Positions 1 through 49,466 of a stretch of 49,466 nt of DNA are shown one piece after another. The stretch lies in assembly GCA_009885845.1 (NCBI GenBank), contig VFJW01000019.1, forward strand, positions 1 through 49,466. Reading direction: 5' to 3'. Positions within the stretch are counted from its first letter, which is position 1. Each line of letters opens with the position of its first letter. The position numbers and the translations under genes are program-made. The DNA comes from Geobacter sp. (GTDB taxonomy: Bacteria; Desulfobacterota; Desulfuromonadia; Geobacterales; Pseudopelobacteraceae). Below the pieces are notes generated by a model that ran no database searches, had not been told where the DNA came from, and saw nothing but the letters and a program-made list of their open reading frames with translations.

Positions 1-702
1 CATGCAGATCGGGATAAGGCCTTCCAGTTCCAGCACTCGAGACCTGGTTGTTGCCAGCTCCTCAATGCGCTTGTCCATCTCTTTCCGCAGCAGCCAGTTA
101 GCCAGCCAGGCCTGCAGCAGGATGCCGATGAATCCTACGATCAATCCTTGAATGGTGGCGCTCTTCACGTCAGCATCAAATTCCTCATCCGATGTTTTCA
201 TACCCTTTTGCAGGGAGTAAACTACCTTGTCCATACCCGATTCAACCTTGTCTACCTGATCATCTATTTTGGCGTGGAGTTTTTGAATCTCAGGCGTCAT
301 TTTATCAGTCAGCCTAAGGGCCGGGAGCAGCTCCCCTTCAAAAGTACTGACAACCTCCAGAACCGCTGCTCGAATCTCTTCTGCCTGTTTTTTCTCTTCA
401 GGCAATTCAACCCTCTCGATAACTTGATTGAAATATCCGAGAACTTCTACTTTTTTCTCTGCCCAATGCTTTTCTACCTTATCCAGCTTGCGGTCGATCA
501 GGGCATCGGCAATGATGTAGTAGAGAGCAAGGCCGCCCATGGAAGCTTCTTTCACATCAACTGCAAGCTGAGAGCGTTTGGCGCCGATATCCTGCATCTG
601 AGCCAACCTCTCCAGATTAAGATAGTTCATGCATACAATGCTGAAAATGGCCATCAGCATGATAATTATGCTTATTTTGATCCTTGATTTTATAGTAACC
701 AT
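1..702 (-). CDS. Membrane sensor protein, 4-helix-bundle type (C-terminus cut by window edge)
   Basis: This reading frame is open from an ATG at 702 to the first base of the window, giving 234 residues with no stop, so the gene continues outside. Residues 5-25 form a membrane helix (IKISIIIMLMAIFSIVC). Residues 30-180 are a charged, helical periplasmic part resembling a four-helix-bundle sensor domain. A second membrane helix covers about residues 183-205. A coiled segment follows and ends in LEGLIPICM, the start of a motif (LEGLIPIC.YCKKIR) common at the C-terminus of delta-proteobacterial sensor proteins. I infer a signalling role; no output domain is visible. It starts 22 bases after the lpxC stop and is probably cotranscribed with cysE and lpxC. 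The ribosome site is weak (GGAAAA). Confidence 0.75.
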   Translation of the reverse strand, partial: MVTIKSRIKISIIIMLMAIFSIVCMNYLNLERLAQMQDIGAKRSQLAVDVKEASMGGLALYYIIADALIDRKLDKVEKHWAEKKVEVLGYFNQVIERVELPEEKKQAEEIRAAVLEVVSTFEGELLPALRLTDKMTPEIQKLHAKIDDQVDKVESGMDKVVYSLQKGMKTSDEEFDADVKSATIQGLIVGFIGILLQAWLANWLLRKEMDKRIEELATTRSRVLELEGLIPICM

Positions 703-724
703 TTCAGTTTTCCATGGAGGTGGA

Positions 725-1552
725 TCAATAGATGTGGTAATTCAGGGGATCGGAAAAAAGTTCTTTCAGCAGCAGGTTGTTAAGGTAATGGCCCGTCTTG
801 TTTGCATCGACTTTACCAAGTATGCGATAACCGCTTGTGTAAAAATCTCCGATCAGATCGAGAATTTTGTGATTGACCAGCTCTTTTTTATACCGAAGCC
901 CGCGCGGATTCATTACTTCATCGCTCCCGATGACCACCGCATTATCGAGTGACCCACCTCGCGCTAAACCGACCTTGCGAATAGCTTCAATTTCTTCCTG
1001 AAGCACAAACGTACGAGAATTGATTATTGAAAAAGCATTTTCAACGTCAGATACCATTTTTTTCTGTTTGCCAACCGGCGGTCTAAATTCAATTGACATC
1101 GAAATTTCAAGTGTATTGAGCGGCTTGACCTTGACCCAGGAATCGTTATGATGCACCTCTATCGGGCGCAATACTTTCAAATACACTCCTGATTCGGGAA
1201 ATTCGTACACTCCTGCCTTCCACATCCTCTGATAGAATTCCCAGGCTGATCCGTCCAGAATCGGTACTTCAGGGCCGTCAATATAAATCAGGCAATTTGT
1301 GATGCCGGAAAAATAGAGCGCCGCCATCAAGTGCTCAATTGTTGAAACGGAAACCCCGCCACGCCCAATCTGGGTTGAAAGGCGCGTTTCATCGACCATA
1401 TCGTAGCGGGCAGGAATAATCTGTTCTTTATACACAAAAGCGATGCCGAATTCACGGCGGGGAAGAAACTCCAGCGTTACATTCTGCCCGCTGTGCAGGC
1501 CGATACCGGACACTTTAAATATTCTGTTTATTGTTGTCTGTCGTTTAATCAT
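725..1552 (-). CDS. lpxC: UDP-3-O-acyl-N-acetylglucosamine deacetylase LpxC (short form)
   Basis: LpxC is the zinc hydrolase that removes the N-acetyl group in the committed step of lipid A synthesis in the cytoplasm. The family motifs are present: N-terminal SGIGLHSG, catalytic TIEHLMAAL (E73, H74), LDGSA (100-103), RTF (180-182), [10 protein letters not shown] (H228, K229, D232) and KTGHYLNN (H255). These match E. coli E78, H79, H238, K239, D242 and H265. At 275 residues it is about 30 shorter than E. coli LpxC; the C-terminal tail after the last motif is brief. Its start overlaps the cysE stop by four bases (ATGA), so the two are translationally coupled. Pairing with cysE is unusual. It could be a second lpxC copy, which the window cannot decide. 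Confidence 0.88.
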
Positions 1553-2226
1553 TCAACCGGTAACCTTTTTTTCATCTCTGCATGTTCTGTCGCGAGAATA
1601 TCGTATTTTCGTTCCAGCTCACGAATCTGTTCAAACAGGCAGGCAATCGCTTTGGCTTCCGGATCCGGCAGTTGCCCATGTTCCAGATCGGCCCGTCCAA
1701 CATCTTTCTTTTCCTGCTCCATGACCATTCTGCCGGGAATCCCCACAACCGTAGCGTTTTCGGGTACCGCTTTGACCACCACAGAATTTGAGCCGATTTT
1801 AGCCCCCTTCCCTACCGTAAACGGCCCCAGAATTTTGGCTCCTGATCCGATTACGACGTTATCCTGAAGAGTCGGGTGTCTCTTGACCTTGTCCCAGGTA
1901 ACACCACCAAGCGTAACACCGTGGTAAAGGGTTACATTATCTCCGATCTCGGCGGTTTCACCGATAACAACACCCATGCCGTGGTCAATAAAAAACTTTC
2001 GACCGATTTTGGCGCCTGGATGTATTTCAACTCCGGTCAGGAACCGCCCGATATGTGAAATGAACCGCCCCAGAAAGAAAAACTCGTTGCTCCAAAACCA
2101 GTGAGCGATGCGATAGATCCAGAGCGCATGCAATCCAGGGTAGCAAAAAACAATTTCCCATACATTTCGAGCTGCCGGATCACGTTCAAATACTGAGTTG
2201 ATATCTTCTCGAATATTTTTAAACAT
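1549..2226 (-). CDS. cysE: Serine O-acetyltransferase
   Basis: This enzyme acetylates L-serine with acetyl-CoA, the first committed step of cysteine synthesis. The 225-residue protein has the N-terminal helical domain ([23 protein letters not shown]) followed by a left-handed beta-helix of hexapeptide repeats ([37 protein letters not shown]), including the catalytic His of [10 protein letters not shown]. The length suits the shorter bacterial CysE class. The C-terminal tail after GIPGRMVM is long and charged. It is the first gene of a minus-strand operon with lpxC. The ATG at 2226 has AAGGAG upstream, spaced rather far (11 bases). Confidence 0.92.
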
Positions 2227-2399
2227 ATAGTATTCAGCTCCTTCAATCTAACCTATTACATTTTCAGAGGTAACACACTGCCCGTAAACCTGTCAAATTC
2301 ATTTCGTGACGGCAGAACAACTTCCTGCTCGACAAAAATGCAGTTTATTCATATAACAGGCACATACAGACTACTTATCCCCTTGTACCGGAGCTTTCG

Positions 2400-3245
2400 T
2401 TGAATACTCTTACCCTGTCCGCCCCGGCAAAAATAAACTACCTGCTTGATGTCACAGGAAAGCGCCCCGATGGGTATCATACCTTGCGTATGATTATGCA
2501 GCGCGTCAACTTATGTGACGAAATCACTATTTCCCTGACAGACAATCCCGGCATTACCGTTTCCTGCAGTTCAAAAGGAGTCCCGAACGGGTCCGACAAT
2601 ATTGCCTGGAAAGCCGCCCGGACACTTCTTGATCATGCAAGATCTGAAATCGGTGTGAATATTGAAATCAGTAAAAACATTCCTGTTGCCGCCGGCCTGG
2701 GAGGCGGCAGCAGCGACGCAGCAACCGTACTGATGGGACTGAATGAGCTGTTACAACTCAGCCTGACTGATCAGACGCTCATGGAAATCGGTTGTACTCT
2801 TGGCGCTGATGTCCCGTTTTTTATATTCAAACATACGGCTCTTGCCGAGGGAATCGGCGAAAAGCTGACCCGCCTGCCCGATATGCCGAAGTGCTGGATT
2901 CTACTTGTCAATCCCGGCGTACATGTTTCAACGGCCTGGGTTTATCGATCTTTGCAGTTGACAAACAGGGGTGATCTGAATAGGATGCCTCAGCTTTTTG
3001 AGTCAATAGAACAGATTGTTTCCGTATTATCCAATGATCTCGAATCTGTCACTATTCCGGCATTCCCAGTAATTGCTGACATCAAATCCCGTCTTAAAAA
3101 TCTTGGCGCTATCGGGACCCTGATGTCAGGTAGCGGTCCGACTGTATTTGGTATGTTCAAGAGTTTTGAGGCTGCAGAGATTGCACGTCAGGATGTCTCA
3201 AAAGACACAGACTGGTTTACAGTAACGGTGGAAACTCTCATATAA
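2400..3245 (+). CDS. ispE: 4-diphosphocytidyl-2-C-methyl-D-erythritol kinase
   Basis: IspE is the GHMP-family kinase that phosphorylates the 2-hydroxyl of CDP-methylerythritol in the non-mevalonate isoprenoid pathway. The sequence shows APAKINYLLDVTGKRPDGYHTL at the N-terminus, the glycine-rich ATP loop VAAGLGGGSSDAA at about residues 93-105, and the third GHMP motif TLMSGSGPTVFG near the C-terminus. The length, 281 residues, is normal. The start is a TTG at 2400 with GGAG six bases upstream; no in-frame ATG lies nearer. ispE leads into tRNA-Gln, an arrangement that in Geobacter relatives is usually followed closely by prs. Here the RiPP-like cluster intervenes. Confidence 0.93.
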   Translation: MNTLTLSAPAKINYLLDVTGKRPDGYHTLRMIMQRVNLCDEITISLTDNPGITVSCSSKGVPNGSDNIAWKAARTLLDHARSEIGVNIEISKNIPVAAGLGGGSSDAATVLMGLNELLQLSLTDQTLMEIGCTLGADVPFFIFKHTALAEGIGEKLTRLPDMPKCWILLVNPGVHVSTAWVYRSLQLTNRGDLNRMPQLFESIEQIVSVLSNDLESVTIPAFPVIADIKSRLKNLGAIGTLMSGSGPTVFGMFKSFEAAEIARQDVSKDTDWFTVTVETLI

Positions 3246-3267
3246 TATTCAATTTATTATTCTTTAT

Positions 3268-3342
3268 TGGGGCGTCGCCAAGCGGTAAGGCACCGGATTT
3301 TGATTCCGGCATTCCCAGGTTCGATCCCTGGCGCCCCAGCCA
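3268..3342 (+). tRNA. tRNA-Gln (anticodon TTG)
   Basis: The 75 bases fold as a full cloverleaf: acceptor TGGGGCG with CGCCCCA, D-loop GCCAAGCGGTAAGGC, anticodon stem CCGGA/TCCGG with loop TTTTGAT giving anticodon TTG, T-arm CCAGGTTCGATCCCTGG, and encoded CCA at 3340-3342. It matches the bacterial glutamine tRNA very closely. It lies 22 bases after ispE. Its 3' end marks the left border of the RiPP-like cluster; I found no second copy of the tRNA end near 11.7 kb. Confidence 0.97.
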
Positions 3343-3376
3343 TTCAAAAAAAGTTAATCACCATGTTTTATTTGCT

Positions 3377-3451
3377 TTGACTTATCTTCCCAAATAAGTT
3401 ATTTGACTGGTCATAAATTACTTTTCTTTATTTCAAACGAATTAAGTAGAA
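3377..3451 (+). promoter_or_regulatory. Putative promoter region of the RiPP-like cluster
   Basis: The AT-rich 168-base gap between tRNA-Gln and the first cluster gene holds two TTGACT boxes, at 3377-3382 and 3403-3408. Candidate -10 boxes 17 bases downstream (TATTTG, CTTTAT) match poorly. TAGAAT at 3446-3451 is a better -10 but lacks a good -35. This is the only obvious place for a promoter ahead of the cluster. The exact start is not resolved. Confidence 0.3.
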
Positions 3452-3510
3452 TAAGTATGTAACGGTTAGAAGCTCTTTTACTATCTGGAAACTCATTTTC
3501 TACGGATCCA

Positions 3511-4002
3511 ATGGCGAATTTGTCCGGCTTAAATACCTTTCATAAAATATGTTATATTTTTCATGCATTAGTTGCGATTGCGAAAGTTCAAATCGCCAGA
3601 AAGACAATTGATCAGGCTTTTCTTCGTCTTCCAACGACAAGCAATCATGCAACACAAGCATCCCGATTGGATGAAGAACAGGAACTGATCGATCTTGCTG
3701 ACCGGTGCACGAAACTCTTACTACGAAGAACAAGTCAACCATGTCTGTTCCAGTCATATGTCAGGGCGGTGGTATTGCGGCATGGCGGTTTCCCTGTTAT
3801 TATAAACATCGGAATGAGGAACATGGGGAGTTCTTCAGTATACGGCCACTGTTGGATTACTCTTAACGGTGTTCCTTGCCATGAAATAGAAAATGTAGAA
3901 ATTTCCTATCCGTTTTTATTGGGAACATCTGCAGTTGGAATCAGTTATTGGGCAGGATCTGTGGATACTAAAGAAATGATTCGCGCAAAAAGGGAGGAAT
4001 GA
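3511..4002 (+). CDS. Lasso-type leader peptidase (B2, transglutaminase-like fold)
   Basis: The 163-residue protein looks like a stand-alone lasso-peptide B2 protein (Transglut_core3 family). B2 proteins are cysteine proteases that remove the leader from the precursor, guided by the B1 partner. An N-terminal helical part (residues 10-75) precedes PCLFQS with the likely nucleophile Cys78, then the conserved GHCW with His113, in the usual spacing for the family. The acidic third residue is not certain; Glu125 is a candidate. The length is typical. The ATG at 3511 has only a weak ribosome site. It is followed four bases later by the B1 gene. Family membership is read from motifs; activity on the poly-Tyr precursor is inferred. 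Confidence 0.8.
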   Translation: MANLSGLNTFHKICYIFHALVAIAKVQIARKTIDQAFLRLPTTSNHATQASRLDEEQELIDLADRCTKLLLRRTSQPCLFQSYVRAVVLRHGGFPVIINIGMRNMGSSSVYGHCWITLNGVPCHEIENVEISYPFLLGTSAVGISYWAGSVDTKEMIRAKREE

Positions 4003-4006
4003 AGTA

Positions 4007-4345
4007 ATGACGATGGAGCGGGATAACAGGAAGCGTGAACCGAAACAGATTGTTACACTAAATGATCTTCCTGAAAAATTGGAAATTTCAGACGATATAT
4101 CCTGGCGTGACGTCAATGATGAGACCATTATATTGCATCTTAAGTCAGGGGAATACTTTACCCTTAATGATACAGCAAAATATTTGTGGAAAGGAATCTG
4201 TGAAGACAAGCAGCCTCGTGAGCTGGTTCTCTTGATGGCTCAGGATTATAACCTTAAACCTGAAGAAGTAGAATCTGATGTATTAGACTTTTTTGTGGGT
4301 CTAATGCAAAAAGATGTCTTTGTGTGGGGGGAGTTAAATCTATAG
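4007..4345 (+). CDS. PqqD-like leader-recognition protein (B1 / RRE)
   Basis: This 112-residue protein has the PqqD fold signature: SDDISWRDVNDETIILHLKSGEYFTLNDTAKYLWKGI, then PRELVLLMAQDYNLKPEEVESDVLDFFVGLMQKDVFVW. Such RiPP recognition elements bind the leader of the precursor and present it to the modifying enzymes; in lasso systems B1 delivers it to the B2 protease and the cyclase. About 25 charged residues precede the domain. A strong ribosome site AGGGAGGA (3991-3998) lies eight bases before the ATG at 4007. A second ATG two codons on (4013) is possible. The precursor gene starts 17 bases after the stop. Confidence 0.88.
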   Translation: MTMERDNRKREPKQIVTLNDLPEKLEISDDISWRDVNDETIILHLKSGEYFTLNDTAKYLWKGICEDKQPRELVLLMAQDYNLKPEEVESDVLDFFVGLMQKDVFVWGELNL

Positions 4346-4361
4346 AAAGGAGGGTACTTGC

Positions 4362-4463
4362 ATGAAACCTTATGAGAAGCCCAGTTTCGTTTGCCACAAG
4401 CCGTTAGAATCCGTCAGCGCAGCGTATTACTACTACTACTACTACTACTATTATTACTACTAA
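4362..4463 (+). CDS. RiPP precursor: lasso-like leader with a poly-tyrosine core
   Basis: This 33-codon ORF directly follows the B1 gene, with a strong ribosome site (AAAGGAGGG, 4346-4354) seven bases before its ATG. Residues 4-19 read YEKPSFVCHKPLESVS. They align without gaps to the lasso leader pattern YxxPxLxxxGxxxxxT: Y4, P7, F9 for Leu, K13 for Gly, S19 for Thr. By that rule the leader ends at Ala20, and the core is Ala21 followed by twelve consecutive tyrosines (22-33). No Asp or Glu exists in the core, so no lasso isopeptide ring can form. The Tyr codons are TAT, seven TAC, two TAT, two TAC (4425-4460), a trinucleotide repeat open to slippage in whole codons. I infer it is the substrate of the surrounding enzymes. 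Confidence 0.85.
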   Translation: MKPYEKPSFVCHKPLESVSAAYYYYYYYYYYYY

Positions 4464-4500
4464 GCCGCACCTCGCAACACACTGATTTGCAATTTCTTTT

Positions 4501-4528
4501 CCACGGGATCGGGTAACCGATCCCGTGG
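4501..4528 (+). terminator. Perfect 12-bp hairpin after the precursor gene
   Basis: Bases 4501-4512 (CCACGGGATCGG) and 4517-4528 are exact inverted repeats around a GTAA loop, 37 bases after the precursor stop. A weak T-rich stretch (TATATTTCT) follows and a T7 run comes at about 4544-4550. It probably acts as a partial terminator or as a 3' stabiliser, giving more precursor mRNA than mRNA for the enzymes downstream. No independent promoter is obvious before the next gene. Confidence 0.75.
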
Positions 4529-4587
4529 TATATTTCTGCCCCGTTTTTTTCACTCTCAAACCACAATCAATCGAGCTTCTTTTATGA

Positions 4588-5676
4588 ATGGAGTCCCTTT
4601 GTTTTATGCAAACTAACACTCAAAGTGCACCAAAACTATACCGATTCCCTGATTTTGTCTTGAAGGTGAGTGGGAACCCTTCTCCGGTTAAGGAGTCCAT
4701 TGATAATATCTTCAGACTGTTTCCCATACCCTCCGATGTCAATTGCCGACAGATTGAGATGCGGGTGTGGGATTTACTGGACGAGGAAGCAACGATTCTT
4801 CCGGAATTCCTTTCGCAGTATCTCTCCACTCCGGAAACAATCGCCGAACCCACAATGGTTCAAGGTGAAAATGTTTCGATCGGATTTGTCCATGCCCATA
4901 ATGGCGTATTTACCGCCTGTTACTATATGCCTGAAGAATCACAGATCTATTTTGTTGCAACGATGGATAATTCCAGCAATTTCAGCGCAAATCAAGGTAC
5001 CAAGCAGCGTGCGAAGATAACCTTGTGTGTAACCTCCGTGCTTGTGCCGTTAATGCGGGAGCTCGTCCTTGAAAATCAGCGGATCCTGTTTCACTCTGCT
5101 GCCATTGCCTGCCCTGATGGCACCGGAATGCTCCTTTTTGCTGACTCGGGAGGAGGCAAGACCACAACTTCCCTGTGTCTTTTGCGACTTGGAGCCAAGC
5201 TACTTGGAGATGATCTTGTCATGGCGGGAGAAGAGAACGGCTCACTGTTTCTCCACGGATTCGCTGAACCGCTTAACCTGACGGAACAGACCATATCTTT
5301 TTTTGATGAACTTGCGTATCTTAAATCTCCGGAAACCCCTGTTGGCACTAAAGTCGTCTTTTCTCCCCAGGATGTCTACGGACCTTCCTGTTTTCAGGAA
5401 AAAGTCCCTCTGCATGTTGCTTATATCGTCCATAAAAGCCAGGGGACTCCTCACGTAGAACTGCTTTCCACGCAGGAGTCGCTGGGCTTTCTTCTCCGTG
5501 CTCATACATTTGCGAGATGTCAGAGTATTTCAAGAATTGCCCTGAACAGAATATATCAAATTCTTGATTCGGTACGTTTGTACCGCCTGCATACCGGCAG
5601 TGATCCGGTTGCTCTCGGAAAATGGCTTCTTGACTCGGCACATGACCATGCGCAAGGAACGTTTATCGGCCGATAG
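4588..5676 (+). CDS. HPr kinase-like protein of the RiPP cluster
   Basis: The 362-residue protein has a C-terminal HPr-kinase-like nucleotide-binding domain: FHSAA at 168-172, P-loop FADSGGGKTTTS at 184-195, and LGAKLLGDDLV at 201-211, the usual P-loop/DD pair. Related proteins in paeninodin-type lasso clusters phosphorylate the C-terminal residue of the precursor; that activity is known for the family, not shown here. The N-terminal 160 residues are not assigned. In this cluster the only hydroxyl acceptors in the core are tyrosines. The start may be ATG 4588 or ATG 4606; GGAG at 4590-4593 slightly favours the latter. It follows the hairpin at 4501-4528. Confidence 0.75.
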   Translation: MESLCFMQTNTQSAPKLYRFPDFVLKVSGNPSPVKESIDNIFRLFPIPSDVNCRQIEMRVWDLLDEEATILPEFLSQYLSTPETIAEPTMVQGENVSIGFVHAHNGVFTACYYMPEESQIYFVATMDNSSNFSANQGTKQRAKITLCVTSVLVPLMRELVLENQRILFHSAAIACPDGTGMLLFADSGGGKTTTSLCLLRLGAKLLGDDLVMAGEENGSLFLHGFAEPLNLTEQTISFFDELAYLKSPETPVGTKVVFSPQDVYGPSCFQEKVPLHVAYIVHKSQGTPHVELLSTQESLGFLLRAHTFARCQSISRIALNRIYQILDSVRLYRLHTGSDPVALGKWLLDSAHDHAQGTFIGR

Positions 5677-5757
5677 CTTTCCTCTTTTGCCGGTACAAGT
5701 AGAAGTATTGTGAACAAAAGTTAAGAGTTTTATCTCATTTTATTACTCCGAGAATGT

Positions 5758-6852
5758 ATGCCCGTTTCCAGTATACATAATTATGACGGCGGCATATCCA
5801 CTGAGGGCCACTATCTCAGAAACCTGCTGGGTTCTTTTGTTCGCGAAGAGTCCTTTTCTGCTCTTCCTGAAGAAGGTCAATGGGACACAGTTGCCAGGCT
5901 CGCTCAAATGCAGACGATTGTTGCCATCTGCCGGCGAATGATTTCTTCTGATGCAATACCTGATGATATTCGACTCAACTGGGATCGTATCTGTGCAGGG
6001 AATTTTCTGGATACCTCCATGGCTCTTAACGGCACCAGACGCATTCTGACAGCCCTAGACAAGGGGGGAATTCAGGCGGCCGTACTCCGGGGAATCAGAA
6101 TGGCGCATGACATTTATCCTGATCCGGTTCTGCGGCCAATGGGGGATGTGGATATTCTTATTCCTCCCGATTCTCCTTCTACAGTAAGGAATCTCCTCGC
6201 TCAGGCGGGAATGCAGCCGGAGAAAATCCTCCGAAGCCAGCTTGTCTATCGTATCCACGGGAAAGAGTATGAAATTCATTGGAGCTATGTGACGCCACGT
6301 CGTTATCGTGGCGCTGCCAGCTTTCACTCATGGCTGAATGATACAATATCTGTAGCCACCCCCCAGGGGACCGTACGCGGTCTGAGCCTGGAGAACGAAT
6401 TACTGGGTCTGATCATCCACTCTTTTGTTCATCATGATTTGAATCGTGTTTCTCAAGCGGTTGACATCGCACTGGTTATGAAGAGAGAAAACCTCGACTG
6501 GGAGTATATTACCCAGTGGGCTGCAGATGCAGGACTGTCACGAATGATTGCGTTTGTTCTGGCCTATGTTGAATGGCTGTTCAGTATGCAGCCGGGCAAC
6601 TGGAGTTCCTGGAGCAACAGATTACTGCCCGCCGGCCACGAAGCTGTTTTTACTTCATATGCTTCACAGTCACTGGGCCAGGATGCCAGGGTACATTACC
6701 TCAGGCGCAAAGGCCATCTGCTTGACGTTGCCGAAACCTACCCCCGTAAGGCGAAACAGTTGCTGAGGTTTTTGACTCCGAAGGATCTGATGATTTTTGT
6801 TACTGTTTCTCTTTTTAATAACACAGGAAAACAAAATCCGGATAAATTGTAA
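5758..6852 (+). CDS. Nucleotidyltransferase-like protein (NTP_transf_5 type)
   Basis: The 364-residue protein carries the signature of the nucleotidyltransferase family often found in lasso clusters: AVLRGIRMAHDIYPDPVLRPMGDVDILI at about residues 108-135, with the metal-binding D130 and D132. HGKEYEIHW and the later helical region FVHHDLNRVSQAVDIALVM also fit. Its substrate is unknown. Polymerase-beta-fold enzymes such as GlnE and GlnD nucleotidylate tyrosine hydroxyls, which is suggestive next to a poly-Tyr precursor but unproven. The ATG at 5758 has only a weak GAG upstream. The 81-base gap before it contains no ORF. Confidence 0.75.
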   Translation: MPVSSIHNYDGGISTEGHYLRNLLGSFVREESFSALPEEGQWDTVARLAQMQTIVAICRRMISSDAIPDDIRLNWDRICAGNFLDTSMALNGTRRILTALDKGGIQAAVLRGIRMAHDIYPDPVLRPMGDVDILIPPDSPSTVRNLLAQAGMQPEKILRSQLVYRIHGKEYEIHWSYVTPRRYRGAASFHSWLNDTISVATPQGTVRGLSLENELLGLIIHSFVHHDLNRVSQAVDIALVMKRENLDWEYITQWAADAGLSRMIAFVLAYVEWLFSMQPGNWSSWSNRLLPAGHEAVFTSYASQSLGQDARVHYLRRKGHLLDVAETYPRKAKQLLRFLTPKDLMIFVTVSLFNNTGKQNPDKL

Positions 6853-6948
6853 AAACTATCAATTGTTAGAACAGACGTCATGTCTGGATTTTGAAACGCT
6901 GGTGATGTCCGGTCCGTAATGCTGTATTTTTTTTATCGGGGTTAAATC

Positions 6949-8859
6949 ATGTGTGGTATATGCGGCATTGTTGACTTTTCAGGTCGTACTATCGATCCGG
7001 TTGAAAGGGATCTGTTAACTCGACGAATGCTGAAACGATTGCACCATCGAGGGCCGGATCACAGCGATGTGTATTCTGACAGCATTGCTTCAATAGGCGT
7101 GGCACGACTCTCTGTTCTTGACAGGTCTGTCGCCGGTAACCAACCGATGCGCAGCTCTTCAGGTCGTTATGTTCAGGCTTTCAACGGTGAAATCTATAAC
7201 TGTAATGCCCTCCGAACATCTATGGAAAACAGGGGTGCTACTTTTGCTTCACACAGTGACACGGAAGTATTATTGAGCCTTTTTGAAGCGTACGGCGAAG
7301 CATGTCTTAATGACTTACGCGGGATGTTTGCGTTTGCAGTCTGGGATCGGGAAAGCCGTTCACTTTTCCTTGCCCGTGACAGGGCCGGAGAAAAACCTTT
7401 GGTTTACTCGTACCATAACGGTTGTTTTGCCTTTGCTTCGGAAATAGGAGCTCTGCTGGAATTGCCCTGGATATCCCGGGAACCTGACTGGGTAGGCATC
7501 CATCATGGAATTCATTTTATTCATATTCCTGCGCCGCATTCAGCATTTAAAGATATCTCCAAATTACCTCCCGCAACCTCGCTTACCGTTAATGATAACG
7601 GACTTGCATTCAACCGGTACTGGAAATTACGCTTTGATCAAAAATACGGCCCGGATGACAAGGATAAATGCTGTCGCGACATTATTGAGGAACTTGATGA
7701 AATCACCTCCCTGATGAGCCATTGTGATGTTCCAGTCGGGACGTTCCTGTCGGGAGGTCTTGATTCAAGTTCTGTCACTGCATCACTTGCAAACGTGTTA
7801 TCAGGATTCCCGACCTTCAGAATCAGCCATCCCGGTCCGGAGGATGAAAAAGAGAGTGCTGCAGCAGCGGAGGTAGCTTCTCGTTATGGCACAAAACATA
7901 ACAATCTGAGTATGAGGCCGGATATCCTTCATAACATCCGTGATTTTGTCGCGACGCACGGAGAACCAACAGGGACAATGGTAGCGCTCGATTACTATCG
8001 TCTTGCCAACATGGCAAGCAAACAGGTTACCGTAATACTTTCAGGTAATGGCGCTGATGAAATGTTTGGCGGATATGACCTGAATGTAATGGAAGAAATT
8101 GACCGGAGCAGAGTTCACTGGGCTGCTTTACGTGAAATATTGGGAGATCAGGGAACTCACTCTTCATCACAGTCAGGTCTTATGGACTTTGCATCCAGAA
8201 TGCGCGAAATTGATGCCAGAGGCCCTCAATTACTGTATGCTGACAGGTATCTTACTCGAGGCAGGAGTTTTGCGTCTTCCGCTTATACTCCGCAGATGAC
8301 TGAACTGACATCCCGGCATAACCCGGAACAACTAATGGTTGATCGTTACATTGAAGCAGATACCGGCTTGCTTTTTAATGCGACGGTGTATCAAATGCTG
8401 AATTTGACATGTCAATACAGCCTGGTTGACCATAGCGATGCGTGTGCGATGGCGAGCTCACTTGAAGTAAGATCCCCGTTCCTTGATGTTCGAATGATGG
8501 AATTAGCCGCTTCAATTCCACCCGCATGGAAAGTCGGACAGCGGGGAAATGAACAATTCGGGAAAATGATCTTGCGGGAAGCCATGGCCAAACGTTTGCC
8601 CGATTCTGCACGGTTTGGTGTTAAACTCGGTTTTGGCGGTACCGTGCCATACGGAGACTGGCTTCGCAATGAATGGGACAATGTAATTGACAGGGACGCA
8701 TTAGCTGCTACCGGGATGTTTGATGTTCAAAAAATTGATCAGATGGTACAGCATGATTTACGGGAGCAGCCTAAGCTTGCGCATATGCTTTTTAATATTT
8801 TAACCATCGGAACCTGGTATTCCATGTACAATAATTCAACTGCCCCACGGCTCATCTAA
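6949..8859 (+). CDS. Asparagine synthetase-like amidotransferase/cyclase (C protein homologue)
   Basis: This 636-residue protein has a class II glutaminase domain followed by an ATP-pyrophosphatase domain. Glutaminase residues are intact: Cys2 after the start Met (MCGICGIV), ARLS at 52-55, NGEIYN at 79-84 and SDTE at 103-106. The synthetase P-loop SGGLDSSS lies at 268-275, and GNGADEMFGGYD follows. In lasso pathways a homologue adenylates an Asp/Glu side chain and closes the macrolactam. Here the core offers only its C-terminal carboxylate, and the working glutaminase site points to ammonia transfer. C-terminal amidation or head-to-tail closure is therefore a possible reaction (inference). 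It could be an ordinary AsnB, but its location between RiPP genes argues against that. The start has GGGG eight bases upstream. Confidence 0.82.
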   Translation: MCGICGIVDFSGRTIDPVERDLLTRRMLKRLHHRGPDHSDVYSDSIASIGVARLSVLDRSVAGNQPMRSSSGRYVQAFNGEIYNCNALRTSMENRGATFASHSDTEVLLSLFEAYGEACLNDLRGMFAFAVWDRESRSLFLARDRAGEKPLVYSYHNGCFAFASEIGALLELPWISREPDWVGIHHGIHFIHIPAPHSAFKDISKLPPATSLTVNDNGLAFNRYWKLRFDQKYGPDDKDKCCRDIIEELDEITSLMSHCDVPVGTFLSGGLDSSSVTASLANVLSGFPTFRISHPGPEDEKESAAAAEVASRYGTKHNNLSMRPDILHNIRDFVATHGEPTGTMVALDYYRLANMASKQVTVILSGNGADEMFGGYDLNVMEEIDRSRVHWAALREILGDQGTHSSSQSGLMDFASRMREIDARGPQLLYADRYLTRGRSFASSAYTPQMTELTSRHNPEQLMVDRYIEADTGLLFNATVYQMLNLTCQYSLVDHSDACAMASSLEVRSPFLDVRMMELAASIPPAWKVGQRGNEQFGKMILREAMAKRLPDSARFGVKLGFGGTVPYGDWLRNEWDNVIDRDALAATGMFDVQKIDQMVQHDLREQPKLAHMLFNILTIGTWYSMYNNSTAPRLI

Positions 8860-8868
8860 GGAGAAGTA

Positions 8869-9870
8869 ATGCCAAATATCCTGATTACCAATGTCTGTTA
8901 TCGTGCCTGTACCTTCTGTTTTGCCCGTCAGCGCCTCGGCGATGGCGCTCAGGAAGGTTCGACCATTCATATGTCGAGAGAGAATATTCGCTATGTCATG
9001 GATTTTCTTGATCGCTCAAATGATAAAAATCTGCGCCTCCTCGGAGGAGAACCGTCACAACATCCCGAATTCGTCGAGATTGTTAAAGAGGCATTGGAAC
9101 GTAATTTTCATGTGCACATTTTTACCAATGGCATGATGACACACGAAATAGCCGACTATCTGGGGGGGCTTACTCATGAACAGTTTTCCGCACTGTGCAA
9201 TGTGTCACCGCAAGCCACTCTTACCGAAGCACAAAAGGAGGATGTCGAGTATTTTTTAAGCAAGGTCGGTCACAAAGCGGGATTGGGCATTACGGTGACT
9301 TCGGAAGACATCCAGTATGAATACCTTATTGACACGATAAAAAGACATAATCTCGGCAAGCAGATCCGGGTAGGTATTGCCCAGCCTATTGTCGGCGTAT
9401 CAAATGAATTTCTGCCGGTGAGTAATTACAAGACCATCGGAACAGCAATTCTTGCTATGGCCAGAAACCTTATTGAGCATGATATTATGATAGGTTTTGA
9501 CTGCGGAATGACCATGTGCATGTTTTCTGAAGAAGAACTGGGCGGTATTATAACCTCATCGAGGGGATTTGACAGTATATGTACTCCCGTAATGGATATT
9601 GGGCCAAACCTTGATGTCTGGAGTTGTTTCCCGTTGTCGGAAGTGCTCAATACCCGTCTGGACCAGTTTGATACCGTTAAAGAACTAAGTGATTACTATA
9701 CCAATCAACTTCTGCCCTATAAACAATTCGGCTGCATGCCTGAATGCATGGATTGTGCGTATCTTCGCAGGAAGCAATGCAGCGGAGGGTGCGTTGCTCA
9801 AACGATGCTTACGTTCAACAGGCTCCCGTCGAAAAAGGGACGTCCGCCGCAGGAAAAACCTGCAGTTTGA
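8869..9870 (+). CDS. Radical SAM/SPASM-like enzyme of the RiPP cluster
   Basis: The 333-residue protein begins almost at once with the radical SAM cluster motif CYRACTFC (C10, C14, C17). LLGGEPSQHPEF supplies the SAM-binding GGEP. The C-terminus has a cysteine-rich SPASM-like region: C289, C293, C296, C304 and C308 (CMPECMDC then CSGGC), with SCFP before it. Such enzymes bind extra iron-sulfur clusters and often make carbon-carbon or carbon-heteroatom links in peptides. A tyrosine-modifying role (crosslink or cleavage) is inferred from the precursor next door. It starts nine bases after the asparagine synthetase gene with AAGGAG upstream, so it is cotranscribed. Confidence 0.82.
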   Translation: MPNILITNVCYRACTFCFARQRLGDGAQEGSTIHMSRENIRYVMDFLDRSNDKNLRLLGGEPSQHPEFVEIVKEALERNFHVHIFTNGMMTHEIADYLGGLTHEQFSALCNVSPQATLTEAQKEDVEYFLSKVGHKAGLGITVTSEDIQYEYLIDTIKRHNLGKQIRVGIAQPIVGVSNEFLPVSNYKTIGTAILAMARNLIEHDIMIGFDCGMTMCMFSEEELGGIITSSRGFDSICTPVMDIGPNLDVWSCFPLSEVLNTRLDQFDTVKELSDYYTNQLLPYKQFGCMPECMDCAYLRRKQCSGGCVAQTMLTFNRLPSKKGRPPQEKPAV

Positions 9871-9881
9871 GGCGAAGAGGC

Positions 9882-11723
9882 ATGTTGATCAACCTTGTTT
9901 CTATTCATGCATGCCCTTCTCCACAATCAATTCCACTGGCAAACGCTTTCCTTAAGGCGTATGCGCTTGAGAGCGCCGTTGCTGTCAGTCTGGTTGATTT
10001 TTTTCTCGGAGATGAGGTAGCAGAATGCACTGCGAAGCTGGTTGAGCCACTGCCTGTTGCTGTTGGTTTTTCAATGTACCTCTGGAATCGTACTTTCATC
10101 TGTGCACTTGCAGACGAATTGCGACGGAAACATCCTGACATCATACTTTTTTGTGGAGGTCCGGAAGTTACCGCTGATCCCGAATCAATTTTGAGCAGGG
10201 GGAACTTCGACTTCGTTATAACCGGCGAAGGAGAGGTCCCCTTTTTATCACTCTGCCAGGTTCTCAAAGATGACGGAGATTATTCTGAAATCGCCGGAGT
10301 ACTGCTCCCCGGCCATGGCAATCCCCCTCCCCCTCCCCCGTTACCAAACCTGGATTCAATTCCTTCTCCGTACCTGACGGGGGTGCTTGACACTCACGCA
10401 TTCACCGGTATTCTCTGGCAATTATCACGGGGCTGCAGTTTCACGTGTGACTTCTGTTTTGATGCACGAGGAATTCATGGCGTCCGCCATTTTTCTCTGG
10501 AACGACTGGAAGAGGAATTACGGCTTTTCGCCGCGACAGGCGTCAGGCAGATTTTTGTGCTTGATTCAACCTTCAACCTGAATCCAAAGCGTGCGAAAAA
10601 AATTCTCCGGATGATTGAGAAAAATGCGCCTGACATTCATTTTCATTTTGAGGTTCGTAATGAATTTATTGATCGTGAAATGGCACAGCTCTTTACCAGA
10701 ATTGCATGTTCATTGCAGATCGGACTGCAAAGCGCCGACCCGGAGGTACTGAAACTGGTAGGGCGAACTTTTAACAAAGCTGATTTTACTACCAAGGTCG
10801 GACTGTTGAATGAAAGTGGTGCTATTTTCGGCTTCGATCTGATGTATGGACTGCCGGGCGACACTCTGGAAGGGTTCCGCGGATCTCTGGACTATGCTCT
10901 GTCTCTCTATCCGAATCATCTTGATATTTTTCCGCTGGCGGTGTTACCGGGAACGCGTCTGGCCTCTCGCGGTTACGCCTTGAATTTAACATGGGATGCC
11001 TTGCCTCCCTATGTTCTTGTAGCTTCTAACAGTTTCAATTCGGCAGACATGGCAACTGCTGCCGGACTGGCTGCTGCATGTGACATTTTTTACACCCGCG
11101 GTAAAGCGGTCGCATGGTTTAATGCCGTGATTGCCCTGTTAGGCTTGAAACCATCAGTATTTTTACAAAAATTCAGTATCTGGCTGATTGAACACCAGGG
11201 CCATGACTCTCAAGAGACAGACTTTAGTGATACTGACATCTTGCTCCTTCAGCAGCAGTTTTTGAAGGAGCTCCTCAACAGCAAAAAAACAAAGCGATTT
11301 CTGCCTCTTGTGCTCGATATCGTTAATTATCATTATTTCTATGCTTCCGTACTTCTCGATCCCCCACCGGAACCAGGCGAAAATTCACAGATGTCATACA
11401 ACCTGGGAAATATATGTTTCAGGCTTGCTTCATCTGCCAGAATAGTTCATTTTTCGTACGAAATTGAAGAACTTCTCGAATGTGGAGAACCACGTATCGC
11501 CTGGATGTACGAACATCTCTCACCAGCCGTGTCGGCAGCAGTTATCTATAATAATGGCGGGACAGTGTGCACCGAATCTTTGGCAGATCCCTACATCACA
11601 CTGTTGGAACAGATACGGGATGGGGACGGCGGACTAAGCGTATCAGAAGCCGGTCTCACTCATGAGGAAGCTGATGAGTTCTTTGAATTTGCACTGAAGG
11701 AAGGAATCCTTCTGAAAACATGA
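9882..11723 (+). CDS. B12-binding-type radical SAM enzyme
   Basis: The N-terminal part (about 1-130) resembles a cobalamin-binding domain: VAVGFSMYLWNRTF and DIILFCGGPEVTADPESIL...FVITGEGE. The radical SAM motif is CSFTCDFC (C185, C189, C192), then FVLDSTFNLNPKRAKKIL and DLMYGLPGDTLEGF as in the Elp3/MiaB-like core. The C-terminal 250 residues are not assigned. A run of seven prolines (148-154) links the two domains. B12 radical SAM enzymes commonly methylate unactivated carbons. I chose ATG 9882 (613 residues) because GAGG lies nine bases upstream, the family N-terminus starts there, and the longer frame would overlap the previous gene by about 130 bases. It is the last gene of the cluster. 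Confidence 0.82.
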   Translation: MLINLVSIHACPSPQSIPLANAFLKAYALESAVAVSLVDFFLGDEVAECTAKLVEPLPVAVGFSMYLWNRTFICALADELRRKHPDIILFCGGPEVTADPESILSRGNFDFVITGEGEVPFLSLCQVLKDDGDYSEIAGVLLPGHGNPPPPPPLPNLDSIPSPYLTGVLDTHAFTGILWQLSRGCSFTCDFCFDARGIHGVRHFSLERLEEELRLFAATGVRQIFVLDSTFNLNPKRAKKILRMIEKNAPDIHFHFEVRNEFIDREMAQLFTRIACSLQIGLQSADPEVLKLVGRTFNKADFTTKVGLLNESGAIFGFDLMYGLPGDTLEGFRGSLDYALSLYPNHLDIFPLAVLPGTRLASRGYALNLTWDALPPYVLVASNSFNSADMATAAGLAAACDIFYTRGKAVAWFNAVIALLGLKPSVFLQKFSIWLIEHQGHDSQETDFSDTDILLLQQQFLKELLNSKKTKRFLPLVLDIVNYHYFYASVLLDPPPEPGENSQMSYNLGNICFRLASSARIVHFSYEIEELLECGEPRIAWMYEHLSPAVSAAVIYNNGGTVCTESLADPYITLLEQIRDGDGGLSVSEAGLTHEEADEFFEFALKEGILLKT

Positions 11724-11765
11724 CAAAAACAACTATTAATTACGATCCCGTAACTTCGAAAGAGG

Positions 11766-11794
11766 TTGCATTTTGGTAAATATTTTAGTATAGC
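11766..11794 (+). promoter_or_regulatory. Putative sigma70 promoter of prs
   Basis: TTGCAT at 11766-11771 and TATAGC at 11789-11794 are separated by 17 bases in the AT-rich gap before prs. The match is moderate. It would restart transcription after the RiPP-like cluster. Confidence 0.4.
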
Positions 11795-11854
11795 TTCTAT
11801 TTCTTTTGCCTGTAAATTTCACGCCAGTGCTATTGCGAAAGGTGATTACTCACC

Positions 11855-12799
11855 ATGTATGAAAAAATAAAGATATTTTCCGGCAATTCAAATCCGGATC
11901 TGGCTCAAAAAATATGTGACAGCCTCGGCGTTCCACTTGGTTCGGCCAGAGTTCGACGCTTCTCCGATGGTGAGGTTATGGTCGAAATCGGCGAAAATGT
12001 CCGTGGCCGTGACGTGTATATCGTCCAATCGACCTGTGCTCCAACTAATGACAACCTGATGGAACTGCTGGTTATAACCGATGCTCTGAAACGTGCTTCA
12101 GCTGCGACGATAACCGCGGTTATTCCTTATTACGGCTACGCCCGTCAGGATCGCAAGGCCGCGCCGCGGACTCCGATCACCGCCAAACTTGTTGCTGACC
12201 TTATCACAACGGCAGGAGTCAACAGGGTTGTGACCATTGATCTCCATGCCGGACAGATTCAGGGTTTTTTCAATATTCCGGTGGACAATCTGTATGCCGC
12301 ACCGGTTATTCTCAATTATCTTAAAGACCGTTTCAGCGGAGAACAGGTGGTCATGGTTTCTCCTGACGCCGGCGGTACAGAAAGAGCCAGAGCGTTTGCA
12401 AAACGCCTTGAATATTCGCTTGCTGTTATTGACAAGCGCCGCACCGGTCCTAATGTAGCGGAAGTTATGCACCTGATCGGCGATGTTAGAGATAAAATTG
12501 CCATTATCCTTGATGACATGATTGACACGGCCGGCACCCTGACTCAGGCGGCCAAGGCATTAAAAGCAAACGGCGCCAAAGCCATCTATGCCTGCGCCAC
12601 ACACGGAGTACTTTCGGGTCCTGCAATCGAGCGGATCAATGCATCGGATATCGAAGAGGTTGTTTTAACCGATACTATTCCCGGTAACTACGGAGATGTA
12701 ATTACAACAAAAATAAGAATGCTTTCTGTGGCAGATCTGTTGGCAGAAGCGATCAGGCGCATCCATGAGGATGAGTCAGTCAGTTCGCTTTTTGTATAG
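11855..12799 (+). CDS. prs: Ribose-phosphate pyrophosphokinase
   Basis: Prs makes PRPP from ribose 5-phosphate and ATP, feeding nucleotide, histidine and tryptophan synthesis. The 314-residue protein has [13 protein letters not shown] at the N-terminus, the ATP-binding region [25 protein letters not shown], the catalytic [32 protein letters not shown], and the PRPP loop [14 protein letters not shown]. The length is normal for class I enzymes. GAAAGGTGA precedes the ATG. It begins a core block with rplY, pth and ychF. Confidence 0.96.
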
Positions 12800-12860
12800 A
12801 ATATCAATTTTGAATTAAGCATAGGACGGGATCGACCCGTCACTACACGTGGAGGAACGT

Positions 12861-13445
12861 ATGCAACAGAAACAAATGAATATTGAACTGCGCACCAAAA
12901 CCGGTACCGGCGTAAGTCGTAGACTCCGTATGGCAGATATGATACCTGGAGTTGTGTATGGCAAGGGTCTTGACCCGGTTACCGTCAGCATTAAAAGCCG
13001 TGATCTACAGGATGCGATTTCCGGGGCAGGCGGACAAAACAACCTGATCACTTTGATTGGCGGAGGCAGCCTCGACCAGTGCATTGCTATCGTTGCTGAT
13101 ATTCAACGTGATGCGATCAAGCGCACCTTCAAGCATGTTGATCTTCATCGAATCAATCCGAACGAGAAACTCCGGATCACGGTTCCTGTTGTATTGAAAG
13201 GCACTGCTATCGGCGTAAAAGAAGGAGGTCTTCTCGATCTTGCTCATCATGAACTGCATATCGAATGCCTCCCGGCACATATCCCGGACAATATTTGCAT
13301 CGATGTATCTGAGCTTAAAATTGCCCACTCGATTCATGTCAGCGACATTATCCTGCCTGTCGGTATCGTTATTCTTGACCAGGCAAAAATCCCTGTTGTC
13401 AGCGTTCTTGGCAGAGCCAAGGAAGATGCTCCTGCAGCAGCGTAA
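12861..13445 (+). CDS. rplY: 50S ribosomal protein L25 (long, Ctc type)
   Basis: The 194-residue protein has the 5S rRNA-binding L25 domain ([27 protein letters not shown], residues 8-34) followed by the TL5/Ctc C-terminal beta domain ([45 protein letters not shown]). I chose ATG 12861 because GGAGG at 12851-12855 sits just before it; the earlier in-frame GTG would place that site inside the gene. It lies between prs and pth, a very common order. Confidence 0.94.
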
Positions 13446-13462
13446 CTGACCTTTCATTGAGC

Positions 13463-14044
13463 ATGAGCACCTATATAGTTGCGGGGCTGGGCAATCCCGG
13501 CCCCACCTATCAATGGACCCGCCATAACGCGGGTTTTCTTTTTTTGGATCGCTTCGCTGATCGGGAACGTATAGCAATAACCCGAAAATCATTTTCGGCA
13601 CTTTCGGGAGAAGTGAATTTTGCCGGATGCCGCCTGATTCTGCTAAAACCACAGACTTTCATGAATCTGTCGGGGGTCTCAATCATGCAGGCTCTCCAGT
13701 TTTATAAACTGCCGATTTCAAACCTGATCGTCATCCATGATGAACTTGATCTCCCCTACGGCACTGTTCGTTTCAAGCAGGGTGGCGGCCATGGTGGACA
13801 CAACGGTCTGCGTTCTATAATGGAACATCTGGGCAAAGGTGATTTTCCCCGCCTCCGCATTGGTATCGGGAAATCACTGCATGGGGACTCAACAGGACAT
13901 GTTCTGGGTAAATTCACGCCCGAACAGATGGAAAACCTTCCTCTGGTGTGTGACGGTGGAATGCAAATGCTTGAAGTAATGCTTAAAGAAGGACTCCTTA
14001 AGTCTATGAGTCTTTTTAATAACAGGAACTTTCTGGAAGGATAG
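13463..14044 (+). CDS. pth: Peptidyl-tRNA hydrolase
   Basis: Pth cleaves peptidyl-tRNA dropped from ribosomes and recycles the tRNA. Motifs: [18 protein letters not shown] with catalytic His21 and Asn22, [19 protein letters not shown] with the catalytic Asp, and [12 protein letters not shown]. The length, 193 residues, is normal. ATG 13463 is preferred over the in-frame TTG two codons earlier. It follows rplY by 17 bases and precedes ychF by five bases. Confidence 0.95.
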
Positions 14045-14049
14045 CATCT

Positions 14050-15144
14050 ATGGGTTTTAACTGCGGAATAGTCGGTCTGCCGAACGTTGGCAAATCCACC
14101 ATCTTTAACGCTCTCACTTCTGCAGGTGCCGAATCTGCAAATTATCCGTTTTGTACTATTGAACCGAATGTCGGCATCGTTCAGGTACCTGACCCCCGAA
14201 TGGATCAGTTGGCGATCATTGTCAACCCCCAAAAAATGCAGCCGACGACCATCGAATTTGTCGATATCGCCGGTCTTGTCAAGGGGGCCAGCCAGGGGGA
14301 AGGTCTCGGCAACCAGTTTTTAGGTCATATCCGCAGCGTCGATGCGATCGTTCACGTCGTCCGCTGTTTTGATGACGACAACATAGTCCATGTAAGCGGC
14401 CGGGTTTCTCCGGCTGATGACATTGAGATCATCAATACCGAACTTGCCCTCGCTGATCTCGACACAATTGAAAAAAAACTGCAACGAGCAGAAAAAATGG
14501 CCCGCAGCGGTGACAAGAAGGCGAAGGAGGAGGTTGAGTTCTATCTGCGGGTTCAGGCTCTCCTCGAACAGGTCAAAAAGCTTCAGGGGATTGCCCAGAA
14601 TGAAGACGAAAAAGTCTGGATGCGTGACCTGCATCTGCTGACCGACAAACCGGTGCTGTATGTTGCCAATGTCGCCGAAGACGATCTGGAGGGGAACCAC
14701 CCAAACGTTACCACGGTCAGGAATATCGCCGTTCGGGAAGGTGCAGGTGTTGTGGTGATCTGCGGCAAGCTTGAGGCTGAAATCGCCGAACTTGACGGTT
14801 CGGAGAAAAAGGCTTTTCTGGACGACATGGGCCTGGAAGAGGCCGGTCTTGACCGTCTCATTCGAAACGGATACGCACTATTGGGCCTTATTACCTACTT
14901 TACCGCCGGTGTCAAAGAGGTACGTGCCTGGACAATTGTTGCCAATACCAAAGCGCCCCAGGCTGCGGGTGTCATCCATACTGACTTTGAAAAAGGGTTT
15001 ATCCGTGCCGAGGTAATCGGTTTCAACGATTACATCGCCTGCGGCGGAGAATCCGGAGCTAAAGAAAAAGGGGTAATGCGCCTTGAAGGTAAAGAGTACG
15101 TCGTCAAAGATGGCGACGTCATGCATTTCCGCTTTAACGTTTAA
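14050..15144 (+). CDS. ychF: Ribosome-binding ATPase/GTPase YchF
   Basis: YchF is a conserved Obg-like P-loop protein that associates with ribosomes and prefers ATP in E. coli. The 364-residue protein shows [15 protein letters not shown] (G1), the G3 motif [20 protein letters not shown], a coiled-coil insertion ([22 protein letters not shown]) and a C-terminal TGS-like domain ending in [16 protein letters not shown]. The length is typical. It is closely spaced with pth. Confidence 0.95.
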
Positions 15145-15250
15145 TCTGTCATAACTATTCCAGACTTTCAGACGTATGGCAAAATAAGACGATTTATGTT
15201 ATTATTCAAAGCTGTTTTTTACTTTTTATTCGACTTCGGGAGATAATCAC

Positions 15251-17944
15251 ATGTTCAGTTCCCTTATAAAGAAATTTATCGGCAGCAAAAACGACCGCGA
15301 GCTTAAAAAAATGTGGCCGATAGTTGAATCGATAAATGCCCTTGAGACTTCAATAGCTGCACTTTCAGATGAACAGCTTGCTAACAAAACCGGAGAGTTC
15401 AAGGAACGATATATAAAAGGGGAAACCCTCGACATGCTTCTTCCTGAAGCATTTGCCGTATGCCGCGAAGCAGGAAAAAGAGTACTCGGGATGCGCCATT
15501 TTGACGTTCAGTTGATTGGCGGTATGGTGCTTCATTCAGGGAAAATTGCTGAAATGAAAACCGGCGAAGGGAAAACTCTGGTAGCCACCCTCCCCGCTTA
15601 CCTCAATGCCATATCAGGCAAAGGTGTTCACGTAGTTACCGTCAATGATTATCTGGCAAAACGTGACTCAGAATGGATGGGGCGTTTATACAGCTTTCTT
15701 GGCCTTTCGGTAGGCATCATCGTTCATGGCATTGAAGATGACCAACGCCGAATTAACTACGCCGCAGACATTACCTACGGAACCAACAACGAATTCGGCT
15801 TCGATTATTTGCGGGACAACATGAAGTTCAGTCTTGAGGATTACGTCCAGCGCGGTTTTAATCATGCTATTGTTGACGAAGTAGACTCAATCCTGATTGA
15901 CGAGGCCCGTACTCCGCTGATTATCTCCGGTCCAACCGAAGACTCCACCGACAAATACTACGTAATTAACGCTATTATTCCAAAACTGGAAAAAGGTGAA
16001 GTTCTTGAAGTCGAGGCAAACACCCTCTCCGGCAAACGGAAACAGTACACCGGTGATTTTACCATTGATGAGAAGGCTAAAAGTGCGGCGTTGACCGAAC
16101 AGGGTGTTCTGAAAGTAGAAAAACTCTTGAAAGTTGATAACCTCTATGACCCCCGCAACATTGAAATTCTTCATCATGTCAATCAGGCTCTGCGCGCCCA
16201 CGCCATGTACAAACTCGATGTCGATTATGTGGTCAAAGACAACGAAGTCCTGATTGTTGATGAGTTTACCGGACGGCTCATGCCCGGTCGCCGCTGGTCT
16301 GACGGGCTGCACCAGGCAATAGAGGCGAAAGAAGGTGTCAAGATTGAAAACGAGAATCAGACGCTGGCGACGATCACCTTTCAGAACTTTTTCCGCATGT
16401 ACAGCAAGCTGTCCGGAATGACCGGTACTGCCGATACCGAAGCGGAGGAATTTCATAAAATCTACAAACTTGATGTATCGGTGATTCCGACCAACCGACC
16501 GCTCGTACGCCCTGATTTTCCCGATGTTATCTACAAAACTGAAATGGAAAAATTCAAAGCGGTTATTGAGGATATCAAAGAGCATTATGCTGCCGGTCAG
16601 CCATGCCTGGTCGGTACGATCTCGATCGAAAAATCGGAAGTACTGTCGGAACTGTTGAAACGCCAGGGGGTACCGCACAGCGTACTGAATGCCAAGCAGC
16701 ATGAGCGTGAAGCGGAAATCGTTGCACAGGCAGGCCGCAAGGGTGCAATCATGATCGCCACCAATATGGCCGGTCGTGGTACCGACATCGTGCTGGGAGG
16801 TAATCCGGATGCTCTGGCAAAACAGTGGCGAAGGGCAAATCCGGAAGCGACCGATGAACAGTATGATGCTCTGCTTGCCACGTATAAAGCTGAGTGCCTC
16901 GCCGAGCATGATGAGGTAGTCAAGCTGGGAGGTCTTCATATCCTCGGCACAGAGCGGCATGAATCACGCCGCATAGACAACCAGTTGCGTGGCCGTTCCG
17001 GTCGCCAGGGTGACCCCGGCTCATCGAAATTCTACCTCTCTCTGGAAGATGACTTGCTGCGCATTTTCGGGTCGGAGCGGGTCTCCAAAATAATGGATCT
17101 TCTCAAAATTGAGGAGGGTGAGGCAATTACTCATGGCATGATCTCGCGATCAATTGAAAATGCCCAGAAAAAAGTAGAGGCTCACAACTTTGACATCCGA
17201 AAGCATCTCATCGAATATGATGATGTCATGAATAAACAGCGCGAAGTTATCTACAGCCAGCGCCGGGAGATACTCAGCGGGCAGGATCTCCGGAGCAGCT
17301 TTCTGGAAATGCTTGACGAAACGGTTGAAGATATTGTCGCTGCGTACGCCATTGACAAGGTTTCAGCTCATGAATGGGATTGGCAGAGTATTGGTGACAC
17401 CGTTTACAAATGTTTCAATCTTCAGCTTGACCTGCCGGGAGAGATGATCGGCCGCCTGTCACCCGCAAGTTTTCAGGATACTCTCAGTGAACAGGCCCAC
17501 AACGTGTTTAAAGCACGGGTGGATGAATTTGGGGACGACCTCACCGATCACCTTATCAAGGTAATGATGCTTCAGGCCATTGATTCACACTGGAAAGATC
17601 ACCTCCTGAATATCGATCACCTCAAGGAAGGAATTGGTCTGCGGGGATATGGACAGAAGGACCCCAAACAGGAATATAAAAAAGAGGCGTATAACTTTTT
17701 CATGGAACTCATGGTTCGCATTCGGGAAGAGGTTATTGAACGAGTTTTTTGGGTTAAGCTGGATCGCGATGGTGAAGAGATAGAAGAGATGGAAGAGGAA
17801 ATGCAGAACAAGAAGCTGGTTTTTAATCTGGGCGGCGGCGAAGAACGACCCCACGAACCGGCCAAAAGCCAGAAAGTTGCCGGACGCAACGATGCCTGCC
17901 CGTGCGGTAGCGGTAAAAAATATAAAAAGTGCTGCGGAAAATGA
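15251..17944 (+). CDS. secA: Preprotein translocase ATPase SecA
   Basis: SecA drives protein export through SecYEG with ATP hydrolysis at the inner membrane. The 897-residue protein has Walker [15 protein letters not shown] (TGEGKT at 104-109), [19 protein letters not shown], the preprotein crosslinking domain, [31 protein letters not shown], the [13 protein letters not shown] arginine finger region, and a C-terminal zinc site CxCx8CC (C883, C885, C894, C895) for SecB and lipid binding. The length is normal. The 106-base upstream gap is AT-rich. The stop overlaps the argJ start. Confidence 0.97.
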
Positions 17945-19128
17945 TTATGAACGTTAAAGGTTTTCGTTTTTCAACCATAGAAGCTGCAATTAAAAAACCG
18001 GGGCGAAAAGACCTTGCGCTCATCTATTCCGATGTTCCCGCGACCGCTTCAGCCGTGTTTACCACCAGTTCCGTGAAAGCTGCTCCGGTCCTGGTGTCCT
18101 GCGAGAATATTGCGAGTGGAATCGCCCAGGCACTCATTGTTAACAGTGGTAACGCCAATGCCTGTACCGGAGAACCGGGTATACAGGTTGCGAAAGAGAC
18201 CACAGAACTGGTTGCTGCTGCTCTCGGCATCGATGCTGCGTCCATACAGGTCTGCTCTACCGGCGTGATTGGTGTGCAGATGCCAATGGAACGGATCAGG
18301 TCTTGTATCCCCGGCCTCGTTAACGGCCTTGGCTCCGGAACTTTCAACGACATTGCCCGTGCCATCATGACGACCGACACCTTCCCGAAAACGGCAACCG
18401 GCTGCGGTGAATCAGGAGGAGTAACCTACACCGTTGCCGGCGTAGCCAAAGGGGCCGGTATGATAATGCCCAATATGGCAACAATGCTCTCGTTCATTAT
18501 TACCGATGCCGCCGTAGAGCCGTCATTTCTGCAGAAGACTTTCCGGGATGCAGTCGACAGATCTTTTAATGCCATCACTGTTGATGGAGATATGTCTACC
18601 AATGACACCTGCCTGATTATGGCTAACGGTATGTCAGAGAATCCGGTTATTACGGCAGGAACTTCCGAAGGGGTCGTTTTTGCGGATATTTTGAATGATG
18701 TATTACTTTCACTTGCCAAACAGATAGTAAAAGATGGCGAGGGTGCCACAAAATTTGTAAAAATACTGGTCAGTGGTGCAAAAGATGATTCAGATGCAAA
18801 ACGGGCAGCAATGGCTATTGCCAACTCCAGCCTGGTAAAGACAGCTTTTTTCGGTCAGGATGCCAATTGGGGCCGGATTTTTGCTGCAGTCGGTTATTCC
18901 GGAGCCGAGGTTGATCAAACTTTACTTTCACTCAGCTTTGATAACGTTTGTATGGCCAAAAACGGTATCTTTTCCGGTGACGATGCCGAAACCCGCGGCA
19001 CTGAAATTCTCAAACAGAAAGAATTTACCGTTTCAGTTGGTCTTGGAGTAGGCGTTGGTACTGCCACGGTATACACTTCCGACCTGACACACGAATACAT
19101 CAGTATCAACGCCGACTACCGTTCCTGA
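17941..19128 (+). CDS. argJ: Bifunctional glutamate N-acetyltransferase / amino-acid acetyltransferase
   Basis: ArgJ transfers the acetyl group from N-acetylornithine to glutamate in arginine synthesis and may also use acetyl-CoA. It cleaves itself at the conserved [14 protein letters not shown], where Thr181 becomes the new N-terminal nucleophile. [19 protein letters not shown] and [16 protein letters not shown] are also present. The length is 395 residues from ATG 17941, which overlaps the secA stop as ATGA, so the pair is likely coupled. ATG 17947 is an alternative. Whether it is mono- or bifunctional cannot be told from sequence. Confidence 0.94.
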
Positions 19129-19155
19129 TTTTTTTTGCCGGGATGTAACCACACC

Positions 19156-19184
19156 AAGACCCCCGCGTGCGGGGGTCTTTTGTT
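19156..19184 (+). terminator. Rho-independent terminator after argJ
   Basis: A GC-rich hairpin (AAGACCCCC ... GGGGGTCTT around GCGTGC) followed by TTTGTTTT lies 28 bases after the argJ stop. It should end the prs-to-argJ transcription block. Confidence 0.9.
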
Positions 19185-19211
19185 TTGAAGCTCAACAGCC
19201 TGAGAGAACCC

Positions 19212-20387
19212 GTGAAAATCTTTCGTATACTTATTCTGACCACCGCACTCCTTCTGTTATTTATCAACTTTTCAATTGCTGATGACCTGATGGATGTTGG
19301 CCGGGCTGTATCAATCGACGTAATGCTCGAAAACGCAATCAGGCGTGGGCTTATTTCCGGCGGAGTAGTTGCTGTCGGCAACCATGCCGGACCATTGTAC
19401 AGCACGGCTCAGGGACGTCTGTATCCGGAATCTGCCGCCCCACTCCTTACCGAGCAGACTCTGTTTGATACCGCATCACTCACCAAGGTGATTGCTACCG
19501 CACCTGCCATCATGAAACTGCTTGAACAAGGAAATATTTCATTGTTAGACCCTTTAACACGCTGGTTTCCTGAATTTGAAGAGTCAGATCGTGACGAGAT
19601 TTCTATTCTCAATTTATTAACTCACACATCCGGACTGGAAGATGTTGAAATTACAAATGACGACCCCCTCAGAAGCCTTATAGAAAAAGCAATTAAACAA
19701 AATAACGGCACATTGCCGGGAAATCGTTTTCGATATGCCGACATCAACTTCATACTACTTGGAGAACTGGTAAGCCGTGCCAGTAAAATGTCTCTGGACA
19801 AATTTTGCGCTGAATTTTTATACTCTCCTCTCGATATGAAAGAAACGGTTTTTCTACCACTGGCGGAATTATCTGTAATCGCACCAACAACAGGGCTGAA
19901 TAAAGAACTTAAAGCCGGAGTTGTTCAGGATGTCAATGCTCGACGATTCGGCGGCGTCGCCGGACACGCTGGTTTATTCAGCTCTACCAATGATTTAAGC
20001 AAATTTGCGGCAATGATTCTAAACAAGGGGTTTTTTAACGACGTACAAATTTTCAAAGAGCGGGTTATAACCCAGATGACATCGCCCTACTTTTACAACG
20101 GCGGCAAAATCATCAGAGGTCTTGGTTGGGATATTAACTCACCGTTTTCTTCACCTCGCGGAAACTATTTCTCTGACACGTCATTCGGTCACACCGGATA
20201 CAGTGGTGCCTCAATATGGATAGACCCCGAACAGGATTTGTACGTGATTCTTTTGACCGTACGACTTGATTACGAGCACGTACGTCAGTTTAGCCAACTT
20301 CGGAGTGATATTTCAAGCCTGGCAGTTTCGATATTTTCGACTCCGAGAATTGCCGCCGAGATCACTGACGTTATGAAAATTCCCTGA
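19212..20387 (+). CDS. Secreted serine hydrolase, beta-lactamase/penicillin-binding-like
   Basis: This class C beta-lactamase-family protein (PF00144 type) has an N-terminal signal peptide (KIFRILILTTALLLLFINFSIA) and should act in the periplasm. Catalytic motifs: SLTK with Ser89 and Lys92, the Tyr motif YADIN, and HTGYSG near the C-terminus in place of KTG. Relatives include esterases, D-aminopeptidases and cell-wall hydrolases; the substrate is unknown. I chose GTG 19212 because it starts the signal peptide and lies clear of the argJ terminator; a TTG at 19185 is also possible. The ribosome site is weak. It stands alone between two transcription units. Confidence 0.8.
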   Translation: MKIFRILILTTALLLLFINFSIADDLMDVGRAVSIDVMLENAIRRGLISGGVVAVGNHAGPLYSTAQGRLYPESAAPLLTEQTLFDTASLTKVIATAPAIMKLLEQGNISLLDPLTRWFPEFEESDRDEISILNLLTHTSGLEDVEITNDDPLRSLIEKAIKQNNGTLPGNRFRYADINFILLGELVSRASKMSLDKFCAEFLYSPLDMKETVFLPLAELSVIAPTTGLNKELKAGVVQDVNARRFGGVAGHAGLFSSTNDLSKFAAMILNKGFFNDVQIFKERVITQMTSPYFYNGGKIIRGLGWDINSPFSSPRGNYFSDTSFGHTGYSGASIWIDPEQDLYVILLTVRLDYEHVRQFSQLRSDISSLAVSIFSTPRIAAEITDVMKIP

Positions 20388-20476
20388 AACGCTAATACCT
20401 TGACACGATATTGCACCTGTGTTAGTTGTTTCCCGTATTAATATTCTTGCGAATCAACACAGCAAGGGAGGAATCG

Positions 20477-21709
20477 ATGAGCATTAAAGTGCTGGTCGCC
20501 GATGACAGTATTACTATTCAAAAAGTAATCGGCATAATTTTCGGAGGAGACGAGTACTCCCTGACTGTCGTTGATAACGGAAAAGCCGCAGTCGATAAGG
20601 CCCTTGAAATCATTCCTGATATTTTACTGATCGATGCTCTGATGCCCGGAATGAGTGGTTACGAAGTTGCTGAAGCAGTGCGATCAACTCCGTCGCTGGC
20701 TGCCAAGCCGATTTTGATTCTGACCGGCTCCTTTGAGCCTTTTGACGAGGAAAAAGCAAAAAAATGCGGCGCGGATGATTTTATTTCCAAGCCGTTTGAG
20801 TCGCAGCAAATCATCACCAAAGTCAAAGAACTTCTGGAACTTGGCAATTCAAGAGCCAAAGTTGCACAACAGGCTCCGCTTTCTGCACCAGACTCCGAAC
20901 TGCCAATACCTGAGGAGGCTTCACCCGTACATGAGATTGCAACCCCTGAAACCACTCTACAACCGGATGCTCTTCAACCGTCAGCTTCAGCTGATATCTG
21001 GGCTGCCTTTACTCCTTTTGTAGAGCCGACTGTCGAATCAACCGAAGTTCCGTTGGATGCCGCCCCTTCTGCAGAAGAGAATGAACCTGAAGGATTTGAA
21101 CCCGATGTATTTGCAATTGTTTCTGAAGAGGATGATGCACAACTCATTCAGAATTCCGCAACTGATCACACATCCCCACAACATACCGGTTCTCAATGGA
21201 TCCCTGTTGAGGAAAACACTTTTGAATTCGAGGAAGAAATTACTGCAGACCAAACCCGGACAACGTTTGATGAGCAATCAGAGTCACCACAGGATTCTTC
21301 TTTTGGTGATGTTGCTTTCGAGGATGCTGCAACGGTTCCGGCAGACCAGTCTTTTGCTCCCGTTTCCGCAGAGTTTTTTTCCCCTCCCGAGCCTGAATTT
21401 ACCACCCCTGCTCCTGCATTTGCCGATTTTGTGGAGACCATTGAGACTCCGGCTGCCCCGATTATGCCATTTGAGCCGCTGTCCGATCCGGTACCAGCCT
21501 TCTCAGCCCCTGTTGAACCTGCGCCGCATGCAATGGCCTTTGTTGCACCATCCGTTCCGGCTGCGGCTGCACTGACTGAGGAGCAGCTCAGAGACGCTCT
21601 GATTGGTGCATCAAAGGAAGTTATCGAGCGAATTGTCTGGGAGATAGTTCCTGACCTTGCCGATGCTCTGATTCGGGAAGCAATCCGAAAGATCAAAGAA
21701 GGGGTATAA
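20477..21709 (+). CDS. CheY-like response regulator with acidic linker and conserved C-terminal helix
   Basis: Residues 1-120 form a receiver domain with VADDS acid pocket, phospho-acceptor Asp53 (LLIDALMPGMSG), the Thr of LILTGS and Lys of ISKPF. Residues 130-365 are a low-complexity linker rich in Glu, Pro, Ala and Ser. The last 45 residues (EEQLRDALIGASKEVIERIVWEIVPDLADALIREAIRKIKE) form an amphipathic helix pair seen at the C-terminus of several delta-proteobacterial receivers. No DNA-binding or catalytic output is present, so I infer a protein-protein or localisation role. AAGGGAGGA precedes ATG 20477. There is no partner kinase beside it. Confidence 0.82.
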   Translation: MSIKVLVADDSITIQKVIGIIFGGDEYSLTVVDNGKAAVDKALEIIPDILLIDALMPGMSGYEVAEAVRSTPSLAAKPILILTGSFEPFDEEKAKKCGADDFISKPFESQQIITKVKELLELGNSRAKVAQQAPLSAPDSELPIPEEASPVHEIATPETTLQPDALQPSASADIWAAFTPFVEPTVESTEVPLDAAPSAEENEPEGFEPDVFAIVSEEDDAQLIQNSATDHTSPQHTGSQWIPVEENTFEFEEEITADQTRTTFDEQSESPQDSSFGDVAFEDAATVPADQSFAPVSAEFFSPPEPEFTTPAPAFADFVETIETPAAPIMPFEPLSDPVPAFSAPVEPAPHAMAFVAPSVPAAAALTEEQLRDALIGASKEVIERIVWEIVPDLADALIREAIRKIKEGV

Positions 21710-21720
21710 CCCCCCTGCTA

Positions 21721-21845
21721 ATTCCGATTCTAAATCAAGAGTGAAATCAAGGCGACGAGGATTGAGGCGACGAAGGCATACAACCAGTATGTTGAGGAGC
21801 CGAAGACGAGCCAACGAAGATAGCGCCTTGATTTAGAATTGGTAT
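21721..21845. repeat. Palindromic intergenic repeat (REP/MITE-like)
   Basis: A 125-base block between the response regulator and trpD is bounded by near-identical 19-base inverted ends: ATTCCGATTCTAAATCAAG at 21721-21739 and the complement of 21827-21845, 17 of 19 matching. Inside, AAATCAAGGCG (21744-21754) can also pair with the right arm. GCGACGA occurs twice as a direct repeat. CATAC/GTATG makes a small hairpin around AACCA (21777-21791). No ORF is supported. The architecture suggests a mobile, non-coding repeat family; I see no second copy in the window. Confidence 0.7.
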
Positions 21846-21860
21846 AAGATAACAACCGTG

Positions 21861-21885
21861 AGGGGATGGCAACATCCCCTTTTTT
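21861..21885 (+). terminator. Rho-independent terminator before trpD
   Basis: AGGGGATG and CATCCCCT pair around GCAA and are followed by T5. It lies only 18 bases before the trpD ATG. Most simply it ends the response regulator transcript. No Trp-rich leader peptide is visible, so it is probably not a trp attenuator. Confidence 0.85.
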
Positions 21886-21902
21886 CGTATGGAGACACAG
21901 AG

Positions 21903-22958
21903 ATGATTAAAAAGGCCATCGCTAAAGTTATCGAATATGAGGACCTGACCGAAGGGGAAATGATTGAGGTCATGAATCAGATCATGTCCGGCGAGTGTAC
22001 TCCGGCACAGATCGGTGCTCTCATCACCGCTCTGCGTATGAAGGGCGAAACGATCGAAGAGATCACCGGTGCAGCCCGTGTCATGCGCGAACGTGCGACA
22101 CCGATTCGGGTCGGCAAAGGAGTATTGGACATCGATCGGGATGACATCAACCTCGATCGGGAGACAATACTGGACGTCGTCGGCACCGGTGGTGACGGCA
22201 CCAATACCTTTAACATCTCAACTACTGTATCTTTTGTAGTTTCGGCCTGTGATGTCAAGGTTGCCAAGCATGGAAACCGCTCGGTCTCCTCTGCCTGCGG
22301 CAGCGCAGATGTACTGGAAAAACTGGGCATCAATCTGGATGTCACTCCGGAAACAGTCGAAAACTGCATAGACCGGATCGGAATCGGCTTCCTCTTCGCT
22401 CCTGCCCTGCACGGCGCCATGAAATACGCTATCGGGCCGCGCCGGGAGATCGGAATTCGTACAATATTCAACATCCTCGGTCCACTGACCAACCCTGCCG
22501 GAGCAGACTGTCAGGTAATGGGAGTCTATCGTGCCGACCTGGTTGAGAAACTTGCCGGCGTACTTCATAAACTGGGCTGCAGACACGGCTTCGTTGTTCA
22601 TGGTTCAGATGGTATGGATGAAATGACCCTGACAGGTGAAACTTTAATGGCTGAAGTTACTCCAGCCGGTGTCATGATGAGTCGGGTTACACCTGAGCAG
22701 TTAGGTTTTAGTCGATGCGATATGTCTGCACTTAAGGGTGGTGATGCCGCAGATAACGCTGCAATTGTTACCGCAATACTTTCCGGAGAACTGGGACCGC
22801 GAAGAGATATAGTACTGCTGAACGCCGCCTACGCACTCGTAGCTGCTGGCAGGGCAACTACGCCAGGAGACGGAATAACCCTGGCCGCAGAAGCTATCGA
22901 CTCAGGCCGGGCGCTTCAGCAGGTATATAAATTAGCTGCTTTAACGAATGGAAACTGA
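21903..22958 (+). CDS. trpD: Anthranilate phosphoribosyltransferase
   Basis: TrpD joins anthranilate and PRPP in tryptophan synthesis. The 351-residue protein has [27 protein letters not shown] at the N-terminus, the PRPP loop [37 protein letters not shown] and [22 protein letters not shown] chose ATG 21903 with GGAG eight bases upstream; the longer frame from 21858 would run through the terminator hairpin. trpC follows 18 bases later. The other trp genes are not adjacent. Confidence 0.95.
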
Positions 22959-22976
22959 GAGAGGAATAGAATCTCA

Positions 22977-23783
22977 ATGGTAACAGAAACCCCGGATATC
23001 CTGAAAAAAATCGTCGTCCATAAACAGGAAGAAGTTAAAACTGCCAAAGCAGCAGCACCAATAGGTGAATTGAAGAGCCGCATCAGTGATCTGGAGGATG
23101 TGCCGCGCGGCTTTGAACGACATCTTCGTGAAGCGGTATCCTCCGACTGGACAACTATCATCGCCGAAGTTAAAAAGGGTTCTCCCAGTAAAGGAGTCAT
23201 CCGTGAAAATTTCGATCCACTGGAAATTGCTGTAACATACCAGGACAATGGCGCCACCTGCCTGTCGGTGCTGACCGACGAACAGTTTTTTCTTGGGCAC
23301 CTCCGCTATCTGGCACTGATTCGAGAAGCAGTATCATTACCGTTGCTGCGCAAAGACTTCATATGCGATCCGTACCAGATTTATGAGGCCCGAGCAGCCG
23401 GAGCTGACGCAATTCTGCTGATTGCCGCCATGCTTGATCTGGATCAGTTACGTGAATTCCATGCTGTTGCAAAAGAAATTAATCTTGATGTGCTCCTTGA
23501 AGTTCACGACGAAGCGGAGATGGAGAAGGCACTGAAAACCGGGTGCACTCTGATTGGCGTAAACAACCGTAATTTGAGGACATTTAAAACAGATCTCAGC
23601 ACTACCGGCCGCCTGGCCCTCATGATGCCGGCTGATTGTCTATTGGTGACTGAAAGCGGCATAAATAATCGTGCTGATATTGTCCGGCTCCATGCTGAAG
23701 GAGCCGGAGCTTTTCTGATCGGTGAAGCAATGATGCGGGAGAACGATATAGGAGCAAAACTGCGGGAACTATTGTATGATTGA
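22977..23783 (+). CDS. trpC: Indole-3-glycerol phosphate synthase
   Basis: TrpC closes the indole ring from carboxyphenylamino-deoxyribulose phosphate. The 268-residue TIM barrel shows IAEVKKGSPSKGVI, DNGATCLSVLTDEQFFLG, LPLLRKDFICDPYQIYEARAAGADAILLI, LLEVHDEAEME, IGVNNRNLRTF and VTESGINNRADI, with the catalytic Lys and Glu residues of these motifs. It is a stand-alone TrpC, not fused to TrpF. It is cotranscribed with trpD. Confidence 0.96.
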   Translation: MVTETPDILKKIVVHKQEEVKTAKAAAPIGELKSRISDLEDVPRGFERHLREAVSSDWTTIIAEVKKGSPSKGVIRENFDPLEIAVTYQDNGATCLSVLTDEQFFLGHLRYLALIREAVSLPLLRKDFICDPYQIYEARAAGADAILLIAAMLDLDQLREFHAVAKEINLDVLLEVHDEAEMEKALKTGCTLIGVNNRNLRTFKTDLSTTGRLALMMPADCLLVTESGINNRADIVRLHAEGAGAFLIGEAMMRENDIGAKLRELLYD

Positions 23784-23791
23784 GGTATCTC

Positions 23792-24022
23792 ATGGCTAAA
23801 AAACAGGGAGTCGGCCTGGCGGTTATTGCCTTTGCAGCCTACATTATCGGAGGCATCGGCACTTTTGGCGGTTTTACCTTAATATATTTCATGAAAAACA
23901 AGAATCTATGGAACTGGGGTGAAGGGCGGGCAATCGGCTACCTGCTCCTTTGTGTGGGACTCTGCCTTTCGATCCTTGGGGTTCTTTTGATGAGGCTGTT
24001 CAGAAACCGTGGGTTGACCTGA
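23792..24022 (+). CDS. Small membrane protein, function unknown
   Basis: The 76-residue protein has two hydrophobic segments, about residues 7-34 (GVGLAVIAFAAYIIGGIGTFGGFTLIYFM) and 48-69 (AIGYLLLCVGLCLSILGVLLMRLF), with a short charged loop between them and a basic C-terminus. I do not recognise a family. ATG 23792 has GAGG six bases upstream, placed over the trpC stop, so it may be translated as the third gene of the trpD-trpC unit. It runs convergently into the S41 protease gene with only 20 bases between. Confidence 0.65.
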   Translation: MAKKQGVGLAVIAFAAYIIGGIGTFGGFTLIYFMKNKNLWNWGEGRAIGYLLLCVGLCLSILGVLLMRLFRNRGLT

Positions 24023-24042
24023 ACAGGGTTTATCCCAAATAA

Positions 24043-25383
24043 TCAAAGCCCTTTTTCCTTCAACATACTGATCGATTGCAATAATTCAAATGCCCGTCTG
24101 AGTTGATAATCTTTCTGCAGGTCGATATTTTTGGCTGCTGCTCCATGAGGCAACTCTTGACTCACGGGTTGTACCGATTCCGGCGGGCCGTCTGACGCAA
24201 GACTTTTTTCCAGATCTTTCTCCTTGGTCTCCTTTTGCTTTTCTTTTGCCGGCAGCGGTGTAATGTTAGGCACCTCCACATCCGGGACAATGCCTCTGGC
24301 CTGTATTGAGCGTCCGCTGGGAGTATAGTAGCGCGCAGTAGTCAGCTTGAGGGCAGCATCACCTTTCATTGGGATGATTGCCTGTACCGAGCCTTTACCG
24401 AAACTCTGAGTTCCCATGATGAGTGCCCGCTTGTGATCCTGCAATGCGCCGGCAACTATTTCCGAGGCACTGGCACTACCGCCGTTGATAAGCACAATAA
24501 TTGGATATCGTGGTTCCTTGATTCCCAACGTAGCATTATAGACCCGGTTTGCGTCAGAAGTTCGTCCTCTGGTGCTGACAATCACTGTTTTGTTGATATC
24601 ATCGCCGATAAAACAGTTGGCAACTTCGACGCATGAGTTAATCAACCCCCCCGGATTATAACGCAAATCCAGAATCAAACCCTTCAACGTTCCACCTGAT
24701 TTTGCATGAAGCTCTTTTAACGCCACTTTGAATTCATCTCCAGTGCGTGCCTGAAACTGAGAAATTCTGATGAGCCCATACCCTGAATCAAGAAGCGCGG
24801 GCTTCAGGCTTTTCATCTTTATGGTATCGCGTACAAGATTAAAAACAAGCGGCTTTCCGTTTTCAGCACGCATGATAGCCAGGGTTACACGAGTCCCCTT
24901 CTCTCCCCGCATCCGCTTAACTGCCGCTGCAATATTCATCCCGTTTGTCGAAGTCTCGTCGATCTTCCAGATATGATCATTGGCCTGAATTCCCGCCCTG
25001 GACGCCGGTGTGTCATCTATCGGGGCAATTACCGTAAGCTTGCCATCTTTTGTACCAAGTTCAATTCCGACACCGCCAAACGATCCCGACATGTTCACTT
25101 CCATCTCGTGATACGGTTCGGGAGGGAGGTATGCGCTGTGCGGATCGAGTGTGGCTAGCATACCGTCTACCATTTTAACTACCAGTTTTTTTGAATCCGG
25201 TTTTTCAACGTAGTTTTCGAGAACAGCCGAATATGCTTCATGTAATATGAGGAGTGCGCTTGAGTCCGAGAAAGTCCGATATTCACGTCGAAAACCGAAG
25301 AAAAAAATTACCATGCAGACGGCTATCAAACCAATAACAAAAAGAATCAGCCTGGTGGAGAGGTTTCGCAGGGCAGACGGCAT
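24043..25383 (-). CDS. S41 carboxy-terminal processing protease (Ctp), membrane-anchored
   Basis: The 446-residue protein has an N-terminal membrane anchor (about 10-30), a PDZ domain around residues 95-175 (GSFGGVGIELG ... ASRAGIQANDHIWKID), and the S41 catalytic region. Ser305 in GGSASASEI and Lys330 in QSFGKGSVQ are 25 residues apart, as in E. coli Prc, and form the Ser-Lys dyad. It should act in the periplasm, trimming C-termini of envelope proteins. The C-terminal 70 residues are charged. Its ATG overlaps the stop of the upstream NtrX-like regulator by one base, so protease and two-component genes are in one operon. Confidence 0.92.
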   Translation of the reverse strand: MPSALRNLSTRLILFVIGLIAVCMVIFFFGFRREYRTFSDSSALLILHEAYSAVLENYVEKPDSKKLVVKMVDGMLATLDPHSAYLPPEPYHEMEVNMSGSFGGVGIELGTKDGKLTVIAPIDDTPASRAGIQANDHIWKIDETSTNGMNIAAAVKRMRGEKGTRVTLAIMRAENGKPLVFNLVRDTIKMKSLKPALLDSGYGLIRISQFQARTGDEFKVALKELHAKSGGTLKGLILDLRYNPGGLINSCVEVANCFIGDDINKTVIVSTRGRTSDANRVYNATLGIKEPRYPIIVLINGGSASASEIVAGALQDHKRALIMGTQSFGKGSVQAIIPMKGDAALKLTTARYYTPSGRSIQARGIVPDVEVPNITPLPAKEKQKETKEKDLEKSLASDGPPESVQPVSQELPHGAAAKNIDLQKDYQLRRAFELLQSISMLKEKGL

Positions 25384-26753
25384 TACATGTATCTCCGCAC
25401 TTCAATTCCGTAACATTTAATTTTACGATGTAAATTGCTTCGTTCCAACTCAATAAGTTCAGCAGTGCGGGAAATATTCCAGTCGTTTTCCTCTAGTTTG
25501 TGAATTATGAACTCACGCTCAAAATCCTCCCGGGCATCACGCAAGGTCGACCGGGAAAGAGCTCCACCTATTGACGGGAGCGTCGCGGTCGATTCTCCAG
25601 ATAATGAAGTAATATCCTCCGCTGAAATAACGCGTCCGGGAGCCATTATCAATAACCTCTCCACCACGTTTTTAAGTTCCCGAAGATTGCCGGGCCACGA
25701 ATATCGCTGCAGTTTGTTGAGTGCCTCCGGCAGGAAAGCTTTTGCTTCTCCCCCTTCGCGACGAAAGAACCGGGCAACGAAATGCTGAACCAAAGGCCCG
25801 ATATCATCTAATCGATCACGCAGCGCAGGAGCTCGAAATGGAATGGTACTCAGTTGATAATAAAGATCCGGGTTGAACGCACCTGCAGCAGAATCAGGCT
25901 CTAATGATCGGGAGGATGCTGCAATTATTCGAATGTCGGCAGTAAGTCGACGGTTCCCCCCAACTCTTTCAAAACTGCCATCCTGAATAAATCGCAGAAT
26001 CTTCATCTGGGTGCTCAGCGGCAGTTCACCAATTTCATCCAATAATAGAGTGCCCCCATCAGCCTGATCAAATCGACCTTTCTTATGCGAAAGAGCGCCG
26101 ATGAATGCACTTTTTTCGTGGCCGAACAGTTCACTCTCAATAAGCTCTTCAGGAATTGCGGAACAATGAACGGTTATAAAAGGTCGTTCCCGTCTCGGAC
26201 TGCTGCAGTGAATTGAGCACGCAATCAATTCTTTTCCGGAACCGCTTTCACCGTTTATCAGTACGGGAGCTGATATTGAAGCTACTCGCCGGATCTGCTC
26301 TCGCACAGATAAAATTCCGGAGGATTCTCCGATAAGCTCCGAATCAGCGGATGCCGAACGTTTGAGTTCGGCATTTTGCACCCGTAATTCCTGCAATTGC
26401 AGTGCGTTGGCTACACTTATAAGAACTTTTTCGAGCGAAAGCGGCTTCTCAATAAAATCAAAAGCTCCAAGCTTGGTGGCACGAACCGCTGTATCAATCG
26501 TACCATGGCCGGAAATCATAATGACCGTAACCTGCGGAATCTGTCTTTTAAGCCTTTCAAGAACTTCCAGGCCATCCATACCCGGCATCCAGATATCAAG
26601 CAGAACAAGGTCCGGAAGTTCCTGCAGGGCACACTCAATACCTTCAACACCGCTTTCCGCGTTCAGAACCTGATACCCTTCATCTTCCAGGATTCCGGTC
26701 AGTGCTGTTCTGATATCCTTTTCATCGTCAATTATCAAAATTGTGTGGTGCAT
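25383..26753 (-). CDS. NtrX-like sigma54-type response regulator with altered GAFTGA loop
   Basis: The 456-residue protein has a receiver domain with Asp53 (LLDIWMPGMDG), a central AAA+ domain with Walker A GESGSGKE (168-175) and Walker B GGTLLLDEIGEL (233-244), and a C-terminal Fis-type helix-turn-helix (NISRTAELIELERSNLHRKIKCYGIE). The loop that contacts sigma54, normally GAFTGA, reads SAFIGA at 215-220, losing the first Gly and the Thr. Activation of sigma54 polymerase may therefore be weak or absent. It follows the NtrY-like kinase and probably receives phosphate from it. Confidence 0.9.
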   Translation of the reverse strand: MHHTILIIDDEKDIRTALTGILEDEGYQVLNAESGVEGIECALQELPDLVLLDIWMPGMDGLEVLERLKRQIPQVTVIMISGHGTIDTAVRATKLGAFDFIEKPLSLEKVLISVANALQLQELRVQNAELKRSASADSELIGESSGILSVREQIRRVASISAPVLINGESGSGKELIACSIHCSSPRRERPFITVHCSAIPEELIESELFGHEKSAFIGALSHKKGRFDQADGGTLLLDEIGELPLSTQMKILRFIQDGSFERVGGNRRLTADIRIIAASSRSLEPDSAAGAFNPDLYYQLSTIPFRAPALRDRLDDIGPLVQHFVARFFRREGGEAKAFLPEALNKLQRYSWPGNLRELKNVVERLLIMAPGRVISAEDITSLSGESTATLPSIGGALSRSTLRDAREDFEREFIIHKLEENDWNISRTAELIELERSNLHRKIKCYGIEVRRYM

Positions 26754-26779
26754 AACGTCTCTCCTGGCTGCTATATATG

Positions 26780-28996
26780 TTACCCGGCAGGTAATTCAAC
26801 AATGAACATTGCTCCGTGCGGAATATTGTCGCGAATTCGAACAAAGCCGCCATGATCTGTCACAATACTACTCACAATGGACAGCCCGAGGCCAGTGCCG
26901 CTTTTTTTGGTTGAAAAATAAGGTTCAAACAACCGTGGCTTATCACCTGCCGAGATTCCCGGTCCATCGTCAGCAATGCTGATGGACGCCATTTTCAGCA
27001 CATCATCAAATAAGGTAGAGATAGTAACGATACCATGCTCCGCCATGGCAGCAACGGCATTTTCAAGAATATTGATCAGCACACGCTTGATTTGATCGCG
27101 ATCAATCATCAACGTCGGCATTTTGGTGTCCATAGTAAATTTGAATTGAACACCGCGATGCGCTTCCTGATAGAGGGTCAAAGTCTCGCGTATCAAGCCG
27201 TTAAGATCGTTTGGTTCCGGTTGGATTGCGGGCATACGAGCAAAATTAGAAAATTCGTTGACCAGATTTTTTAGATCATCGACCGATTTAATGATCATTT
27301 CGGTACATTCATCAAAGACTTTTTCATCGTCGTCGAAGCGTGAAAGATAGCGTTTTCTGAGGCGTTGTGCTGAAAGCTGAATCGGAGTCAGCGGATTTTT
27401 AATTTCATGAGCTATCCTGCGGGCGACCTCCCGCCATGCCGCCATACGTTGAGCCCGCATCATCTGGGTCAGGTCATCAAGCACGGCAACCATCCCCAGT
27501 ATTTCTCCGTTTCCGGCACGCAGAAGCGTTAAATGTAACTGCAGGGCCATACGAGAACCACGCAGATCAAGAAAAACCTGTTTACTGATCGTTCCCTGCT
27601 TCGAACTCATCAAATCCTTGATAGATTCCGAGGCAATTTCAAGGTGTTTATCAATGATTACATCGCGATAATTTTTTCCCACTACATGTGCGGCTTGTAA
27701 TCCAAGTAGCCGTTCTGCGGAGGTATTGAAGGTACGCAATATTCCTTCGCTATCTATTGAAATAACACCGGCTGCAACGTTTCGAAGCACAATCTCCATG
27801 TACTGCTGGCGCCGCTCAATTTCCTGATTACTATGTAACAGCTCGAGATTTGATACATTCAGCGCATTCTGTTTGGTACGCAAATCATCCGTCATAAGAT
27901 TGAATGATTGAACAAGCATGCCGATTTCATCTGCTGAATAAGACTCTATCCGGACATCAAGGTTGCCGCCCGCTACCGCATGAGTTGCGTCGACCAGTTC
28001 CTGAAGCGGCTTGGTCATACTGTTTGCCAGATAGACACCCATCCAGTACGCAAAAAAGACAATCACCATAGCAATTAAAAAAAGTGTGATAATGTACCCG
28101 GTGCGGATAGGATTTTTCAGAATCTTGAGCTGACGGAATTCCTGGTACGACGTTGTGATCTCTCTCATTTTATTCACAAGAGAATATGGCACATAATAAT
28201 TAACAACCACGACTCCGACAATATCGGACTCGTTCCAGGTCGAACGAACCGGCACAATCCCCCGGATCAAATCGGCTTTTCCGGCCGGATTTATCCTTGT
28301 CAGTTCTTCTCCTGCCAGACCCCGCTTAATATCTTCTGAGGAGGGATTGGTGAACTCACCTTTGGGAAGAGCAGGGTTTGAAGCCCGTACCAACTCCTCG
28401 CGCTGCGCTGAATAAACCTCAACAACACCGAGATTGTATTCATTCTGTTTCTGGTTGATAAGTTTTTTGAGTTGAGGGAGGTTCGCCTCGTTAAGCAGTT
28501 TTTGATCTTTAATAAAATTACTGATCTGCCTGCCGTAATAAAGTGAGTTTGACGCAGAACTTTTGTAGTACGTTTGCGCTACTTCAAGAGACTCGCTTAA
28601 AGACGTTTCTACCTGGGTGTTGAACCAGTTATGAACGGTGTTGTTGATAAAGCCGGCAGCGGCAAAAAAGAGCAGCAAGGTAGGAACAAGAGATAGGGCA
28701 ACGAATGAAAGTACCAGTTTTGTACGCAGTTTTTTTGCAAAGGGGTTTGACCGGCTTTCAACAAAAAGCTTCACCACATTGCGACTGACCAGATATACGA
28801 GGAGAATAACGAGCAGAATGACAATATTAATAACGGCAAAAATGGCAATATTGTTCCCCAACTTGGCACCTGCGCTCAGTTGGGTCAGACTGATTTCCGC
28901 CCGGGTAAGAAAAACAATGAGAATTACAGCAAGAACGATAATAATCGCTTCGCGAATTCTTTTTTTTCGTTCTTCTTTCGTTACCTTCGTGTTCAT
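26780..28996 (-). CDS. NtrY-like membrane histidine kinase
   Basis: The 738-residue protein has membrane helices at about 15-31, 48-71 and 93-115, then an extracytoplasmic region and a further helix (GYIITLFLIAMVIVFFAYWMGVYLA) before a HAMP domain (NSMTKPLQELVDATHAVAGGNLDVRI). A PAS domain, a HisKA box (RRIAHEIKNPLTPIQLSAQRL, His in AHEIKNP) and an HATPase domain (NILENAVAAM, DDGPGIS, GTGLGLSIV) follow. This is the NtrY layout. I chose ATG 28996 because the NtrY-type N-terminus begins there and AAAGGA lies upstream; the longer frame to 29083 looks non-coding. The regulator gene follows by 26 bases. Confidence 0.9.
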   Translation of the reverse strand: MNTKVTKEERKKRIREAIIIVLAVILIVFLTRAEISLTQLSAGAKLGNNIAIFAVINIVILLVILLVYLVSRNVVKLFVESRSNPFAKKLRTKLVLSFVALSLVPTLLLFFAAAGFINNTVHNWFNTQVETSLSESLEVAQTYYKSSASNSLYYGRQISNFIKDQKLLNEANLPQLKKLINQKQNEYNLGVVEVYSAQREELVRASNPALPKGEFTNPSSEDIKRGLAGEELTRINPAGKADLIRGIVPVRSTWNESDIVGVVVVNYYVPYSLVNKMREITTSYQEFRQLKILKNPIRTGYIITLFLIAMVIVFFAYWMGVYLANSMTKPLQELVDATHAVAGGNLDVRIESYSADEIGMLVQSFNLMTDDLRTKQNALNVSNLELLHSNQEIERRQQYMEIVLRNVAAGVISIDSEGILRTFNTSAERLLGLQAAHVVGKNYRDVIIDKHLEIASESIKDLMSSKQGTISKQVFLDLRGSRMALQLHLTLLRAGNGEILGMVAVLDDLTQMMRAQRMAAWREVARRIAHEIKNPLTPIQLSAQRLRKRYLSRFDDDEKVFDECTEMIIKSVDDLKNLVNEFSNFARMPAIQPEPNDLNGLIRETLTLYQEAHRGVQFKFTMDTKMPTLMIDRDQIKRVLINILENAVAAMAEHGIVTISTLFDDVLKMASISIADDGPGISAGDKPRLFEPYFSTKKSGTGLGLSIVSSIVTDHGGFVRIRDNIPHGAMFIVELPAG

Positions 28997-29150
28997 ACCG
29001 CCAATATTCCTTTCGTGTCTATACGCGCCGATACTAGCATAGATAGAAGCTGATTCAAACTCATTGTTGCATTTTTGCATCATTTGCTGATTGAATTAAG
29101 GTATGATACAGTCAATGAGGTAACAGTCATTTTAATGAGGAGAACCATTC

Positions 29151-29948
29151 ATGAGAGAAACCGAAATGAACGCAACAGTACAAACTGGACTTGATCTTCT
29201 CGATAAAGGAGAGATCAAAAAAGCCATTTCCGTCTTTGAAGGATATTGGAACAGTAACAGGAATCTGCCGGACAGCTGGTTTTATCTTGGCGATGCATTA
29301 GCTGAAGACGGATGCCTGGATGATGCCATTGCCCGCTACCGTGAAGGGTTGAAACTGGCACCTGATGATGCCGATGCATTGACGACGCTGGGAGATATGC
29401 TCCTTGAGGCGGGCAATCACAAAGAATCACTTACCTGTTACAAAAAAGTCCTGGAGATAGACCCGAAGGATGCTGATGCCCTCGTAAGCATCGGCCTGGT
29501 GTATAACAGCCAGGATCGATGCGAAGATGCTATCCGTGCATTTCGACAGGCGCTTGAACTTGAACCGGACAACGTTTTTGCGCTTAATGCTCTTGGTGAC
29601 GCTCTGTATGGCCAGGGAGACATCGATGGCGCTATAGGAGCATTCACTAAAGGAGTAGAAATTGATCCTGAAGATCCGGCGGCCCATTTTAATCTGGGCG
29701 AACTGTACTATGATCTGGAGGAACTTGAAGAAGCCGAGGATGCCTGCCTTGAAGCCGTACGGTGTGATCCTGCCTACAGTATGGCATACCTTACCCTGGG
29801 AGGCATCTGCATGGATCAGGACCGTACGGTCGAAGCGATCAGGTTTTTTGAAAGTTATCTGAGACATGAGACATCATCCCAGGCCGCAGACATGATTGCC
29901 GAAGTCAAAGCTGTGATCGAAGGCCTTAAAGAGGAATTGAAGGGATAA
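29151..29948 (+). CDS. TPR-repeat protein
   Basis: The 265-residue protein is built almost wholly of about six tetratricopeptide repeats (for example DSWFYLGDALAEDGCLDDAIARYREGLKLAPDDADALTTLGDMLLEAGNHKESLTCYKKVLEIDPKD). No signal peptide or enzyme domain is seen, so it is probably a cytoplasmic protein-interaction scaffold. GAGGAGAA lies seven bases before ATG 29151. It starts divergently from the NtrY-like gene and is followed two bases later by the TatD-radical SAM gene, suggesting cotranslation. Confidence 0.88.
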   Translation: MRETEMNATVQTGLDLLDKGEIKKAISVFEGYWNSNRNLPDSWFYLGDALAEDGCLDDAIARYREGLKLAPDDADALTTLGDMLLEAGNHKESLTCYKKVLEIDPKDADALVSIGLVYNSQDRCEDAIRAFRQALELEPDNVFALNALGDALYGQGDIDGAIGAFTKGVEIDPEDPAAHFNLGELYYDLEELEEAEDACLEAVRCDPAYSMAYLTLGGICMDQDRTVEAIRFFESYLRHETSSQAADMIAEVKAVIEGLKEELKG

Positions 29949-29950
29949 TA

Positions 29951-31336
29951 ATGTCGCAAAAAATGCCCATCCTCATTGATAGTCACGCTCATATTTATTC
30001 CCGGGACTATACTTCTGACTTTGACGACATGCTGAAACGTGCCGAAGATGCCGGTGTTTCTGCCATTCTGGTGGTTGGCACCGACATCGAGTCAAGTCGT
30101 GAATCAGTCGAACTTTCAGAAAAACATTCAAATCTGTATGCCGCCGTTGGTATCCATCCTCATGACGCCGGACGGGTTACCGAAACCTGTTACGATATTA
30201 TCAGGAGTCTTGCTGTCTCCAGCAAAAAGGTTGTTGCAATCGGGGAAATAGGACTTGATTTCTACCGAGACCGCTCACCACGAGACATTCAGGAACACGT
30301 TTTTCGCCGGTTTCTCCGGATTGCAGCTGAACTGAATAAACCGGTTATCATTCATGATCGTGATGCGCATGATCGAGTCATGACAATACTTCGGGAGGGA
30401 TCGGTGCGCAAGGGCGTTCTGCACTGTTTTTCAGGAGATGCCGCCATGGCTGCCGAGGCTTTTGCCCTCGGATTCCATATTTCTATACCCGGAACGATAA
30501 CCTACCCTGGCAACCAAAGTCTGCAGTATGTTGTCCGGATGGTCAGCATCGATCGCATGCTGGTAGAGACTGACTGCCCGTACCTCACTCCTGTGCCGCA
30601 TCGCGGCAAACGCAATGAACCGGCGTATGTGCGCTTTGCAGCCGAAAAACTGGCCGAAATAAAGGGATTGACCCTTGAAGACGTTGCCCGGATCACGACT
30701 AAAAATGCCAGTGATCTTTTTGGAATCAATCTCTGGGACCAATCAACTAAAATCACCTACCGGATTCGTAACTCACTGTATCTGAATATCACCAATCGCT
30801 GTTCAAACCGCTGCACGTTCTGCCCTAAATTTGATGACTTCACAGTAAAAGGACATAATCTGCTGCTGGATAGAGAGCCAACATTTGAAGAGGTACTGGC
30901 GGCGGTCGGTCAACCGGACGGAATTGATGAAGTGGTCTTTTGTGGATACGGCGAACCGCTCATCCGGCTTGATCTGGTTTTGCAGGTGGCGGGTGTTCTT
31001 AAAACCCGGGGCTACCAGATTCGTATCAACACCGATGGTCAGGCCAACCTGGCACATGGCCGCGATATATTACCGGAACTGGCCGGTCTGGTGGACAGCA
31101 TTTCGATCAGCCTGAATGCTCCCGATTCAACTACATACAGCAGTCTGTGCAATACCCCCTTTGGTGACGCCGGATTTGCTGGAGTTTGCGATTTTATCCG
31201 TTCGGCATCAGCACATATTCCTCAAGTAATTGCCACAGCCGTAACCATTCCCGGCATCGACATTGAAGCGTGCCGATTGCTGGCTGAATCGCTGGGAGCA
31301 GAGTTTCGAGCGCGGGAGTTTTCTGAGGTTGGATAG
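29951..31336 (+). CDS. TatD-family metal hydrolase fused to a radical SAM domain
   Basis: Residues 1-260 are a TatD-type metal-dependent nuclease: DSHAHIY (H12, H14), AVGIHPHDA, GEIGLDFYRDRSP, VIIHDRDAH, LHCFSG and VETDCPYLTPVPHRGKRNEP. Residues 275-461 are a radical SAM domain with CSNRCTFC (C284, C288, C291) and GYGEPLIRLD. A TatD-linked radical SAM family usually encoded next to tatD is known; here both are one chain. The TatD half probably acts as a 3'-5' exonuclease. The role of the radical SAM half is unknown. No frame break separates them. The gene ends just before a terminator. Confidence 0.9.
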   Translation: MSQKMPILIDSHAHIYSRDYTSDFDDMLKRAEDAGVSAILVVGTDIESSRESVELSEKHSNLYAAVGIHPHDAGRVTETCYDIIRSLAVSSKKVVAIGEIGLDFYRDRSPRDIQEHVFRRFLRIAAELNKPVIIHDRDAHDRVMTILREGSVRKGVLHCFSGDAAMAAEAFALGFHISIPGTITYPGNQSLQYVVRMVSIDRMLVETDCPYLTPVPHRGKRNEPAYVRFAAEKLAEIKGLTLEDVARITTKNASDLFGINLWDQSTKITYRIRNSLYLNITNRCSNRCTFCPKFDDFTVKGHNLLLDREPTFEEVLAAVGQPDGIDEVVFCGYGEPLIRLDLVLQVAGVLKTRGYQIRINTDGQANLAHGRDILPELAGLVDSISISLNAPDSTTYSSLCNTPFGDAGFAGVCDFIRSASAHIPQVIATAVTIPGIDIEACRLLAESLGAEFRAREFSEVG

Positions 31337-31356
31337 TTTCAGAGTTGAAACGTATC

Positions 31357-31413
31357 CACAAAAAAAGCCGCGTCAACCGACGCGGCTTTTGAGTTTTATT
31401 GGTGTGGCTGAAG
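31357..31413. repeat. Imperfect copy of terminator plus tRNA-His 3' end (distal island border)
   Basis: These 57 bases match 32802-32857: CAC followed by seven A, a GCCGCGTC hairpin, a T-rich stretch, then GTGGCTGAAG against GTGGCTGGAG of the real tRNA-His. The copy ends directly at the HEPN stop codon. I read it as the diverged far border of an element inserted at the tRNA-His 3' end. Confidence 0.6.
31363..31398. terminator. Bidirectional terminator between the TatD fusion and HEPN genes
   Basis: AAAAGCCGCGTC and GACGCGGCTTTT pair over 12 bases around AACC, with A-rich and T-rich flanks on both sides. It can end both the plus-strand TatD fusion transcript and the minus-strand HEPN/MNT transcript. 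Confidence 0.88.
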
Positions 31414-31806
31414 CTACGTATTCAGGTGTTTTTCTACGCTTGTCACAAACTCTTCAGCAATAGGCCTGATTTCTTCGATATCTTTGGTGGTCACTTCGGT
31501 CTCTTCCATGTAATCCCCCTTTTGGCGCAGTGCAAAGGCCCGATGAAGTGCCTTCGACATCTCCTTGGTGAAACTACCGGTCTTCACGTATTCCCTGTCG
31601 AAAAGAGCAATCGCCCCGGAATGCTTTGACGTTCCCAGTTCCTTTTCCTGTAACAGGGCAAGTACCGCGTAGAACATGGCGTAATAGAGTCGGTTCATGA
31701 CCGATCGCAGGCTCATGTCTGATTGGAGCAGGACATCGGCTTCCCTGATGGAATCCCTGGCCTGTGTAAGCCGATATTCTATCAGAGCCATTCTATTAGC
31801 GGTCAT
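31414..31806 (-). CDS. HEPN-domain protein (putative toxin of a MNT/HEPN pair)
   Basis: The 130-residue all-helical protein has the HEPN hallmarks NRLYYAMFYAVLALL (38-52) and FALRQKGDYM (91-100). HEPN proteins paired with MNT proteins are RNase toxins neutralised by adenylylation or binding. In related sequences the stretch reads R-x6-H; here the His position is Tyr46 (R39-x6-Y46), so ribonuclease activity is doubtful. Its ATG overlaps the MNT stop by four bases. The stop codon abuts the island border repeat. The family call is firm; toxicity is inferred. Confidence 0.85.
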   Translation of the reverse strand: MTANRMALIEYRLTQARDSIREADVLLQSDMSLRSVMNRLYYAMFYAVLALLQEKELGTSKHSGAIALFDREYVKTGSFTKEMSKALHRAFALRQKGDYMEETEVTTKDIEEIRPIAEEFVTSVEKHLNT

Positions 31807-32117
31807 ACAGTAATGCCCTCACGATACACATTGAGAATGAACACCGACTCTTTGAGTACTCCGTTAATTTTGTCCTGGCCGACAACTACCGGGATGACAA
31901 CCACATCCTGATCGAAGCCAGCCTCCCATGCACAGTCACTGACATACTTTTCAATGTCTCGTGTTGCGTGTTCGACAACTACAAATACGTCAAGGTCTGA
32001 ATCCGCCGAAGCGTCACCACGGGCACGGGAGCCGAATACCCGTACATCCAGGGGTGTCACCCGTTGCTGGACGAGTTGTTTGAAGGTACGGGCTATGTTG
32101 AGGTCTTTGCTGTTCAT
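31803..32117 (-). CDS. MNT-domain nucleotidyltransferase (putative antitoxin)
   Basis: The 104-residue protein is a minimal nucleotidyltransferase with the motif FGSRARGDASADSDLDVFVV (G29, S30, D41, D43) and a later DQDVVVIPVVV strand carrying the likely third Asp. In MntA/HepT systems the MNT protein adenylylates a Tyr of the HEPN toxin. I chose ATG 32117; the longer frame from 32153 is possible, and neither start has a well-placed ribosome site. It is the first gene of the pair. Confidence 0.83.
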   Translation of the reverse strand: MNSKDLNIARTFKQLVQQRVTPLDVRVFGSRARGDASADSDLDVFVVVEHATRDIEKYVSDCAWEAGFDQDVVVIPVVVGQDKINGVLKESVFILNVYREGITV

Positions 32118-32175
32118 TGGTTCACTGTATATCAGCCTCCATTGACTTGGCAAGATTCAAATGGATGAGAAGGAA

Positions 32176-32568
32176 CTACTCCGCACCAAGGTTCGGGGAA
32201 GATAAACCTGCGAGATTTAATATTATCAAATGCGAATTAGCTCTTGAATATGCAACATACTGCAATGCAAGAGCTTTTTCACGCGGCAGGCTCAACATTT
32301 CTGTCACTATAACCACCGGACGTTCAAGACCTTTATAAGAGTGAATAGTTGAACACGAGATAACCCCATCTTATCTAATGCCGGGTTCCCAAGACAGTTT
32401 TAAACCACCGATATCAAGACCAGCCTTCAGATTAGATTTATTTTCTGCATTAGGAGCCTCCATCTTGACTAGCTCATTTTTCAAATAACCGAAAAACTCC
32501 AGTAAGCACGATATGTCAGCCAAATCAAGTCTAACCCAATTTGCCGCTAGTCCATGTGATAAGAAAAA
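32176..32568 (-). pseudogene. Decayed helicase fragment and adjoining open frame
   Basis: On the minus strand, 32370 to 32179 is open and reads DGVISCSTIHSYKGLERPVVIVTEML ... ALQYVAYSRANSHLIIL. This is the C-terminal motif V/VI region of UvrD-like superfamily 1 helicases (STIHSYKGLE, YVAYSRA). There is no start codon before the motif. An in-frame TAA at 32371-32373 separates it from a 65-codon open stretch (32374-32568: FFLSHGLAANWVRL ... SWEPGIR) that I do not recognise. The rest of the helicase is missing. I interpret it as debris from a mobile or defence gene in the tRNA-His island. Confidence 0.65.
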
Positions 32569-32622
32569 TTACCTGAACAACAAACGATTCCCCAAATTTC
32601 AACATAAATTTTGATAATTAAC

Positions 32623-32714
32623 AAAAAAAACCGCCCAACCAGAGAATATTCCGGTTCAGCGGCCTATTTAATTGTCTAATTGTTCCATCTGTTTAAGCCC
32701 CAAAACATAAAAAG
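32623..32714 (-). ncRNA. Candidate small RNA, about 90 nt
   Basis: A good promoter (32721-32749) and a terminator (stem CCGC-CC-AACC with GGTT-CA-GCGG at 32631-32662, T8 at 32623-32630 on the minus strand) define a transcript of about 92 bases with no sizeable ORF. It contains only a hexapeptide frame (MEQLDN, 32688-32668) with GGGG upstream. No known RNA family is recognised. The transcript end points are inferred. Confidence 0.45.
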
Positions 32715-32720
32715 TTATTC

Positions 32721-32749
32721 ACATTACTCCGGCGATACCGGCCTGTCAA
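32721..32749 (-). promoter_or_regulatory. Strong sigma70-like promoter of the candidate small RNA
   Basis: On the minus strand, a perfect TTGACA (32744-32749) and TAATGT (32721-32726) stand 17 bases apart. The spacer holds the small dyad CCGG-TATCG-CCGG, a possible operator. No gene starts within 300 bases downstream other than the proposed small RNA. The rest of 32569-32801 shows nothing else. Confidence 0.55.
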
Positions 32750-32801
32750 TAAAACACATCAAAAGCACTTACAACGAAGAAACTAAAAATACAGCAAAGC
32801 G

Positions 32802-32857
32802 CACAAAAAAAGGCCGCGTCTTTCGACGCGGCCTTTGATTTTTTGGGGTGGCTGGAG
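32802..32857. repeat. tRNA-His 3' end plus terminator (proximal island border)
   Basis: This is the counterpart of 31357-31413. It includes the functional tRNA-His terminator (stem AAAGGCCGCGTC at 32809-32820 with 32825-32836, T7 on the minus strand) and the last bases of tRNA-His. The two copies are the same length within one base and mostly identical. Confidence 0.65.
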
Positions 32858-32920
32858 GGTATCGAACCCTCGAATATGCGAGTCACAGTCGCACGTGTTG
32901 ACCGCTTCACCACAGCCACC
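32844..32920 (-). tRNA. tRNA-His (anticodon GTG)
   Basis: The reverse complement folds as a cloverleaf with acceptor GGTGGCTG/CAGCCACC (including the extra G-1:C73 pair typical of tRNA-His), D-loop GTGAAGCGGTCAAC, anticodon stem GCGAC... loop CTGTGAC with anticodon GTG, T-arm GAGGGTTCGATACCCTC and encoded CCA at 32844-32846. A rho-independent terminator follows at 32809-32836. Confidence 0.97.
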
Positions 32921-32960
32921 ATATAAGAAGGGGTTTAATAGCCCGAACAGGGCCTCCAAG

Positions 32961-34892
32961 TCAAGGTTTTTTTGACTTTCGGCCTGTTAATTCGGAAAGA
33001 ATCTGCTTCAGCCGAAGATACTCGTCATTGGTAAGTTTCCGGTCGCGATAGACCGCTCCGGCATAGATGGCAACAAATTCAGAGACGAGATAATTATCTG
33101 CTGAAGAATCAATTTCAAACAAACCCAACCCGCCCATACTTGAAGAAATGTCCCATTCACGCTCAACGATCTGCAGAAATCGATTGAGGATACGCTGTTC
33201 ACGGGAGTGGAACAGTGACGCCTTTCTTGACACGAACAGCAGGCCGGCAAACAGGAGTATAACGGCAGCATACGGTACAGCCCTGCGCATAACTTCCCCC
33301 GGACTGACCACCTGCAAACGTGATCCGATCGAGCGGACAATCGTAATCTGCTGCTCGAAGTCATATGTTATAACTGACCGGTTCCAAAGGTGATTCATAG
33401 AATCATACGTCAGGCTGATTCGACGTATCAGTCCGGAAGCTGCCGGTGCATTCCAGACATCTCCGGCGTTGGTCGCCAGAGAGCTCGGATCGATCCGGAC
33501 CCAGCCGCTTCCCTCAATGTATGCTTCTACCCATACGTGAGCCTTATCTTCGCTGACGAGATAATAGCCTCCCAACTGGTTGTATTCCCCGCCCAGATAA
33601 CCGCCGACGAGTCTGCACGGCACGCCCGCAGCCCGCAACAGCAGGGCGAATGATGAGGCAAAAAACTCACAGTGTCCCTGTTTTTTTTCAAAGAGAAACA
33701 GCTCAACCGCCCTGTCCCCGGTCGCCAGATCCTTCGTTGAATACCGGTAGCCTCCGTTACGAAAATAGTTCTCCAGATACGTCACCCTGTCCCGGTCATT
33801 GTTACCGGTGCGACCAATGACGGAGGCAAGGTCCTGGATCCGCGAAGGTAGTCGGTCCGGCAGCTGCAGGTAATGTCTTTTGTTGATCGGATTCCTCTGG
33901 ATGACCACTCCTCCTGTCTGAGAATCAGCACGGTAACTTACCCGTCTGCCGACCATCCCGATAAGCTCAAAGACACCGTCCGGCGATCGATTTACTCGCT
34001 GAAGTTCAAGAGACACCGGACGATCAAGCGCTATCAGAGTACGAACTGATGAAGGCTCCGGATAGATTGACTGGGTGACTCTCCCTCCGGATACATTTTC
34101 AGGCTGTTCGGCTGGAATCTGGGGAGAACGGCTCCATTTAGTGCCGTCAGTCCGGTTGAACACCGTTCCGCGCCAGTACAGTTGTGACTGCGCAATTTGC
34201 GGCATTTCGGCCCGGAATACCCGTGAACGTGAATCAGTGACACTGCTCTGGCTGCCCGGTTCTACCGTATCTGAATACCCGGTTACACGCGAAGATCCCT
34301 GATTGAGAAAATTCCAGAGCGGCATTTGCGTACGTGGCATAAGCGGAAAGAAAAACAGCAGCAGCGGGACCGCAAGAACCGGCATCAGAATTCCGGAGAT
34401 CAGAATCCTTTTCAGATCCGGCCGGGAGACCGTCATGCTGCTGTCCTGATTCTGGAATGTCAGCAATACCAGGGCGATGGCAACGGTGCACAGCAGCAGA
34501 CCAAGGTAGATCAAAAAGACCGGACTGAGATCAAACAGAGAGGAAGAGGCAAGACAAAACATCGAGAGGGCATAGATCTGCAGGCTGTGACGAACAGTTT
34601 TTTCACCACAGAACCTGACGGCCAGCATAATGGCAAGAATACTGATTACCGGATGGACCGGATTGACGCGACTGAACTGGAGAGCGTAATGTACAAAAAC
34701 CGGAACGATCAGGAGGTTCTGCATCCAGGGGCGTAACGACCACCGTTCCCTTCGTTCCTGCCAGAGACCGGCCAGCACTCCGGCCACCAGAACCGCGCGG
34801 GGAAAAGGTGTCAACCAGGGAAAGAGAGGCACCATGCCGCACAGACCGATAACATACGTCAGAATTGCTGTCAGCGATCTAATGGCTACCAT
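32961..34892 (-). CDS. Membrane transglutaminase-like protein (TgpA/DUF3488 type)
   Basis: The 643-residue protein has an N-terminal block of about six membrane helices (residues 5-190), then a periplasmic transglutaminase-like domain with a Cys-His-Asp triad: C408 in GHCEFFASSFALLLRAAGVPCRLVGGY, H452 in DKAHVWVEAY and D468 in WVRIDPSS. One more membrane helix (about 545-562) and a cytoplasmic tail follow. This is the TgpA layout, essential in Pseudomonas but with unknown substrate. It overlaps the upstream DUF58 gene by 14 bases. The MoxR-DUF58-TgpA order is a known conserved module. Confidence 0.9.
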   Translation of the reverse strand: MVAIRSLTAILTYVIGLCGMVPLFPWLTPFPRAVLVAGVLAGLWQERRERWSLRPWMQNLLIVPVFVHYALQFSRVNPVHPVISILAIMLAVRFCGEKTVRHSLQIYALSMFCLASSSLFDLSPVFLIYLGLLLCTVAIALVLLTFQNQDSSMTVSRPDLKRILISGILMPVLAVPLLLFFFPLMPRTQMPLWNFLNQGSSRVTGYSDTVEPGSQSSVTDSRSRVFRAEMPQIAQSQLYWRGTVFNRTDGTKWSRSPQIPAEQPENVSGGRVTQSIYPEPSSVRTLIALDRPVSLELQRVNRSPDGVFELIGMVGRRVSYRADSQTGGVVIQRNPINKRHYLQLPDRLPSRIQDLASVIGRTGNNDRDRVTYLENYFRNGGYRYSTKDLATGDRAVELFLFEKKQGHCEFFASSFALLLRAAGVPCRLVGGYLGGEYNQLGGYYLVSEDKAHVWVEAYIEGSGWVRIDPSSLATNAGDVWNAPAASGLIRRISLTYDSMNHLWNRSVITYDFEQQITIVRSIGSRLQVVSPGEVMRRAVPYAAVILLFAGLLFVSRKASLFHSREQRILNRFLQIVEREWDISSSMGGLGLFEIDSSADNYLVSEFVAIYAGAVYRDRKLTNDEYLRLKQILSELTGRKSKKP

Positions 34893-35721
34893 ACATCGCC
34901 AATTCTTTCAGCAGTTTCAAACCGTTCTGCCTGCCGATTGCGGACGGCAGAACGCGGCCGTCAAGCACAAGCCCGACCGGACGTTCCCGTACCCAGCGCT
35001 TAATCAGCCAGGCGGCACGGGACAAACGTTCTTCCACTCCCTGTCCCGCCAAAGAGTCCAGATCGATCATCAGTGGAGCTGCGACAGATCTGCCAAAACC
35101 TTTCACCAGAAAATCAAGGGTGCGGGCAGAATGCTTCCAATGGATCATCCGGAGCGGTTCCGATCCGGAATATGGGTATATCCGCTCCAATTCACCACTT
35201 AAACCCCGATCCCGGCGAAAAGCCGACCCGGTTGCCGGAGATTCCTCCCCGTTACCGTTTGAAACTGAAGCGAGCGGTCGGGGGAAAACCGTGACTGTAC
35301 TGTTGATATCAAAAGTCCAGTAGCGGGTGAAAAAACCGACCGGATAGGGAGAACTGATAGTAACCCTGCCGAGCGGAACCTCTCCGCGCCTGCTGAAGGC
35401 AATTAAAACCTGGCCGTTGCGGGCGGAGTTCTGCAGCAGTACGGGAAAAATCAGACTATGGCCTGCGCTACTCTCTGCTTTGATGAGAAATGAGGGAAGA
35501 TACCGCTTGGTATTTCGAACTGACAGGTGGAAAGGAGCAGGAATTCCGGCGTAAATCTCTTCGGGAGGCAGCAGATCGGGAATCAGTTTTTTGATATTGT
35601 ACATTCCAGCCATGCCGGTCACCGACATGAATGCCAGTAAGCCGGCTACAACCAGAAACAGCAGGTTGTTGCCGGTATTGACCGCGGCAAAGCCGAGCAG
35701 AAGTGTCATCATGACATACAA
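34879..35721 (-). CDS. DUF58 protein
   Basis: The 280-residue protein has two N-terminal membrane helices (about 2-36: MMTLLLGFAAVNTGNNLLFLVVAGLLAFMSVTGMAGM), a beta-rich middle and the DUF58 motif ELERIYPYSGSEPLRMIHWKHSARTLDFLVKGF. A degenerate vWA-like fold follows. Members work with MoxR ATPases, probably in envelope protein assembly or metal-cofactor insertion. It lies between MoxR and the transglutaminase gene and overlaps the latter. Confidence 0.87.
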   Translation of the reverse strand: MYVMMTLLLGFAAVNTGNNLLFLVVAGLLAFMSVTGMAGMYNIKKLIPDLLPPEEIYAGIPAPFHLSVRNTKRYLPSFLIKAESSAGHSLIFPVLLQNSARNGQVLIAFSRRGEVPLGRVTISSPYPVGFFTRYWTFDINSTVTVFPRPLASVSNGNGEESPATGSAFRRDRGLSGELERIYPYSGSEPLRMIHWKHSARTLDFLVKGFGRSVAAPLMIDLDSLAGQGVEERLSRAAWLIKRWVRERPVGLVLDGRVLPSAIGRQNGLKLLKELAMYGSH

Positions 35722-35741
35722 CGCTCCGGCTTTACTTATCT

Positions 35742-36683
35742 TCAGGCCAAAGGCAACGCTATTCCGGCGATGATTGTCCGTATCACTCCTCCCCTTTCGT
35801 AAGCTGTCATCTCACTCCGCATGATCAGACGATGGGCGCAGACCGGCACGACAATGTATTTGACATCATCCGGCGCGACATAGTCACGACCCGCCAGATA
35901 CGCTGCCGCTCTGGCGGCCTGTGCAATATTTATGGCAGCCCGGGTTGAAAGTCCGGTTATGATCAGATCGTGACAGCGGGTAGCAAGAACCAGCTTGTGG
36001 ATATAGGTAAGCACCTTGTCCGAGAGATAAACCGCCAGAACCTCTTTTTTGGCGGCAGAAATTTCGGATGGTGTTATCAGCGGTGTCATTCTGTCGAGCC
36101 TTTCGCGAATTCCGCCGGCGGCGATGATGTCCCGTTCCAGTTGTTCCGTCGGATAGCCGATTCCGGTACAGATCAGAAAACGATCCAGCTGAGACTCTGG
36201 AAGCAGAAATGTGCCACTCTGATCTGATGGGTTTTGGGTGGCAAAGACCATGAACGGATCAGGCAGTGGGTGTGTAACTCCCTCAATTGTAACGCGCCGC
36301 TCCTCCATCGCCTCAAGCATGGCACTCTGGGTACGCGGCATGGCACGGTTTATCTCGTCAAGCAGAACGATATTGTTGAAGATCGGTCCGGGTTGGAAAC
36401 TGAAATGACCCTCTTCACGATTAAAAATTGACAGACCGGTGATATCAGAGGGAAGCAGATCACTGGTACACTGTACTCTGCCAAAACTGAGTCCGGTCAC
36501 CCCGGCAAGCGCTAGAGCTACGGTTGTCTTGCCAAGACCTGGCAAATCCTCCACCAGAATGTGACCACCGGTGAGAAGTGCGATTACAGACAACTGCAGC
36601 ACTTCATCCTTGCCCTGTAGATAATCACGGGAAAGTGTTTCAAAAACAGAGGTAAAAGCATGCGGCTGGACTGGCAGATTCAC
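35742..36683 (-). CDS. MoxR-family AAA+ ATPase
   Basis: The 313-residue protein shows Walker A LVEDLPGLGKTTVALALAG (about 38-56), the family stretch FGRVQCTSDLLPSDITG, Walker B NNIVLLDEINRAMPRTQSAMLEAMEERRVTIEG, sensor ATQNPSDQSGTFLLPESQLDRF and a C-terminal lid. MoxR ATPases act as chaperones for vWA or DUF58 partners; the partner is encoded next. There is no clear terminator between this operon and the DUF1858 gene upstream. Confidence 0.92.
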   Translation of the reverse strand: MNLPVQPHAFTSVFETLSRDYLQGKDEVLQLSVIALLTGGHILVEDLPGLGKTTVALALAGVTGLSFGRVQCTSDLLPSDITGLSIFNREEGHFSFQPGPIFNNIVLLDEINRAMPRTQSAMLEAMEERRVTIEGVTHPLPDPFMVFATQNPSDQSGTFLLPESQLDRFLICTGIGYPTEQLERDIIAAGGIRERLDRMTPLITPSEISAAKKEVLAVYLSDKVLTYIHKLVLATRCHDLIITGLSTRAAINIAQAARAAAYLAGRDYVAPDDVKYIVVPVCAHRLIMRSEMTAYERGGVIRTIIAGIALPLA

Positions 36684-36792
36684 AGAAACCTCGGGAAATG
36701 TGAAAGTTTTTCACAAAATGTCATATGATAAACAAAACAACCCCCACGAAATAGTCCATGGAGGCCGTAGTTAATTTCAAAAGAGATTGGCG

Positions 36793-36990
36793 TTAACCGA
36801 TTGCTGCGTTTAAGTCGCTGAGCAGCACATCAATATCCAGTCCATGTGCTCTTGCACCCTGTTCAAGACTTTCGTTCTGAGCTCCCATACATCCGACACA
36901 CCCAAGGTTATGCTTCTGCAGAATTCTGACCGACTCAGGGTACGTACGCATAAGCTCAAAAAACGTCATATCTTTAGTAATTTCTGCCAT
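36793..36990 (-). CDS. DUF1858 small CxxC protein
   Basis: The 65-residue protein reads MAEITKDMTFFELMRTYPESVRILQKHNLGCVGCMGAQNESLEQGARAHGLD. It has the single CxxC (C31, C34) and the helical layout of the DUF1858 family, proposed to be small disulfide or metal-binding proteins. It has GGGAG upstream of its ATG. It lies 33 bases after greA and may be the last gene of the pyr-car-greA run. Confidence 0.85.
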   Translation of the reverse strand: MAEITKDMTFFELMRTYPESVRILQKHNLGCVGCMGAQNESLEQGARAHGLDIDVLLSDLNAAIG

Positions 36991-37023
36991 TTCAAACTCC
37001 CTTTTTGTAACATAATTATAATA

Positions 37024-37500
37024 TTACTCGTATTTTATATCCAGGATTTCATATTCCTTGGTGCCGGACGGGACAATCACGCGTACCGAAGAATCGAGCT
37101 TGTGTCCGATCAGGGCTTTTCCTACCGGCGACGTACAGGATATTTTACGCAACTTGATATCAGCTTCGTCCTCGCCGACAATCTTGTAGGTCACCTCTTC
37201 TTCTGAAGCGGTATCGTACACCGTCACCGTACAGCCAAATACTACTTTATCAGGCTTCAATCCCGAGAGGTCAACTACATGTGCGCGGGCAAGCTTACCG
37301 TTAATTTCCTGAATACGTCCTTCAATAAATCCCTGACGGTTTTTTGCGGCATCATATTCGGCATTTTCAGACAAATCTCCATGCTCACGAGCCTCAGCAA
37401 TATCCTGGATGACTTTGGGACGCTCCTCACGAATCAGACGTTTCAACTCATCCTGCAATGCTTCAAAACTCTCTTTAGTTACCGGTATTGAATGAGACAT
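37024..37500 (-). CDS. greA: Transcription elongation factor GreA
   Basis: GreA enters the RNA polymerase channel and stimulates cleavage of backtracked RNA. The 158-residue protein has the N-terminal coiled coil with the tip acidic pair (EAREHGDLSENAEYDAAKNRQ, Asp and Glu of GDLSEN) and the FKBP-like C-terminal domain (TVYDTASEEEVTYKIVGEDEADI ... SPVGKALIGHKLDSSVRVIVPSG). The length is normal. It follows carB, as in related Geobacter gene blocks. Confidence 0.96.
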   Translation of the reverse strand: MSHSIPVTKESFEALQDELKRLIREERPKVIQDIAEAREHGDLSENAEYDAAKNRQGFIEGRIQEINGKLARAHVVDLSGLKPDKVVFGCTVTVYDTASEEEVTYKIVGEDEADIKLRKISCTSPVGKALIGHKLDSSVRVIVPSGTKEYEILDIKYE

Positions 37501-37565
37501 CGAGTTATCTACTCCTGTTTGAAAATTTTCAGTTGTTCTGATACAGAATTCGTATGTCGAAATTT

Positions 37566-40500
37566 TTAAAGGTAATCCTGTATCGGTTTGACACCGAGTT
37601 CCTGAGTTTTTAACAGTACGATACTGTCTGCGACCGCTTTTGCACCGGAAACGGTCGTGTAATACGCAAGTCCATGCATGAGAGACTCTCTACGGATTGA
37701 GAAAGAATCCTTCACCGCCTGTGCACCATGAGTAGTATTAAGAACCAGTTGAACCTCTCCGTTCTTTATTGCATCAACAATATGAGGACGCCCCTCCAGC
37801 ACCTTGTTAACACGACGCACCGGAATTCCTTTTTCTTCGAGAAACTGAGCCGTTCCGCCGGTTGCGATTATACCGAATCCGGCTTTATACAGTTTTTCTG
37901 CTGCGCTGACAACATGTTTCTTGTCTGCATCCCGTACACTGATAAAGACATTTCCTGACAGCGGCAGCTTTACATTTGCTCCCAACTGCGATTTGGCAAA
38001 AGCCTCTGCAAAGGTTTCACCGATCCCCATAACTTCACCCGTTGATTTCATTTCAGGCCCAAGAAGAGTATCAACACCCGGAAATTTCACGAAAGGGAAA
38101 ACCGCTTCTTTTACTGAAATGTGTTTTGGAATGATATCGTTGATAATTCCAAGCTCTTTAAGGGTTTTTCCGGCCATGATGCGTGCAGCAATCTTGGCAA
38201 GCGGGCGACCGGTAGCTTTGGAGACAAAGGGAGAAGTACGGGAAGCACGGGGATTTACCTCCAGAATATAAACTACAGAACCTTTAACCGCATATTGAAC
38301 ATTCATCAGTCCAACAACGTTCAGTTCAAGTGCCATCAGTACCGTCTGTCGGCGGATTTCAGCAATAATTTCCTGACTGATAGAGTAAGGCGGCAGACTG
38401 CAGGCAGAATCTCCGGAATGAATACCCGCTTCCTCGATGTGCTCCATGATCCCCCCGATAACAACATCAGTCCCGTCACAGAGCGCATCAACATCGATCT
38501 CGATCGCCTCATCAAGAAAACTGTCAATCAAAATAGGATGTTCGGGAGAAACCAGAACTGCTGTTTTCATATAGCGCTGCAGATTTTCTGCGTCATATAC
38601 TATTTCCATAGCGCGACCGCCCAGTACGTAGGAAGGACGAACCACTACCGGATAACCAATGCGATCAACCACTTTTTCCGCTTCCTCAAAGGAACGGGCA
38701 GTACCGTTTTCCGGTTGGAGCAGACCCAATTTATGAAGCATTTCCTGAAACCGTTCACGATCTTCGGCACGATCGATCGCGTCCGGGGACGTGCCGATAA
38801 TAGGCACACCGGCCTTTTCCAGGGCAACTGCCAACTTAAGCGGAGTCTGACCGCCAAACTGGACGATTACTCCAACCGGATTCTCCTTAGCCACAATTTC
38901 AAGAACGTCCTCCAGAGTCAACGGCTCAAAGTAAAGGCGGTCAGATGTGTCATAATCGGTTGAAACCGTTTCAGGGTTACAATTGACCATGATTGTCTCA
39001 TAGCCATCTTCAGCAAGCGCGAAAGCGCCATGAACACAACAGTAGTCGAATTCGATCCCCTGCCCGATCCGGTTTGGACCACCACCGAGAATCATGATTT
39101 TTTTCCGGTCTGTCGGAGCAGCCTCACATTCCTCCTCATACGTAGAGTACATGTACGGGGTATAGGCAACAAACTCGGCGGCACATGTGTCTACTCTCTT
39201 GTACACAGGACGCACTCCCAGACTCCAGCGGAGTTCCCGCACGGCATCCTCACTGGTTCTCCAGAGTTTTGACAAAAATTTATCCGAAAAACCGAACTGC
39301 TTGGCTTCACGCAGGATTTCGCTGGAAACCTTCTCAAAAGAAAGAGACTTCAGCTCATCTTCTTTTTCAATAATCTGTCGTATGTTATGCAAAAACCAGG
39401 GATCAATAGCGGTATGCTTGTTAATTTCTTCCACACTCATCCCACTGCGCAGCGCGTCACCGACATACCAGAGCCGGTCAGCATTAGGCACCCGCAGTTT
39501 TTCCAGCAGCAACTGCTGCTCCTTGCCGGTCAGTGCTCTTCTAGTTTCACTGCCGAGTTCAAAAAGCCGTGAATCAAAGCCACTGACACCTATTTCAAGG
39601 GACCTGATAGCTTTTTGGAATGATTCCTTAAAAGTTCTGCCAATCGACATGACTTCACCAACCGACTTCATCTGCGTAGTCAGGGTGGCATCGGCTGCCG
39701 GAAATTTTTCAAACGTGAAGCGGGGAATCTTGGTGACAACATAGTCGATGCTCGGCTCGAAACAGGCGGGGGTTTCGCGGGTAATGTCGTTAGTTACCTC
39801 ATCCAGAGTATAGCCGACCGCCAGTTTTGCAGCGATTTTGGCAATCGGAAAACCGGTCGCTTTGGAAGCCAGGGCCGATGATCGGGACACCCGCGGATTC
39901 ATTTCGATCACGACAAGACGCCCATCACGCGGATTTATGCCGAATTGAATATTGGAACCGCCGGTATCAACTCCGATTTCACGAATGATTTTAAGCGAAG
40001 CATCACGTAGAATCTGGTATTCCTTGTCCGTCAGCGTCTGGACAGGAGCAATGGTAATCGAATCACCGGTGTGCACACCCATTGGATCAAAGTTTTCTAT
40101 CGAACAGATGATTACGACGTTATCGGCGGTGTCTCGCATAACTTCCAGTTCGTACTCTTTCCAACCGATAACCGATTCCTCAATGAGAATTTCATCGGTC
40201 GGTGAAGCATCTATCCCGCCCATCGCCATTTTCTCGTATTCTTCAAGGTTATAGGCGATACCTCCGCCGCTCCCGCCCAGAGTGAATGACGGCCTGATGA
40301 TCGCCGGAAAACCTATCGTTTTTATAACTTCCATCGCCTCGACATAATTATGGGCAAGGCCCGAATGGGGCACGGCTAAACCTATCTTCTCCATCGCCTG
40401 CTTGAATAATGTCCTGTCTTCAGCTTTTTTGATTGCAGGAAGCTTGGCACCAATAAGTTCTACGCCGAATTTTTCAAGAATGCCTGATTCAGCAACAGAC

Positions 40501-40799
40501 ACGGCGGTGTTTAACGCCGTCTGCCCACCGAGTGTTGGCAACAGGGCATCAGGGCGTTCTTTCTCAATAATTTTGGCAAGGATCTCCGGCGTCACCGGTT
40601 CTATGTAGGTGCGGTCAGCAAAATCGGGATCAGTCATAATGGTGGCAGGATTGCTGTTGAGCAGCACAACCTCGTACCCCTCTTCCTTCAAAGACTTGCA
40701 GGCCTGGGTACCGGAATAATCGAATTCGCAGGCCTGTCCGATGACAATCGGACCGGCACCGATGATGAGAATCTTATGAATGTCAGTTCTTTTCGGCAT
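37566..40799 (-). CDS. carB: Carbamoyl-phosphate synthase large subunit
   Basis: CarB makes carbamoyl phosphate from bicarbonate, ammonia (delivered by CarA) and two ATP, for pyrimidines and arginine. The 1077-residue protein has the duplicated ATP-grasp halves ([17 protein letters not shown] ... [32 protein letters not shown] ... [13 protein letters not shown]) and a C-terminal MGS-like regulatory domain. I chose ATG 40799 ([11 protein letters not shown], as in E. coli) with AAGGAG 11 bases upstream; a GTG three codons earlier sits too close to that site. It is separated from carA by a radical SAM gene. Confidence 0.97.
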
Positions 40800-40852
40800 T
40801 GTATGCACAACTCCTTCGTGTGATTACCTGATAATTTTATTACATTGCACCA

Positions 40853-41782
40853 CTATCTTACCGCACCACGTTCATCGTCAAGTATCTGTACCCAACCGTT
40901 TTCAAGCCTGGATTCTTCCAGCGCATCAACTGCAGTATCGTACTCTTCATGGATCACCGGACGGTTCATTCCGGCAATATGTACTGCCCTGTGTGCCGGG
41001 AAGTACTGGCTCATCAAGGCAATATAGGTGTCATGCCCAAGATTTTCAGCGATCCAGGGGATGGTTTCAAGAGATCCCGCCCTACCCTCCGGCAGGACGA
41101 GATGCCGGATGATCAGACCACCGGTTGCAATACCTTCTTCATTCATTGCAAGATGCCCGACCTGCCTGAGCATCTCTTTAACCGCAGCCCTGTTGATGAG
41201 TGGGTACCCGGGGGCGGAAGAAATTTCAACAGACGGGACATCAGCGTTGTACTTCATATCCGGCAGGTAGATCGAAACAACTCCATCAAGAAACCGCAGA
41301 ACATCGACTTTTTCATACCCGCTGCTGTTCCAGACAATCGGCAGATTAAAACCTTTCGGTATAGCCAGCCAGAGTGCCGCCAGAATCTGCGCAACAAAGT
41401 GAGTCGGGGTAACAAAATTTATGTTATGAACACCCTGCCGCTGCAGCTTGAGCATACGGGCTGCCAGTTCCCGGGTAGTTATCTCCTCACCGTTGCCGAA
41501 CTGGCTGATGGGGAAATTCTGGCAGAAGATGCATTTCAGAGAGCACCCCGAGAGAAAGATTGTGCCGGACCCTTTTGTCCCTGAAATGGGCGGTTCCTCT
41601 CCCTTGTGAACATTGGCCGAAGCAATCTTCGGCTTAAGTCCAGCCCCGCAGATTCCCCGTTCGCCTTTGATGCGGTTAACTAAACACTCATGTGGACAGA
41701 GGTCACAGGCTGCCAGACGCCGGTAGGCTTCACCTACCCGCTGTAATAATTCCCCTGATTGATAAAGATCGATATAACTCAT
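40853..41782 (-). CDS. PflX/PflA-like radical SAM protein
   Basis: The 309-residue protein has an N-terminal cysteine cluster typical of PflX-type proteins (CDLCPHECLVNRIKGERGICGAG), then the radical SAM motif CSLKCIFCQN and the conserved WNSSGYEK, YLPDMKYN and RHLVLPEG segments. Relatives activate glycyl-radical enzymes or have unknown targets; no glycyl-radical enzyme is in the window. ATG 41782 (MSYIDLYQ) is preferred over the longer frame. It interrupts carA and carB on the same strand, with gaps of 70 and 53 bases. A role linked to pyrimidine synthesis is not established. Confidence 0.82.
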   Translation of the reverse strand: MSYIDLYQSGELLQRVGEAYRRLAACDLCPHECLVNRIKGERGICGAGLKPKIASANVHKGEEPPISGTKGSGTIFLSGCSLKCIFCQNFPISQFGNGEEITTRELAARMLKLQRQGVHNINFVTPTHFVAQILAALWLAIPKGFNLPIVWNSSGYEKVDVLRFLDGVVSIYLPDMKYNADVPSVEISSAPGYPLINRAAVKEMLRQVGHLAMNEEGIATGGLIIRHLVLPEGRAGSLETIPWIAENLGHDTYIALMSQYFPAHRAVHIAGMNRPVIHEEYDTAVDALEESRLENGWVQILDDERGAVR

Positions 41783-41852
41783 AAATCTTGTGAGGAGTAA
41801 AAAGTGAATTGTGAATTGATCAGAAAAAACCTGACATTTCACCCTTCACCGT

Positions 41853-42977
41853 TCACTTCTTTTCCTTCTCCATCATTTCAACAAACCGGTCGAACAGATA
41901 ACGGGAATCGTGCGGCCCCGGTGAAGCCTCCGGATGATGCTGTACAGAGAAAATCGGCAGTTCGCAGTGACGAATACCTTCCACCGTCTGATCATTCAGA
42001 TTTTCATGCCCCAGACAGGCGGATTCGCCGAGTGAATCGAGGTCAACCGCAAAACCGTGATTCTGTGAGGTTATTTCTACCTTGCGGGTCTGCATGTCCA
42101 TAACCGGGAGATTCGAGCCGTGGTTACCAAAAGGAAGTTTGACCGTAGTGCCACCCAGGGCCAACCCGAGTAATTGATGTCCGAGGCAGATGCCGAAGAT
42201 CGGCTTTTTGCCGATAAGCTTTCTGATCTCCTCCTGCACCTGAACAAGCGGTTCAGGATCCCCCGGGCCATTAGAGAGGAATATGCCGTCAGGGTTCATC
42301 GCCAGAGCCTCTTCGGCAGGAAATGCAGCCGGGACAACAGTCACATCGCAGCCGGCATTCACCAGACAGCGGAGGATATTGTACTTGATGCCGAAATCAT
42401 AGGCCACCACCCTGTATTTCAGGGTTGCAGGATCAACCTGGGGGTACCCTTCAGCCAGGTCCCACTCCCCTTCCGTCCAGTGGTAAGGCGCAGTACAGGA
42501 CACTCCGGAAGCCAGATTCAGACCAGACATACTTGGCACAGCCCGTGCCTTGGCAACCAGACTTGCATGATCATGGTCAACTGTAGATATAATCCCGTTC
42601 TGTGCGCCTTTGTCGCGCAGATGGCGCGTCAGAGCACGGGTGTCAATCCCCTGAATGCCGACCACGCCGTTCTCCATAAGATAGGATGCCAGACTCATGG
42701 TGGCGCGCCAGTTCGAATAACAGTCGATATACTCCTTGACGATAAAGCCGGACAGGAACAGACCACGGCTTTCAATATCTTCAGGGTTGATGCCGGTATT
42801 TCCGATCTGCGGATAGGTCATGGTGACCATCTGCCCTTTGTAGGACGGATCTGTTAGAACTTCCTGATAGCCGGACATGGCGGTGTTAAAGACCACTTCT
42901 CCGACCGCCTCTCCCGGCGCGCCAAATGATTTCCCCTCAAAAATGCGCCCGTCGGCGAGCGCAAGAATTGCTTTCAT
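41853..42977 (-). CDS. carA: Carbamoyl-phosphate synthase small subunit
   Basis: CarA hydrolyses glutamine and passes ammonia to CarB. The 374-residue protein has the N-terminal CPSase domain (LADGRIFEGKSFGAPGEAVGEVVFNTAMSGYQEVLTDPSYKGQ) and a class I glutaminase domain with the catalytic Cys in FGICLGHQLLGLALGG and the His and Glu of FSVQHHPEASPGP. The length is normal. It follows pyrC by 24 bases. Confidence 0.96.
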   Translation of the reverse strand: MKAILALADGRIFEGKSFGAPGEAVGEVVFNTAMSGYQEVLTDPSYKGQMVTMTYPQIGNTGINPEDIESRGLFLSGFIVKEYIDCYSNWRATMSLASYLMENGVVGIQGIDTRALTRHLRDKGAQNGIISTVDHDHASLVAKARAVPSMSGLNLASGVSCTAPYHWTEGEWDLAEGYPQVDPATLKYRVVAYDFGIKYNILRCLVNAGCDVTVVPAAFPAEEALAMNPDGIFLSNGPGDPEPLVQVQEEIRKLIGKKPIFGICLGHQLLGLALGGTTVKLPFGNHGSNLPVMDMQTRKVEITSQNHGFAVDLDSLGESACLGHENLNDQTVEGIRHCELPIFSVQHHPEASPGPHDSRYLFDRFVEMMEKEKK

Positions 42978-43001
42978 AGATTGTTGCTCCTGTACTCTTT
43001 T

Positions 43002-44276
43002 TTATCGTGTATATACAAGTTTGCCGCCGACAACAGTCCCCGAGGCTCCACCCTTCATTCTCTGACCCAGCCAAGGGGAATTTTTGGATTTGCTGGCCAG
43101 TTTGTCTGCTTCTACAATCCACTCGACTTCCGGATCAATCAACGTGATGTCAGCCACTGAACCTACGGAGAGCGTACCTCTCTGCAAGTTGAGTATTTTA
43201 GATGGGTTACCAGACATCTTCTCAATCAGTTGATTAAGAGTAAGGACCCCGTCATCAACCAGTCCCAGCGACAGCGACAGGGACGTTTCCAGTCCGATAA
43301 TGCCGTTCATGGCAACATTGAATTCAACATCCTTTTCGTCCAGATGGTGGGGCGCATGGTCTGTGGCAATAGTGTCGATAGTACCATCCTTCAACCCTTC
43401 CTTAATGGCAGCAACATCATCAGCTTCCCGAAGTGGTGGATTCATTTTGGCGTTAGTGTTGTAGCCGCGCACCGCGTCATCGGTCAGGGCAAAATAATGG
43501 GGCGCCGTCTCACAGGTAACTTTGACGCCACGGGCTTTCGCTTCGCGAATGATGCGTACCGACCCTCTGGTGGAAACATGAGCGATATGAATCGGCGCTC
43601 CGGTATACTCAGCCAGCAACGTCTCCCTGGCTGTCGCCACATCTTCGGCAACTCGCGGAATACCTTTCAAGCCTAATTCGGTAGAAGTATACCCTTCATT
43701 CATCGTGCCCTCTCCCACCAGTTCAAGTTCCTCAGCATGAGAAATTACCATGATTCCGATTCCGGCAGCATATTGCAGAGTACGCATCATCAATTCACTG
43801 TTATTGACCGGCTTTCCATCATCAGAGACAGCTACACAACCTGATTCCTTCAATTCTCCCATCTCCGACATCCGGTCACCGGAAAGCCCGTACGTAATCG
43901 AGCCGACCGGGAAAACATTGCAGAAACCTTCTGCCTTCGCCTTGTTGATGATATAATTGGCAACCGTTTTGTTGTCGATAACCGGTTTGGTATTCGGCAT
44001 GCAGCAAACCGAGGTAAAGCCTCCCGCAACAGCGGCTTTCGTTCCGGAGATTATGTCTTCCTTATACTCAAGACCCGGATCACGAAGATGAACGTGCATA
44101 TCGATCAAACCAGGCACGACATATTTTCCGGTGGCATCAATAACCTCTACGCCTGCCGGAGCAGACAGTCCTTTGCCAATTTCTTTCACCAGACCGTTTT
44201 CCACCAGCACATCAAGCATGTTGTCAATCTTCTGGGAGGGATCAATCACCCGGCCGTTTTTTATCAAAAGATTCAT
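43002..44276 (-). CDS. pyrC: Dihydroorotase (class I)
   Basis: PyrC cyclises carbamoyl-aspartate to dihydroorotate. The 424-residue amidohydrolase has the metal motif [43 protein letters not shown] and the catalytic Asp in [10 protein letters not shown]. The length and motifs fit the long class I enzymes. It lies between pyrB and carA. Confidence 0.95.
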
Positions 44277-44318
44277 ATAGTCACCTCGTAAAAATAGGGT
44301 TTAGTTCGCTTTGCTCAC

Positions 44319-44373
44319 AGGTTGAGGTTGAGATTGAGAACAAAAAACTTAACCTCAACCTTAACCTCAACCT
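44319..44373. repeat. Hexamer-based inverted repeat between pyrB and pyrC
   Basis: The 100-base gap between pyrB and pyrC holds a long hairpin made of GGTTGA-like units. The left arm (44319-44338) pairs with the right arm (44354-44373) over 20 bases with one wobble and one mismatch, around an A-rich loop. On the plus strand the right arm reads as AACCTCAACC and AACCTCAACC joined by TT. It could modulate operon expression or mRNA stability. No T-run follows on the minus strand, so it is not a clear terminator. Confidence 0.65.
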
Positions 44374-44376
44374 GCA

Positions 44377-45309
44377 CTACTCCAACTCTCCGCCGCAGAC
44401 GTGATACAGCATCGACATCCGCACCGCAACGCCGTTCTCAACCTGCTTCAGGATCCAGGACCGGTCACCGTCAACCATACTGGAAGACATTTCCACCCCG
44501 CGATTGATCGGACCGGGATGCATGACTATGGCGTTCGGCTTGGCCAGCTTGATATTATTCGGATTAAGCCCGAAATAACGGGAATATTCACGAGTGTTCG
44601 GCATAAGCGTTTTACCTTGACGCTCCTGCTGAATCCGCAGCATCATGACGACATCGGCGTCCTGCAGCGCCTCGTTCATCGAGGCACACACTGTAACATC
44701 ACCCAGTTTTTCCACACCCGGAGGCATCATGGTAGGCGGCCCTGCCAAAAACACCGAGGAACCGAGCTTGGTCAGCCCTTGAATATTGGAGCGTGCAACA
44801 CGGCTGTGAGTAATATCACCGACAATCGCAACCTTCAGGCCATCCAGTCGCCCGAAACGATCCTTCATGGTCAACATATCCAGCAGTCCTTGTGAAGGAT
44901 GTTCATGAGCACCGTCACCGGCGTTGATGATTGAACAGTTAATTTTGTTAGCCAGAAAATAATGAGAACCAGAGACAGAATGGCGCATAACGATGATATC
45001 AGGCTTCATTGCCAGCAGGTTCAGTGCCGTGTCTGCGAGTGTTTCGCCCTTGGTGGTTGAACTGGAAGCCGTGGTAATATTGACGGTGTCAGCCGAAAGG
45101 CGTTTCCCGGCAATCTCAAAGGAGGTGCGGGTACGCGTCGAAGCTTCGTAGAACAGATTAATAATCGTTTTTCCGCGCAGCGTCGGTACCTTCTTGATGT
45201 CACGGCTGTTGATCTCCCGCATGTTTTCAGCTGTTGAAATCAATAATTCAATATCCTCTTTCGACAGGTCCCGCAGGGCAATAATGTGCTTATGCTTGAA
45301 ATCGGCCAT
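44377..45309 (-). CDS. pyrB: Aspartate carbamoyltransferase catalytic subunit
   Basis: PyrB condenses carbamoyl phosphate and aspartate. The 310-residue protein has the carbamoyl-phosphate loop [21 protein letters not shown], the 80s loop [37 protein letters not shown], and [12 protein letters not shown]. No pyrI regulatory gene is next to it. It starts 13 bases after pyrR. Confidence 0.96.
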
Positions 45310-45322
45310 TCCTGTTTACCCC

Positions 45323-46014
<692 letters not shown>

Positions 46015-46021
46015 TGTGTCG

Positions 46022-46053
46022 CCTTTGCTAGTCTCTCGGACTAAATTAAAAGG
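46022..46053 (-). promoter_or_regulatory. PyrR-type RNA binding hairpin
   Basis: On the minus strand, CCTTTT (46048-46053) and AAAGG (46022-46026) enclose the hairpin TAGTC-CGAGA-GACTA. The core AGTCCGAGAGACT is close to the PyrR site pattern ARUCCNGNGAGGYU, one base shorter. The outer stem would hide the AAAGG ribosome site of the leader ORF. Confidence 0.72.
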
Positions 46054-46071
46054 GGTGTATGTAATGTCAGG

Positions 46072-46101
46072 ACAGTACCATTTTAATATGAAACAGGTCA
46101 A
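46072..46101 (-). promoter_or_regulatory. Putative promoter of the pyr operon
   Basis: On the minus strand, TTGACC (46096-46101) and TACTGT (46072-46077) stand 18 bases apart, about 20 bases upstream of the PyrR-type hairpin, which suits a leader transcript. Confidence 0.45.
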
Positions 46102-46140
46102 GCATGATTACCGGTTATTTAAAAAAAATATTCTGTACAA

Positions 46141-47400
46141 CTACACTGACAGCATCTCTACAGACAGCCCCAGATCCGCAACCTGACCCATGGCTTCAAG
46201 ATGCAGATACTCACTTCTGATCAATTCCCGTGACACCCTCTGAATATCTTCGACACTGACCGCATCGTAATTGGCGAGAACATCTTCAATTGGCTGCTGC
46301 TTTTGAATGTAGATTTCGTTTTTGGCGAGACGGATCATTAAGTTGTCGCTGCTTTCAAGTGACATGAGGGTTTTGCCTTTCAACTGCTCCCGTGCAGAAT
46401 CAAGTTCGTCCTGCGGAACTTCCTCGGCAACAAGACGCGACATTTCATGCTGTGCGATGTCGAGTACCTCTCGACAATGCTTCTTTTCAGTACCTGCGTA
46501 CACAACCAGAGCACCGGAATCGGCATTGGATATATTGTAGGAGTAAACCGAATACGCCAGCCCTTTCTTCTCGCGAATTTCCTGAAACAGTCGCGAACTC
46601 ATTCCTCCACCGAGGATCGTCGTCAGCAGAAACAGGGCATACCGATCAGAATGATCATAGCGGAGCGAGCGGGTTCCGAGGCACATGAGGGTCTGCTCCA
46701 TCTCTCTTTCAGTGAGATGGAGCACTTTTTCCGCAGGTGCAAATACATCATTGATGCTTGGCTGCCACGGAGAAAAAATTCCGGAGAACATCGGTGCCAG
46801 AATGGCAACCAGTTCATCATGGTTAACATTTCCGGCCGCCGCTATTATTATATCACGGGGGCGGTAGCGACTGGCCTTATGTGCCAGGATTGCCGAACGC
46901 GAGAGATCTGAAATTGTTTTTTCACTTCCAAGAACCGGCATGCCGAGCAATTGGCCCCGCCAGAAGTTTTCATGAAAGCGGTCATGAATGAACTCATCCG
47001 GCGAATCATCACGCATCTTTATTTCCTGAAGCACGACCTTTCGTTCCCGCTCAATTTCTTCCGGCGGAAACGTGGAATTTAAAAAAATATCAGCCAGCAG
47101 GCCGGCTGCTCGCGGGATAAATTTGGCAAGTACCTTTGCGTAATAACAGACATACTCATGACCGGTAAACGCATTCAGGATTCCACCCATCGAGTCGATC
47201 TCGCGAGATATCTGATGAGCGGAGCGTCGCTCTGTACCCTTAAACAGCATATGTTCAATAAAATGAGCAACACCATTATCTTCAGGTGATTCATGCCGGG
47301 TACCGTTGGCCACCCAGATGCCAGTGGTTACTGTATGCATATACCCGACATTCTGGGTGACAATGCGAACGCCGTTATCGAGAGTCGTTGTAGTTATCAT
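46141..47400 (-). CDS. M16-family zinc metalloprotease
   Basis: The 419-residue protein has the inverted zinc motif HxxEH in VAHFIEHMLFKGT (H46, E49, H50), the downstream glutamate region, and the R/Y-containing GGGMSSRLFQEIREKKGLAYSVYSY in the second half. It resembles bacterial processing-peptidase-like proteins (PqqL/MPP type). There is no signal peptide, so it is likely cytoplasmic. Related genes often follow pnp, which is not present here. It stands alone upstream of the pyr leader, divergent from sucC. Confidence 0.92.
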   Translation of the reverse strand: MITTTTLDNGVRIVTQNVGYMHTVTTGIWVANGTRHESPEDNGVAHFIEHMLFKGTERRSAHQISREIDSMGGILNAFTGHEYVCYYAKVLAKFIPRAAGLLADIFLNSTFPPEEIERERKVVLQEIKMRDDSPDEFIHDRFHENFWRGQLLGMPVLGSEKTISDLSRSAILAHKASRYRPRDIIIAAAGNVNHDELVAILAPMFSGIFSPWQPSINDVFAPAEKVLHLTEREMEQTLMCLGTRSLRYDHSDRYALFLLTTILGGGMSSRLFQEIREKKGLAYSVYSYNISNADSGALVVYAGTEKKHCREVLDIAQHEMSRLVAEEVPQDELDSAREQLKGKTLMSLESSDNLMIRLAKNEIYIQKQQPIEDVLANYDAVSVEDIQRVSRELIRSEYLHLEAMGQVADLGLSVEMLSV

Positions 47401-47808
47401 ATGTAGACAATACCCTAGTTTTTAACTATTTCAACCAAAAACAAAGCTATTAGATTTCAACGATCAAATCAAAACGTATATCTACATTTTACTCATATTT
47501 AATTTTTTACCACATCACTCTGGAATAAGTCCGTAAATTTAACATGACAAATTACGTTTTTTACTGTAGATAAACTACTGTCTTTACATCAACCTCATCT
47601 GTTACAGATATGTTTTCGCGATAGTCATCTACCGTTTCCTTGTTTATCAGATGCCTAAAAATCAATTGACATCACTCAACTAAAGGAATAATTGGTATTA
47701 CCATATCAATTTTTTCAGGATTACGATCACTTACTGAATATCAATGCAAAAAAGGCATACAATCCATTATCAGACAGCATCCACATTGGTCAGAACAGGA
47801 GTTTTTCA
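47401..47808. other. AT-rich divergent intergenic region before sucC
   Basis: These 408 bases hold no supported gene. TTGACA at 47666-47671 with AATAAT at 47687-47692 (spacing 15) or TAATTG (spacing 17) is a possible sucC promoter. The region is far richer in A and T than the genes on either side. I see no strong hairpin or repeat in it. Confidence 0.4.
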
Positions 47809-48981
47809 ATGAATATTCACGAGTACCAGGCAAAAGCAATTCTCCGTAAATTCGGCGTCCCTGTCCCTGACGGTCACGTAGTGTACAACAGCGCCGGCGC
47901 ACGCGAGTGGGCCAAACGACTGGGTGACGGTCCCTGGGTTGTCAAAGCACAGATCCATGCCGGCGGCAGAGGAAAAGGGGGCGGCGTCAAGCTGGCCCGC
48001 ACCACCGACGAAGTACGCAACATCGCCCGCGAAATGATCGGCATGACTCTCGTCACTCATCAAACCGGTCCGGAAGGAAAACTGGTCACCCGCGTCCTCG
48101 TAGAAGACGGCTGCAACATCGCCAACGAACTCTACGTATCCCTGCTCGTTGACCGCGCTACCTCCAAAGTCACCGTCATGGCCTCCACCGAAGGGGGGAT
48201 GGACATTGAAGAAGTCGCCGCCAAAACCCCCGAAAAAATCTTCACCGAAGCCATCGATCCACTCGTCGGCCTCACCCCCTTCCAGTGCCGCAAGATCGCC
48301 TTCTCCCTCGGCCTCTCCGGCAAACTGGTCACCAAAGCGGTCGCCGTTCTGCAGGGACTCTACGAAACTTTCATCGCCTGTGACTGCTCCATGCTCGAAA
48401 TCAACCCGCTCGTCGTCACCAAAGAGAACAACCTGCTGGCCCTCGACGCAAAATTCGGCTTCGATGACAATGCCCTTTTTCGTCACCCCAAAATCGGCGA
48501 TATGCGTGACTACGACGAAGAAGATCCCAACGAAGTCGAAGCTTCACAACACGAACTCTCCTACGTATCTCTCACCGGCAATATCGGCTGCCTCGTCAAC
48601 GGCGCCGGCTTAGCCATGGCCACCATGGACATCATCAAACATTATAGCGGCGACCCGGCCAACTTCCTCGACGTCGGTGGTGGCGCCACTATAGAGAGAG
48701 TGACCGAAGCCTTCAAAATCATCCTCTCCGACAAAAACGTCAAAGGGATCCTCGTCAACATCTTTGGCGGCATTATGAAGTGCGACATCATCGCCACCGG
48801 CGTCGTCGAGGCCGCCAAGCAGGTCTCCCTCAAAGTACCACTGGTAGTAAGACTCGAAGGAACCAACGTCGCCCGTGGCAAGGAAATCCTTGCCGAGAGC
48901 GGCTTAAACATCGTATCCGCCGACGGCATGGCCGACGCAGCGCAAAAAATTGTCCAGGCCGTGAAAGGAGCCAACCAATGA
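47809..48981 (+). CDS. sucC: Succinate-CoA ligase (ADP-forming) beta subunit
   Basis: SucC binds the nucleotide and succinate in the TCA cycle enzyme that interconverts succinyl-CoA and succinate. The 390-residue protein begins [22 protein letters not shown] and has the ATP-grasp segment [53 protein letters not shown] and [11 protein letters not shown] chose ATG 47809 with AGGAG six bases upstream; the 39 codons before it are AT-rich and do not look coding. Third codon positions are mostly C, unlike most neighbours. The stop overlaps sucD. Confidence 0.96.
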
Positions 48982-49466
48982 GTATTCTCATCAATAAACA
49001 CACCAAAGTCATCACCCAGGGGATCACCGGCGCAACCGGCCTCTTTCACGCCCAGGGAGCACGTGAATACGGCACCCTCATGGTCGGCGGCGTCACCCCC
49101 GGCAAAGGCGGCACTGTAATAGACGGTTTTCCTGTTTTCGACACGGTAGCAGGAGCCGTAGCACAGACCGGCGCCACCGCCTCAGTCATCTATGTGCCAC
49201 CACCATTTGCTGCTGACTCCATCATGGAAGCCGTAGACGCTGGTATCGAACTGGTCTGCTGCATCACCGAAGGCATACCGGTCCTCGACATGGTCAAAGT
49301 AAAACAGTACATGATCGGCAAAAAGACCCGCCTGATCGGTCCCAACTGCCCCGGTGTCATCACCCCCGGAGAATGCAAGATCGGCATCATGCCCGGCTAT
49401 ATCCACAAACCGGGCAAAGTCGGCGTCGTCTCCCGGAGCGGCACCTTAACCTACGAAGCCGTCTGG
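48978..49466 (+). CDS. sucD: Succinate-CoA ligase alpha subunit (N-terminal part, runs off window)
   Basis: The first 163 codons are visible: [68 protein letters not shown] and [22 protein letters not shown]. This is the CoA-binding Rossmann domain of SucD. The catalytic His lies beyond the window. It starts in an ATGA overlap with sucC. Confidence 0.96.

What the first reader, a model, noticed from the sequence alone, without database searches (positions are those of the whole stretch)
4362..4463. A RiPP precursor with a lasso leader but a core of one Ala and twelve Tyr
Seen: a 33-codon gene with a strong ribosome site, between the B1 gene and an HprK-like gene. Its leader aligns gap-free to the lasso pattern (Y4, P7, F9, S19) and its end is twelve tyrosines. 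Known: lasso folding needs an Asp or Glu at core position 7-9 to join the N-terminus. Inference: the pathway makes something other than a lasso, a modified oligo-tyrosine. I know of no characterised product of this kind.
Basis: partly seen in the sequence, partly recalled or inferred. Interest (0 to 1): 0.95.

Follow-up and report, generated by a model that had tools for sequence, protein, structure and literature searches.

The report
Peptide precursor with tyrosine-only tail
A tiny bacterial gene makes a peptide whose product end is one alanine followed by twelve tyrosines; relatives in six other genomes have a tyrosine tail beside the same set of modifying enzymes, so this looks like an undescribed class of enzyme-modified peptide and not a lasso peptide.

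Summary
Window 4362-4463 encodes MKPYEKPSFVCHKPLESVSA|AY12 behind AGGAGG, between B1 and an HprK-like gene. It is not chance: precursors with 6-7 consecutive Tyr lie beside B1 and HprK homologues in six other genomes (Desulfobulbaceae MAGs, Desulfamplus magnetovallimortis, a 'Nitrospirae' MAG). Two were found through B1, four through a V-S-x-x-Tyr pattern. Of 116 pattern matches (capped scan), six have the leader Tyr/Pro in register, and exactly those six have B1 and HprK nearby. Among four relatives, tail codons differ only as TAC/TAT (0 of 19 differences replace Tyr). All seven clusters share B1, HprK, NTP_transf_5 and a B12-radical-SAM gene; another radical-SAM gene (49-53% identical) and B2 are in the six whose contigs reach. 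The AsnB-like gene, the only lasso-cyclase candidate, is in the window's cluster alone, and none of eight cores has Asp or Glu. Best reading: a RiPP with lasso-type leader handling whose oligo-tyrosine core is modified by radical-SAM enzymes, with kinase/nucleotidyltransferase tailoring. Chemistry and product are inferred. The listings of six literature searches showed no such RiPP.

The parts
4348..4353 (+). AGGAGG ribosome-binding site, 8 bases before the ATG
   Evidence: read
4362..4421 (+). predicted leader peptide MKPYEKPSFVCHKPLESVSA (Y-17, P-14, F-12, S-2)
   Evidence: register compared with PMC10368454; cleavage site inferred
4422..4463 (+). predicted core Ala-Tyr12 and stop; Tyr codons 4425-4460
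4007..4345 (+). B1: PqqD-type leader-binding protein (RRE)
   Evidence: PF05402, 7e-14; lasso PqqD models matched below cut-off
3511..4002 (+). B2: lasso-type leader peptidase; Cys and GHCW kept in five aligned homologues
   Evidence: (NF033537, 37.4 bits, cut-off 33)
4501..4528 (+). 12-bp terminator-like hairpin between precursor and HprK gene
   Evidence: (z -2.85)
4588..5676 (+). HprK-like kinase; H169, G188, G190, K191, D208, D209 invariant in seven aligned homologues
   Evidence: (all below cut-off)
5758..6852 (+). NTP_transf_5 nucleotidyltransferase
   Evidence: 1.2e-40
6949..8859 (+). asparagine-synthase-like amidotransferase (above the TIGR01536 cut-off), not found in the relatives' clusters
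8869..9870 (+). radical SAM protein; CxxxCxxC plus nine further Cys invariant in five aligned homologues (SPASM-like spacing, by eye)
9870..11723 (+). B12-binding radical SAM protein; nearest solved structures by sequence TokK and CysS

Best explanation
The gene is the precursor of a RiPP family with lasso-type leader handling and a nearly pure tyrosine core. B1 binds the YxxPxF...PLxSVS leader; the conserved radical-SAM protein and the B12 radical-SAM protein (plus, in 5 of 7 clusters, a third radical-SAM protein) modify the tyrosines, most likely by aryl cross-links and/or C-methylation; HprK and NTP_transf_5 add phosphate or a phosphate-linked group; B2 cuts after S-x (here after A20), releasing a product derived from Ala-Tyr12. 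Shown: the gene, its family, the shared tail and gene set. Inferred: translation, the cleavage site, every chemical step and the function.
For: Six homologous precursors in other genomes; the seven share Y4, P7, P14, L15, V18, S19 and Tyr22-27; Y4, P7, P14, L15 were not part of any search pattern. 6 of 116 pattern hits have the leader register; the same six have B1 and HprK, none of the other 110 has either at E 1e-5. Tail codons of four relatives: 19 differences over six pairs, 0 replacing; 6 of 7 Tyr columns use both codons. B1 is only 27-28% identical to the window's in the two relatives aligned, yet those two, found through B1, have the tail. Gene set: B1, HprK, NTP_transf_5, B12-radical-SAM in 7 of 7; radical SAM (49-53% identity) and B2 in 6 of 6 assessable. 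Precursor alignment against 395 phylum genomes: 3 of 395 hit, the window's and two that also have the cluster. Two more distant clusters with an HprK and two radical-SAM homologues have short YxxP-leader ORFs ending GGGYYH and GSTYYH. One relative has a second precursor, ending GYTYYSRYW.
Against: No product, transcript or translation data. Four of the six relatives (G550, G591, G594, G595) were found by a pattern that demands V18, an S-type codon and the Tyr run, so those columns are partly invariant by construction; and four of the six (G312, G260, G550, G591) are one family, so they are not independent. Tyr tails are not universal among homologous enzymes: the radical-SAM homologues of G619/G621 sit with YYH-ended ORFs, and no precursor was recognised beside those of G331 or the B1 homologue of G483. 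The window's cluster lacks the third radical-SAM gene: in its genome the query finds only the window's own radical-SAM gene (1.2e-7) and a partial match at 9e-6. Its 12 Tyr include a (TAC)7 run, so the length may be slippage. The protein-database search with a 40-residue query found nothing; that such short ORFs are not called is a guess. A studied HprK-like lasso kinase phosphorylated Ser or Thr and not Tyr (PMC10368454, section 23), and the window's core has no Ser/Thr. The radical-SAM fold model is poor (mean pLDDT 57), so no fold search was made.
Confidence: 0.72

Rival explanations
1. Cofactor-type pathway: as with PQQ or mycofactocin (recalled), the tyrosines are excised and become one or several small molecules, the run giving several copies per precursor.
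For: PqqD-type B1 with radical-SAM genes; tail length varies 6-12.
Against: B2-type peptidase and, in two clusters, ABC exporter genes point to a released peptide; the tails of two relatives also carry Trp, Thr or Ile.
Confidence: 0.12
2. The tail is an anchor for phosphate and sugars: HprK and NTP_transf_5 act as in phosphoglycosylated lasso peptides, and the radical-SAM proteins act on the attached group.
For: HprK and NTP_transf_5 in 7 of 7 clusters; kinase motif kept; precedent of kinase plus nucleotidyltransferase in pseudomycoidin (PMC8498205, passages); a glycosyltransferase gene beside one cluster.
Against: The related kinase BsfK did not accept Tyr; would need a tyrosine-active HprK.
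Confidence: 0.12
3. The window's copy is a decayed or drifting member: the 12-Tyr tract is a repeat expansion and the cluster, lacking the third radical-SAM gene, makes little.
For: (TAC)7 run in the window against mixed codons in relatives; third radical-SAM gene missing.
Against: Ribosome site, leader and the other genes are open and intact; Desulfamplus also lacks the third gene.
Confidence: 0.03
4. An ordinary or unthreaded lasso/macrolactam peptide made by the AsnB-like protein.
For: B1, B2, leader register, AsnB-like gene in the window.
Against: No Asp/Glu in eight of eight cores; AsnB not found in the other six clusters, one of them cut by its contig end; AsnB passes the asparagine synthase cut-off (TIGR01536, 384 against 267 bits) but scores 214 against 525 and 51 against 300 for two lasso cyclase models.
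Confidence: 0.01

Closest known systems
Phosphorylated lasso peptides with split B1/B2 and an HprK homologue (paeninodin, BsfA; PMC8498205 passages, PMC10368454 passages and section 23)
   Same: leader register, B1, B2, HprK-like kinase, sometimes a nucleotidyltransferase
   Different: no Asp/Glu acceptor, no conserved cyclase, tyrosine core, radical-SAM genes added
Radical-SAM/SPASM RiPPs (ranthipeptide PapB and WgkB models; triceptides recalled)
   Same: radical-SAM protein with many C-terminal Cys beside a leader-binding protein and a short precursor
   Different: none of the 25 NCBIfam models listed (58 matched) reaches its cut-off; no Cys in the predicted core; poly-Tyr core
PQQ and mycofactocin (recalled)
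   Same: PqqD-type protein plus radical SAM, chemistry involving Tyr
   Different: lasso-type B2, kinase, B12 radical SAM; PqqD and mycofactocin maturase models only far below cut-off

Membership tests
Lasso peptide | YxxPxL-type leader at -17 to -12 | tested here: met
   Tyr and Pro in 7 of 7; Phe (6) or Cys (1) in place of Leu (spacing)
Lasso peptide | Thr (rarely Ile/Val) at leader position -2 | tested here: not met
   Ser in 7 of 7, partly by construction of the search pattern
Lasso peptide | Asp or Glu in the core at 7-9 | tested here: not met
   none in 8 of 8 cores; the two YYH-ended sister ORFs are not counted, one of them has an Asp
Lasso peptide | AsnB-type cyclase in the cluster | tested here: not met
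   1 of 7 clusters; that one below both lasso cyclase cut-offs and above the asparagine synthase one
Lasso peptide | B1 and B2 proteins | tested here: met
   B1 7 of 7, B2 6 of 6 assessable
HprK-type precursor kinase | H-G-G-G-K-S-D-D motif | tested here: met
   His, second and third Gly, Lys, both Asp invariant in 7 of 7; first Gly is Ala in 6 of 7 and Ser is Thr in 7 of 7 (motif)
HprK-type precursor kinase | phosphorylates Ser/Thr of the core | tested here: not met
   no Ser/Thr in the window's predicted core; Thr in five of seven cores; activity not testable
SPASM radical-SAM RiPP maturase | CxxxCxxC and C-terminal auxiliary-cluster cysteines | tested here: inconclusive
   CxxxCxxC and nine more invariant Cys, but no SPASM model among the Pfam hits and a poor fold model
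Any named precursor family | match to a Pfam or NCBIfam model | tested here: not met
   NCBIfam: none for the window's and seven other precursors given, sister ORFs included; Pfam: none, or two far below cut-off
RiPP | modified peptide product | not testable with these tools
   needs expression and mass spectrometry

The most novel reading that the evidence does not exclude
The first RiPP class built on a homopolymeric tyrosine core: radical-SAM enzymes turn a ribosomal oligo-tyrosine into a cross-linked, possibly C-methylated and phosphate-capped polyphenol ladder, a genetically encoded redox-active or metal-binding oligomer.
Probability: 0.3. Interest if true: 0.95.

Novelty: new variant of a known kind. 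Interest (0 to 1): 0.82.

Why it matters
A core of one repeated residue is unlike the RiPP substrates I know, and it gives a simple system for asking how radical-SAM enzymes choose among identical residues. It also suggests that lasso-type leader machinery serves a pathway without a lasso cyclase, and that such 29-33-codon genes may be missed by gene calling.

Tried and rejected
Chance or microsatellite: rejected by leader register, gene set and silent tail changes. Other reading frames: in the two other forward frames no start with a ribosome site recurs across the seven loci. Lasso: see membership test. B1 searches in close relatives gave 3 other genomes of 147 and 3 of 141; the loci read are other PqqD systems. 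The first genome-contig scan with the B1 alignment matched 78 stretches and confirmed none. Of 11 genomes hit with the radical-SAM profile, 8 at E 1e-67 to 1e-79 show no B1/HprK hit and no clear precursor in the DNA held (one piece is only 3.5 kb) and were dropped; G331 (5e-98) has B2 and B12-radical-SAM genes but no precursor recognised in its 6.4-kb contig. The B1 homologue of G483 has no recognised precursor. Viral contigs: 3 pattern hits, none with the leader. Plasmids: no DNA match for 4007-4500; one radical-SAM match at 30%, its neighbours not searched for a precursor. Literature: searches showed no poly-Tyr RiPP; I saw titles and abstract beginnings, the lists of 50, 63 and 92 were cut (20 of 26, 25 of 34, 10 of 26), and the library holds open-licence papers only. 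The radical-SAM fold model was too poor to search; the HprK model never started.

Full report
OBSERVATION. Window 4362-4463 (+) encodes MKPYEKPSFVCHKPLESVSAAYYYYYYYYYYYY and a TAA stop, with AGGAGG eight bases before the ATG. Upstream are B2 (3511-4002, NF033537 37.4 bits against a cut-off of 33) and B1 (4007-4345, PF05402); downstream an HprK-like gene, NTP_transf_5, an asparagine-synthase-like gene, a radical-SAM gene and a B12-binding radical-SAM gene. Five consecutive Tyr codons occur only here in the 3.27-Mb, 99%-complete assembly.

RELATIVES. A B1 profile run over 395 genomes of the phylum hit 22, the window's included; in two others a short ORF follows B1: MKKSYVAPQFFKHNPLESVSATY7 and ...SSTY7. 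These two were found without asking for tyrosine. A DNA pattern (V, S-type codon, x, x, Tyr5) in 73 genomes of their family hit 4 of 73, all four coding for such precursors, including MSKLNYEAPQFTCHEPLESVSFTY7. Six of 116 have Tyr at -18 and Pro at -15 from the first tail Tyr (46 positions had an open frame that far upstream); the same six, and no others, have B1 and HprK homologues in the DNA held. They are Desulfobulbaceae MAGs (L082, L113), a MAG titled only 'bacterium' (L112), L158 (title not shown to me), a 'Nitrospirae' MAG with tail QWY7WY (L114) and Desulfamplus magnetovallimortis with tail TTY6TYTYIW (L122). L082, L112, L113 and L158 match the four genomes, judged by identical ORFs, equal contig numbers and, for L112 and L113, contig lengths. 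So there are six other genomes, seven with the window; four of the six are one family. Because the pattern demands V18, an S-type codon and the Tyr run, those columns are partly invariant by construction in the four pattern-found members; Y4, P7, P14 and L15 and the neighbouring genes are not.

SELECTION. Among four relatives the seven tail codons differ at 19 places over six pairs, never changing Tyr; 6 of 7 columns contain both TAC and TAT. Two of these four were chosen by the pattern; the pair found through B1 alone differs at 3 of 7 tail codons, all silent. Over leader and tail of the three closest, 42 of 46 base changes are at third positions. TAC/TAT is also silent in the Leu frame, so the tail alone does not fix the frame; the leader does (silent/replacing 10/1, 12/1, 10/0 in the Tyr frame; 0-2 silent and 9-12 replacing in the others). 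With the more distant G591 the leader counts are 9/8, 6/8 and 5/8.

GENE SET. B1, HprK, NTP_transf_5 and B12-radical-SAM are in 7 of 7 clusters (G312's B12 gene is cut by its contig end; G594's NTP_transf_5 is only 21% identical but meets Pfam's model). The radical-SAM gene (49-53% identical in four relatives, 52% in Desulfamplus) and B2 are in 6 of 6 where the contig reaches. Order varies: in G591 B2 lies about 9 kb downstream on the other strand, in G594 the radical-SAM gene is on the other strand, and in Desulfamplus the enzymes lie 14-19 kb from the precursor behind other genes. A third radical-SAM gene of 467-520 aa sits in 5 of 7, not in the window or Desulfamplus. The AsnB-like gene is in the window only. 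One relative has a second precursor ending GYTYYSRYW. In the 24 genomes of G594's phylum, 3 of 24 have the radical-SAM gene at E 1e-75 or better: G594 and two whose clusters hold HprK and two radical-SAM homologues and short YxxP-leader ORFs that end GGGYYH and GSTYYH; no B1 was found there by blastp at E 1e-4. A terminator-like hairpin follows the precursor in the window (z -2.85); strong stems followed by T runs are seen in G312 and G550, in G260 the stretch folded ends at such a stem, and none is clear in G591, G594 or G595.

MECHANISM. The leader register equals that of a studied lasso precursor, where B1 speeds the kinase and assists the peptidase. With no acidic residue in any core and no conserved cyclase, a lasso is very unlikely. 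The most constant enzymes besides the B pair are the kinase, the nucleotidyltransferase and two radical-SAM proteins. The window's predicted core offers only Tyr and one Ala, so whatever acts on side chains of the core most likely acts on tyrosine. Radical-SAM action on the rings is my leading inference; the B12 protein is nearest to TokK and CysS, known to me as C-methyltransferases.

LIMITS. No expression data; cleavage site and chemistry are inferred; the one fold model, from five sequences, was poor; the protein-database search with the lengthened precursor found nothing. Prevalence is low: 3 of 395 phylum genomes by precursor profile, the window's included.

Noticed in passing
window 4501-4528: 12-bp hairpin with a weak T run right after the precursor gene, a likely attenuator between precursor and enzymes.
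   Followed up: partly
window 3268-3339: A tRNA gene (anticodon looks like TTG, Gln, by eye) directly before the cluster, which ends before a gene that looks like ribose-phosphate pyrophosphokinase; possible insertion point of the cluster.
   Followed up: no
L198:6967-7122 and L199:9799-9951: Short ORFs with YxxP leader ending GGGYYH / GSTYYH beside radical-SAM and HprK homologues: a likely sister RiPP family.
   Followed up: partly
L173:8866-8955: Second precursor MAKLNCQAPQFTLHEPLEPAGYTYYSRYW right after the poly-Tyr one, without the SVS motif.
   Followed up: partly
L207 and L172 (Desulfamplus contig): About ten ORFs with no match to the cluster's proteins lie between the HprK/ABC part and the NTP_transf_5/radical-SAM part.
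   Followed up: no
L042:17962-18705: Rce1-like (CAAX-type) protease gene just after B2; a gene of similar size lies there in L174.
   Followed up: no
L211 (Chlorohelix plasmid) 6339-12898: Three radical-SAM genes together, one 30% identical to the window's.
   Followed up: no
window 31414-32153: Two small genes that look by eye like a HEPN/MNT toxin-antitoxin pair.
   Followed up: no
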